A DNA stretch of 49,083 bases, taken from the NCBI GenBank assembly GCA_031292455.1, contig JARLHC010000056.1:1-49083 (forward strand), written 5' to 3'. Below, in pieces: positions 1 through 49,083 of this stretch. The notes beneath the pieces are model-generated. The model was given only the letters and a program-made list of their open reading frames with translations. It made no database searches and was not told the origin of the DNA. Position numbers and translations under genes: made by a program. The stretch is from Ignavibacteriaceae bacterium. GTDB lineage: Bacteria > Bacteroidota > Ignavibacteria > Ignavibacteriales > Ignavibacteriaceae. The stretch's first letter is position 1. Every line of letters begins with the position of its first letter.

Positions 1-1
1 G

Positions 2-220
2 GTACCAGTAGATGCAAGAGTAATAATGGAAGTATACAACATTGCAGGTCAGAAGGTAGCTGAAGTAGTAAATCAGGATCAGTCAGCTGGTTATTACACA
101 GTAGATTTCGGATCATCATATAAATTATCCTCAGGTATTTACATTTACCGTTTAACAGCAAGCGATAAAGTAACAGGGAATAATTTCTCCTCAATTAAAA
201 AGATGATGCTTCTTAAGTAA
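2..220 (+). CDS. C-terminal fragment of a T9SS-secreted protein (type A sorting domain)
   Basis: The reading frame is open from the window edge, so only the last 72 residues are present and the true start lies upstream. The fragment has the pattern of the Por/type A C-terminal sorting domain: a V-x-V-Y-N-I-A-G-Q-K-V strand, an L-S-S-G-I-Y-I-Y-R-L strand, and a basic end finishing K-M-M-L-L-K. In this family the domain directs an exported protein through the type IX secretion system, where it is cleaved off or anchored at the cell surface. The passenger domain is not visible, so its function cannot be stated. The first ATG in frame (position 26) lies inside the domain and is not a plausible start. 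A strong terminator follows. The domain call is secure; the passenger is unknown. Confidence 0.85.
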   Translation, partial: VPVDARVIMEVYNIAGQKVAEVVNQDQSAGYYTVDFGSSYKLSSGIYIYRLTASDKVTGNNFSSIKKMMLLK

Positions 221-243
221 TCTAATACTAACTTCTCTAAATG

Positions 244-276
244 ACGAAGCTGTTTGCAAAAACAGCTTCGTTTATT
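244..276 (+). terminator. Intrinsic terminator after the T9SS-domain gene
   Basis: A perfect 12-bp stem (244-255 with 260-271) encloses a GCAA tetraloop of the stable GNRA class and is followed by TTTATTTG. It begins 24 bases after the stop codon, which is the normal position for a Rho-independent terminator. Confidence 0.85.
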
Positions 277-413
277 TGAAAATGTACTTCAGATCTTACT
301 CCTGTTAATTCATATTAATTTTAGAGTACGACTACATAGTAGCCAGTAGATAAAATTTCCACCTCTTTACTTCATAAGAATTTTGTAACTTACTAAGTTA
401 AAATTACTTTTAT

Positions 414-3209
414 ATGAAAAAAAATAATTCTGATAGAAGGATAATAGTAAAAGGTGCTCGCCAAAATAATCTTAAAAATCTTGACCTGGAGCTTCCCCGC
501 AATAGTTTGGTTGTATTTACTGGTGTTAGCGGAAGTGGGAAATCCTCTCTTGTCTTTGATACTATTTATGCGGAAGGACAAAGACGTTATGTCGAATCCT
601 TATCATCTTATGCCCGACAATTCCTCGAAAGGATGAACAAACCTGATGTGGATTATATTCAGGGGATTAGCCCTGCTGTAGCTATTGAGCAGAAAACAGG
701 TTCAAGGAACACTCGCTCTACCGTAGGAACAACAACAGAAATTTATGACTATCTGAGATTACTCTTTGCGAGAATTGGTAAAACAATCTGCTTTGAATGC
801 GGTAAGGAAGTAAAAAAGGCTTCTACTGTAACTGTATCAGAATGGCTTGAAAAGCAACCTGAGGGAACTAAATTCTATCTCACATTTCCTGTACATGATC
901 ATCCTGGCAAATCGGTAAAAGAGGAAATTGAGCTTCTTAAGAAGAGAGGTTTTTTCAGGATCTTTTATAATAATAAATTTATCGATTTAAATGAAGTATC
1001 TATTATCCCTAAAAAGAAAGATGTTGTTAGAGTCGTAGTAGAAAGATTCAAAGTCCAAAAAGGTATCATGAGGGAAAAACTTTCCGACTCAATTGAAGTT
1101 ACCTTCAAAGAAGGAGAAAACCGACTCATAATCATCAACGCCGATACAAGTGAAGAAATGGATTTCAATAAATTTTATGAATGCTGTGGAATCCTTTATG
1201 AAGAACCAGAACCAAGATTTTTTTCGTTTAATAATCCTTTCGGTGCCTGCCCTGTATGTCAAGGTTTCAGCAAGATAATTGGTGTGGATATGAATCTTGT
1301 TATTCCCAACCCAAATTTAACAATTATGGATGGGGCTATTGCCCCTTTTAGATCACCTAAATACAGCATACATCTAAAGGACCTTATTCATGAAGCGAGG
1401 AAATTTAATATTCCGTTAAATATTCCATTTAAGGATTTGTCCCCCGAACAATCAGCTCTTATACAAACTGGTTTTGGTGATTATGTTGGAATTGATAAAT
1501 TCTTCGAAATGCTGGAAAACAAAACATATAAACTCCACATCAGGGTTTTACTAAGCCGATATAGGGGATATACAACTTGTACTGCATGTAAAGGTACACG
1601 CTTAAGAAGAGAAGCACTTCAGGTAAAGATCAGTGACCATTCAATTTATGATATTGTTAAACTTCCTATTTCACACTCTCTTCCTTTTTTTAATAACCTG
1701 GAATTAACTGAATATGAAACTCTTGTAGCCGAGCGTATCCTTAAGGAAATAATTAAGAGGTTGACCTTTCTTAATAATGTCGGAATTGGTTATTTAACAT
1801 TAGATCGGTTAAGTAGTACTTTATCAGGTGGTGAAACTCAAAGAATCAATTTAGCTACTTCTTTAGGGTCTTCGTTGGTAGGCACATTATATGTACTAGA
1901 TGAACCAAGTATTGGACTTCATCCAAGGGATAATTTCAAATTAATCTCTTTATTGAAAAATCTAAGAGATATCGGAAATACTGTCCTGGTAGTTGAGCAC
2001 GATCCTGATATGATGAAAGCTGCTGATATTCTTATTGATATGGGTCCCAAAGCAGGTCGGCAGGGTGGGGAAATAATTGCAAAAGGTACTTATAAAGAAG
2101 TTGCAAGTAATCCAGCCTCTTTAACTGGCCAATATCTTTCAGGAATCAAGTTTATTCCAATACCGGCTACAAGAAATATACAAAGGACTAAAGTAATTAA
2201 AATTTTAGGTGCAACCGAGAATAATCTTAGAAATATTGATGTATCTATTCCTCTCAATAAGTTTGTATGTATTACAGGTGTAAGTGGTTCCGGTAAAAGC
2301 ACTTTGATTCATGATATCCTTTATGGAGGAATTGCAAAATATAAAGGGATGTCTCCTTCCAGGATAGGACGGTTTAATGAAATTCTCGGAGCTGATTATA
2401 TCGATGAGATCGAAATTGTCGACCAGACACCTATAGGCAAATCCCCGCGTTCAAATCCGGTCAGCTATATTAAGGCCTTTGAGCTTATTAGGGAGTTATT
2501 CGCGTCTACTCATCAGGCTAAATCAAGAGGATATAAACCGGGATATTTCTCCTTTAATGTTCCTGGCGGAAGATGCGAATCATGCCAGGGGGATGGATTC
2601 ATAAAAGTCGAGATGCAGTTCCTTGCGGATCTATTCCTTGAATGCGAAGACTGTAATGGTACACGCTTTAAAAAAGAAATCAGAGAGATAACCTATAGGG
2701 GTAAAAACCTTGTTGATGTTCTTGATATGACTGTTGATGAAGCAACTGAGTATTTTCAGGGAAATGAGAAAATTGTAAAGTACCTCCAGATTCTTTGCGA
2801 AGTCGGGCTGGGATATATAAAACTTGGACAGCCCTCTAATACATTATCTGGAGGTGAAGCTCAGCGTATTAAACTGGCTTCTCATTTAACTGTTCAAAGG
2901 GAAAGGAAGCATACTTTATTTATTTTTGATGAACCTACTACAGGTCTCCATTTTGACGATATATCAAAACTTCTCAATTGTTTCAACCTGCTTATCGAAA
3001 AAAACAATTCGGTAGTAATTATTGAGCATAATCTCGATGTTATTAAATGTGCAGATTATGTGATTGATATGGGACCTGAAGCAGGTGAGAATGGAGGGAC
3101 TGTTGTTGCCATGGGAACACCTGAAGAAATTTGTGAGTATGAAGATTCCTGGACAGGGAAGTATCTGAAAGAATCCCTTAAAGCTCATTCAGAGAACTTT
3201 CATCTATAA
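414..3209 (+). CDS. uvrA: UvrABC excision nuclease subunit A
   Basis: UvrA is the damage-sensing ATPase of nucleotide excision repair. It loads UvrB onto damaged DNA in the cytoplasm. The protein has 931 residues, close to the usual 940. Two ABC ATPase modules are visible: the first Walker A (GVSGSGKSS) is at residues 37-45 and the second (GVSGSGKST) near 622-630. Each module has its own LSGGE signature ([20 protein letters not shown]) and a DEP Walker B. The C-terminal zinc module is recognisable as CESCQGDG followed by CEDCNGTRF from about residue 721. The ATG at 414 has no clear Shine-Dalgarno sequence, but the [20 protein letters not shown] start fits the family. The 3' end overlaps the convergent helicase gene by 32 bp. 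Nothing looks degraded. Confidence 0.97.
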
Positions 3210-5190
3210 GAAATCCTTCAGCGATTTCGGAATCTAATTCTGATAGAAATCGTGAAGGCTTCGATAATGTTACTCCTGCTTGCCTATCAAAAAGATTCAT
3301 CGGGAAAGTAATGAATAAATTCTGTTTAGCACGAGTTACTGCAACATACATTAACCTTCTTTCTTCCTCTAATAATTCTATTGTTTCAGCCGAACGGCTT
3401 GACGGAAAGAATCCGTCAACGGCATGTATTACAAATACTGAATGCCATTCAAGTCCTTTTGCCGAATGAATAGTAGAGAGAGTTAAAAATTCATTCTCTT
3501 TTGAAGGTGTCTCAATGTCAACTACGCTGTCAATTATCGGTTCTATTGCCATATCTGCCAGAAGATTATCTAAAGATTTATAATTCTCCGATATATTCTG
3601 GAAAATTTCCAGATCTTTATTTCTTTTAGTATAATCCTCATAAATAATCTTGAATATCGGATAATAATAATCCAAAACAAGCTGAAGTTTTTCTGATGGA
3701 AATGATTTGGACGTGTGTATATTGTATAAAAGATTGAATAAATCGTACAATTTCACATCCTTAAATGCGGGCTGTGAATCAGGGTTTGCTTTGATCGTTA
3801 ATCTTGCTATGGAAAGCTCATCCATTATTCTCTGCGCTGTTTTTGTGCCTATTCCTTCATGAAGAAGAAGAACTCTATACCAGCTTACCACGTCCTTTGG
3901 GTTAGCTGCTATCCTTAAGAACGCAAGTATGTCCTTAATATGAGCAGTCTCTACAAACTTCATTCCTCCGAATTTCTGGAATGGAATATTTGCTTTTGCC
4001 AGTTCTATTTCAAGATCAAATGAATGAAATGAAGAGCGGAATAAAACCGCAATTTTGCTTAAAGGTATTCCTTCCTCGTGAAGTTCAAGTAATTTATCTA
4101 CTATGAATTTAGATTGAAAATTTTCAGTAGTGGCGGCTATAATATTTGGAAGGACTCCTCCCTTCCGTCTTGTAAACAATGTCTTGGTATACTTTTCAAC
4201 GGCTGCCTTATTTATATTATTTGCAAGATTAAGTATGCCCTGTGTACTGCGGTAATTCTCCTCGAGCTTAACTATCTTTACATTTTCAAACAATTTGGGG
4301 AATTCGATAATATTTCTGAAATCAGCACCCCTGAAGGAATATATCGATTGCGAATCATCCCCAACAACCATAATATTCTTATTTAGCTGAGTAAGCGCTT
4401 GAACAATTTCTGCTTGAAGGTGATTGGTATCCTGATATTCATCTACCATCACAAATTTAATCATACTAAGTAAAGATTTTGCAGCCGGACTAAACTCAAT
4501 AAGGAATTTTCTTAAATAGATTAAGAGGTCATCATAATCCAGCAGGTTATTCTTTCTTTTATAATCTACAAATATTTTTTGTATGTAGAGTATTCTGTCC
4601 AACTGTTCCATAAAATGAGGATAATTTTCTTCAGTGATGGATTCAACGCTTCTTCCCGTATTTACATTCAGGCTATATAACTTATTTAATGTCTGTTTAT
4701 TCGGAAATCTTTTTCCCTTTGATACAAATCCTGTCTGAGTTCGTATAAGATTTATTACATCCTCAGTGTCACCCTGATCCAATATTGTAAATGAAGAATC
4801 CAACCCTGCTGCATTAGCATATTTTCTTAATATTAAATTGGCAAATGAATGAAAAGTACCGCCATTAATCTTCGAACATCTGTTGTCAAGTAGAACTGAG
4901 GCCCTATTCATCATTTCATTTGATGCTTTTCTCGTGAAAGTAAGCAACAGAATCGACTTTGGATCATACCCAATCTCTACAAGCCTTGCAACTCTGTAAA
5001 CAAGAGTCCTGGTCTTTCCTGTACCTGCTCCGGCTATTATTAAATAAGCACCTTCAACTGCTGATGCAGCTTCAAATTGTGCCGGATTCAGTTCATTCCT
5101 GTAATTAATAACAAAACGGGCTTCGTTTACTACTGATTTATCAAAGCCCGTTACACCAATTCTCTTTAAGGTATATTTCTTTTGAATCAT
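3178..5190 (-). CDS. UvrD/Rep/PcrA-type superfamily 1A DNA helicase
   Basis: This is an ATP-dependent 3'-5' DNA helicase of the UvrD/Rep family, which acts in repair and replication restart. Its 670 residues are near the family norm of 650-750. Motifs in order are the Q motif LNPAQFEA (34-41), Walker A AGAGTGKT (53-60), LTFTRKAS (motif Ia), VDEYQDTN (motif II), GDDSQSIYSFRGA (motif III), LEENYRST (motif IV), TIHSAKGLEW (motif V) and RRLMYVAVTRAK (motif VI). The carboxy tail lacks a recognisable PcrA RNA polymerase-binding module, so I cannot choose between UvrD, PcrA and Rep. It starts immediately after the stop of the small membrane protein gene (TAAATG, no gap) and is the last gene of the floA operon. 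Its 3' end overlaps uvrA by 32 bp, tail to tail. Confidence 0.93.
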   Translation of the reverse strand: MIQKKYTLKRIGVTGFDKSVVNEARFVINYRNELNPAQFEAASAVEGAYLIIAGAGTGKTRTLVYRVARLVEIGYDPKSILLLTFTRKASNEMMNRASVLLDNRCSKINGGTFHSFANLILRKYANAAGLDSSFTILDQGDTEDVINLIRTQTGFVSKGKRFPNKQTLNKLYSLNVNTGRSVESITEENYPHFMEQLDRILYIQKIFVDYKRKNNLLDYDDLLIYLRKFLIEFSPAAKSLLSMIKFVMVDEYQDTNHLQAEIVQALTQLNKNIMVVGDDSQSIYSFRGADFRNIIEFPKLFENVKIVKLEENYRSTQGILNLANNINKAAVEKYTKTLFTRRKGGVLPNIIAATTENFQSKFIVDKLLELHEEGIPLSKIAVLFRSSFHSFDLEIELAKANIPFQKFGGMKFVETAHIKDILAFLRIAANPKDVVSWYRVLLLHEGIGTKTAQRIMDELSIARLTIKANPDSQPAFKDVKLYDLFNLLYNIHTSKSFPSEKLQLVLDYYYPIFKIIYEDYTKRNKDLEIFQNISENYKSLDNLLADMAIEPIIDSVVDIETPSKENEFLTLSTIHSAKGLEWHSVFVIHAVDGFFPSSRSAETIELLEEERRLMYVAVTRAKQNLFITFPMNLFDRQAGVTLSKPSRFLSELDSEIAEGFLIDESSLNEL

Positions 5191-5640
5191 TTATTCAAAC
5201 GCTTTTGGCTTTCCTAATATTTCCGATATGATAATATAATCTTTTAACGATTCTGGACTTTTTAATTTCTTCCTTATACTTAAAGAAAACAAATCATAAT
5301 TATCTTTCTTTTTATTTACCTTCATCTCAAATTCCTTTGTCCTTTCTTCAATATAATCTTTATTAGCAACTGACTCTTCGGTTTTCACATTGTCCACAGC
5401 AGTCGGCTTAACTGGAATATCTTTTTTGAAAAGATTCTCAATCTCCTCCAGAATTGCAAAGTCTTCTTCCTGGTTACCTGAAGTATTGGTCCTTGCATCA
5501 ATTGTGTCAGTTCCAAAAGATTCGGGTTCCGGTTGCTGCGGAACCTTGTTCATTTCTGTTTTTTTCTTTTTACCAAATATTGAGTTAAGAAACGCTGCAA
5601 TTATAATAAAATAAAAGAGATATTGAATAAAATTATCCAT
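5191..5640 (-). CDS. Hypothetical single-pass membrane protein in the floA operon
   Basis: The product has 149 residues and I do not recognise it. It starts with one hydrophobic segment (about residues 5-22), then a basic KKKK patch. A long acidic, probably disordered stretch follows (rich in E, D, T and P), then a more ordered end (about 105-149) containing YDLFSLSIRKKLKSPE and IISEILGKPKAFE. This resembles the many small Bacteroidota proteins with an N-terminal anchor, a linker and a short conserved helical tail. Its start overlaps the floA stop (TAATG) and its stop abuts the helicase ATG, so the three genes are probably translationally coupled. The coupling and anchored topology could suggest a link to FloA membrane domains, but that is inference only. 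Confidence 0.75.
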   Translation of the reverse strand: MDNFIQYLFYFIIIAAFLNSIFGKKKKTEMNKVPQQPEPESFGTDTIDARTNTSGNQEEDFAILEEIENLFKKDIPVKPTAVDNVKTEESVANKDYIEERTKEFEMKVNKKKDNYDLFSLSIRKKLKSPESLKDYIIISEILGKPKAFE

Positions 5641-6626
5641 TATTGGTTCTCTTTTTTCTGCTCCGGTTTAGCGATTGAGCTTCTCATATCAGTATCTGCC
5701 TGAACATTTTTCATTTTATAATAATCCATAATTCCCAGATTTCCTGTCCTGAAAGCTTCAGCCATCGCTCTTGGAACCTCTGCTTCTGCTTCGACCACCT
5801 TAGCTCTCATTGCTGCAACACTTGCTATGTTTTCCTGTTCCGATGCTACAGCAGATGCCCGCCTTTCCTCTGCTTTAGCACGTGCAATTTTAAGATCAGC
5901 TTCTGCCTGATCCGTCTGCAGTTTTGCGCCGATATTTGTGCCGACATCTACATCAGCAATATCGATCGAAAGAATCTCAAATGCAGTACCCGAATCAAGA
6001 CCCTTTGCTAATACGCTTTTGGATATTCTGTCTGGGTTTTCCAATACATGCTTATGGCTGTCACTTGCGCCTATAGTAGAAACAATGCCCTCTCCTACTC
6101 TTGCCAGGATCGTTGCTTCGCCAGCTCCGCCGACCAGCCTGTCAATATTTGCCCGTACTGTGATTCTCGCAATTGCTTTTAACTGTATTCCATCTTTCGC
6201 AACTCCGGCTACTAATGGTGTTTCAATAACCTTTGGAATCACAGACATTTTTACAGCTTCAAGAACATCTCTTCCTGCTAAATCTATAGCAGTTGCTCGT
6301 TCAAATGTTAAACCAAGATTTGCTTTATCAGCCGAGATTAAAGCATTTGTAACTTTATTTACATTGCCTCCTGCAAGATAATGTGCCTCCAGTTTTGCCT
6401 GATCAATTTTTATTCCTGCCTTTGTGGCAGTTATCATGCATCTTACAATAATAAACGGGGGTACTTTTCTTAATCTCATACCTACTAGATCCTTAAATAT
6501 CTTCATTCGCACACCTGAAAAGTATGCAGTTACATATAATCCAATAGGTACAAAGTAAAAAAACATTATAAGAAGAAAGACAGCCACAATAATTATCAGT
6601 ACTGATAGCCCGGTTAAAGCTTCCAT
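5640..6626 (-). CDS. floA: Flotillin-like membrane scaffold protein
   Basis: FloA proteins are SPFH-domain scaffolds that mark ordered membrane microdomains. The product has 328 residues, the usual FloA length. A long hydrophobic hairpin-like N-terminus (about residues 5-35) is followed by the FloA-specific [10 protein letters not shown] segment, the SPFH core ([20 protein letters not shown]) and an Ala/Glu-rich coiled tail with [14 protein letters not shown]. The ending [20 protein letters not shown] is characteristic of FloA/YqfA rather than of eukaryotic-type flotillins. The start at 6626 has a good AGGAG Shine-Dalgarno sequence about 6 bases upstream. It leads a minus-strand operon with a small membrane protein and a helicase. 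No NfeD partner gene, common next to floA in Firmicutes, is present here. Confidence 0.93.
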
Positions 6627-6995
6627 TCCTATCTCCTAAAATAAATAATGCTCTAATTTAACTATTTATAATAACTTTTTACCTACAAACCGTTTATCCC
6701 CAAAATTATTTATAAATAGGATTATTTGTTAAATTTGCATATCTACGGTGGAACCTGCTCATATTTATGTGATATAACAGCTAAAAAATGTCAAGGCATT
6801 AAAAAACATTTGAATTTGAGCTTTTACATCAATATAATTAGAAGGAAACAATAAATTAGAATATTGAGTATAACTCAAGAGTTTAAAAATTAAACAAAAC
6901 AATAAATCCTCTAATTGCATCATCTTCTTGGGCATCCTGTTCAATATTTTGTGTCTATATAAGAGGATATAATTGGTTGAAATAAGGATAATAAA

Positions 6996-9494
6996 ATGGA
7001 CGGAAATTTTTCAGATAGACTTCAGGATGTAATAAGACTTAGCAGAGAGGAAGCACTCCGGCTTGGTCATGATTATATTGGCACAGAACATCTATTATTG
7101 GGTATTATTAGAGAAGGACAAGGCGTCGCCGTAAGAATTTTAAGGAATCTTGACTGTGATCTTATTAAACTTAAGAAAGCAATAGAAGATACAGTCAGAA
7201 CTTCTGGTGGAACGTTGACTATTGGCAATATTCCTCTTACAAAACAGGCTGAAAAAGTATTAAAAATAACGCAGATAGAATCGAAAATATATAAGGCTGA
7301 TGTCATTGGTACTGAACATCTTCTCCTTTCTCTTTTGAGAGATGAGGATAATATAGCTACTCAGATTCTTCATCAGTTTAATGTAAGTTATGATTCTTCA
7401 AGAGCTGAACTTAACGCTATGCTCAGCAGTAAGAACCCCAAGGATGCACCCGGCGGAACTGTTCCCCCACCCGATAAAAAACTTGACAGAACTAAAACCC
7501 CTGTTCTAGATAATTTCGGAAGGGATTTGACTAAACTTGCTATCGATGATAAACTCGATCCGGTCGTAGGCAGGGATAAAGAAATTGAAAGAGTAGCTCA
7601 GATACTTTCCAGAAGGAAAAAAAATAATCCTGTTCTAATTGGCGAACCTGGTGTAGGTAAAACAGCTATTGCTGAAGGTCTTGCTCTTAGGATTGTTCAG
7701 AAAAAAGTTCCACGTATTCTTCAGGATAAAAGAGTTGTAACTCTTGATCTTGCAGGTTTAGTCGCCGGTACAAAATACCGGGGTCAGTTTGAGGAAAGAA
7801 TGAAAGCTTTGATGAATGAGCTTGAAAAAGCTAAGGATGTTATTCTTTTTATTGATGAGCTTCATACTATAGTCGGAGCAGGTGGTGCCTCTGGATCTCT
7901 TGATGCGTCGAATATGTTTAAACCTGCTCTTGCTCGTGGTGATATACAATGTGTTGGCGCAACAACTTTGGATGAATACAGAAAATATATTGAAACTGAT
8001 GGCGCCCTTGATAGAAGATTCCAGAAGGTTATGGTTGAGCCTCCCAGTTATGAAGAAACAATTCAGATTTTAAATAATATTAAATTCAAATATGAAGAAC
8101 ATCATCATGTAAAGTATTCCCAGGATGCTATCGATTCTGCAGTTAAATTAAGTAACCGTTATATTACTGACAGGCATTTACCCGATAAAGCAATAGACGT
8201 ACTTGATGAAGCGGGTTCCAGAGTACATATGGGTAACTTTGAAGTTCCTCAGGATGTTCTTGATCTCGAAGCAGACATTGAAAAAGTTAGAGTTGAAAAA
8301 GCTGCTGTCGTTAAAAAACAGGATTATGAAGAAGCGGCAAGATTAAGAGACAAGGAAAGAAATCTCCAGGCTGATCTCGAAAATGCCAAACGTGAGTGGG
8401 AAACAAAAACTAAAGACATAGTGCATGATGTAACTGAAGAAGATATAGCTACAGTTGTAGCTATGATGACTGGTATACCTGTCAATCGTGTTGCCCAGAC
8501 TGAATCAGAAAAATTGCTCAATATGGAAGATTCTTTAAAGAAATATATTGTAGGTCAGGATAACGCTGTAACTAAGTTAACTAAAGCAATCAGAAGAACA
8601 AGGGCCGGACTGAAGAATCCCCGCCGCCCAATTGGAAGTTTCATCTTTTTAGGCCCTACCGGTGTTGGGAAAACTGAACTTTGCAAAGTGCTTGCCCGTT
8701 ACCTGTTTGACTCAGAAAACGCCTTAATAAGAATTGATATGAGTGAGTATATGGAAAAATTCTCCCTTTCACGATTGGTTGGGGCGCCTCCTGGATATGT
8801 CGGTTATGAAGAAGGAGGTCAGCTAACTGAAAAAGTGAGAAGAAGACCTTATTCTGTTGTTCTTTTCGATGAAATTGAAAAAGCACATCCCGATATTTAT
8901 GGAATTCTTTTGCAAGTGTTAGATGATGGTCAGTTAACCGATAGCCTTGGAAGAAAAGTTGATTTCAAGAATACAATTATTATCATGACATCAAATATTG
9001 GAGCTCGTGATATTAAGAATATCGGTTCGTTCGGATTCGGAGGTGAATCTTCTTCTGATCAATATTCAAGCCTAAAGAATACAGTTGAAGATGCGATGCA
9101 AAAGCTTTTCAATCCTGAATTCCTTAATAGGATTGATGAAACTATAGTCTTCAGGAATTTAGACAGAGAGGATATACTTAAGATAATTGAAATTGAATTA
9201 AGAGATTTATTAGTAAATATACATGAAAGCAAGATGGCTATTCAACTAGATGAGTCAGCTAAATTATTCCTCGCTGAAAAGGGATTCGACCAGAAATATG
9301 GTGCCAGACCTCTTAGAAGAGCAATTCAAAAGTTTGTTGAAGATCCTTTAGCTGAAGAAATATTAAGAGGTACATTTAAGGAAGGAAGCAGTATTATTGC
9401 TAAACATGTTCCTAATACTGAGGAATTAATTTTTGTTAGCGAGGAACCGGATCCGGAAAAAGAAAAAGAGAAAACTGATTCTGGCGAAATATAA
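6996..9494 (+). CDS. clpC: ATP-dependent Clp protease ATP-binding subunit ClpC
   Basis: ClpC is an AAA+ unfoldase that feeds proteins to the ClpP protease and also disaggregates proteins. At 832 residues it is of normal ClpC size. The layout is a double Clp-N repeat (about 1-145, each with GTEHLLL), AAA1 with Walker A GEPGVGKT near 216-223 and Walker B LFIDELHT, a UVR-type middle segment near 430-465 ([14 protein letters not shown]), and AAA2 with Walker A GPTGVGKT near 553-560. A C-terminal ClpB-D2-small domain ends the fold ([20 protein letters not shown]). The UVR segment and the absence of the long ClpB coiled coil separate it from ClpB. An AAGG sequence lies about 8 bases before the ATG. 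The gene stands alone between the divergent floA and its own terminator; mcsA and mcsB are not adjacent. Confidence 0.96.
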
Positions 9495-9515
9495 TATCTG
9501 TCTTTTCCGATTGTA

Positions 9516-9550
9516 AAAAGGCTGTCTATTAAGGCAGCCTTTTATTTTAT
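9516..9550 (+). terminator. Intrinsic terminator of clpC
   Basis: A 12-bp stem with one G-U pair (9516-9527 with 9532-9543) closes an ATTA loop and is followed by a T-rich run. It starts 22 bases after the clpC stop. The core AAGGCTGTC recurs in the terminator at 32444. Confidence 0.88.
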
Positions 9551-9685
9551 CATCCGGCTTTTTCTCGATCAGTCATTTTATATTAGTTTTGATCGCTTAG
9601 GTGGTATGCATTACATTTTAAAATTTTAACTTTTGACAAAATTTCTTTTTAAGTAAATTTAATAAGACAATTATGAGGTAATACG

Positions 9686-9970
9686 ATGCTTTTAAGTAGC
9701 CCTGAAATTAATGTAAAATTAAATAAACTGTCTGGATGGAAATTAAATAATCAAAGTATAGAAAAGGAATATATACTAAAGGACTTTAAATTGGTCCTTG
9801 CATTTGTTAATAAGGTTGGCGATACAGCTAATAGCCTTGACCATCATCCTGATATTTTTATCCATTCATGGAATAAAGTGAAATTTACAATCTCCACACA
9901 TAGTGAGGGAGGATTAACAGATAAGGATTTTAACCTTGCTGAAAAAATTGAACATCTCTCTCAACAATAA
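9686..9970 (+). CDS. 4a-hydroxytetrahydrobiopterin dehydratase (pterin-4-alpha-carbinolamine dehydratase)
   Basis: The family dehydrates 4a-hydroxytetrahydropterin made by aromatic amino acid hydroxylases, and some bacterial members act in other pterin or molybdopterin chemistry. The product has 94 residues, the family length. The hallmark DHHPD is at residues 52-56 and is followed by HSWNKVKFTISTH, giving the third histidine at 72, and GGLTDKDFNLA. The glutamate usually found four residues before the first catalytic histidine is Asn49 here. The GAGG sequence 7 bases upstream supports the ATG at 9686. No phenylalanine hydroxylase gene is in the window, so the physiological partner is unknown. 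The M64 peptidase gene follows 9 bases later, probably on the same transcript. Confidence 0.9.
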   Translation: MLLSSPEINVKLNKLSGWKLNNQSIEKEYILKDFKLVLAFVNKVGDTANSLDHHPDIFIHSWNKVKFTISTHSEGGLTDKDFNLAEKIEHLSQQ

Positions 9971-9979
9971 ATATAGCAC

Positions 9980-11248
9980 ATGAAATTATTTGCATGTATT
10001 ATTCTTTTCACTTCAATCGTTTACTGCCAGGTAAATTTTGATGATTATTTTACAAACAAAACATTAAGATTTGATTATTTCCATACCGGCAATAAATATA
10101 ACGACTTTTATTCTTCCGATGAATTGAAGGAAGAGCCATATTGGGGTGGCTCCCAAAAGAATTTGATTGATAAATTTAATATTGGTGCATATAAATTTGT
10201 TGTTCTGGATGATTCAACAAAAAAGGAAATTTACACACGCACTTATTCAACTCTCTTTCATGAATGGCAGACTACAGAGGAAGCGGCAGCCACAACAAGA
10301 ACTTTTAGTGAAACGGTAGTATTCCCTTTCCCGAAGCATAAGGTAAGTATTGAATTTTTCGGTAGGGACAGGAAAAATAACTATGTCCTTAAATTCGAAT
10401 ATAAAATTGATCCGAACAATTATTCTATTAAGAAAGAAAGAAATCTTGAATATCCTGCTTTTAAAATATATTACACGGGTGATCCAGCAATAAAAGTAGA
10501 CCTGGTCATTCTTCCGGAAGGTTATACTAAAGATGAATTGGAAACATTTAGGCATGATTGTAAGAAATTTGCGGATTATCTTTTTAATTCCGATCCCTAT
10601 AAGCAGAATAAAGATAAATTCAATATATGGGGTATTGCAGCTCCCTCCTTGGAATCAGGCACAGATATTCCGGCAAAAAATATATGGAAGAAAACTATAC
10701 TGAATACAAAGTTCTATACATTTGATGAAGAAAGATATTGTATGACCACAGATAATAAATCAGTTCGTGATCTTGCTGCTAATGCACCGTATGATCAGAT
10801 TTATATACTTGTAAATTCTGATAAGTATGGGGGTGGTTCTCTTTACAACGATTATTCCGTTTGCGTACATAAGAATAAAGAAGAAGAATACATTTTTACA
10901 CATGAATTTGGTCATGGATTTGCTTCACTAGCAGATGAATATTACACCTCAGATGTAGCCTATAAGGATTTTTATGATTTAACGGTTGAGCCGACTGATC
11001 CTAATATTACTACTCTGGTAAACTTTGATTCTAAATGGAAAAACCTTGTTGATGACAATACACCCATTCCAACTCCAAATACCCCGGAATATAAAGATAA
11101 AGTGGGCGCTTTTGAGGGTGGAGGATATGTTGCCAAAGGGATATACAGGCCAAAGCAGGATTGTACAATGAAATCTATAATCATAAATAATTTCTGCCCG
11201 GTTTGTAAGAATGCAATAATTCAAATGATTGATTTTTATACTCAGTAG
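9980..11248 (+). CDS. Secreted M64-family (IgA-type) metallopeptidase
   Basis: The protein has 422 residues with an N-terminal signal peptide (about 1-16, ending VYC-Q; the tyrosine before the cysteine makes a lipobox unlikely). A beta-rich N-terminal domain like the M64 N-domain covers about 20-150. The catalytic domain contains the substrate-cleft region VDLVILPEGYTKDEL and the zinc motif HEFGH at 308-312, followed by LADE. Cysteines near the end (DCTMKS, FCPVC) match the conserved late cysteines of this family. M64 peptidases include IgA-cleaving enzymes of Clostridium and Bacteroides relatives, but the substrate here cannot be inferred. No T9SS sorting domain is present at the C-terminus, so the protein is probably periplasmic or released by another route. 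Confidence 0.9.
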   Translation: MKLFACIILFTSIVYCQVNFDDYFTNKTLRFDYFHTGNKYNDFYSSDELKEEPYWGGSQKNLIDKFNIGAYKFVVLDDSTKKEIYTRTYSTLFHEWQTTEEAAATTRTFSETVVFPFPKHKVSIEFFGRDRKNNYVLKFEYKIDPNNYSIKKERNLEYPAFKIYYTGDPAIKVDLVILPEGYTKDELETFRHDCKKFADYLFNSDPYKQNKDKFNIWGIAAPSLESGTDIPAKNIWKKTILNTKFYTFDEERYCMTTDNKSVRDLAANAPYDQIYILVNSDKYGGGSLYNDYSVCVHKNKEEEYIFTHEFGHGFASLADEYYTSDVAYKDFYDLTVEPTDPNITTLVNFDSKWKNLVDDNTPIPTPNTPEYKDKVGAFEGGGYVAKGIYRPKQDCTMKSIIINNFCPVCKNAIIQMIDFYTQ

Positions 11249-11566
11249 AATACTAAAAATCAAAAAAGGTTGTCATGTAATTGCCCTTTTGTTTATTCAT
11301 CATCATCATCTTCTTGCCTGTTATTCACATCATGGTTAGTCATTTAATTAACCCTTTGGAGATATTGCCATCTTTGTATTTATTTTCTCTAGAGGAAATG
11401 GGAAAAAGAATTTTATAAAACTTATGAACAATATTCTGTATTTCAATCTAGTTACTTGAATAAAACTAAAAATCTGTTTCTCTAAATGGTGGGTTAAAAG
11501 ACAAATCGCTAATAAATAAAGGACAATATCTGGATTTAATTATCTGAATGAAAAATCACGAAAGCT
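11249..11566. other. 318-bp intergenic region between convergent genes
   Basis: This region lies between the 3' ends of the M64 peptidase gene and the isochorismatase-type gene. It holds a short CAT trinucleotide run (11298-11310) and AT-rich sequence. I found no convincing terminator hairpin, RNA gene or coding frame in it. Confidence 0.6.
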
Positions 11567-12136
11567 TCATTTGATTATATTAGAAATTTCCTTGAATTCT
11601 TCAGTACCACTATTAACGAGAAGTTCAAATAATATTGCTTCAGATGTAGTAATCTCTGCTCCGTGAGTTCCCATCCGGTCAAGTGCTACCTTATAATCCA
11701 AATCCTTCCTTGATGAAATTGCATCAGCAGCAACATTTACCTGAAAGTTATTTGCTACAAGGTCGAGTACCGTCTGCTGTACACAAACATGTGCTTCTAT
11801 ACCCGCTATAACAACTTGTGATACTTTATTATCTTCAAGTCTGTTAAAGAAATTACCGGCGCCGAAACAGCTAAAGTTCATTTTCTGTATAGGGCTTAAC
11901 CCATGAAGCTCGGATAATAGTGCTTCGGAGGTAGTACCCAGTCCCTTTGGATATTGCTCAGTATAAAATATAGGGATATTCAGAACTTTAAACCCCTTAA
12001 TCAATTTCATAGTATTATTAATAACCTGATCAGGCTTATTCATTACAGATAATATCTTATCTTGAATATCTATTAATAAAAGAGCTGATTTATCTCTTAG
12101 TAATATTTTGCTGTTCCTTTGAAATGAAGTGGTCAT
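11567..12136 (-). CDS. Isochorismatase-family cysteine hydrolase
   Basis: The product has 189 residues and the compact alpha/beta fold signature of the isochorismatase superfamily. The catalytic triad is visible as Asp23 (LLIDIQ), Lys85 (PIQKMNFSCF) and Cys118 (AGIEAHVCVQQT), the last preceded by the typical cis-peptide region. Members hydrolyse isochorismate, nicotinamide, N-carbamoyl amines or related amides. The phenylalanine- and cysteine-rich segment after Lys85 resembles the YcaC-like and mitochondrial ISOC subgroups more than nicotinamidase, which would show extra metal-binding histidines. The substrate is not predictable. It is 13 bases downstream of the C39-like gene on the same strand, so the two are probably co-transcribed. 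Confidence 0.88.
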   Translation of the reverse strand: MTTSFQRNSKILLRDKSALLLIDIQDKILSVMNKPDQVINNTMKLIKGFKVLNIPIFYTEQYPKGLGTTSEALLSELHGLSPIQKMNFSCFGAGNFFNRLEDNKVSQVVIAGIEAHVCVQQTVLDLVANNFQVNVAADAISSRKDLDYKVALDRMGTHGAEITTSEAILFELLVNSGTEEFKEISNIIK

Positions 12137-12149
12137 ATAAACTCCTGTC

Positions 12150-12989
12150 TTAATAATCTAATTGATCCATACCGTATTTGCCGCAAGCGTACATCATTAA
12201 TATTGATGTAATATCAACTAAAGCTTTTTTTTGTTCATCTGCCGGTATAATCAGATCATAAACTTCGGCCACAAAAAGCATATTCTTCAATATTTTATGT
12301 AACTCTTTGTAGGATGGTGTGCCATGCCAGTTGGCAATTTGTTTTACTAACAGGTTTTCATGCCGTCTGAGGAATTCAGTAAATGAAATTGTTCTTTTTG
12401 CCAGAGGGGAGCGAGGTTTACATATGTTTATCAGATCATTAAAATAAGTATCCCATCTTTCAGCAAGATGCTGATTACGGTCCCTCATTACATAGCGTGC
12501 CTTTTCAAGAGAAAAATTAGCTTTAGTAACAGGTTTGAATTTTGAGGTTAACGCATATCCATCATAGCTTCTGAAATTACTTTCTTCGTCGATATATTTC
12601 CACCTTTTAAGAAGCTGGTGAGATGAATAAATTACGATCACCTTATCCAAACCACTGTCAACGACAATAAACTTTCCCTGCTGCTCATTAATAACTGTGA
12701 ACCAATGTTCCCAATTATCAACACTTAGAATACAAGGTAGACCTAATTTCAGATGATCTGTAAGAGCTTTAATAGCTTCATCGGGAGTTTCTCGCCTGAA
12801 ATATTTCATCTTGCACTCAAAGCTTTTAGCCGCTTTTGCAAGTCCTATTTCATCAGTGCCGTACCACCAGGTACTTCCAGCTCTTTTACCTATCTCCCTT
12901 TCATTTTCAAATCTACCAAGCATAACTAATCCATACTTAAGGGCAAAAGGACCGCATTGATATTTATATGGCTGGGGGTAAAAACTCAT
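12150..12989 (-). CDS. Cytosolic protein with an N-terminal C39-like cysteine peptidase domain
   Basis: The product has 279 residues. The first ~130 look like a C39/papain-like fold: Gln6 precedes Cys12 by six residues (the Q-x5-C spacing of C39 peptidases, with YQCGP), and His95 (NWEHWFTVI) and Asp111 (FIVVDSG) complete a plausible triad. The remaining ~150 residues are helical in character and unrecognised. There is no signal peptide, transmembrane segment or ABC transporter domain, unlike bacteriocin-processing C39 enzymes, so the protein should be cytosolic. It might be a peptidase, a transglutaminase-like or an acyl-transfer enzyme. It is divergent from the ATP-grasp and lysA pair across 91 bp and is followed by an isochorismatase-family gene. 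The fold call rests on motif spacing only. Confidence 0.7.
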   Translation of the reverse strand: MSFYPQPYKYQCGPFALKYGLVMLGRFENEREIGKRAGSTWWYGTDEIGLAKAAKSFECKMKYFRRETPDEAIKALTDHLKLGLPCILSVDNWEHWFTVINEQQGKFIVVDSGLDKVIVIYSSHQLLKRWKYIDEESNFRSYDGYALTSKFKPVTKANFSLEKARYVMRDRNQHLAERWDTYFNDLINICKPRSPLAKRTISFTEFLRRHENLLVKQIANWHGTPSYKELHKILKNMLFVAEVYDLIIPADEQKKALVDITSILMMYACGKYGMDQLDY

Positions 12990-13042
12990 AATGGTAAATT
13001 ATTCATGACAATTTAATCAAAGTTAAAGACTAAATTACTAAT

Positions 13043-13060
13043 ATATTTTGTATAAAATAT
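13043..13060. promoter_or_regulatory. Small inverted repeat in the divergent C39-like / ATP-grasp promoter region
   Basis: ATATTTT (13043-13049) and AAAATAT (13054-13060) form a 7-bp inverted repeat around GTAT in the 91-bp space shared by two divergent genes. It could be an operator or simply AT-rich promoter sequence. Exact promoter boxes are not clear. Confidence 0.3.
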
Positions 13061-13080
13061 TATTTTAATTATTTTGATTT

Positions 13081-14130
13081 ATGGCAAAAAAACAAAAAAT
13101 AGCAGTTGTCTTTAATGAAGCAAGTGCGGAATTTTACATAAAACCTGAAGTAACTGAAAAGAAAGATTTTAACTTTATCCCATTTTTTGAGGTAGATGAC
13201 CTTAACCCGATTGAGGAATATGAATTACTGGCAAAACGGTTATCTAAAGCGGGTTATGACGCATACACACTTAATATTCGTGATGATATTACCCTTTTGA
13301 TAAAGGACGCAAAAAAGAATAAACCTGACTGCATCTTCAACTTTATCGAACTTTATAAGGAAAACGCAAGACTTGAGATGAATGCAGTGGGGGTAATTGA
13401 CCTATTAAGAATCCCGTATACCGGTGCCTCCCCACTTACCCTTGCTAATTGTCAGAATAAAGTACTGGCAAAAAGAATTCTTAAGGTCGAGGGAATCAGA
13501 ACTTCCAAATTTATTATTATTAAGGAAGCAGCAAATAAGTATGTGCATCATCTCAAATTTCCCGTAATTGTTAAACCTGCCTATGAAGATGCAAGTGTAG
13601 GTATTGATAACGATTCAGTTGTACATAACGAAAAAGATCTTAAAAGACGCATTGAGTATATACTATTTGACTTCAACCAACCAGCGCTTGCAGAAGAGTT
13701 TATTGAAGGTCGTGAATTGAATGTTGCTGTTATGGGGGATAAAGAACCAGTTGCTCTTCCCATTAGTGAAATTGATTTCTCTCAAATGCCTGCCCATCTG
13801 CATAATATTGTAAGTTACCAGGCCAAATGGGATCCGAATCATGAAGCCTATCATAAAACTATTCCTATATGCCCGGCATTGCTTCCTAAGGATATTGAAA
13901 GAGCAGCTAAGAGTATTGCTCTAAAAGCTTTTAATATTATGGGCTGCCGGGACTATGCCCGCATTGACATACGCTTGTCAAACGACAACCAGCTTTATGT
14001 ACTTGAGGTAAATCCTAATCCCGATCTTACTGAAGGTGCTGGCTTTTTACGTTCTACCGAAGCAGCAGGATATTCTTATGTGCAAACTCTAGAAAAGATA
14101 ATCAATTATGCTATACTTAGAGGCAGCTAG
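13081..14130 (+). CDS. ATP-grasp ligase related to D-alanine-D-alanine ligase
   Basis: The product has 349 residues. ATP-grasp enzymes join a carboxylate to an amine through an acyl-phosphate. A Ddl-like layout is visible: a pre-ATP-grasp domain ending IPYTGASPLTLANCQNK, the ATP-lid region FPVIVKPAYEDASVGI, EEFIEGRELNVAVMGD, and the metal-binding LEVNPNPDLTEGAG. Canonical Ddl has a GSSxGV loop and a NEINTMPG end, so this is a divergent relative, and I would not name it ddl. It has no signal peptide. It sits 2 bases upstream of lysA, so the two are almost certainly one operon, and it is divergent from the C39-like gene. Possible jobs are peptide or amino acid ligation, perhaps to a meso-DAP or lysine-derived product; that is inference. 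Confidence 0.85.
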   Translation: MAKKQKIAVVFNEASAEFYIKPEVTEKKDFNFIPFFEVDDLNPIEEYELLAKRLSKAGYDAYTLNIRDDITLLIKDAKKNKPDCIFNFIELYKENARLEMNAVGVIDLLRIPYTGASPLTLANCQNKVLAKRILKVEGIRTSKFIIIKEAANKYVHHLKFPVIVKPAYEDASVGIDNDSVVHNEKDLKRRIEYILFDFNQPALAEEFIEGRELNVAVMGDKEPVALPISEIDFSQMPAHLHNIVSYQAKWDPNHEAYHKTIPICPALLPKDIERAAKSIALKAFNIMGCRDYARIDIRLSNDNQLYVLEVNPNPDLTEGAGFLRSTEAAGYSYVQTLEKIINYAILRGS

Positions 14131-14132
14131 AA

Positions 14133-15389
14133 TTGGAATTAATTGAATCTCCTGCATTTTCATATAAAAACAATCATCTTTGTTGTGGTAACATTCCTTT
14201 ACGGGATATAGTTAAATTAACCGACACACCTGTATATATATATAATAAGCAATTTTTTCTGGATAGATATAATGAATTTAAGAATGCCTTTAAGGATTTA
14301 GACAACTCGATATTTTTTTCTATCAAATCAAATTTTAATATAAGTGTAATCAAAACCTTCCTTGATCTCGGATGCGGTGCCGATGTTAACTCTCAGGGAG
14401 AGATGTATCGGGCATTGAAAGCAGGAGCTAACCCTGATAAACTCATCCTCTCAGGTGTCGGTAAAACAAAAGATGAAATAAAATATGGCCTGGAACACGA
14501 TATTCTCATGCTTAAAGCAGAATCAGAAGAAGAGATTCTCCTTATTAATGACATTGCCGGTAATATGAATAAGACTGCACGTGTGGGGATAAGAGTTAAT
14601 CCGAATGTTGATGCCCAAACTCATCCTTATATTTCTACGGGTTTGATGGAAAATAAGTTCGGATTAAATACAAATGAAGCTATTGATCTTTTTAGAATGG
14701 GTGGCAGGTTAAAAAATATAGAATTTACTGCAATAGATATGCATATCGGCTCTCAGATTATTAGCATAGAACCATTTGCTGAAGCAATAGACCGCCTTTC
14801 CGAGGTATATTTTAATTTGCAAAAAAATGGTATCACTCTAAAACATTTTGATATTGGTGGCGGTATTGGTGTCTCATATAAAGGAGAAAAAATATTTTCT
14901 ATCAATGAATTTGCATCGGCACTAATTCCTAAATTAAAAAAACTAAACTGCAAAATATTATTTGAACCGGGAAGATTTCTCACAGCCAACGGTGGTATTC
15001 TTGTATCCAAAGTACTCTTTACCAAAATGAACTATGATAAAAATTTTATTATAACGGACGCTGCAATGAATGATCTATTACGCCCGAGCATGTATAATGC
15101 GTATCATCATATTCAACCAGTCGATCTGAGCCCTGAAAGGGAGGATATCAATGCGGATGTTGTCGGACCAGTTTGTGAAAGCGGTGATTTCTTTGCAAAG
15201 GATCGTATCATTCCTAAAATGAAAAGGGAAGAATATTTAGCTATTCTTTCCTGCGGCTCCTACGGAATGGTAATGTCTTCTAATTATAACGGCAGAAGAA
15301 GACCCCCAGAGGTACTTGTGGATAATAATAGTTTCCGCACCATCCGAAGCAGAGAAACATATGAGCATCTTATCTGGGATGAAAAATAA
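14133..15389 (+). CDS. lysA: Diaminopimelate decarboxylase
   Basis: LysA removes CO2 from meso-diaminopimelate to give L-lysine. It is a fold-III PLP enzyme working in the cytoplasm. The 418 residues match the family. The PLP lysine is Lys65 in SIKSN. Other signatures are MHIGSQI, GGGIGVSY, the phosphate-binding EPGRFLTANGG, CESGDFFAKD with the catalytic cysteine, and GSYGMVMSSNYNGR near the end. These CESGD and SNYN motifs fit DAP decarboxylase rather than arginine or carboxynorspermidine decarboxylases. The start is a TTG, with GAGG about 10 bases upstream and only 2 bases after the ATP-grasp stop; no in-frame ATG lies before the conserved region. Placement with a ligase rather than with dapF or dapB is unusual and leaves room for a specialised role. 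Confidence 0.9.
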   Translation: MELIESPAFSYKNNHLCCGNIPLRDIVKLTDTPVYIYNKQFFLDRYNEFKNAFKDLDNSIFFSIKSNFNISVIKTFLDLGCGADVNSQGEMYRALKAGANPDKLILSGVGKTKDEIKYGLEHDILMLKAESEEEILLINDIAGNMNKTARVGIRVNPNVDAQTHPYISTGLMENKFGLNTNEAIDLFRMGGRLKNIEFTAIDMHIGSQIISIEPFAEAIDRLSEVYFNLQKNGITLKHFDIGGGIGVSYKGEKIFSINEFASALIPKLKKLNCKILFEPGRFLTANGGILVSKVLFTKMNYDKNFIITDAAMNDLLRPSMYNAYHHIQPVDLSPEREDINADVVGPVCESGDFFAKDRIIPKMKREEYLAILSCGSYGMVMSSNYNGRRRPPEVLVDNNSFRTIRSRETYEHLIWDEK

Positions 15390-15454
15390 ATTTAATATTC
15401 CTATTTTATTCATATGTATTTCTTAAATTAGCTAGGAAATCAATCGGAATTGTT

Positions 15455-16000
15455 ATGAAAAATATATTACTCCTTTCTATCATTCTTTTCTTTATTACAG
15501 AATTTTATGGTTGTCTTATCTTTCATACAATGTCTTATACTATTAACATTACTAAGGATACTACAGGTACAGGAACCGTAGTTGTTACTGATATTCGTTC
15601 AGATGCTGCTAAGGGTCCGGATCTTGAAACAGACAAAAAGAATCTCTTTGAGTATATCTATAAAAGCCCCGATTTTATTAACCAGATGGAAGATGAAGGT
15701 AAAAATTTAACTTATAGAAACCTATATGTACACGGTGATACTTTGATAGGAAAGGCAGAGTTTAGTTTTAATAGCATATTCAATATTGAGAAAATTAAAT
15801 ACGAGGATGGATTCTATTTCCTTACGCTCACTCTTGATGACAGTGTATTAACAACAAACGGTCAAATTATATACTCCAAGGATCATAAAAGAATATTATG
15901 GGATAAAAGTTTCAAAGTCCTTACATTCGAAATGCTGGGATTCCCGTTCAAGAAGGATGAATATACCGGGCTTTCTCCTTTCCTGAATCCTAAAAAATAG
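15455..16000 (+). CDS. Hypothetical exported protein, possible lipoprotein
   Basis: The product has 181 residues and is unrecognised. A hydrophobic signal sequence (about 1-19) ends in EFYGC, a weak lipobox with the cysteine at 20, so a lipoprotein is possible but a plain signal peptide cannot be excluded. The rest is predicted beta-rich, with acidic and aromatic residues and no catalytic motif that I can identify. It is followed one base later by priA and is probably co-transcribed with it. Such small anchored proteins next to priA have no assigned role. Confidence 0.75.
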   Translation: MKNILLLSIILFFITEFYGCLIFHTMSYTINITKDTTGTGTVVVTDIRSDAAKGPDLETDKKNLFEYIYKSPDFINQMEDEGKNLTYRNLYVHGDTLIGKAEFSFNSIFNIEKIKYEDGFYFLTLTLDDSVLTTNGQIIYSKDHKRILWDKSFKVLTFEMLGFPFKKDEYTGLSPFLNPKK

Positions 16001-16001
16001 A

Positions 16002-18467
16002 ATGTTTGTAGAAGTCGTTTTCTCTTTACCATTCAGAAATGCATTTACTTATTCAGTTCCTATAGAATTTGAGGACCTTGCAAAGGTTGGTGTTAGGGCT
16101 GTTGCTCCCTTTGGTAAAAGAGTATTAACCGGTTTTATCGTAAACATCCAGAAAAAAACTGCTATACAGGGGCATATAAAACAACTTGCTGATATACTTG
16201 ATGAAAAACCGATATATTCCACAAACGATCTTAAGTTTTATAAATGGCTTGCAGATTATTATATCTGTTCGCTTGGGGAGGCTCTACGGCTCGGCGTTCC
16301 ATATGGTATTGAAATTGAATCTCAAAGAAAAATCATTATTGATAAACTTTCATGCATTAAACTTGCAAGTTTGGAAGAGGATGAGCATTCTTTAAAATCC
16401 AAAATGTTGAGTATACTCTCCGTTCGGGACGAAATTAAATTTTCGTATCTTCAGAAGATGCTAGGCCGGAAGAATATTTATTCTGTTCTGAAAAGTCTTG
16501 AAAAATCCGGTGCAGTAACATTGCTGGATGAAATAGAAAACGCTAAAATAAATATTAAAACTGCCAATTTTGTTAAAATGGCAAAACCCCTTGCCGAGAT
16601 TTATGCTTTCCTTCCTGAGTTAGAGCAGCGTTCCCCAAAACAACTTAAAATAATTCTCGAGATTATATCGAATAACAAGAAAGATATTTCTCTTCCATAC
16701 CTGCTTAAGAGAACCGGTGCCTCCCGCTCGTCCATAGATTCTTTGCAGGAAAAAGGTTTAATCAGCATTATTGAAAAAGAAGTTGATAGAAAATATTCGG
16801 AGGAATATAACGAAGAGTTGTTGGAATTTAACTTGACCAACAAACAACTTGAGGCAATAAATGAAATAAAAACGGAAATAATTCATAATATATTTAAACC
16901 CTTCCTTCTGTATGGAATTACAGGAAGCGGCAAAACACAAGTATATATTGAATTAATTAAGGAAGTGCTTGAGCAGAAGAGAACAGCTCTCATATTGGTA
17001 CCCGAAATATCCCTTACTCCTCAGATTACTTCACGACTATTGAATAACTTTGGTGATGATGTTTCAGTAATTCATAGCCGAATGTCATTAGGTGAGCACT
17101 ATGATTCTTGGCGCAGAATTCTAAAAGGGAAATCAAGTGTTGTAGTAGGAGCTAGATCTGCGCTCTTCGCACCCTTAAAGAATATTGGTATAATAATTGT
17201 TGATGAAGAACATGATCAAAGCTATAAGCAAACTGATGCGTCTCCTAAATACAATGCCCGTGATTCAGCGATTGTTCTGGCTACGTTCAATCATTGTCCA
17301 ATAGTACTTGGTTCTGCAACTCCATCCTTCGAAAGTATGTATAATGCAGAAACAGGTAAATACAAGCTTTTGAAGCTTCCTGATAGAATAGATAGCGCGA
17401 AGTTGCCTAAAATACACCTTGTTAATGTTTCAATAGAACGGAAAATGAAAAAGATGGAGAATGTATTTTCCCAGGTTCTGCTTGATAAAATTCAAGATCG
17501 TCTTGCTAAAAAAGAAGGAGTAATAATCCTGCAGAACAGAAGAGGCTTCTCGACTCAGATCTTCTGCGATGATTGTAATGAAGTCGAAACCTGTCAGAAT
17601 TGTTCAGTTCCAATGGTATATCATATAAGTAAAAATTATGTTCAATGCCATTATTGCGGATTAATCCGGGACGTCCCCAATGCCTGCACTCACTGCGGCT
17701 CTCTTAATATTAAATATTATGGCACTGGTACTGAAAGGGTTGAGGATGAGATAGAATTTCATTTTCCTAAAGCCAGGGTCAAAAGAGTGGACTCCGATTC
17801 GGTTAGTAGAAAATCTTCTTTGAGCAAAACATTATTGGAATTCAGCAAAAGAGAAATAGATATTCTTGTGGGTACGCAGATGGTGTCAAAAGGTTTAGAT
17901 TTCTCTCACGTTACACTAGTTGGAGTTATATCCGCTGAAACAAGTCTCTGGATACCCGATTTCAGGGCAGATGAAAGAACATTTCAACTTCTGACTCAGG
18001 TAAGCGGACGTGCTGGCAGAAGCAATATCGAAGGTGAAGTTATAATTCAAACTCAGAATCCTGGCACATTCACTCTCCAAAAAGTACTTCAAAATGATTA
18101 TTTAGGTTTTTATCGTACAGAGCTTCAAACTCGTCAGATAAAAGGATATCCTCCTTTTACGCGAATCTGCTTGATTGAAACTAAAGACCCTGATGAAAAT
18201 AAAGCAAAAGGAGCAATGAATGATTACTATCGCGAACTAATTCCATATCGTAAATGGCTTAATATTTCTCCCCCCACTACAGCGCTTATTGCAAGATTAA
18301 AAGGAAATTACAGGTTTAATATTCTGATAAAAAGTTCAAGGGAAACTGATCCTGGCGGAGCTATTCTCCGGAAAGCTATATTAAATGCATTTATTGGGTT
18401 TAACAGGAAATCCAGATTCAGAGATATTAGACTGATTTATGATATAGACCCCCAATCTATTATCTGA
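16002..18467 (+). CDS. priA: Primosomal protein N' (replication restart helicase PriA)
   Basis: PriA recognises stalled forks and D-loops and reloads the replicative helicase. At 821 residues it is slightly longer than the E. coli protein (732). The N-terminal 3'-DNA-binding domain begins FVEVVFSLPFRNAFTYSVP. Helicase motifs include Walker A GITGSGKTQVY near residue 305, the DEEHDQSYKQ box, GSATPSFES, and late motifs KGLDFSHV and SGRAGR. Two zinc-binding clusters are visible (CDDCNEVETCQNC, then CHYCG and CTHCG), as required for primosome assembly. The start is one base after the upstream stop. No frameshift is visible. Confidence 0.96.
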   Translation: MFVEVVFSLPFRNAFTYSVPIEFEDLAKVGVRAVAPFGKRVLTGFIVNIQKKTAIQGHIKQLADILDEKPIYSTNDLKFYKWLADYYICSLGEALRLGVPYGIEIESQRKIIIDKLSCIKLASLEEDEHSLKSKMLSILSVRDEIKFSYLQKMLGRKNIYSVLKSLEKSGAVTLLDEIENAKINIKTANFVKMAKPLAEIYAFLPELEQRSPKQLKIILEIISNNKKDISLPYLLKRTGASRSSIDSLQEKGLISIIEKEVDRKYSEEYNEELLEFNLTNKQLEAINEIKTEIIHNIFKPFLLYGITGSGKTQVYIELIKEVLEQKRTALILVPEISLTPQITSRLLNNFGDDVSVIHSRMSLGEHYDSWRRILKGKSSVVVGARSALFAPLKNIGIIIVDEEHDQSYKQTDASPKYNARDSAIVLATFNHCPIVLGSATPSFESMYNAETGKYKLLKLPDRIDSAKLPKIHLVNVSIERKMKKMENVFSQVLLDKIQDRLAKKEGVIILQNRRGFSTQIFCDDCNEVETCQNCSVPMVYHISKNYVQCHYCGLIRDVPNACTHCGSLNIKYYGTGTERVEDEIEFHFPKARVKRVDSDSVSRKSSLSKTLLEFSKREIDILVGTQMVSKGLDFSHVTLVGVISAETSLWIPDFRADERTFQLLTQVSGRAGRSNIEGEVIIQTQNPGTFTLQKVLQNDYLGFYRTELQTRQIKGYPPFTRICLIETKDPDENKAKGAMNDYYRELIPYRKWLNISPPTTALIARLKGNYRFNILIKSSRETDPGGAILRKAILNAFIGFNRKSRFRDIRLIYDIDPQSII

Positions 18468-18590
18468 AAAAATCTCGTTGCATTGATTTTAATCTGGGCT
18501 CCTTTTATCATATTTCAAATATCTTAATTTGAATAATTACTTTATCATATTTTTTCAGAAGAATATTATATTTTGTATTTTAAGTTAGAT

Positions 18591-19187
18591 ATGCAAAAGT
18601 ATTTTTTAATATTCATATTTTTTCTATTTATTACTTCTTTATCTAAAGCAGAGAATCCGCCTGAAGATAAGTCACGCGGGGTGTTTCTAGCAATAGGAGT
18701 TGGTCCACGTCTGCCTTTGGGGCAATTTGCTAACTCTTCAGATTTAGGATATGGATTTAATTTCGAATTATCATATACGGATAACGCTTATATGCCCTTT
18801 TTTCTATTCGCCAAAGCCGGATTTGAAACATATCCTGGATCCCAAAGCTTTTATCAACAGTCTGATTATTCAAATTTCTCAACCAATGCTCTCCCGGTTA
18901 ATGCTGGAATCAGATATTATTTTTCTCCTTTGCTTGAAAATATTGTTCTTATAATGCCAATGGTAGAGGCATCTTTAGGCTATACATATTATCAGAAACT
19001 TAATCAGTTCAAACCCTCTGCGTTAAAAAGTAATTTTACAGAGACAAGCTCTAAAATAGGGCTTAGTGTCGGAGGCGGGTTTTCTATGTTCATAATGGAA
19101 ATACTTGGCACATATAATTATTATTTCACAAATCAATATATCGCATTAGATATTAAAATACGGCTCCCATTATATATAAACCTATAG
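18591..19187 (+). CDS. Hypothetical outer-membrane beta-barrel-like protein
   Basis: The frame could also start at a TTG at 18573, but the ATG at 18591 gives a clean signal peptide (MQKYF..., about 20 residues ending KA-E) and is preferred; the product then has 198 residues. The mature part alternates hydrophobic and polar residues with many aromatics and glycines (GVFLAIGVGPRLPLGQF, VNAGIRYYF, KIGLSVGGGFSM) and ends in LPLYINL. This is consistent with a small OmpA/OmpW-like beta-barrel common in Bacteroidota. There is no known motif for a ligand or enzyme. It precedes the enoyl-CoA hydratase gene by 8 bases. Confidence 0.72.
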   Translation: MQKYFLIFIFFLFITSLSKAENPPEDKSRGVFLAIGVGPRLPLGQFANSSDLGYGFNFELSYTDNAYMPFFLFAKAGFETYPGSQSFYQQSDYSNFSTNALPVNAGIRYYFSPLLENIVLIMPMVEASLGYTYYQKLNQFKPSALKSNFTETSSKIGLSVGGGFSMFIMEILGTYNYYFTNQYIALDIKIRLPLYINL

Positions 19188-19195
19188 AGGGACAA

Positions 19196-19981
19196 ATGAT
19201 TTATCAAACTATTATTCTTGAAATCAATAATAAAAATGCGTTAATAACCATAAACCGTCCTGATAAGCTAAATGCACTTAATGCTATTGTTATGTCTGAA
19301 CTTCGGGATTGTTTAATGGAATTAAAAAAGAATGAGAATGTTTCTGTTATCATTCTTACAGGTAGCGGCCAAAAGGCATTTGTTGCTGGTGCTGATATTT
19401 CTGAACTTAGTAACCTAGATATGATATCTGCTAAAGAATTTTCAGAAAAAGGACAAGGTATATTTAACCTCATTGAAAATTTTAATAAACCAGTTATTGC
19501 TGCTGTTAACGGATTTGCGCTTGGGGGAGGATGCGAATTAGCTTTGGCTTGTCACATGAGGCTGGCTTCCGAAAACGCTAAATTTGGACAACCAGAAATT
19601 AATCTAGGTCTTATCCCCGGATATGGCGGGACACAGAGATTGACCCGTTTAATAAATTCAGGCAGATCACTGGAGCTAATACTGACTGGCGATCTTATTG
19701 ATGCTGCTGAAGCTTACAGGTTAGGGATAGTGAATAAAGTTTTCCCTATTGAAGAGCTAATGAATAAAACATATCAACTAGCCTTTAATATTGCGTCAAA
19801 GGGTCAATATGCAATACGGCAGGCTATTAAAGCTGTAAATATGAGTAATGAAGTTTCCAGAAGGGAAGGCCTAAACTTTGAAACAAGTCTTTTCTCTCTC
19901 TGTTGCGGAACGGATGATTTTAAAGAAGGTACATCGGCTTTTCTTGCAAAAAGGAAGCCTGTATTTAAAAATAAATATTAG
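19196..19981 (+). CDS. Enoyl-CoA hydratase (crotonase family)
   Basis: The family hydrates trans-2-enoyl-CoA to 3-hydroxyacyl-CoA in beta-oxidation or related CoA pathways. The product has 261 residues, the usual length. Both catalytic glutamates are present: Glu114 in GGGCELALAC and Glu134 in FGQPEINLGLIPG. The oxyanion-hole segment AFVAGADISEL is at about 61-71. The pair of glutamates supports true hydratase activity rather than an isomerase or hydrolase. It is not surrounded by other fatty-acid genes, so whether it serves beta-oxidation, butyrate-type or amino acid metabolism is open. AGAGG just before the ATG is a good ribosome binding site. Confidence 0.92.
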   Translation: MIYQTIILEINNKNALITINRPDKLNALNAIVMSELRDCLMELKKNENVSVIILTGSGQKAFVAGADISELSNLDMISAKEFSEKGQGIFNLIENFNKPVIAAVNGFALGGGCELALACHMRLASENAKFGQPEINLGLIPGYGGTQRLTRLINSGRSLELILTGDLIDAAEAYRLGIVNKVFPIEELMNKTYQLAFNIASKGQYAIRQAIKAVNMSNEVSRREGLNFETSLFSLCCGTDDFKEGTSAFLAKRKPVFKNKY

Positions 19982-19990
19982 ATTTAATTC

Positions 19991-21022
19991 ATGAAATTTC
20001 CTTTTGAACGGAAAGAAATCATTACATTTCTTTTCTCTCTAGCTATAGTGCTTTTAGTTTTGAATATAGTTATCTCCAAAATATATCGGCATAACGGAAA
20101 AAATTTTAATGTTAACGGTGTTAATTCCGACGAAATTAAAACTAGGTTTATTTCAGCCCTCCATCATTTCGGTATCAAGGATGTGTGGATTGCCGAGGAT
20201 AATAATGAACTTAAACAAAATGACTCACTTAAATATTTCTATAAAGTTAGTGTACCTAAAGATCTTCCAGTTTCTCTTCTATTGAATGAGGTTAGTAATT
20301 CCTTTGAACCTGGAGAAGTTATTTATTATTCCAAAGAGACAAAGGTAAACGGAATAACTGATTTATATCTGGTTTCTGGTGGTTTTGAGAAACTGACTGC
20401 CGAATTTGCATACAATCCTGTAATTCAAAGACCCTCTTGCTCTATTGGATTTCTTGTATATGGAATAAATACACTCAGTCCAGCTGATCGGGTTCAGCTT
20501 ATCAAATGCCCCGATTCATTTACCACGGTTCTTCTTCCTTCTAAAGAGTCACTTGAAATAATTAAAAATATCAAGACTTACGAAAAAGATTATTCAATAA
20601 TGCTCAGTACAGAAATATTAGATCTTGATTATAAACTTTCTTCAGGTTATTCTCCAGAAAGACTAAAAATGTCAATCCGTTCAATTCTCGGAGATTTTCC
20701 TGATGCTGCTGTTTATATATATAATAATAATTCTGAGTTTACCTCAGGATCACAATTTCCCTTTATTAAGCAGGAATTTGAAAAAAGGAAAGTGAAGTTT
20801 ATCGATTTAAATAAATTTATCCTGATCGATCAAAAAGGAACTTCTTTGGATATTTCATTTGACCTTATTATTAATGAAGCAGTCGAGAATAAAACTGAAT
20901 TGATATTTATTTCTGCGGATCATTATTTAAAACTAAGACCACAGATTTTAAAGTACAGGAAGATAGGTTATAAGTTTATAAATCCTTCTTTGGCACTAAA
21001 TGAATATCTTAAAACACCCTGA
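19991..21022 (+). CDS. Membrane-anchored hypothetical protein, possible divergent polysaccharide deacetylase
   Basis: The product has 343 residues. An N-terminal transmembrane segment (about 12-29) is followed by an uncharacterised region (30-140) and a C-terminal domain (about 145-340). The latter starts with a strand SIGFLVYGI, then TTVLLPSKES, a YSIMLSTEIL strand, a PERLKMSIRSILGDFPDAAVYIYNN segment and a late KVKFIDLNK strand. The order of strands and the segment near 235-250 recall the YibQ/DUF610 divergent polysaccharide deacetylase family, but the metal-binding residues are not obvious, so it may be inactive or unrelated. Its last 14 bases overlap the convergent M16 gene. Function is unknown. 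Confidence 0.6.
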   Translation: MKFPFERKEIITFLFSLAIVLLVLNIVISKIYRHNGKNFNVNGVNSDEIKTRFISALHHFGIKDVWIAEDNNELKQNDSLKYFYKVSVPKDLPVSLLLNEVSNSFEPGEVIYYSKETKVNGITDLYLVSGGFEKLTAEFAYNPVIQRPSCSIGFLVYGINTLSPADRVQLIKCPDSFTTVLLPSKESLEIIKNIKTYEKDYSIMLSTEILDLDYKLSSGYSPERLKMSIRSILGDFPDAAVYIYNNNSEFTSGSQFPFIKQEFEKRKVKFIDLNKFILIDQKGTSLDISFDLIINEAVENKTELIFISADHYLKLRPQILKYRKIGYKFINPSLALNEYLKTP

Positions 21023-22382
21023 TTTCTTTACCCACATAATCGAGTTCCGTAATCTTATCTGAATTTACCTCATGGAGCTGCGGAATTAGTTTCTCTTTGT
21101 CGCCAACCACAAGAATAACAAGTCTGTCTGTATGAATATGGTTTGCAGCCGACTTATTAACTTCATCTATTGTTACATCCCTAATCAGGTCAAGGTAAGT
21201 ATTGAAATAATCATTTGGAAGATCATATAAATATTTGGTGGTCAGGTGATAAGTAATCTGCCGGTTTGTTTCAAATTTGGAAGGATAATTCAATATTGTA
21301 GATGACTTCGCAAAATAAAGCTCGCTCTCAGTAACACCTTCCCTAATTAGATTTAATTCTTTGATAATCTCTCTTATCGCATTAGCCGTGTTTTCAATCG
21401 CAACAGAAGTAGAAACATTGAAGAAAGCACATTCTTTAAAATAATTAAACCTGCTTGATGCCCCATAGGTATAACCTTTGTCCTCTCTTAAATTAAGATT
21501 TATCCTGCTCGAGAACTGTCCACCCAGTATGGTATTTAATAATTTTCTTGGAAAATAATCATGTCTGCTTCTGTTTTCAGAGATGTGTCCTATCCTTATT
21601 TCACTCTGCACTGAATCCTCCTTATGTATAAAAAATATACCGGGAAATTCCTTTAGATTTGATTTATATTTTTCGATATCGAGAACTTTAGGTTTCCAAT
21701 CCCGAAAGTAGTAATTCAACTTTTCACGAAGCTCTTCTTTTTCAATATTCCCCACAACCATAAGCGCTGAATTATTTGGGATAAAATAAGAATTATAATA
21801 ATTTTTCAAATCATTAAGAGTGACGTTATTAATATCATTTTCATAACCAACTAAAGGGAATGAGTATAAATCTTCCTTCCCTAACACAATATATTCAAAT
21901 ACAGAGCTTGCTATTTCTTCTACATCATCCCTAAGCTGTATAAGCCGGGTCAATACTTTTCTCTTCTCCCTCGCGAATGATATTTCATCAAAATGAGGTT
22001 TGGTTACTACTTTTGCGAAAAGCTCAATTGACCTGTCGATATTTTCGGTTAGGGTTCTTAGTCCTATGTAAATTCCATCATTATTGCAACCTACATTAAA
22101 GTTTGAGCCCAGCATATCAAATTCATCCATTAGCTCTAGCCCGTTGTAATCATCAGCTCCTTCATCTATCATCATAGCAAATAAATTTGCGAGACCTTTT
22201 TTATTGATGGGGTCCGTCTTGCTACCCCCGTTGACAATCAGGTTCAGCCTTAAAGTAGGAAGATTGCTTCTCTTTACAAAAATAACATCAAGAGCATTGT
22301 CCAGTTTGAAATGCTCCTCTTCAGGAAGTATAAAACTTAACTCAACAGATGCAGTAGGTTTTTGGGATCTGTCTAATTTCAT
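21009..22382 (-). CDS. M16 peptidase-family subunit lacking the zinc motif
   Basis: The product has 457 residues in the M16B (mitochondrial processing peptidase-like) fold. In its first half the HxxEH position reads NLFAM (residues 66-70 in GLANLFAMMIDEG), so all three metal or catalytic residues are replaced. The second half retains the substrate-binding Arg/Tyr region (REDKGYTYGASS). In M16B heterodimers one subunit carries the active site and the other the R/Y pair, which fits this gene and its neighbour. It overlaps the end of the active-subunit gene by 4 bp. No signal peptide is visible, suggesting a cytosolic or cytosol-facing complex. Confidence 0.9.
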   Translation of the reverse strand: MKLDRSQKPTASVELSFILPEEEHFKLDNALDVIFVKRSNLPTLRLNLIVNGGSKTDPINKKGLANLFAMMIDEGADDYNGLELMDEFDMLGSNFNVGCNNDGIYIGLRTLTENIDRSIELFAKVVTKPHFDEISFAREKRKVLTRLIQLRDDVEEIASSVFEYIVLGKEDLYSFPLVGYENDINNVTLNDLKNYYNSYFIPNNSALMVVGNIEKEELREKLNYYFRDWKPKVLDIEKYKSNLKEFPGIFFIHKEDSVQSEIRIGHISENRSRHDYFPRKLLNTILGGQFSSRINLNLREDKGYTYGASSRFNYFKECAFFNVSTSVAIENTANAIREIIKELNLIREGVTESELYFAKSSTILNYPSKFETNRQITYHLTTKYLYDLPNDYFNTYLDLIRDVTIDEVNKSAANHIHTDRLVILVVGDKEKLIPQLHEVNSDKITELDYVGKEIRVF

Positions 22383-23659
22383 TGATTCTCTGCCTCACCA
22401 TTTATTGGGGCAATATGTAATTCAATATGGCTGCTCTTAAAATATTTATTTACGCATTCTATAATATTAGCTTCTGTTGTGTCCTCATAACGTGAAAGGT
22501 CATAATTAAATGAATTAGGTTCACCTAGGTAGAAATTATAATAATTAAGCTGATCTGCGAGTGAGTCAATATGCTGCATTGAATATATAAAACTGGATTT
22601 AATACCATTCTTAGATCTGAATAATTCCCTTTGTGTAACACCGTTTGATGATATATTATCAATCTCTTTTAAAATCTCATCCTTTAGCAATAATAGTGAA
22701 ACACTTGGTTTAGCAGTAGCGATAATTAAAAAGTGACCTGCATATTTTCCAGAATACTGGTAGGCAGTAACATCCTGAGCTATCTCTCTGTCATAAACCA
22801 GGCTTTTATATAGCCTAGCGTTCTTTGTTCCTGAAAGTATATCACCCAGGATATCAAGTGAAGAATCATAAGGGTCAAATGCTTTTTCTGTGGGCCATGC
22901 TAAATAAAGTCGTTCAAGTTGAACATTTTCCTTCTTAGTAATTACTTTTTCTTTTTTAAGCTTAACAGGTGGAAAAGACAAATTGTCCGGTTTATTTTTG
23001 GTTTCAATATCCGAAAAATATTTATCGACTAAAGTTTTTGCATTATCCCAATCGAAATTTCCTGCAATTGTGAGACAAGCATTTGAAGGCGAGTAATAAT
23101 TATTAAAGAAATCAATAACATCTTCGAGCGTATAACTATTCATATCGTCGATATAACCGATAGTTGGCCATGAATACGGATGCCCGGCAGGATAGATGTT
23201 ATTCAGAATTGTTTCCCAGGCTAACCCGTAAGGCTGGTTATCATATCGCTCGAGGCGTTCATTTCTAACTACGTCTATTTGGTTATTTAATTTTTCCTGA
23301 GTTAATGAAGGAAGAAGCATACACATTCTGTCTGATTCAAGCCAAAGTATGAGTTCCAGGAAATTGGCAGGTACCTTTTCATAATAATTTGTGCGGTCAA
23401 AACTGGTTGAACCATTTAAACTTCCGCCTGCTTCCTGAATGTATCTGAAGTGCATTTCTTTGGGAACATTTTTTGATCCCTGAAACATCATATGCTCGAA
23501 TAAATGAGCTATTCCTGTTTTCCCCTTTCTTTCATTTGCCGAACCCGCTTTATACCATACATTAACGGAAACCAGCGGATGATAATTATTCCGATGAAGA
23601 ATTACTTCTAGTCCATTATTTAATTTATATTTCTCATATTCAAGATTCAGTATATTCAT
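22379..23659 (-). CDS. M16-family zinc metallopeptidase, active subunit
   Basis: The product has 426 residues. The inverted zinc motif HLFEH is at 52-56, followed by MMFQGS and a downstream glutamate-rich NQIDVVRNERLERYDN helix that supplies the third ligand. This is the pattern of an active M16B peptidase. It has no signal peptide. It is translated 4 bp before the catalytically dead partner and 22 bp after lepB, in a minus-strand operon headed by gatB. Known relatives degrade peptides or process presequences; the substrate here is not inferable from sequence. Confidence 0.92.
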   Translation of the reverse strand: MNILNLEYEKYKLNNGLEVILHRNNYHPLVSVNVWYKAGSANERKGKTGIAHLFEHMMFQGSKNVPKEMHFRYIQEAGGSLNGSTSFDRTNYYEKVPANFLELILWLESDRMCMLLPSLTQEKLNNQIDVVRNERLERYDNQPYGLAWETILNNIYPAGHPYSWPTIGYIDDMNSYTLEDVIDFFNNYYSPSNACLTIAGNFDWDNAKTLVDKYFSDIETKNKPDNLSFPPVKLKKEKVITKKENVQLERLYLAWPTEKAFDPYDSSLDILGDILSGTKNARLYKSLVYDREIAQDVTAYQYSGKYAGHFLIIATAKPSVSLLLLKDEILKEIDNISSNGVTQRELFRSKNGIKSSFIYSMQHIDSLADQLNYYNFYLGEPNSFNYDLSRYEDTTEANIIECVNKYFKSSHIELHIAPINGEAENQ

Positions 23660-23680
23660 TCTTGTAAAACATCTATAATA

Positions 23681-24616
23681 TTAGTTAAGCAGTTTAAGCA
23701 CTCTATCTAGTCTTATCGATCCTATCAATCTGAACAGGTCAGTAAATGGAATCTCTCTGTCCCACGAAAATAAAGTTATAAAAGCTTCTCCTACAATCAG
23801 ATCCCGCGGTACAAATCCCCAAAATCTGCAGTCGAGGCTGTTATCTCTGTTATCCCCCATCATGAAAAAATAATCTTTTTTAAATGTATATGAAGTGACC
23901 GCAGCACCATCTATTATGATCTTACTATTCTTTATTTCCACAGCTTCTTTACCATATTCTCGGTCTATTGCAGTTTTCCACTGTTCTATATTGTTAAGCG
24001 AAAGGTTAATCACATATCCTTTCTTTGGAATAATTATAGGGCCGTAATTATCTTCATTCCATGGCATCCCCTTAGGAAAGATTCTTGGTTCGATATAATC
24101 CTTTGGTTTAGGATAATAACTTTCATATTTAACATGCGGTGGTATCCAAAACTCTTTCCCGTTTACATAAACGACCTTATCGATAATCTGGATTGTATCT
24201 CCAGGTAATCCAATACATCTTTTAACATAATTTACACCAAGCTCTTTTGCTTTTATTAGGTCTCTGTCACCTGGCCATTCAAATACGACAATATCCCTTG
24301 GCTTGGGTTCTCTAATTGCAGGTAGCCGGAAAAAGGGTATCTCAACTTCTGTGAAAGGAATATATTTGGGGGAAGATGAGCCATAGATAAATTTATTTAC
24401 AAGCACAAAGTCGCCTACCAATATAGTGTCTTCCATGGATCCAGTAGGTATTCTGGTATTCTGAATAACAAAAGTAATTATAAAGAATGCTGCTATTCCT
24501 GCAAATAGTAGGGATTCAAAGAATTCCTTTGTTTTTTCTTTCTGCGTTTTTTTCTTATTTAATTCTTCTACAGTCTTAATTCCAAAAAATCTTCTCAATG
24601 CATCTTTGAATGACAA
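23681..24616 (-). CDS. lepB: Signal peptidase I
   Basis: LepB cleaves signal peptides from exported proteins at the outer face of the inner membrane. The product has 311 residues. One transmembrane segment (about 34-52) is followed by the catalytic Ser60 in PTGSMEDTI, and the general base Lys132 lies in VKRCIGLPGD. The C-terminal box MGDNRDNSLDCRFWGFVP confirms the family. An extended stretch between the lysine box and the GDNRDNS box (about 140-250) is longer than in minimal Gram-positive enzymes, as is usual in Bacteroidota. The gene starts 4 bp after gatB stops and precedes the M16 pair. Confidence 0.96.
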   Translation of the reverse strand: MSFKDALRRFFGIKTVEELNKKKTQKEKTKEFFESLLFAGIAAFFIITFVIQNTRIPTGSMEDTILVGDFVLVNKFIYGSSSPKYIPFTEVEIPFFRLPAIREPKPRDIVVFEWPGDRDLIKAKELGVNYVKRCIGLPGDTIQIIDKVVYVNGKEFWIPPHVKYESYYPKPKDYIEPRIFPKGMPWNEDNYGPIIIPKKGYVINLSLNNIEQWKTAIDREYGKEAVEIKNSKIIIDGAAVTSYTFKKDYFFMMGDNRDNSLDCRFWGFVPRDLIVGEAFITLFSWDREIPFTDLFRLIGSIRLDRVLKLLN

Positions 24617-24620
24617 TTTA

Positions 24621-26075
24621 TTACTCCATTATTCGTTTAGTTGAAGAGATCTTCTCTCTTAAAAGATCATTCACAATTTTAGGATTTGCCTTCCCTTTAG
24701 TTTCCTGCATAATCTTTCCGATAAAGAATCCAAATACTTTTTCTTTTCCGCTTAGGAATTCTTCCACTTCATTTGGGAATTTTGATAAAACATTATCTAT
24801 GACAATACCGATGGCTGTTGTATCGGTAATTTGAACAAGATTTTTTAATTTGACGATGTCCAAAGGATGTTTGTTCTCCTTAAGCATCTCGGGAAAAATC
24901 TCTTTAGCTATTTTCCCACTGATTGTTTTATTATTAATAATATTTATTAGATCAGCCAGATGATTTGCAGAAATAGGGAAATTTTTAATTTCAATTTTCT
25001 CTTCATTCATTACTTTTAATACTGCACCCATAACCCAGTTGCTTGCAGATTTATAATCATTTGTTGACGAAATTACTTTTTCATAATAATCTGCAATATC
25101 TTTATACTGAGTCAATATTTCAGCATCGTATTCGGGTAAATTAAAGGAGTCGATAAACCTGTTCCTTCTCTGAAACGGCAGTTCGGGAAGCAGAGCTGCA
25201 ATTTCATCTTTCCATTCTTTGTCAACAAACACGGGAAATAAATCAGGTTCAGGAAAATATCTATAATCATGGGCTTCCTCCTTGCTCCTCATCGAAAAAG
25301 CTTTATTTTTATCAGCATCCCACAATAAAGTTTCCTGAATAATATTTCCTCCATTTTCAAGTATATCAATCTGCCTTTCTATTTCATAATTGATGGCACG
25401 CTCCACATTACGGAAAGAATTCATATTCTTAATCTCAGTTTTGGTGCCAAGCCTTGTCTCTCCTCGTAATCTTACTGAAATATTGGCATCACATCTTAAT
25501 GAACCTTCTTCCATGTTGCCATCGCATATGTCAAGGTATTGAACAATCTGCTTAATCCGACTTAAATAGAAATAGGCTTCACTGGAAGTTCTCATATCAG
25601 GCTCACTAACAATCTCAATAAGAGGGACACCGCACCTATTTAAATCCACCGAAGTGGAATATCCTGAATCGTGTATTGATTTCCCGGCATCCTCTTCCAT
25701 ATGAATCCTCGTTATCCCTATTTTCTTTTTAGTTGAATCAGGGAGAGTTATCTCAATAACACCAAATTCACATGCGGGTTCTTCATATTGGGATATCTGA
25801 TATCCCTTTGGAAGGTCAGGATAAAAATAATTCTTTCTAGCAAAGATTGATCGTTCGTTAATAGTACAATCGGTTGCTAAACCCATTAAAACCGTGAATT
25901 CTACTACTTTTTTATTCAAAACGGGGAGAACTCCGGGATGGCCTAAACAGATTGGACAAACATTGATATTCGGCTCATTCCCGAACTTTGTAGAACAAGA
26001 GCAAAATATCTTTGAATCCGTTAATAATTGAGCATGAACTTCAAGTCCTATCACTCCTTCATATTTGTCGATCAT
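24621..26075 (-). CDS. gatB: Aspartyl/glutamyl-tRNA(Asn/Gln) amidotransferase subunit B
   Basis: GatB is the kinase/transamidase subunit of GatCAB, which converts Glu-tRNA(Gln) or Asp-tRNA(Asn) into the amidated form. The product has 484 residues, the normal size. Signatures are EGVIGLEVHAQL at the start, FCSCSTKFG, CPICLGHPGVLPVLN with the zinc-site cysteines, YFYPDLPKGYQISQYE, and DANISVR; the tail is the GatB/YqeY helical domain. gatA and gatC are not in the window. It is the first gene of the minus-strand gatB-lepB-M16 operon. Confidence 0.97.
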   Translation of the reverse strand: MIDKYEGVIGLEVHAQLLTDSKIFCSCSTKFGNEPNINVCPICLGHPGVLPVLNKKVVEFTVLMGLATDCTINERSIFARKNYFYPDLPKGYQISQYEEPACEFGVIEITLPDSTKKKIGITRIHMEEDAGKSIHDSGYSTSVDLNRCGVPLIEIVSEPDMRTSSEAYFYLSRIKQIVQYLDICDGNMEEGSLRCDANISVRLRGETRLGTKTEIKNMNSFRNVERAINYEIERQIDILENGGNIIQETLLWDADKNKAFSMRSKEEAHDYRYFPEPDLFPVFVDKEWKDEIAALLPELPFQRRNRFIDSFNLPEYDAEILTQYKDIADYYEKVISSTNDYKSASNWVMGAVLKVMNEEKIEIKNFPISANHLADLINIINNKTISGKIAKEIFPEMLKENKHPLDIVKLKNLVQITDTTAIGIVIDNVLSKFPNEVEEFLSGKEKVFGFFIGKIMQETKGKANPKIVNDLLREKISSTKRIME

Positions 26076-26699
26076 TTATCCTGATATTTTTTGGAATAAT
26101 AAATATAAAAAAGAAATGTTAGATATAGAAAGCAATAAAAAGCACATCCGTCCAAAATAATCTTTTGGGAAAACGTTTTGGACAGCATAAAAACAGAAAA
26201 AACTGAATGTGGGGGATTGAATTTCAAATAGCTTATAATCCATCCAAAACAACGAAATATTACAACATTACTTCTGATTTGAATTTATCTTGGACAGAAG
26301 TGATAAAAAGGGGAGATGGGTTTTGCCAAAAAGATAAAGAGAATAGTATAGTATTGATAATGTGATGCTTGTCATCCCATATATCAGTTTAGAAAATTTG
26401 AGCTGACATCAGAATATTATTCATTTCAGACACATTTTCGGGCTAAATTCGAAATAAGAAAAGCTGCATAGGAATTTTATCAGTATTATTATGTAACCGA
26501 AATATAAAAAAATAAGTAAATTTAGATGGAATTGGTACTTTGAAGGGGTTTTGGTGTATAAGTAATAGTGGTTCGTGTCCCAATGTTTAATTTATTAAAA
26601 TCGCAGGGAATATATTATTCTGTGCATAAATTTATTTAGATTTTGGGCGCTGACTAATCAATTTAATATACTTTTTAACAAAAAACGTCCGGAGACAAA
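26076..26699. other. 624-bp intergenic region between divergent gatB and the large M16 gene
   Basis: AT-rich and apparently non-coding. It holds an 8-bp inverted repeat GTCCAAAA/TTTTGGAC (26150-26157 with 26176-26183), a second TTGGACAG copy near 26285, and a promoter-like pair just before the plus-strand gene. I see no open frame of convincing length and no tRNA-like fold. Confidence 0.55.
26643..26672 (+). promoter_or_regulatory. Possible sigma70-type promoter of the large M16 gene
   Basis: TTGGGC (26643-26648) and TATACT (26667-26672) are separated by 18 bp and lie 28 bp before the ATG at 26700. A GGAG ribosome binding site at 26691-26694 follows. The match is by eye only. Confidence 0.4.
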
Positions 26700-29498
26700 A
26701 TGAAAAAGTGTTCATTCATTATCATATTGTTTTTACTGCAATTTACTGCCTTTGCTCAGCAGGCTAAACTAAATGATGAGATTCCATTAGATAAAAATAT
26801 TTTGACAGGTAAATTGGATAATGGATTAACTTATTATATAAGGGAAAACAAAAAACCTGAAGACAGAGCAATATTCAGACTTGTTGTAAATGCCGGTTCA
26901 ATCCTTGAAAATGATGACCAGCAGGGACTTGCACATCTGGTTGAACATATGGCATTTAACGGATCAAAACATTTTCAAAAAAATGACTTGATCAATTATA
27001 TCGAATCTATCGGTATGAAATTCGGAGCAGATTTGAATGCTTCTACGAGTTTTGATGAAACTATATATAAACTTGAAGTGCCTACCGACAGTTCGGAAAT
27101 GGTGGAAAAGGCATTTCAAATTATGGAAGACTGGGCACATAATCTATTATTTGAACCCATAGAAATAGATAAGGAAAGAGGTGTTGTAATTGAAGAATGG
27201 CGCCTTGGAAGAGGAGCTGATGCAAGGATGTTTGATAAACAGGCACCCGTTCTTCTTAAAGATTCCAAATACGCTAATAGATTAACTATTGGTAAAAAAG
27301 ATATTATTGAAAATGCACCGTATGAAACTCTTAAAAGTTTTTATCGTGACTGGTATCGCCCCGATTTAATGGCACTTATTATTGTTGGCGATTTTGATAA
27401 AAATAAAATTGAATCAATGCTAAAAGATCATTTCGCCCGGATTCCAAATCCAAATGGAGAAAGGGAGAGAATAATGTTACCGGTACCCGATCAGAACCAA
27501 ATGCTCTATTCAATTGTTACTGATCCTGAAGCTACAAGCAATACCATTAGTTTTTATCATAAGATGAATGTTGAACCTCAGGATAAGGTAAAAGACTACC
27601 GGCAATCAATTGTTGAAAATCTTTTTAATATGATGTTTAATGCCCGACTGGTTGAATTGTCGAGAAAAGCTGATCCGCCTTTTCTGAAAGCATCTTCAGC
27701 TCAAGGAAATTTTGTCAGGACAAAGGATGTTTACTATCTGCATGCTACAGTAAAGGATAATGGAATTGAAACTGGGCTTGAAACTTTACTTAATGAAGCC
27801 CAGCGTATCAAGAAATATGGATTTACTCAATCAGAACTTAAACGGGAAAAAGAAAGTTTACTTAGCGGTATGGAGCAGGCATATAATGAAAGAAATAAAA
27901 CTCAATCAGTAAATTTTGCCGAAGAATACATTAGAAATTTCCTTACTGGTGAACCTGCGCCAGGTATCGCCTATGAATATGAATTATATAAAGAATTTAT
28001 TCCTGGTATTACATTAGACGAAATTAATAAACTTTCAGATAAATGGATTCAGGAAAAGAATTCTGTGCTTCTGGTGAACGCTCCAGAAAAGAAAGGCTTA
28101 AATATTCCGACAGAAAGTGATTTAAAAAGTATATTCGAGAAAGTTAAAAGTGCTGATCTGAAACAATATGAAGATAAATTTGCCGATGTACCTCTTATTG
28201 AAAAAACCCCGGCACCTTCTAAAATTATTAGTGAAAATAAAAATGATGAACTGAAATTAACTGAACTTAGACTTGCCAATGGAGTAAAAGTAGTTCTTAA
28301 ACCAACCGATTTTAAGAATGATGAAATAGGCTTTTATGCCTTCAGCCTTGGAGGTTCATGCCTGGTGGATAGCTCGATGTTTATTCCGGCTAGCACGGCT
28401 TCTTCTTTAGTGCAGCAGAGTGGTGTCGGTAAATTTGATTTAATGCAGCTTCATAAAATGCTGGCTGGTAAATTAGTAAGTGTAGCACCCTCGATAGGTG
28501 AACTAAGCGAAGGAATTTCCGGCTCCTCTTCAGTAAAGGATATGGAGACTATGTTCAAATTAATTTATCTTAGCTTTACTTCACCCCATATCGATACAAC
28601 ATCATTTGTTTCTTTCAAAACTAAGGCTAAAAATTATTTAAATAATAGAAGCGCCAATCCCGATGCTGTATTACAAGATTCTCTTCAGGCTATCCTTGGA
28701 AATTATAATTACAGAAGGTTACCCTGGAATACAAGTACTCTTGATAAATTAGATATAGATAAATCACTTAATTTCTATAAAGATAGATTTGCTGATGCAT
28801 CAGGTTTTACTTTTATTTTTGTGGGGAACTTTGATATTGATAAGATTAAACCTCTTGTTCAGACCTATCTTGGAGGGCTTCCCTCATTATACCGTAATGA
28901 ATCAATTAAAGATCTGAAAATTTTTCCTCCTCGGGGAATTATAAACAAACAGATTTATAAAGGTGTTGAACCCAAAAGTACTGTTAATATTACATTTTCA
29001 GGGGATTATGATTGGAGCGTTGAAAATAACTATGTCTTCCATTCAATGATTGAGGTATTAAAGATCAAACTTAGGGAAATTCTCAGAGAAGATAAAAGCG
29101 GTGTCTATGGTGTAAGTGTTAATGGTTCGGCTACCAAATATCCCGAAAACAAGTACTCTATTGATATATCCTTTGGATGTGCTCCTGAAAATGTAGACAT
29201 TCTGGTTAAATCTACTTTTGCCGAATTAGACAGCATGAAAAAATTTATTGTAACTGATGTATATATTAATAAAGTGAAAGAGACCCAGAAAAGGGAATTT
29301 GAGGTTAACCTGAAAGAAAATAAATTCTGGTTAAACAGTCTCAATAATTATTATTTCTTTAATATAGATCTTTCAAATCTTATGAAATATCCCGAAAGAG
29401 TGGATAATTTTAACAGCAATGCAGTAAAAAAAGCAGCTCAGAAATATTTTGACGAAAATAACTATATACAGGTTGCCCTTTATCCAGAGAAAAAATAA
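26700..29498 (+). CDS. Large secreted M16 zinc peptidase (PqqL/pitrilysin-like)
   Basis: The product has 932 residues with a signal peptide (about 1-19, ending AFA-Q). The inverted zinc motif HLVEH is at 79-83 (GLAHLVEHMAFNGS), and VVIEEWRLGRGAD supplies the downstream glutamate. Two M16 halves are fused: the active one (about 35-480) and a degenerate second one (about 525-932). PqqL-like exported M16 peptidases of this size degrade peptides in the periplasm. There is no T9SS sorting domain at the end. A palindromic hairpin separates it from pepF. It is the third M16 gene in the window, not contiguous with the paired M16B genes and on the opposite strand. Confidence 0.93.
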   Translation: MKKCSFIIILFLLQFTAFAQQAKLNDEIPLDKNILTGKLDNGLTYYIRENKKPEDRAIFRLVVNAGSILENDDQQGLAHLVEHMAFNGSKHFQKNDLINYIESIGMKFGADLNASTSFDETIYKLEVPTDSSEMVEKAFQIMEDWAHNLLFEPIEIDKERGVVIEEWRLGRGADARMFDKQAPVLLKDSKYANRLTIGKKDIIENAPYETLKSFYRDWYRPDLMALIIVGDFDKNKIESMLKDHFARIPNPNGERERIMLPVPDQNQMLYSIVTDPEATSNTISFYHKMNVEPQDKVKDYRQSIVENLFNMMFNARLVELSRKADPPFLKASSAQGNFVRTKDVYYLHATVKDNGIETGLETLLNEAQRIKKYGFTQSELKREKESLLSGMEQAYNERNKTQSVNFAEEYIRNFLTGEPAPGIAYEYELYKEFIPGITLDEINKLSDKWIQEKNSVLLVNAPEKKGLNIPTESDLKSIFEKVKSADLKQYEDKFADVPLIEKTPAPSKIISENKNDELKLTELRLANGVKVVLKPTDFKNDEIGFYAFSLGGSCLVDSSMFIPASTASSLVQQSGVGKFDLMQLHKMLAGKLVSVAPSIGELSEGISGSSSVKDMETMFKLIYLSFTSPHIDTTSFVSFKTKAKNYLNNRSANPDAVLQDSLQAILGNYNYRRLPWNTSTLDKLDIDKSLNFYKDRFADASGFTFIFVGNFDIDKIKPLVQTYLGGLPSLYRNESIKDLKIFPPRGIINKQIYKGVEPKSTVNITFSGDYDWSVENNYVFHSMIEVLKIKLREILREDKSGVYGVSVNGSATKYPENKYSIDISFGCAPENVDILVKSTFAELDSMKKFIVTDVYINKVKETQKREFEVNLKENKFWLNSLNNYYFFNIDLSNLMKYPERVDNFNSNAVKKAAQKYFDENNYIQVALYPEKK

Positions 29499-29514
29499 TC
29501 TTATGTTTCCAGTA

Positions 29515-29554
29515 TCCTCTCTTTAATTAATTAAAGAGAGGAACATTATTTTTA
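29515..29554 (+). terminator. Perfect 28-nt palindrome between the M16 gene and pepF, probable terminator
   Basis: The stem TCCTCTCTTTAA pairs perfectly with its complement across a central AATT (palindrome 29515-29542) and is followed by ACATTATTTTTA. It lies 16 bases after the M16 stop and 27 bases before the pepF TTG, so it may end the M16 transcript or regulate pepF. Confidence 0.6.
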
Positions 29555-29569
29555 CTATTGGAGAATTAA

Positions 29570-31405
29570 TTGATTTTTACCTATTCGCCGAATGAAAATA
29601 TTGCTTCTTTAACAAGGGGACAAATTGAAGAGAAATATAAATGGAATCTCAGGGATATCTATAAATCTGATGACGAATGGGGAAAAAATTTTGAACTTGT
29701 AGAAAATGCTATCGAGCAGTATGATAATTTCATTGGAAAGTTGAATGAAAGTCCTGAAGTATTATTGAGTTGTTTTCAACTTGATGATGAAATTGGAATA
29801 AAAATTGAACGTTTATATCTATATGCTATGCTCAATAGAGATTCTGATATGCGGGAACCTGTGTATCAGGCCATGGATAGCAGAATCAAGACCCTTTATT
29901 CTAAAGTTACTAAAGCAAATTCCTTTATAAGTCCTGAGTTGCTGAAGATTCCAGATGCACAATTGCTTAAGACGGTTCGTTCTTTTAACGGTCTCCAGAT
30001 CTATGAACATTTTGTGAATGAACTCCTCAGAAGGAAATCCCATACATTAAGCCAGAAGGAAGAAGAAATACTTGCTATGTCTGGGGAAGTAACACAGATT
30101 CCCTATACAGCTTTTTCTTTATTTACTAATGCCGATCTTAAATTTGGGAATATAAAAGATGACAAGGGAAGGGAAATTGAAATTTCCCCAGCTAAATTTT
30201 ATGCTGCCTTGTATTCACAGGATAGAGAGTTTAGGAAAAGGGCATTTAATGCGTTTCTGAGGCCATATACAGAATATGTGAATACTTTATCCTCTCTGTT
30301 TAATGGAAATCTTAAAGTAAATATTTTTAATGCAAAAGCTAGAAAATATTCTTCCGCCAGAGAAGCAGCGCTTGACAGGAATAATATCCCTGTATCTGTT
30401 TACGACAACCTTATTCAGACAGCAAATAATAACCTAAAACCACTCCACAGATGGGCAACTTTAAAAAAGAGGATGCTGAACTTATCTGAATTGCATTCAT
30501 ATGACTTATATGTCAGTCTATTTTCAGTAAATGGCGGAAGGAAATATTCTTATGAAGAAGGAGTCGAAATTGTTTGCAAAGCCCTTGAGCCCCTGGGACA
30601 AGAATATCTTGATTGCTTGAAAATAGCTTTTAACAACAGGTGGATAGATGTTTATGAAACAACTGCCAAGAGAAGTGGAGCTTATTCATCTGGAACTACT
30701 TTTGGAATCCATCCGTTCGTTTTGCTTAACTGGACAGATTTGCTCAATGATATTTTTACCCTAGCTCATGAAATGGGACATAATATGCATTCCTATTACA
30801 CAGGGATAAACCAGCCCTTTATCTATGCTAATTATACAATTTTTCTTGCAGAGGTAGCTTCTACATTTAATGAATCACTTCTTCTCGATTACCTTATTTT
30901 AAATTCGGAATCGAAAGAAGAAAAACTTTATCTGCTAGAAAAATATCTCAATAATATTACTGCTACTTTTTACAGACAGACCATGTTTGCAGAGTTCGAA
31001 ATGAACGTATATGACAGAACTGAGGAGGGTGAGGCTCTGACTCATGATTTACTCTGTAAGATGTATAGGGATATTAATCAGAAATATTGGGGTCCTGAAC
31101 TAATTATTGATAAAGAAGAAGAATTCACATGGGCAAGGATACCACATTTCTATTATAATTTTTATGTATATCAGTATGCAACAGGATTTGCCGCTTCTGA
31201 AGTGCTTGCCAGTAAAGTCAAGAATGAAAAAAAGCCGGCCGTTGATAAATATCTTCAATTCTTAAAATCAGGAAGCTCTGATTATTCCATTGATATTTTG
31301 AAAAACGCTGGAGTAGATATGAATTCTGCTGAACCGATTATAGCTACCACAAGAAAAATGGATCAACTTTTAGATAAGGTTGAATCATTATTGAATGGAG
31401 GTTAA
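29570..31405 (+). CDS. pepF: Oligoendopeptidase F (M3B)
   Basis: PepF is a cytosolic zinc oligopeptidase. The product has 611 residues, the family norm of about 600. The HExxH motif is HEMGH at 400-404 (TLAHEMGHNMHSYYT), and a later glutamate in FLAEVASTFNE is the third ligand. The N-terminal TRGQIEEKYKWNLRDIYKSDDEW is typical of the family start. The start is a TTG with GGAG (29560-29563) 6 bases upstream, which decides it; the next ATG lies far into the conserved region. The IMPDH/GMPR-like gene follows 5 bases later, so the two share a transcript. Confidence 0.95.
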   Translation: MIFTYSPNENIASLTRGQIEEKYKWNLRDIYKSDDEWGKNFELVENAIEQYDNFIGKLNESPEVLLSCFQLDDEIGIKIERLYLYAMLNRDSDMREPVYQAMDSRIKTLYSKVTKANSFISPELLKIPDAQLLKTVRSFNGLQIYEHFVNELLRRKSHTLSQKEEEILAMSGEVTQIPYTAFSLFTNADLKFGNIKDDKGREIEISPAKFYAALYSQDREFRKRAFNAFLRPYTEYVNTLSSLFNGNLKVNIFNAKARKYSSAREAALDRNNIPVSVYDNLIQTANNNLKPLHRWATLKKRMLNLSELHSYDLYVSLFSVNGGRKYSYEEGVEIVCKALEPLGQEYLDCLKIAFNNRWIDVYETTAKRSGAYSSGTTFGIHPFVLLNWTDLLNDIFTLAHEMGHNMHSYYTGINQPFIYANYTIFLAEVASTFNESLLLDYLILNSESKEEKLYLLEKYLNNITATFYRQTMFAEFEMNVYDRTEEGEALTHDLLCKMYRDINQKYWGPELIIDKEEEFTWARIPHFYYNFYVYQYATGFAASEVLASKVKNEKKPAVDKYLQFLKSGSSDYSIDILKNAGVDMNSAEPIIATTRKMDQLLDKVESLLNGG

Positions 31406-31410
31406 ATTAA

Positions 31411-32427
31411 ATGAAAATATATTCAAAGAAAGATCTTAGCGAATATTATCAGTCTTTAACTTATGACGATATTAGTTTAATACCTACTGAAATCTCAAGA
31501 ATAAAATCACGCACTGAAACTTTAACTAATTGTAAGTTCCTTGGAATTGATTTAGGAATGCCTGTGATATCAAGCCCTATGGAGACTGTTACGGGAATTG
31601 AGATGGCTGAAGCATTAACCAATCATGGCTGTCTTGGTATACTTAATCGTTTTGATTCCTCTCTGGATGTTATTTTGAAAGACACTGGGAAAAGCCGGAA
31701 GATTAAGGCAGTTTCTGTAGCTCTTACAATTTTGTTGAGTGATGTTGAGAAACTAGTCGAACGGGGTTATATAATTTGCATCGATACAGCTAATGCGAAT
31801 AATAAGGAAGTATTAAGCAAATCAGAAGAAATTAAAAAAAGATTTGATGCTAAAATAATTATAGGCAATATAGCTCATGGTGGCAGCTTGAAACAAATTG
31901 AAGATGCGGGGGCAGATGCTGTTAGGGTTGGTATTGGAAGCGGCAGTGTGTGCTCTACCTCTATACAGACTGGTATAGGAATCGGGCAGGTATCTTCATT
32001 ACTGAGTGTCTTGTTTGCAAGAGAAAAAGACAAATTAAATATTTATATTATAGCTGACGGGGGAATAAAAAGTTCAGGGGATATTGCAAAGGCAATTGCT
32101 CTTGGTGCCGATGCTGCTATGCTTGGAAGAATGCTATCTGGAACTAAGGAAACACCTGGTGAAGTTATCAAGTATAGTGGCCAGTTATGGAAAAAATATC
32201 GCGGTTCTGCCTCTTTTGGCGTTAAAATGCGTAATGAGTTTATTGAAGGGGAAGAGACAATGGTCGCATATAAGGGGACTGTTAAAAACGTTATTGATAG
32301 CATCTCCGATGGCCTTAGAAGTTCAATGAGCTATATGAATTGCTTTACATTAGATGAGTTGCGTAAAACCGAGACGTTTGCAGTCTTGAGCAATAGTTCT
32401 TATCTGGAACGGCTACCTAAAATTTAA
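31411..32427 (+). CDS. IMP dehydrogenase / GMP reductase family protein without CBS domains, GMP reductase-like
   Basis: The family forms a TIM barrel acting on IMP or GMP with NAD(P). The product has 338 residues, typical of GMP reductase (about 345) and much shorter than IMPDH (about 490), and it has no CBS insert. Seen are LTYDDISLIP, MPVISSPMETVT, GNIAHGGSLKQIEDAGADAVRVGIGSGSVCSTS with catalytic Cys181, and IIADGGIKSSGDIAKA. The flap reads EGEETMVAYKGTV; this resembles GMP reductase (EGKTVEVPYKG) more than the EGRVPYKG of IMPDH. The usual GPGSxCTTR around the cysteine is changed to GSGSVCSTS, so activity is plausible but not certain. It follows pepF at 5 bases and ends in a clear terminator. 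Confidence 0.88.
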   Translation: MKIYSKKDLSEYYQSLTYDDISLIPTEISRIKSRTETLTNCKFLGIDLGMPVISSPMETVTGIEMAEALTNHGCLGILNRFDSSLDVILKDTGKSRKIKAVSVALTILLSDVEKLVERGYIICIDTANANNKEVLSKSEEIKKRFDAKIIIGNIAHGGSLKQIEDAGADAVRVGIGSGSVCSTSIQTGIGIGQVSSLLSVLFAREKDKLNIYIIADGGIKSSGDIAKAIALGADAAMLGRMLSGTKETPGEVIKYSGQLWKKYRGSASFGVKMRNEFIEGEETMVAYKGTVKNVIDSISDGLRSSMSYMNCFTLDELRKTETFAVLSNSSYLERLPKI

Positions 32428-32443
32428 CCTAATTGTTATAAAA

Positions 32444-32478
32444 AAGGCTGTCCAAACAACTAAGACAGCCTTCTTTTT
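32444..32478 (+). terminator. Intrinsic terminator after the GMP reductase-like gene
   Basis: AAGGCTGTC (32444-32452) pairs with GACAGCCTT (32464-32472) and CTTTTTC follows. It starts 16 bases after the stop codon. The arm resembles the clpC terminator arm. Confidence 0.85.
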
Positions 32479-32555
32479 CAGGGAGTGATTTTAAACTTAT
32501 AAAATTGTATTTATTCTTATTTACTAATTTATTTCTGAATTATGTAGGAAATCTT

Positions 32556-32876
32556 CTATTTATTCGTTTTCTTTAATTTTACTGATGGTTTATTTACGTT
32601 AATTATATTAAACCTGTTATGTAATGGAAGTTCTGCCAGAACAAATCCTATTGGTCCATTCTCTTTGGCGAATCTTTCTTCTAAATTAGGTTTTAATGAT
32701 AGTTTATTTTTGTCTATCATTGTTGAACAAGAAGTATTGCCTGTATTAACCGCTAAATAAGGTTTTTTACGAGTACGATCTTTTACTTTGTAAATTGTAT
32801 AGGAAACAAGTAATAACACAGAAGTAATAACTGAGAAAATTGATAGAGTAGATTTAATAATTTCTGAAAGTTCCAT
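32556..32876 (-). CDS. Hypothetical small single-pass membrane protein
   Basis: The product has 106 residues and is unrecognised. One transmembrane segment (about 8-30) is followed by a basic patch (KVKDRTRKKP) and a soluble part with paired cysteine/serine (NTSCST) and a basic end. The AAGGA ribosome binding site 5 bases before the ATG (on the minus strand) and a clean frame support a real gene. It is convergent with the GMP reductase-like gene and divergent from the HU gene. Function unknown. Confidence 0.6.
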   Translation of the reverse strand: MELSEIIKSTLSIFSVITSVLLLVSYTIYKVKDRTRKKPYLAVNTGNTSCSTMIDKNKLSLKPNLEERFAKENGPIGFVLAELPLHNRFNIINVNKPSVKLKKTNK

Positions 32877-33180
32877 ATAATCCTTATTGTCGCTAAATGT
32901 TAATCCTCAATTATTATACCATTCCATTAATAGATTTTAATGATTAATATAAGTAAAGATAAAATAAAATAGCGAGACTTGTCTCAATATGAGAGGATTA
33001 ATTAAATGATAATTATACTCGAAATTCTCAAATTATTTTACTACATTTGAAAGCCTTTTTTCCCGTGTTATAAATCATTTATCTAAAAGGTCAAATTGCT
33101 TTTGTTTTAATCCTTTAATAATTTAAGTTATTAAAATACAATAAGTTATCATACTATTTATTTTTAGATTAGGAGATATT
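32877..33180. other. 304-bp divergent intergenic region upstream of the HU gene
   Basis: AT-rich. It holds a short palindrome GAGACTTGTCTC (32974-32985) and the HU gene leader with GGAG (33172-33175). Several weak promoter-like pairs can be drawn, but I could not choose one. No RNA gene seen. Confidence 0.5.
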
Positions 33181-33486
33181 ATGACAAAGGCAGATATAGT
33201 TGACAGAGTTGCAGGAGGAACTGGTCTTACAAAACTAGAGACAGAAGCCATAATTGAAGGTTTTTTTAAGACTGTGATTGAAGCATTGAAAGAAGGAAGA
33301 GGTATAGAAATACGAGGGTTTGGCAGTTATAAAGTTAAAAAGAAAAATGCTCGCCATGCCCGAAATCCTAAAACTGGAGAACAGGTTCATGTTCCCGAAC
33401 ATTATGTTCCAACATTTAAATTCTCTAAAGATTTTAAGTCACTTGTGAACAATGGAATGCTAGATTCGAATATAATGAAAAAGTAA
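33181..33486 (+). CDS. HU/IHF-family DNA-binding protein
   Basis: The family forms dimers that bend DNA and organise the nucleoid. The product has 101 residues. MTKADIVDRVAGGTGLTK forms the first helices, GFFKTVIEALKEGRGIEIRGFGSYKVKKK the saddle, and HARNPKTGEQVHVPEHYVPTFKFSKDFK the DNA-binding arm with the RNPKTGE motif. A GGAG sits 5 bases before the ATG. The stop overlaps the start of the zinc-ribbon/TPR gene (TAATG), so the two are translationally coupled. Whether it is HU or IHF-like cannot be said. Confidence 0.95.
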   Translation: MTKADIVDRVAGGTGLTKLETEAIIEGFFKTVIEALKEGRGIEIRGFGSYKVKKKNARHARNPKTGEQVHVPEHYVPTFKFSKDFKSLVNNGMLDSNIMKK

Positions 33487-34232
33487 TGGTAAAATTCTGC
33501 CCCGAATGCGGCATTAATTTAGATAAAGATTATACCTTTTGTCCTAATTGTGGTTATGAATTAACTCAGGTGAGAGTAGAATTAGCTAAAATTAATTCTC
33601 CTGTTTATAACCAGGGTAATATAACAAAAAGTGAAAAAGGAAAACCCAGGACTATTCCATCTGTTAAGAATAATTTAAGTCTGGTCAAATTATTAAGTAT
33701 TATTGGCGGAATTGTATTTTTAATAGCCGTTACTTTATATTCTTCAGGTATTTTAGAAACACCTAAGAAAAATGAAATGGTTCAAACCCCTGTGGTAAAT
33801 AATCAGCAACCAGGAGTTGACCTTACTAAGATGAATGATATTAAAGTACTTGAAGATAAGCTTTCTTCTAATCCGGATGATAATCCAACATTACTCCAGC
33901 TTGCAAATCTTCAACTTGATTCGGGAATGTTTGAATCTGCGATTGTTAATTATAGAAAGTATTTGGATAATAATCCTTCAGATGCAGATGCAAGAGTTGA
34001 TATGGGTGTTTGTTATTATAATTTAAAAAATTATAATGAAGCAATTGCAGTAATGAATAAAGCAATTAAGTATAATCCCAAACATCAACTTGCGTATATT
34101 AACCTTGGAATTGTAAACATGTCTGCCGGTAACCAGGATGAGGCCAAAAAATGTTGGAAGAAAGCTTATGATCTGGAGCCCGGTTCTGAGAACGGAATTA
34201 AAGCAAAAGAATTATTGGAATCACATAAATAA
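33486..34232 (+). CDS. Zinc-ribbon, transmembrane, TPR-repeat protein
   Basis: The product has 248 residues. An N-terminal zinc ribbon has Cys5, Cys8, Cys19 and Cys22 (CPECG, CPNCG). A single transmembrane segment lies at about 66-88, with no cleavable signal. A TPR domain occupies about 120-245 (TLLQLANLQLDSGMFESAIV, DARVDMGVCYYNLKNYNEAI, AYINLGIVNMSAGNQDEAKK). The ribbon should be cytosolic and the TPRs periplasmic if the topology is N-in. TPRs bind partner peptides, but the partner is unknown. It is coupled by a TAATG overlap to the HU gene and followed by the mini ribosomal-type protein gene. Confidence 0.85.
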   Translation: MVKFCPECGINLDKDYTFCPNCGYELTQVRVELAKINSPVYNQGNITKSEKGKPRTIPSVKNNLSLVKLLSIIGGIVFLIAVTLYSSGILETPKKNEMVQTPVVNNQQPGVDLTKMNDIKVLEDKLSSNPDDNPTLLQLANLQLDSGMFESAIVNYRKYLDNNPSDADARVDMGVCYYNLKNYNEAIAVMNKAIKYNPKHQLAYINLGIVNMSAGNQDEAKKCWKKAYDLEPGSENGIKAKELLESHK

Positions 34233-34244
34233 AGGAGTCAGATA

Positions 34245-34340
34245 ATGCCTTGTGGTAAAAAAAGAAAACGCCATAAAATGGCTACTCACAAGAGGAAAAA
34301 AAGATTAAGAAAGAATCGTCATAAGAAAAAACTAAGATAA
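34245..34340 (+). CDS. AURKAIP1/COX24-type small basic protein (bS22-like ribosomal protein)
   Basis: This 31-residue product is shorter than ordinary gene finders accept. It starts MPCGKKRKRHKMATHKRKKR and is nearly all lysine, arginine and histidine. The pattern of HKMATHKRKKRLRKNRHKKK matches the small AURKAIP1/COX24-domain protein found in Bacteroidota, and that family includes the mycobacterial ribosomal protein bS22, so a ribosomal small-subunit role is likely. An AAGGAG ribosome binding site at 34232-34237 is well placed. It follows the TPR gene by 12 bases, with a hairpin and the tRNA gene after it. The match is by recollection of the motif, not by search. Confidence 0.85.
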   Translation: MPCGKKRKRHKMATHKRKKRLRKNRHKKKLR

Positions 34341-34352
34341 TCTTTTTACGAT

Positions 34353-34393
34353 GGAAGATGCACTTAAGACATTGTTCATCTTCCTTCTTTTTT
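34353..34393 (+). terminator. Hairpin with T-run between the mini protein gene and tRNA-Thr
   Basis: GGAAGATG (34353-34360) pairs with CATCTTCC (34377-34384) across a 16-base loop, followed by TTCTTTTTT up to 34393. This looks like a terminator of the HU operon, but its T-run touches the first base of the mature tRNA. Confidence 0.65.
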
Positions 34394-34466
34394 GCCAACT
34401 TAGCTCAGCTGGTAGAGCAACTCATTCGTAATGAGTAGGTCGCCGGTTCGATTCCGGCAGTTGGCT
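34394..34466 (+). tRNA. tRNA-Thr (anticodon CGT)
   Basis: All four arms pair. The acceptor stem is GCCAACT with AGTTGGC, the D arm GCTC...GAGC, and the anticodon stem ACTCA/TGAGT closes loop TTCGTAA with anticodon CGT at 34427-34429 (reading ACG). The T arm GCCGG/CCGGC closes TTCGATT. The discriminator base is T and CCA is not encoded. It has 73 nt and no variable-arm insertion. Confidence 0.97.
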
Positions 34467-34581
34467 CTTAATTCCTCAAAAATCGAGCTTTACCAAACTT
34501 ACCCTTTGCTATTAACATCCGGGTAATTACCATCTCCTTTTCATTCGTTTTCCTAAACCATTCCTGAAATAAAAATTAAAT

Positions 34582-34678
34582 CCTATACAGGTAGGTCGCA
34601 ACTCCGGAAAAAAGAGAAAAAATAAATAAAATATTTTTTTCTCTTTTTTTACAAAACATGACCTAAGTACAGTATAGG
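34582..34678. repeat. 97-bp three-tier nested inverted repeat upstream of mraZ
   Basis: Outer arms CCTATAC (34582-34588) and GTATAGG (34672-34678), middle arms TAGGTC (34592-34597) and GACCTA (34660-34665), and inner arms of 15 bp (34608-34622 with 34635-34649) pair in one nested structure. The middle and inner arms are separated by a symmetric 10 by 10 internal gap, and a 12-base loop closes the top. The inner arm (six A, GAG, six A) is also a mirror repeat. It could be a terminator, a large RNA hairpin, or a small mobile-element remnant. Confidence 0.7.
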
Positions 34679-35100
34679 TTATATATTTTATTTCCCTTTA
34701 GGTTCTAAGTGAGAATTAATCTGGAGTTAAGCGTAAATTTCCCCCAATACTATAGTTCGTAGAATAACTTCCCTCTGTAAAATTGCTCTGGTAATTAATC
34801 AAGTGTAATTTCATGGCAGAATAACATGCAAGATCGAGTTTCTTTTTATTTATTCTATTAATTGGATGGCTGAATAATCAAATGCATATTTACTTCAACG
34901 AGAAGGAATTAGATTTTAAGGTGCTGAAAGATAAACGGGAAAGAAAGGATATAAATTACATCATGTTCCAAAAGGTCACCCCCACTTTTGTTCTTGAGCC
35001 TACTTTTTTCCCCACTAGTTAGAGAAGTCCTCCTATTTTAATTATTCCGTTGAAATAATTAAAATTTTACATAAATTGTTGAAAAAATTCAAAAAAAATC

Positions 35101-35129
35101 TTGACTTTAGGAACCCTTTTTGTTAGCTT
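35101..35129 (+). promoter_or_regulatory. Likely promoter of the mraZ / dcw operon
   Basis: TTGACT (35101-35106) and TAGCTT (35124-35129) are separated by 17 bp. The same sequence also approximates the Bacteroidota TTG...TAnnTTTG pattern. A start near 35136 would place the MraZ boxes just downstream. Confidence 0.45.
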
Positions 35130-35140
35130 TTGATCAATTG

Positions 35141-35155
35141 TGGGGAAAAGTGGTG
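35141..35155 (+). promoter_or_regulatory. Putative MraZ operator (two TGGNG boxes, 10-bp period)
   Basis: TGGGG (35141-35145) and TGGTG (35151-35155) are direct repeats spaced by 5 bases. MraZ in E. coli and other bacteria binds TGGGN repeats with this spacing and represses its own operon. The boxes lie between the candidate promoter and the mraZ start at 35179. Confidence 0.65.
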
Positions 35156-35178
35156 AACTTTATAAGGATGCATAAATA

Positions 35179-35616
35179 GTGTTTAAAGGTCAATATTCAT
35201 ACTCAGTTGATGCAAAAGGAAGAATTAGTATTCCTGCTAAATTGAGGAAGCATGTATCTTCAGAATGCAACGATACATTCATTATGACACAAGGGACAGG
35301 CAAATATATAGACATTTATCCGCTGGACCAATGGAACCTACTGGAAGCAAAATTACTGAACTTAAACCTATTTAATCCGGAGCATGCACGGTTTAGCAGA
35401 ATGTTATTGCAAAACGCATTCGACGATACTCTCGATTCCCAATCTAGAATCCTGATACCGCAGAATCTTCTTTCACATGCCGGTATTACTAAAGAAGTTT
35501 TAATCCTTGGGGTATCGACAAAAATTGAATTATGGGATCCTTCAGTTTATCAAAATTATTTAAATAGTTCTGAAGAAACTTTTGAACAAATTGCAGCCAG
35601 AGTAATAACAGCTTGA
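35179..35616 (+). CDS. mraZ: Transcriptional regulator MraZ
   Basis: MraZ is a DNA-binding regulator that represses its own cell division and cell wall operon. The product has 145 residues with two AbrB-like halves: the first begins MFKGQYSYSVDAKGRISIPA and the second contains DDTLDSQSRILIPQNLLSHAGI. The start is a GTG (35179-35181), required to obtain the invariant MF-G-Y N-terminus; the AAGG near 35163 is a moderately spaced ribosome binding site. It is the first gene of a cluster with no large gap up to ftsA. Two putative MraZ boxes sit immediately upstream. Confidence 0.95.
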   Translation: MFKGQYSYSVDAKGRISIPAKLRKHVSSECNDTFIMTQGTGKYIDIYPLDQWNLLEAKLLNLNLFNPEHARFSRMLLQNAFDDTLDSQSRILIPQNLLSHAGITKEVLILGVSTKIELWDPSVYQNYLNSSEETFEQIAARVITA

Positions 35617-36539
35617 TGAATATTCATCATATACCCGTATTGATTGATAAATGTTTAGAATATCTGGTCACCGTTAAAGATGGAATCTATTTTGATGGTA
35701 CTCTTGGATTTGGTGGGCACTCTTCAGGTATCCTTAATACTATTGGTCCTGGGGGGACTCTTGTAAGTACCGATGTTGATCAGGATGCATTTTCCTTTTC
35801 AAAGAAGAAATTCTCTGATGAAAAAAGAATAAAATTATACAACTTAAATTTTTCGCAGATTGATATAATTGCTAAAATTGAATCGATTCAGTACTTTAAT
35901 GGAATATTTGCAGATTTGGGGGTTTCTTCATTTCAACTCGATACAGTGGAATCCGGATTTAGTTATCGAAACAATGCGCCACTTGATTTAAGAATGGATA
36001 AATCCAAAGTGATTAACGCTGCTGATGTGGTTAATTCATATTCTGAGGAGGATTTAGCCAATATTATATTTCAAAATGGCGAAGAAAAAAATAGTCGGAA
36101 AATAGCAAAAGTAATTTGTGAAGTAAGACGTGAGAAACAAATTCAAACCACATTGGAATTGAGTAATATTATTACTGAATTAACTCCGCAAAGATTTCAC
36201 ACAAAAACGTTGTCTCGGGTATTCCAGGCTTTAAGAATTTATGTTAATGATGAATTGAACACATTGAAATCCTTTTTAAAAAAATCAGTAGATCTTTTGA
36301 TCCCCGGAGGAAGATTAGTAATATTATCCTATCATTCTCTTGAAGATAGAATAGTTAAAGAATTATTTAAATATGAAACTCTTGACTGTATTTGCCCTCC
36401 CGGAAGTCCTATATGTACCTGTAATAAAGTGCCTCGATTAAAAATTATTACTAAGAAACCTATTAGCCCGGACGAAATCGAAATTAACAATAATTTCAGA
36501 TCCCGCAGTGCCAAATTAAGAGCAGCAGAGAGAATTTAA
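35616..36539 (+). CDS. rsmH: 16S rRNA (cytosine(1402)-N(4))-methyltransferase
   Basis: RsmH methylates C1402 of 16S rRNA. I chose the ATG at 35616, which overlaps the mraZ stop as TGATG; a TTG one codon earlier at 35613 is also open. The product has 307 residues. The start IHHIPVLIDKCLEYL, the SAM-binding YFDGTLGFGGHSSGIL, the GIFADLGVSSFQLD box, the RVFQALRIYVNDEL segment and the late FRSRSAKLRAAERI are all diagnostic. It is translationally coupled on both sides. Confidence 0.96.
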   Translation: MNIHHIPVLIDKCLEYLVTVKDGIYFDGTLGFGGHSSGILNTIGPGGTLVSTDVDQDAFSFSKKKFSDEKRIKLYNLNFSQIDIIAKIESIQYFNGIFADLGVSSFQLDTVESGFSYRNNAPLDLRMDKSKVINAADVVNSYSEEDLANIIFQNGEEKNSRKIAKVICEVRREKQIQTTLELSNIITELTPQRFHTKTLSRVFQALRIYVNDELNTLKSFLKKSVDLLIPGGRLVILSYHSLEDRIVKELFKYETLDCICPPGSPICTCNKVPRLKIITKKPISPDEIEINNNFRSRSAKLRAAERI

Positions 36540-36865
36540 TGAAAAACTCCAAACCACTTTTGGGATATGGATTATTAACTGGTGTTGTCATTACATTATT
36601 TGCGCTAAGTTACGTTGGTATTAAATTAAAATGTGAATCCCTTATTAAAGACAAAGTTATTGCCATTCAGAATTTAAATTCTGATAAAAATGAAAACTTA
36701 AATTTGACTGCACAATATCAATTCTTGAATTCAGAAGAGAGGATAGTTCAAATATCTCAGAGCGAATTAGGAATGATAAAAGGCCCGTCTCCTGCTTTCA
36801 GTTTGAATGTTAGCAGGGAAAAGATAGAACAAATTCAAAAAGAAATAAACTCAAAGTATGAATAA
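36539..36865 (+). CDS. FtsL-like division protein
   Basis: The product has 108 residues: a short cytosolic N-terminus, one transmembrane segment (about 9-28) and an extended alpha-helical periplasmic part containing FLNSEERIVQISQSELGMIKG. The size, topology and ERI...LGM-type ending fit FtsL, which bridges FtsB and FtsQ in the divisome, and the location between rsmH and ftsI is the classic ftsL slot. Sequence conservation in the family is very weak, so the call leans on position. It overlaps rsmH by one base and ftsI by 8 bases. Confidence 0.8.
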   Translation: MKNSKPLLGYGLLTGVVITLFALSYVGIKLKCESLIKDKVIAIQNLNSDKNENLNLTAQYQFLNSEERIVQISQSELGMIKGPSPAFSLNVSREKIEQIQKEINSKYE

Positions 36866-38861
36866 TTCAAGAGTATTATTTTTAATAGCAGGTGTGTTTA
36901 TCTTCTTTCTGGCTATTGCGGTTAAACTCTTCAGTATACAGATTCTGAAAAGTGAAGAACTTAAATATTTAGCTGAAAGACAACAAACAGGTATTGAGAA
37001 TATTAATGCTGAAAGGGGACTTATCTTTGACCGGAATAATGTTTTACTCGTTTATAACAGAAACGATATTTCATTTTATCTTGACATGAGGATGGCGCTT
37101 TCAAAAGAAGAGAAAAAGAAAATAGGAGAAAAATTCTCTGCCGTATTCGGGAAATCTGTTTCTTACTACTCGGATCTTATGAATGTTTCCGGTAAAACTA
37201 TTTGTTTAGAAAAAAAAGCGCCAAGTGAAAAAGCATTATTGTTGAAAAACTTTAAAGCGATCGGGCTTTTCTATAAAGAAGAACCAACCAGAATATATCA
37301 ATATAATAACCTTGCTTCGCATGTAATAGGTTATCTCTCTAATGATTTGCATGGAGTCAATGGAATTGAAAAGACATTTGATAACCAGCTTAAGGGATTT
37401 AATGGGCAAATGTATGTTGAGAAGAATGCAATAGGGGATATGATAACAGTTGCTGAAGAACAAACTAAGGCTGCCGAACCTGGGAATAATATTATACTTT
37501 CAATTAATAAATCATTCCAGATTATACTTGAAGAGGAATTAAAGAAAGGTCTTGAAAATTTCGGTGGGACATCTGCTCTCGGCATAGTTATGGACCCCAA
37601 TAATGGTGAGATTCTGGCAATGTCTGATCAACATGATTTTAATCCCAATTGTTTTTGGGAATATAGTGACACCCTTAGAAGAAATAAAATCCTTACCGAT
37701 ACTTATGAACCAGGCTCAACCTTTAAGACAATTACAATGTCTGCTTTGTTAGACCAAAAGCTCTGCCGGGATGATGAAACAATTAATGTTGAGAACGGCA
37801 AATATAAATTTAATAATGTATTTATAAATGATTCCCACAATGGGAATAGCACGCTTACTGTAAGGGGAGTTCTTGAACAGTCTAGTAATGTGGGAATGTC
37901 AAAGCTGGTTCAACGTATCGATAATGAACTGTTTTATAAATATATACGCGGATTTGGATTCGGAAATTATTCTTCGATCGATTTACCTGGAGAAGCTGAA
38001 GGTTCATTAAAGAAACCTACAGGTTGGACTCCTATTACAAAAGCTTTCCTTTCTTTTGGTTATGAATTATCGGTAACACCAATACAATTAATATCTGCTT
38101 ATGCAGCTGTTATAAATGGCGGAACCCTATTTCAACCCCAGATAATTAAAAGGATAATGGATTCAAAAGGAGCGGTGTTAAATGAAAATTCACCTAAATC
38201 GATAAGAAGTGTTATTTCCCGGGAAACATCCGCAAGAATGAGGGAATATTTAAGAGGTGTTGTTGAAAACGGTACTGGTAAGGCGGCTAAACTTGATTTC
38301 ATCTCTGTCGGTGGAAAAACAGGAACATCACAAAAATTGGTTGATGGCAAATATTCAAAATCTCATTATAACTCTTCCTTTATAGGATTTTTCCCTGTGG
38401 AGAATCCTCAGATATTATGCCTTGTACTGGTTAATTCTCCGGAAAGAGGAAGATATGGAGGGGCGGTAGCGGCTCCTATCTTTAAAGAGGTCGCTGAAAA
38501 AATAGCTAAACTTAATTCAAAATTATTCCAGTCAAATCAAATAATTAAAAAAGAGAAGCCTGAATTAAAAAATCACTATTCTGCTATTAATTCTGAATCA
38601 AATATTACTCCAGCATCTAATAATACTATACGGAAAATAGATAATAATTATGCTTTAAAAAATAATCTTATGCCTGATTTGTCCAGCTACTCTTTACGCG
38701 ATGCCTTGCTCTGCCTTTCAAAACTTGGCTTGAAATACAAGATCTCTGGTTCTGGAATTGTAGTTGCTCAAAGTATTACTCCTGGAATAAAAATTCAAAA
38801 GGGAAATACTTGTATAATATCTTGTCAGGAATCAAAAATTAATGGCGCAGTTATATACTGA
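36858..38861 (+). CDS. ftsI: Septal peptidoglycan transpeptidase (PBP3/FtsI) with a C-terminal PASTA domain
   Basis: FtsI crosslinks septal peptidoglycan in the periplasm. The product has 667 residues. One N-terminal transmembrane anchor (about 5-25) is followed by the dimerisation domain and the transpeptidase. The active site has Ser287 (EPGSTFKT), the SSN triad motif at 342-344 and KTG at 487-489 (GGKTGTSQK). A PASTA-like repeat follows near 612-667 (LMPDLSSYSLRDALLCLSK), and this extension is found in many non-proteobacterial FtsI proteins. The final base overlaps the murE start (TGATG). Confidence 0.95.
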   Translation: MNNSRVLFLIAGVFIFFLAIAVKLFSIQILKSEELKYLAERQQTGIENINAERGLIFDRNNVLLVYNRNDISFYLDMRMALSKEEKKKIGEKFSAVFGKSVSYYSDLMNVSGKTICLEKKAPSEKALLLKNFKAIGLFYKEEPTRIYQYNNLASHVIGYLSNDLHGVNGIEKTFDNQLKGFNGQMYVEKNAIGDMITVAEEQTKAAEPGNNIILSINKSFQIILEEELKKGLENFGGTSALGIVMDPNNGEILAMSDQHDFNPNCFWEYSDTLRRNKILTDTYEPGSTFKTITMSALLDQKLCRDDETINVENGKYKFNNVFINDSHNGNSTLTVRGVLEQSSNVGMSKLVQRIDNELFYKYIRGFGFGNYSSIDLPGEAEGSLKKPTGWTPITKAFLSFGYELSVTPIQLISAYAAVINGGTLFQPQIIKRIMDSKGAVLNENSPKSIRSVISRETSARMREYLRGVVENGTGKAAKLDFISVGGKTGTSQKLVDGKYSKSHYNSSFIGFFPVENPQILCLVLVNSPERGRYGGAVAAPIFKEVAEKIAKLNSKLFQSNQIIKKEKPELKNHYSAINSESNITPASNNTIRKIDNNYALKNNLMPDLSSYSLRDALLCLSKLGLKYKISGSGIVVAQSITPGIKIQKGNTCIISCQESKINGAVIY

Positions 38862-40330
38862 TGGAATTAACAGATTTAATAAATAGGATTAGTATAAGTC
38901 AGATAGTTGGAGAGGTTCAACGTCAGGATGTGACAGGTATCTATTATGACTCTAGAAGAGTCATCAAGGGGTCTGTCTTTGTAGCAATAAAAGGGTTTAA
39001 ATCAGACGGTCATAAATTTATTCTGGATGCTTTAAATAATGGTGCACTCGCTGTAATTCTTGAGGACAACAATTCTGTACCAGATGAAATATTTATTCAT
39101 AACAGAAAAGCAAAAATAGTGGTGAAAGACTGCCGGATTGCACTCGCACAGGCCTCAAATTATTTCTTTAAGGAACCTTCCAGTAAATTAAAACTGATTG
39201 GGATTACTGGGACTAATGGTAAAACTACTACAACATATTATTTAAAAAGCATTGTTGAGCGTGCAGGTTATAAGGCTGGTCTTGTCGGGACTATTTCAAA
39301 TTATATCGGCGACAGAGAAATAAAAACCAGTTTAACAACTCCTGAATCAAACGATATGAATGAACTTTTATATCAAATGCATAGTGAAGGATGTTCGTAT
39401 GCCATTATGGAAGTTTCTTCTCATTCACTAATCCTTAAAAGGGTTTATGGATTAAATTTTAGAAGCGCTGTTTTTACCAATATAACCAGTGACCATCTGG
39501 ATTTTCATGGCAATTTAGAGGAATATTTTAAGGCTAAAAAAATATTGTTTGATAATCTTTCAGATAATTCAGATATCATTTATAATAAGGATGATAAAAA
39601 CGGTCAGGATATTATTAAAGATTCAAAAGCTAATGCCTACTCCTATGGAAAAACGCAAGGATCAGATTTCCTTATAAAAAATATATCCTTCAATTTAAGT
39701 GGCACCTCCTTCGTCATTCAGTATAAAGCGAAAGATTATTTAATAAACACTATGCTCGTTGGTGGTTTTAATGCCTATAATGCTTGCGCAGCTTTTGCCA
39801 CCGCAGTAATAAATGGCATAAGTCCTGAAATAGCTGCAATTGGGATAAGGAATACTAAACAGGTTCCGGGAAGATTTGAAGTTATCGGTAAAGGGCCCAA
39901 AAAAGTTATTATTGATTATTCCCATACTCCTGATAGTTTGGAAAAAGCCTTATCTGCTCTAAAGAATATCGTAAAAGAACAAAATCCGGTTTATACTGTC
40001 TTCGGTTGCGGTGGAAATAGAGATAGAACAAAAAGACCTGTTATGGGGAAAATAGCATCAGAAATGAGTAATAAAATCTTCATTACTTCAGATAATCCCA
40101 GGGATGAGAATCCTTTGGAAATTATAAAGGAAATAAAAGCCGGAATCACCAAAAATAATTTTGAAGTAATTGAAAATCGCGAAGAAGCCATTAAATCAGC
40201 AATCGTTAAAACAGAAAGTAATGCTGTAATTCTTGTTGCAGGAAAAGGACACGAGTCGTACCAGGAAATTAGGGGAGTTAGAAATCATTTCTCTGATAGA
40301 GAAATTGTTCAAAAATATTTAGCAGAATGA
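38861..40330 (+). CDS. murE: UDP-MurNAc-L-Ala-D-Glu:meso-diaminopimelate ligase
   Basis: MurE adds the third stem-peptide residue to the peptidoglycan precursor. The product has 489 residues. The ATP loop is GITGTNGKTTTTYYL near residue 113, YDSRRVIKGSVFVAIKG marks the N-terminal UDP-binding domain, and the specificity motif DNPRDENP is at about 411-418. DNPR is the known signature for meso-DAP rather than L-lysine, which agrees with lysA in this window. It overlaps ftsI by one base and murF by 4. Confidence 0.97.
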   Translation: MELTDLINRISISQIVGEVQRQDVTGIYYDSRRVIKGSVFVAIKGFKSDGHKFILDALNNGALAVILEDNNSVPDEIFIHNRKAKIVVKDCRIALAQASNYFFKEPSSKLKLIGITGTNGKTTTTYYLKSIVERAGYKAGLVGTISNYIGDREIKTSLTTPESNDMNELLYQMHSEGCSYAIMEVSSHSLILKRVYGLNFRSAVFTNITSDHLDFHGNLEEYFKAKKILFDNLSDNSDIIYNKDDKNGQDIIKDSKANAYSYGKTQGSDFLIKNISFNLSGTSFVIQYKAKDYLINTMLVGGFNAYNACAAFATAVINGISPEIAAIGIRNTKQVPGRFEVIGKGPKKVIIDYSHTPDSLEKALSALKNIVKEQNPVYTVFGCGGNRDRTKRPVMGKIASEMSNKIFITSDNPRDENPLEIIKEIKAGITKNNFEVIENREEAIKSAIVKTESNAVILVAGKGHESYQEIRGVRNHFSDREIVQKYLAE

Positions 40331-41715
40331 ATAATATAAAAATTACATTAGAAGATTTATTCAATTTACCGGGAGCAGTTATCTATAATCCCGATAATTA
40401 TAAACCGGTTACAGCGGTTTCAATTGATTCAAGGAATATTCCTAAAAATGCATTGTTTATTGCGATAAAAGGAAAAAAATTCAATGGAAGTAAGTTTATT
40501 AAATCAGCGATTAAAAATGGTGCCAGAGCAATTGTTATAAATAAACATGACTTTAATAATGCCAGGAATCTTGATATACCAATTGTTACCGTACCCGATA
40601 CTACTTTAACTTTGGGCTCAATTGCAGGTCTGTGGCGGAAAAAATTAAAAACTAAAATAATCGCTATTACCGGTAGCTCAGGCAAAACTTCTACTAAAGA
40701 TATTCTTGTGCAGCTACTAAGTGAGAAATTCAGTGTAAATAAAACAATTGGAAATAATAATAACCATATCGGTGTGCCGCTTACGATTTTAAGCACTGGT
40801 AATAAACATGATATTTTGATAGTAGAGCTAGGCACTAACCATTTTGGAGAGATTAAGTATTCTACTGAAATAGTTCAGCCGGATTTCGCCTTAATCACTA
40901 ATATAGGCAATTCTCATCTTGAGTTTTTTAAGAATCGGAATGGAGTATTTAAAGAAAAATCCGCCTTGATCAATTTCACAGAAACTCATAAGGGGATTAG
41001 CTTTATAAATAATGATGATAAAATATTAAATCAATATGGTCGGAATTTAGTTAACAAGTTTACGTTCGCATTTAATGCTAAAGCTGATGTAAAAGGTTTT
41101 ATATCAGGTTATAATAATGAGGGACAACCGGAAATTCTTATTACATATGCAAATAGATCATTTAAGTTAGCAATTCCTCTCTATGGTCAGCAGAATGCAA
41201 AGAATTTTTTAGCTGCGGTTACTATTGCACTTAAATGTGGATTAAACCTGAAACAAATCAAATCCGGTGCAAAAAAACTTGTAGCGGCTGATAAAAGACT
41301 TAAAGTAAGAAAATTCAGAAAATTTATGCTTATCGATGATACTTATAATGCTAACCCGGAATCAATGAAGTCTTCATTCGAATTATTAAATAAAATTTCA
41401 GCTTATAAACAACGGATAGCAATAATTGGAGATATGTTTGAGTTAGGTAAGGATGAGATCAATTTACATAAGGGCCTATTCCCAGTAATCAGGAAAAATA
41501 AAATTGATTCTGTGTTCACCATTGGTAATAGAATGAAATATTTAAATGAATTATTGAAAAATTCAGAAACTGAAGCAATTCATTTTAAGTCAAGAAATGT
41601 ATTGAAATCTTTTCTTAATAAAAGAAACTTTGTGAATACGGTAATTCTGGTTAAAGGTTCCAGAGGTATGAAGATGGAAGAGTTTGTTCAGGTAATAATT
41701 GATAGAGAGATATAA
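40327..41715 (+). CDS. murF: UDP-MurNAc-tripeptide:D-Ala-D-Ala ligase
   Basis: MurF attaches D-Ala-D-Ala to make the pentapeptide precursor. The product has 462 residues. The start carries the family pattern (AVSIDSRNIPKNALFIAIKG), the ATP loop is AITGSSGKTSTKD, and DDTYNANPESMKSSFELL is the MurF signature. TVILVKGSRGMKMEEFV ends the fold. It starts inside the murE stop (ATGA) and its stop overlaps mraY (TAATG). No ddl gene, supplying D-Ala-D-Ala, is in this cluster. Confidence 0.96.
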   Translation: MNNIKITLEDLFNLPGAVIYNPDNYKPVTAVSIDSRNIPKNALFIAIKGKKFNGSKFIKSAIKNGARAIVINKHDFNNARNLDIPIVTVPDTTLTLGSIAGLWRKKLKTKIIAITGSSGKTSTKDILVQLLSEKFSVNKTIGNNNNHIGVPLTILSTGNKHDILIVELGTNHFGEIKYSTEIVQPDFALITNIGNSHLEFFKNRNGVFKEKSALINFTETHKGISFINNDDKILNQYGRNLVNKFTFAFNAKADVKGFISGYNNEGQPEILITYANRSFKLAIPLYGQQNAKNFLAAVTIALKCGLNLKQIKSGAKKLVAADKRLKVRKFRKFMLIDDTYNANPESMKSSFELLNKISAYKQRIAIIGDMFELGKDEINLHKGLFPVIRKNKIDSVFTIGNRMKYLNELLKNSETEAIHFKSRNVLKSFLNKRNFVNTVILVKGSRGMKMEEFVQVIIDREI

Positions 41716-42824
41716 TGCTATATTATCTGCTTGAATATATAAATAAAAAATTCAATCCGCCTGGATTTGATTTGTTCCACTATCTAACTTTCAGATCGGC
41801 TGTTGCCGCAATAACAGGTCTCTTTCTTGCATTTTTTATGGGCCCTAGAATAATTAAGATCCTTCAGAAACATCAAATTGGTGAAGCAAAAAAAATTGAT
41901 GGACCTAAATCGCATTGGTCAAAAGCGGGAACACCCACTATGGGCGGTATTATCCTTATCCTTTCTGTCATTATTCCGGTGATTCTTTGGGCTGATATTA
42001 GAAGTATTTATATTGTCCTTATTCTAACAGGAACAGTGTGTTTAAGTGGCGTTGGCTTTTTGGATGATTATCTTAAAGTCGTTAAGAAATATCCGAACGG
42101 GCTAATCGCTCGATATAAACTACTGGGACAAATAGGAGTAGGTCTGATAGTTGGATGCACAATTTACTTTTCACCTCAGTTTGTAGGGATTAATTCGGTA
42201 ACTACTGTCCCATTTCTCAAAGATGTTAATTTTGATTTTTCCTTTATGTATATCCCGGTTGTCGTATTTATAATTACTGCAACTTCTAATGCAGTTAACC
42301 TAACCGATGGGCTTGATGGCCTTGCAATTGGTGTAACTATAATAGTCATGTTGACACTTGCAGTCATCAGCTATATTAGCGGAAATGCAATTTATTCAGA
42401 TTATTTAAATATTATTTTTCTGCCAGGATCAGGAGAACTTACTGTTTTTGTTTCTGCCCTGGTAGGAGCATCACTTGGTTTCCTTTGGTTTAATTTCTAT
42501 CCTGCTCAGGTATTTATGGGGGATACAGGATCACTTGCACTTGGTGGTGCTTTTGGAATTCTTGCTGTATTGGTAAAAAAAGAATTATTAATACCTATAC
42601 TCGGCGGTATTTTTTTCATGGAAACTATTTCAGTAATTATTCAAAGGTTATATTTCAAATACACTAAAAAAAGATATGGTGAAGGACGACGGGTATTCAA
42701 AATGGCCCCTATCCATCATCATTTCGAAATGAAAGGATGGCCGGAACCAAAAATTGTTATTAGGTTTTATATAATAGCAATAATTCTGGCTATTATAAGT
42801 TTAGCATCATTTAAAATTAGATAA
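41715..42824 (+). CDS. mraY: Phospho-MurNAc-pentapeptide translocase
   Basis: MraY transfers phospho-MurNAc-pentapeptide to undecaprenyl phosphate, making lipid I at the inner membrane. The product has 369 residues and about ten transmembrane segments. Conserved loops are SHWSKAGTPTMGG, GFLDDYLKVVKK (the catalytic aspartates), NAVNLTDGLDGLA, FYPAQVFMGDTGSLALGG and MAPIHHHFE near the end. All catalytic regions are intact. The ends overlap murF and murD by one base each. Confidence 0.97.
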   Translation: MLYYLLEYINKKFNPPGFDLFHYLTFRSAVAAITGLFLAFFMGPRIIKILQKHQIGEAKKIDGPKSHWSKAGTPTMGGIILILSVIIPVILWADIRSIYIVLILTGTVCLSGVGFLDDYLKVVKKYPNGLIARYKLLGQIGVGLIVGCTIYFSPQFVGINSVTTVPFLKDVNFDFSFMYIPVVVFIITATSNAVNLTDGLDGLAIGVTIIVMLTLAVISYISGNAIYSDYLNIIFLPGSGELTVFVSALVGASLGFLWFNFYPAQVFMGDTGSLALGGAFGILAVLVKKELLIPILGGIFFMETISVIIQRLYFKYTKKRYGEGRRVFKMAPIHHHFEMKGWPEPKIVIRFYIIAIILAIISLASFKIR

Positions 42825-44170
42825 TGGATTTAAAAAACAAAAATATTACGGTTATTGGCGCACGTAAAAGTGGTATCGGCGCTGCAAAATTAATTCAACA
42901 CTTTGGAGGTATTCCATTTGTCTCAGATTCCAATTCTGAAGAAAATTTAATTGAATATGTTGAATTACTTAAAAAAGAAAAAATTTCCTTTGAACTGGGA
43001 GGTCACTCCGGGAAAATTTATTCTTGTGATATGTTCGTAGTTAGTCCCGGCGTACCTTCGGACGCAAAGATTATTTTGGAAGCAAAGCAGCGCGGACTGC
43101 AGGTGATAAGCGAATTGGAACTCGCATACCATTTCTGCAAAGGCAAAATTATAGCTATAACAGGTACTAATGGCAAAACAACTACAACTTCACTCTGCGA
43201 ACATGTTTTTAATAAGTGTGGAATAAAAACTTATGCTGCAGGTAATATCGGCGTTGCTTTTTCAGAGATAGTAACTGAAGTTAAAGAGAATGATGTTGTC
43301 TCCTTGGAAGTTTCAAGTTTCCAGCTTGATCTTATTGATAAGTTTAAACCCCAGATGGCTATGATTCTGAATATTACTCCAGATCATTTAAATAGATACC
43401 AAAATAAATTAGAGAATTACATTAATTCAAAATTAAGGATCTATAAAAATCAGACTAAGGACGATTTCTTGATTTTGAACAAAGATAATTTGGCCACACT
43501 TGATATTAAAATTGAACCGAAAAGCAGGGTCTTTTATTTCTCTCTAACAAAAGAAATCGAGAACGGTTGTTATTGTAGTAATGACTTTATCCTTTTTAAG
43601 GAAAACGGTAAAGAATTATTTAAATGTTCTTTGGATGATATAAATCTGAAAGGAGAACATAATTATGCCAATGCTATGTCTGTTATTATTGCCGCAAAAA
43701 TAATGGGGCTCGATAATAAAAAAATAAAAAGCGCTTTAAGTGATTTTAAGGGTGTTGAGCATCGGCTTGAATTTGTTCGGGAAATTAATGGTGTAAAGTT
43801 TATAAATGATTCAAAGGCAACTAATATTGATTCAGTATGGTATGCTTTAAGAAGTTTTAATAATCCTATTTTCCTGATCCTTGGCGGTCAGGATAAAGGG
43901 AATGACTATAATCAGATTAAAAAGCTGGTTAATGAAAAAGTTAAGAAAATCTATGCTATCGGTTCTTCAGCCGAAAAAATCTTTAATTTTTTCCATAGTA
44001 TGGTTAAGGTTGAAATGCAACCTACTCTGGAATCTGCTGTAGCAGCAGCCAATAAGGAAGCAAGAGAAAATGATATTGTGCTGTTTTCTCCTGCTTGTGC
44101 TAGTTTCGATATGTTTCGGAATTATGAACATAGAGGTATAGTGTTTAAAGAAGCGGTTAATAAACTATAA
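42824..44170 (+). CDS. murD: UDP-MurNAc-L-alanine:D-glutamate ligase
   Basis: MurD adds D-glutamate as the second stem residue. The product has 448 residues. The N-terminal Rossmann-like NITVIGARKSGIGAAKLI binds the UDP-sugar, the ATP loop is AITGTNGKTTTTSL near residue 110-120, and later signatures are SSFQLD, NITPDHLNRY, GVEHRLEFV, NDSKATNID and LGGQDKG. The order of motifs separates it from murC (GTHGKT) and murF (GSSGKT). It is coupled by one-base overlaps on both sides. Confidence 0.97.
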   Translation: MDLKNKNITVIGARKSGIGAAKLIQHFGGIPFVSDSNSEENLIEYVELLKKEKISFELGGHSGKIYSCDMFVVSPGVPSDAKIILEAKQRGLQVISELELAYHFCKGKIIAITGTNGKTTTTSLCEHVFNKCGIKTYAAGNIGVAFSEIVTEVKENDVVSLEVSSFQLDLIDKFKPQMAMILNITPDHLNRYQNKLENYINSKLRIYKNQTKDDFLILNKDNLATLDIKIEPKSRVFYFSLTKEIENGCYCSNDFILFKENGKELFKCSLDDINLKGEHNYANAMSVIIAAKIMGLDNKKIKSALSDFKGVEHRLEFVREINGVKFINDSKATNIDSVWYALRSFNNPIFLILGGQDKGNDYNQIKKLVNEKVKKIYAIGSSAEKIFNFFHSMVKVEMQPTLESAVAAANKEARENDIVLFSPACASFDMFRNYEHRGIVFKEAVNKL

Positions 44171-45300
44171 TGAAAAAATTAGGCTTTTTTGTATTCTTTG
44201 TTTCTTTTGCTATGATGCTGCTGGGCACTATTATAGTAATGAGTGCTAGCAGTACTTATAGTGTTTTTAAATTTGACAGCCTGTTTCATTTAACAAATTC
44301 TCATATTGTAAAAGTATTACTCGGTTTGATCTTTATGGTCATTTTTAGTGCCGTTCCTTATGAATCTTATAAAAAATATAGTAAACAGGCTATTATTGCA
44401 GTTGCATTTCTCCTTGTCGCTACACTAATTTTTGCTCCGAGCATAAAAGGTGCCGGCAGATGGATCAATCTTGGAGTTATTTCTTTCCAACCTGCTGATG
44501 TGGCAAAATTACTTTTAATAATTCATCTTGCAGTTTTAATTGAAAACAAAAATGAATTAATTACTAATTTTCAACAGGGCTATTTATATCTTTTTATCTG
44601 GGCCGTCCTGATTTCAGGTCTAATCTTAATACAGCCCAATATAAGTAATGGCCTTTTGGTCTTGGCTACTAGTCTTGCAATTCTTTTTGTCGGTGGAGCC
44701 AAACTTAAACACATCCTTTATTCTTTGCTCTTTTGCTTTGTCTCCGGGGGAATGGCCGCAATGTTATTTTCCCATTCACGAAACAGAATATTAACGTTTA
44801 TAACAAGCCTGCATACTGGTGGAAGTATTAATATCCAGGTTAAACAAGCTGTACTTGGGTTCGGCAGCGGTGGATTACTGGGGGTCGGAATTGGGCATAG
44901 TAGACAAAGCAATCTTTTTTTACCTGAAGCGTATGGTGACTTTATATTTGCCATATTCGGAGAAGAGATGGGATTTATTGGCTCAATTGCTTTATTGATT
45001 TGTTTCCTGGCATTATTTACTGCAGGTTTAATCATAGCAAAAAAAACCAAAGATAAATATGGTCAGCTGTTGGCATTCGGAATTATTTTTTCTATTACTA
45101 TATATGCATTTGTAAATATAGCTGTCTCGATTGGTTTGGTCCCTACTACAGGAATTCCACTTCCTTTTATTTCATACGGAGGTACCTCTCTTATCTTTCT
45201 TTGCATTTCTGTCGGGATTCTGATTAACATAGCCTTATCCAATAATGCAAAAGAGCATATCGTGCCTGATAATAAAAGACACAGCGAGGTTAGGCGTTGA
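44170..45300 (+). CDS. ftsW: SEDS-family peptidoglycan glycosyltransferase FtsW
   Basis: FtsW polymerises septal glycan strands from lipid II. The product has 376 residues and about ten membrane segments. Seen are the GAGRWINLGVISFQPADVAKL loop including the conserved R-W, LIQPNISNGLLVLATS, GEEMGFIGS and the end loop GIPLPFISYGGTSL. The gene context between murD and murG separates FtsW from RodA. Its TGA overlaps the TTG start of murG. Confidence 0.95.
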   Translation: MKKLGFFVFFVSFAMMLLGTIIVMSASSTYSVFKFDSLFHLTNSHIVKVLLGLIFMVIFSAVPYESYKKYSKQAIIAVAFLLVATLIFAPSIKGAGRWINLGVISFQPADVAKLLLIIHLAVLIENKNELITNFQQGYLYLFIWAVLISGLILIQPNISNGLLVLATSLAILFVGGAKLKHILYSLLFCFVSGGMAAMLFSHSRNRILTFITSLHTGGSINIQVKQAVLGFGSGGLLGVGIGHSRQSNLFLPEAYGDFIFAIFGEEMGFIGSIALLICFLALFTAGLIIAKKTKDKYGQLLAFGIIFSITIYAFVNIAVSIGLVPTTGIPLPFISYGGTSLIFLCISVGILINIALSNNAKEHIVPDNKRHSEVRR

Positions 45301-46406
45301 AAAGATCAATAGCTCCATATAGATTTCTTTTTGCCGGCGGAGGTACCGGTGGACATCTTTTCCCGGCCATCGCTGTAGCCGAAAAAATTAGAAAAATGCT
45401 TCCGGAATCTGATATTATGTTTATTGGTACCAAATCCAGAATAGAAGGGAGAATTGTTCCCAAATTAGGATTCAAATTCAGCCCAATATGGATCAAAGGT
45501 TTTTCTAGAAAATTGAATTTAGAAAATCTACTTTTTCCTCTGAAATTGGCAGTCTCTCTTATCCAGTCATTGCTGATTAACTTGCGGTTTAAACCAATGG
45601 TGGCTATCGGTTCAGGTGGATATGTCTCCGGACCGGCAATTTGGGGAGCTTCCGTTATTGGCGCTAAGATCATTTTGCTCGAACAGAATAGTTATCCGGG
45701 AATTACAACCAGATTACTTCAAAAGTATGCTTCGGAAATTCACCTTAGTTTTGATGACTCTAAAAAATATTTTAAGCAAAAGAATAAATTAAATATTACT
45801 GGTAACCCGGTCAGGGAAAGTTTAGTCAGAGGAAATAAAGAAGAAGCACTTAACTACTTTGGACTCAATCCATCTTATAAAACCTTGTTTGTACTCGGCG
45901 GAAGCCTTGGCGCTGGTTCTGTAAATGAAGCTATTGGAAAATTTATCCGGAATAATTTACAAGGCGATATAAATATTATTTGGCAGACCGGGAAAAATTA
46001 TTTTGAACTGTATAAATATCTTGCTTCTAAAAATATAATAATCAGAGATTTTATCGATAATATGGATCAGGCTTATTCTGCTTGCGATCTTTTGGTATCA
46101 AGAGCTGGTGCAACTACTATAGCAGAGATAATAGCTCTGGGTGTCCCCGCTATCTTGATTCCTTCACCAAACGTAGCAGAAAATCATCAGTTTTTTAATG
46201 CAAAATCTCTTTCGGATAAAAATGCCGCTGTGCTTATAGAGGACAGCAAATTATCCGCATCTTTTAACGAAGAATTATTAAAAGTTTTACGGAATAATAA
46301 GTTTCTTGATGAGCTCAGTTTAAATGCAAAATCTTTATATAAATTTAATGCTGCAGAAATTATCGCTAATAACGCTATAAATTATTGTAAATATGGAAAA
46401 TCCTAA
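45297..46406 (+). CDS. murG: UDP-GlcNAc:lipid I N-acetylglucosaminyltransferase
   Basis: MurG converts lipid I to lipid II on the cytosolic membrane face. The product has 369 residues in the two-domain GT-B fold. The first G loop is FAGGGTGGHLFPAIAVAE, then IGSGGYVSGP, LEQNSYPG, TGNPVR, the second-domain loop LGGSLGAGSVNE, and VSRAGATTIAEI at the nucleotide site. The start is a TTG (45297-45299) inside the ftsW stop (TTGA), with GAGG (45286-45289) 7 bases upstream deciding it. The end overlaps the next gene by 14 bp. Confidence 0.95.
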   Translation: MKRSIAPYRFLFAGGGTGGHLFPAIAVAEKIRKMLPESDIMFIGTKSRIEGRIVPKLGFKFSPIWIKGFSRKLNLENLLFPLKLAVSLIQSLLINLRFKPMVAIGSGGYVSGPAIWGASVIGAKIILLEQNSYPGITTRLLQKYASEIHLSFDDSKKYFKQKNKLNITGNPVRESLVRGNKEEALNYFGLNPSYKTLFVLGGSLGAGSVNEAIGKFIRNNLQGDINIIWQTGKNYFELYKYLASKNIIIRDFIDNMDQAYSACDLLVSRAGATTIAEIIALGVPAILIPSPNVAENHQFFNAKSLSDKNAAVLIEDSKLSASFNEELLKVLRNNKFLDELSLNAKSLYKFNAAEIIANNAINYCKYGKS

Positions 46407-46869
46407 AAAGAATATTTATAAGTATAATATGTCGTTCTATTATCAGTCAACGATAATATACCTGGTAGTATTTATGATTTATGTCATTATACGCGGAGAG
46501 TTTATCGAGGGATCTTATATCCTTGTTACAAAAGATCCTATAATCTATTTCTTCGGCATAATAGTCCTGGTTTCTATTATCTCCTTACTTTATAATCTTT
46601 ACAAAAATAGACATATTGAATTTTCTGACCGCGAAATCTCCTTTGTGAACAGATTTAAAACTAAATCCGTTCAACTTGAGAATATTGCGTATATTAAATT
46701 GTTTAAGGAGAAAGATGGAAATTCTAATAGAGCTTTCAGATTGATCAGGATAATATTAAAAAATCGGAAAAGACCTCTTATTATCAGACCCTATGATTAT
46801 GAGAATGAAAATGATTTGATAAACGAACTGCAGGCACTTAAAAATAAAGTGGATTCACATAATGTTTAA
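46393..46869 (+). CDS. Two-TM protein with PH-like C-terminal domain, inserted between murG and murC
   Basis: The product has 158 residues and is unrecognised by name. Two transmembrane segments (about 16-34 and 48-67) are followed by a soluble part (about 72-155) whose strands (IEFSDREISFVNRF, SVQLENIAYIKLF, IRIILKNRKRPLIIRPYDY) and ending helix recall bacterial PH (bPH/DUF304-like) domains. That match is tentative. It overlaps murG by 14 bp and murC by 8 bp, so it is translated as part of the cluster. I know of no standard dcw gene with this shape; a division or lipid II-related accessory role is inference. Confidence 0.8.
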   Translation: MENPKKNIYKYNMSFYYQSTIIYLVVFMIYVIIRGEFIEGSYILVTKDPIIYFFGIIVLVSIISLLYNLYKNRHIEFSDREISFVNRFKTKSVQLENIAYIKLFKEKDGNSNRAFRLIRIILKNRKRPLIIRPYDYENENDLINELQALKNKVDSHNV

Positions 46870-48232
46870 GAATATTAAAAAAGTACATTTCGTAGGTATT
46901 GGCGGCATCGGAATGAGCGGTATCGCTGAAATATTGCTCAGTCAGGGTTTTGAAATATCAGGATCGGACAGGGCACTCTCGGAAATTACAAAAAGACTCA
47001 GCGATATAGGAATTGAGATTTTCGAAGGTCATTCTCCTGAGAATCTTCATAATGTAGATGTGCTTGTATATTCCTCAGCCGTTAATATCGATAATCCTGA
47101 GGTTAAAGCGGCAATAGAGAAAAAAATTCCGATAATTAAAAGATCTGAAATGCTTGCTGAGTGTATGAGAATGAAATACGGTATCGGTATTGCTGGCACT
47201 CATGGAAAAACAACAACTACATCGATGGTCGGTTTAACATTAACAGAAGGGGGCATTGACCCCACTATCATTGTCGGTGGAAAACTTAGCGGGTTAGGTG
47301 GTACTAATGCCCGGCTTGGTCAGGGAGAATTTATCGTCGTCGAAGCTGATGAATTTGATAGAACATTTTTGAAACTTACTCCTACAATAGCAGCCCTGAC
47401 TACTTTAGAAAAAGAACACCTCGATACCTATAAAGATCTGGATGATATTAAAACTGCCTTTATTGAATTTGCTAATAAAGTACCTTTCTATGGCTTTGTC
47501 GTTATTTGCCTCGATGAACCTGCCTTGCAGGATATTATCCCCTCAATCAATAAGAAAGTAATTACTTATGGTTTAACCACTCAGGCCGATATTAGAGCTA
47601 CAGATATCGTTAATCATGCTTTTACTAGTTCATATACTGTGAAATATCGGGGCGAGGAATTGGGAAGGATAAATTTAAGGATTCCGGGATTACACAACAT
47701 TAAGAATTCATTAGTCGCAGTTTGTATTGGCAAAGAACTGAACATTAAATTTGAAGTTATTAAAAAAGCTCTCGAATCATTTACCGGCGTATACCGGAGG
47801 TTTGAAACTAAATATGATAAGGATATTCTGGTAATCGATGACTATGCACACCATCCGACTGAAACTAGTGCCTCTTTGGCCGCAATCAGGGCAGGTTGGG
47901 ATAGAAGATTAATAGCAGTTTTTCAACCTCACCTGTTTTCAAGAACTAAAGATTTTTATCAGGAGTTCGGAAGATCGTTCCTTAACTCCGATGTTTTTAT
48001 TTGTACCGATGTTTATCCCGCAAGGGAAGAACCTATTGAAGGTGTCAGCGGTAAACTTATCGCCGATAGTGCTAAAAAATTCGGGCATAAAAATGTTGTC
48101 TACCTGGAAAATAAAAACAACATTCCCGATTACCTGATGAGTATAAAACAGCAGGATGATATAATAATTACAATGGGAGCCGGAGATATCTGGAGATATG
48201 GTGAGAAATTTGTTGCGATGTTAAAAAAATAA
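46862..48232 (+). CDS. murC: UDP-MurNAc:L-alanine ligase
   Basis: MurC adds L-alanine, the first stem residue. The product has 456 residues. The N-terminal loop is HFVGIGGIGMSGIAEIL, the ATP loop GIAGTHGKTTTTSM near 108-120, and later boxes are VVEADEFDRTFLKL, TTLEKEHLDTY, GVYRRFE, DDYAHHPTE and FQPHLFSRTKDF. The GTHGKT and DDYAHHPTE motifs are diagnostic of MurC. It overlaps the upstream two-TM gene by 8 bp and precedes ftsQ by 6 bp. murB, often next to murC, is absent here. Confidence 0.97.
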   Translation: MFKNIKKVHFVGIGGIGMSGIAEILLSQGFEISGSDRALSEITKRLSDIGIEIFEGHSPENLHNVDVLVYSSAVNIDNPEVKAAIEKKIPIIKRSEMLAECMRMKYGIGIAGTHGKTTTTSMVGLTLTEGGIDPTIIVGGKLSGLGGTNARLGQGEFIVVEADEFDRTFLKLTPTIAALTTLEKEHLDTYKDLDDIKTAFIEFANKVPFYGFVVICLDEPALQDIIPSINKKVITYGLTTQADIRATDIVNHAFTSSYTVKYRGEELGRINLRIPGLHNIKNSLVAVCIGKELNIKFEVIKKALESFTGVYRRFETKYDKDILVIDDYAHHPTETSASLAAIRAGWDRRLIAVFQPHLFSRTKDFYQEFGRSFLNSDVFICTDVYPAREEPIEGVSGKLIADSAKKFGHKNVVYLENKNNIPDYLMSIKQQDDIIITMGAGDIWRYGEKFVAMLKK

Positions 48233-48238
48233 ATTAAT

Positions 48239-49006
48239 ATGCATAAAAATTATGGAAAAATATTAGGAACAATTCTCTTTATTGTATTAATTTCGTGCAT
48301 GCTTTATTTGACTTTTGTTTCAGCTAAGAAAATCAGTAAAGGAGATATAGCGATGATTGAAATAACTGGCAATAGCCTGCTAAATGAAAACGATTATTTA
48401 ACCTTTACTCGGTTGAATGATCTTTCATTTAACCATAATATATCGGTCCAGGTCATTAAGGATCGGTTTGAGAAACATCCGTATGTCTCTAAAGCTGTCG
48501 TTGAGGAAGATGGCAATAAAGCTAAAATTATTCTTTCTGAAAAAAAGATTATGGCTATTATCCTTAATAACACTGATCCTTTTTTTATTACCGAAGATTT
48601 TCAGGTTTTGCCTATGTTCTCTGATACTAAGCTTGATGAATTGCCCATTATCAGAAATTCTAAGGAAAGTAATCAGGTTAAACCTCTTAGCTATATTAAA
48701 AATCCTGATATAGTAGATGCATTCAAAATTATAGATGCCGCTAAAAAAGCTAATATGAATATATTTAAAAGAATTTCTGAAATTGACTTGCATAATGGCG
48801 GTGACATTATTTTAAGTTTCTCGGGAATAAAGACCCCTATCGTTTTCGGTAGAGGTGAAGAAGCAAGAAAAATGATCTACCTTGAATTAATGTGGGAGGG
48901 TATCCTGGAAGGAAATAGTTCTATTCGCGAAAGCGATTACCTCGATCTGAGATTTGCTAATGAAGTCTATGTCAAAGAGACTGAATTATCCGGTCTGGCT
49001 GAATGA
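48239..49006 (+). CDS. ftsQ: Divisome protein FtsQ/DivIB-like
   Basis: FtsQ joins FtsL and FtsB in the divisome and has a periplasmic POTRA domain. The product has 255 residues. One transmembrane segment (about 9-28) is followed by a POTRA-like stretch (about 36-105) with IEITGNSLLNENDY, RFEKHPYVSKAVVEED and KIILSEKK, then a beta-rich C-terminal part with a DLRF-like strand (YLDLRFANEVYVK) as in FtsQ. The family is poorly conserved; location between murC and ftsA makes the name sound. Its stop overlaps ftsA by 4 bp. Confidence 0.88.
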   Translation: MHKNYGKILGTILFIVLISCMLYLTFVSAKKISKGDIAMIEITGNSLLNENDYLTFTRLNDLSFNHNISVQVIKDRFEKHPYVSKAVVEEDGNKAKIILSEKKIMAIILNNTDPFFITEDFQVLPMFSDTKLDELPIIRNSKESNQVKPLSYIKNPDIVDAFKIIDAAKKANMNIFKRISEIDLHNGGDIILSFSGIKTPIVFGRGEEARKMIYLELMWEGILEGNSSIRESDYLDLRFANEVYVKETELSGLAE

Positions 49007-49083
49007 AAAAAAATATTATAGCAGGTCTCGATTTAGGAACTACTAAGGTATGTGTGGTTATTGCCGAAAAATTGGACAATAAC
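49003..49083 (+). CDS. ftsA: FtsA, N-terminal fragment (truncated by window end)
   Basis: Only the first 27 codons are present: they encode the actin-like phosphate-1 motif AGLDLGTTKVCVVIAE, which begins FtsA. FtsA anchors FtsZ to the membrane. The ATG overlaps the ftsQ stop (ATGA), and the gene order fits. The rest of ftsA, and presumably ftsZ, lie beyond the window. Confidence 0.9.
   Translation, partial: MKKNIIAGLDLGTTKVCVVIAEKLDNN

Follow-up and report, generated by a model that had tools for sequence, protein, structure and literature searches.

The window, by which we mean the whole 49,083-nucleotide stretch of Ignavibacteriaceae DNA analysed here, contains a compact group of four genes (Table 1). 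A gene for a C39-like protein stands back to back with one for an ATP-grasp ligase (GRASP1), lysA begins 2 bases past the GRASP1 stop, and a hydrolase gene (ISO) lies beyond C39. This arrangement, with the gene positions and families, had been proposed in a sequence-only reading of the DNA and agrees with the ORF coordinates and profile scores. The space between the divergent starts is a putative shared promoter region; 39 of the 73 C39–GRASP1 spacings in relatives are 80–105 bases.

Table 1. Features of the C39/GRASP1 locus, in window coordinates.
Feature	Position	Strand	Basis or remark
ISO, isochorismatase-fold cysteine hydrolase	11567..12136	-	PF00857 113 bits; usually downstream of C39, same strand
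C39-like two-domain papain-fold thiol enzyme, 279 aa	12150..12989	-	PF03412 and structure model
Space between divergent C39/GRASP1 starts, 91 bases	12990..13080	.	ORF coordinates
GRASP1, Ddl-superfamily ATP-grasp ligase	13081..14130	+	PF07478 126.1 bits; below D-Ala-D-Ala ligase cut-off
lysA, DAP decarboxylase, TTG start; neighbour, outside conserved module	14133..15389	+	TIGR01048 463.7 bits

The C39-like protein scores 22.8 bits against PF03412, over the curated gathering cut-off of 22, and 44 of 56 members match this profile at E 0.1. The C39-type residues pointed out earlier, Q6, C12, H95 and D111, are invariant in 56 aligned sequences (the window plus 55 of 68 scanned loci). The same set recurs in 28/28 full-length rows of a re-alignment that has some genes in common with the 56-sequence set; the Gln is absent from three of the nine short or remote C39 rows. 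Residues ~8–153 make up the catalytic domain and ~155–279 a predicted helical domain, in which Y182, D185, R208, R209, W221 and H222 are kept in all 28 full-length rows. Because the catalytic Gln and Cys already stand at positions 6 and 12, a signal peptide would not be possible, and Pfam finds no transporter domain in the protein, as the sequence-only reading had also held; it is thus not an ABC exporter cleaving double-glycine leaders. The C39 domains of the ABC transporters ComA and PCAT1 share its catalytic fold and Q-C-H-D residues, but here the transporter fusion is lacking and a second domain is present instead.

The structure model has the papain-like fold that had been predicted. In VIA-align comparisons the best fold match is an endoisopeptidase, PeiR (Z 15.1, 3.1 Å, 130 residues), followed by the ComA peptidase domain (Z 14.8, 2.8 Å, 125 residues), phytochelatin synthase (Z 11.1, 3.7 Å, 138 residues) and CtaG (Z 10.2 over residues 10–152). 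The Foldseek alignments of CtaG, which ranks sixth, and of AziU3 are long but low in TM. Against PDB sequences, the A1 profile reached PeiR weakly (E 0.0052) and the single C39-like sequence gave no matches. A tblastn search of plasmids with the protein found no match at E 0.01, and a viral fold search gave weak matches.

GRASP1 has the Ddl ATP-grasp fold and core, its model matching Thermus Ddl in Foldseek at E 7.2e-23 (TM 0.72/0.77). It differs from Ddl in falling below the cut-offs of both TIGR01205 (139.4 versus 245.65 bits) and NF002378 (164.2 versus 243 bits), and in having NPNPDL where two aligned Ddl proteins have NTLPG. This altered acceptor motif points to a substrate that is not D-Ala. 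In a tree GRASP1 forms its own clade (SH-aLRT 100), distinct from GRASPa and from the two Ddl rows included. Of 21 genomes examined, 19 carry a separate Ddl that passes the cut-off, the exceptions being the window's own assembly and one other (G005). That GRASP1 serves as the cell's Ddl seems unlikely, though less clearly so in the window's own genome, where the lack of a Ddl over the cut-off is perhaps an assembly gap. The third enzyme, ISO, was rightly assigned to the isochorismatase family: the Asp-Lys-Cys triad of isochorismatase-like cysteine hydrolases (PF00857) is represented by D23, K85 and C118, invariant in 29 aligned sequences.

Conservation of gene order was assessed by a scan of 68 contig loci with exact peptide patterns, which miss distant homologues; the first alignments drew on 55/68 C39 loci, 51/63 ligase loci and 28/59 isochorismatase loci. 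GRASP1 is divergent to C39 in 63 of the 65 scanned loci not cut inside C39, so that in most scanned relatives the two genes do stay together, as had been expected; in one locus (L058) ~1 kb with two small ORFs separates them. A wider set, partly redundant in that some genomes are counted twice (e.g., L063/L133 and L038/L167), gives 73 of 103 loci; L066, L067, L143, L145 and L162 are outside it, the ORF step having yielded no clustered C39. ISO lies downstream of C39 in 59/68 scanned loci, at a median spacing of 17 bases (60 loci). Its absence from the other nine, in seven of which 5 kb of sequence was available, counts against the module proposed below. The conserved unit is therefore C39 with the ATP-grasp gene, usually with ISO, and not the group of four first put forward: lysA follows GRASP1 in one of the 57 loci with at least 400 bases beyond the ligase, and that one is of the window's own genus. 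LysA scores far over the DAP decarboxylase cut-off (297.9 bits) and has one match in the own genome (96.7% complete). A specialised role for lysA, which a second copy was to have supported, does not hold up; the single copy, the score and the rarity of the linkage rule it out as a module member, and by sequence it is a housekeeping DAP decarboxylase and an ordinary neighbour.

The module is narrowly distributed. In a sample of the phylum, the C39 profile has matches in 34 of 296 genomes, every one of them in the window's class. A third match to the ligase profile (A2) occurs in 57/74 genomes with C39 versus 1/171 without it, counts that are raw with respect to descent and are profile counts rather than per-genome assignments to GRASP1 (the A2 table was cut at E 1e-60 and the KamA table at E 1e-100). 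In five genomes (G067, G103, G112, G014 and G016) a GRASP1-clade ligase and C39 are on different contigs, and the pair is therefore kept there without adjacency. Two further observations count against the module: in 17 of the 74 C39-positive genomes a third ligase match is missing at that threshold, and one genome (G021), in which C39 has no match, retains GRASP1 and ISO.

Those 17 genomes would fit another explanation, namely that the C39-like protein works inside the cell as a peptidase or isopeptidase in the general turnover of peptides or proteins and the adjoining ligase has a separate role. The fold match to an endoisopeptidase favours this, as does the position of C39 upstream of co-oriented hslV and hslU genes in all seven loci examined from family f12 (13 genomes of which carry C39; hslVU was named by model in L150 only, and by sequence cluster in the other loci). 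However, the hslVU link was seen in that one family only, the divergent C39/GRASP1 pair holds across several, and some genomes that have lost the adjacency still carry the ligase as an unlinked gene. We consider general turnover unlikely. The hslVU neighbourhood and the pairing of a ligase with an isopeptidase-like fold could also reflect reversible tagging, in which GRASP1 would attach a peptide or amino acid to a target protein and C39 would release it again, a logic comparable to that of RimK-type and Pup-type systems. No target protein or tag was seen, and the characterised Ddl-type enzymes work, to our knowledge, on small molecules, which counts against tagging; we regard it as improbable.

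In butirosin biosynthesis, BtrH, BtrJ and BtrK belong to the same broad C39-like, ATP-grasp and decarboxylase classes, and the sequence-only reading had drawn this comparison. C39 would then be a BtrH-type acyltransferase, the ligase a BtrJ-type loader and LysA a BtrK-type decarboxylase. Papain-fold transacylases of the BtrH type are described from peptide-ligase gene clusters (PMC2922099), and BtrH is also treated in PMC10318531. The classes do stand side by side here, 35 of 56 members match BtrH_N (PF14399) weakly at E 0.1 (best 0.00039, by E only and not by bit cut-off), and hhalign aligns C39 with six BtrH_N proteins at 61% probability, over columns 50–128 only. The second domains of the two do not align in that comparison, however, and the window protein reaches 14 bits against a BtrH_N cut-off of 29.7. 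Together with the single, rarely adjacent lysA, this score leads us to reject the BtrH/BtrK analogy.

Closthioamide biosynthesis follows a related, carrier-bound logic: the ATP-grasp protein CtaD, predicted to load beta-alanine, works with CtaG, termed a peptidyl transferase (PMC6772006). The likeness lies in the ATP-grasp partner and in the match of CtaG within the catalytic domain of the C39 model. Closthioamide chemistry takes place on carrier proteins, whereas the own genome's two PP-binding matches are on contigs C169 and C58, not C95 or C10, both off the C39/GRASP1 contig, and their neighbours, inspected by eye, include neither C39 nor GRASP1. No carrier protein at the locus had been visible earlier either. 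A butirosin-like pathway is thus very improbable.

The best reading of the locus is a lineage-restricted ligase/thiol-hydrolase module acting on an amide of a small compound, at a probability of roughly 0.45; the earlier interpretation is in this sense partly supported. The module, its conservation, the intact catalytic residues, the fold and the paralogy come from sequence and the structure model; chemistry and substrate we infer. GRASP1 would use ATP to turn a carboxylate into an acyl phosphate and then couple this to an amine, in the manner of Ddl-type ATP-grasp enzymes. The cytosolic C39-like enzyme would form a thioester at Cys12, followed by amide hydrolysis or acyl transfer to another amine, and ISO would be a second cysteine amidase. 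Glutathionylspermidine synthetase/amidase, in which a CHAP amidase of papain fold and an ATP-grasp-type synthetase are fused, offers an analogy: it too combines a papain-fold amidase and an ATP-grasp-type ligase in the cytosol, one amide being made and broken. That system is one fused CHAP protein, whereas here separate divergent genes encode a C39-like catalytic domain with a helical domain and a Ddl-type ligase. A literature search gave no paper title on the C39/GRASP1 module among the matches listed; Iyer et al. 2009 reportedly may discuss such pairs. If working as proposed, this would be a conserved amide make-and-break system in little-studied bacteria, a few of which are in culture. It would pair a cytosolic C39 enzyme of two domains with a relative of the ligases found in a KamA-type operon, and so pose a concrete biochemical question.

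That operon (ligase-ligase-GNAT-KamA) lies elsewhere in the genome, and its KamA-type enzyme is lysine-2,3-aminomutase-like. GRASP1 groups with its ligases, with which it shares a common ancestor; the second ligase scores better against GRASP1 than against GRASPb in four of seven KamA loci, the tree leaving the branching order among them unsettled. If KamA acts on lysine, the operon's product would be a beta-amino-acid compound, and the GRASP1 substrate may be related to it; a working link between locus and operon is conceivable. The suggestion of a lysine-derived compound survives only indirectly, by way of these GRASP1-related ligases beside a KamA-type enzyme, and not through lysA. It is improbable that the module performs reversible conjugation, with GRASP1 placing an amino acid (e.g., a beta-amino acid supplied by the KamA operon) on a protein or peptide, and C39, with its two domains, as the dedicated isopeptidase, coupled to HslVU in family f12. 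Two more results count against the proposed module. One genome (G027) carries C39 and GRASP1 but neither KamA nor the ligase pair. On a ClpC tree of 81 of the 245 class genomes (without G037 and G249, and with one mistranslated row, G136, of branch length 10), ~3.7 of 9 independent pairs show a joint change of C39 and KamA and none an opposite one (p 0.125, not significant).

All four ORFs that the sequence-only reading had grouped into one divergent cluster were found where it placed them, and in that core observation it was correct. We scanned a species-level genome collection with the two-domain C39-like protein and obtained 68 loci, whose record titles include Ignavibacteria, Ignavibacteriales, Ignavibacteriaceae, Melioribacteraceae, Melioribacter roseus, Stygiobacter, unplaced Bacteroidetes, and one Chlorobiaceae. 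The Ddl-superfamily ATP-grasp ligase (GRASP1) lies divergently upstream of the C39 gene in 63 of the 68. Because three of the five exceptions (L003, L066, L067) start within the C39 gene, the count becomes 63/65, and the expectation that the two genes keep together is borne out. The isochorismatase gene lies downstream of C39 in 59 of the 68. In a wider, partly redundant set of 103 loci, GRASP1 is the divergent neighbor in 72 and stands in third position in one more; the isochorismatase gene adjoins C39 in 59 and is second in one more. Spacing between C39 and GRASP1 is 80–105 bases in 39 of 73 pairs, and between C39 and the isochorismatase gene has a median of 17 bases (n = 60 pairs). Relatives of the window's M64 family peptidase were seen near the module in L002, L003, L070, and L071 only.

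Features at the C39/GRASP1 locus, positions in the window, with Pfam/NCBIfam models
Feature	Positions	Strand	Model
M64 family peptidase	9980-11248		PF09471 (247.7 bits)
Isochorismatase-type hydrolase	11567-12136	minus	PF00857
C39-like protein	12150-12989	minus	PF03412 (barely above its cut-off)
ATP-grasp ligase GRASP1	13081-14130	plus	PF07478
lysA	14133-15389	plus	TIGR01048

The inclusion of lysA in the cluster did not survive. It directly follows GRASP1 in a single scanned locus (L002), or 1/57, as 57 of the 63 GRASP1 loci reach at least 400 bases past the ligase; apart from L002, lysA is present at the window's locus and in G001, a genome of the same genus. It is also the single lysA match in the window's own genome, where no second copy in support of a specialised role was found. 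Of the outcomes that the sequence-only reading had named as refuting it, the third thus holds in part, the gene being the only copy and lying away from GRASP1 in the other loci with room for it. Together with the locus counts, this indicates a module of C39 and GRASP1, usually with the isochorismatase, to which lysA is incidental. The parts are ordinary; their combination and its conservation are unusual.

In the C39-like protein, Q6, C12, H95, and D111 are invariant across 56 aligned sequences and across a second set of 28 full-length rows. In the second domain, these 28 rows also keep Y182, D185, R208, R209, W221, and H222. The proposed papain-like fold is supported by an AlphaFold2 model (mean pLDDT 86.7), whose residues 8-153 match C39/papain structures, including PeiR (Z 15.1), the ComA peptidase domain (Z 14.8), phytochelatin synthase (Z 11.1), and staphopain (Z 11.0); CtaG is also among the Foldseek matches. 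In the class sample, C39 matches at E 0.001 occur in 90 of 245 genomes (strong and near full-length in 74 of them); in the phylum sample, 34 of 296 genomes have a match, all from the window's class (33 strong). Shorter relatives in families f8 and f15 (L158-L161, L163, L164), with open frames of 152-185 residues, have Q-C-H-D intact without the second domain.

GRASP1 has the Ddl fold, yet scores 139.4 bits against a Ddl cut-off of 245.65 and carries NPNPDL where aligned Ddl proteins have NTLPG. A separate Ddl above the cut-off is present in 19 of the 21 genomes searched; none was found in G005 or the window's own assembly, the latter possibly reflecting an assembly gap. A tree of 40 rows places the C39-associated ligases in a single clade (SH-aLRT 100), together with the unlinked ligases of G067, G103, G112, G014, and G016 and that of G021. 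This clade nests in a larger one (SH-aLRT 99) that contains GRASPb and the second ligases from the KamA loci and is separate from GRASPa and Ddl; the tree does not resolve the branching order inside the larger clade.

The window's own genome has two further Ddl-like ATP-grasp ligases in tandem on contig C10 (L176:9468-13217), where they share an operon-like run with a GNAT and a radical SAM protein of KamA type. The top model for the latter is lysine 2,3-aminomutase, at 475.5 bits versus a cut-off of 525.4, so lysine is a candidate substrate. The ligase-ligase-GNAT-KamA order holds in all seven KamA loci examined. On a Thioflavicoccus mobilis plasmid (L196:2560-8041), a related ATP-grasp gene adjoins a KamA family protein, with SbnA, ornithine cyclodeaminase-type, and diaminobutyrate aminotransferase genes as neighbors, all by annotation.

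With descent ignored, three matches in the ligase search (E 1e-60) are seen in 57/74 genomes with C39 versus 1/171 without, the third match not being found in 17 of the 74; KamA (E 1e-100) is seen in 69/74 versus 103/171. When 81 genomes are compared on a ClpC tree, about 3.7 of the 9 independent pairs show a joint change of C39 and KamA and none shows an opposite one (p = 0.125), which is suggestive only. Exceptions are G027, with C39 and GRASP1 but neither ligase pair nor KamA, and G021, with GRASP1 and the isochorismatase (adjacent and divergent at L187:4508-6326) and no C39 match at the locus or elsewhere in the genome.

Ddl-type ATP-grasp enzymes form amides via an acyl phosphate, and a papain-type thiol enzyme can hydrolyze or transfer an acyl group. 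In logic the cytosolic C39/GRASP1 pair resembles glutathionylspermidine synthetase/amidase. It also resembles, in parts, CtaD/CtaG of closthioamide; in PMC6772006, CtaD is predicted to load beta-alanine and CtaG is termed a peptidyl transferase. Both PP-binding matches of the window's genome lie on contigs other than the module's. As for the butirosin likeness drawn earlier, PMC2922099 reports papain-fold transacylases of the BtrH type from peptide-ligase gene clusters, so this kind of system is already known; this member was not found in the literature searched. In the seven fetched loci of family f12 (L150, L152-L157), hslV and hslU come immediately after the C39 gene on the same strand (profile models were applied to L150 alone), which leaves room for a role in peptide turnover or tagging.
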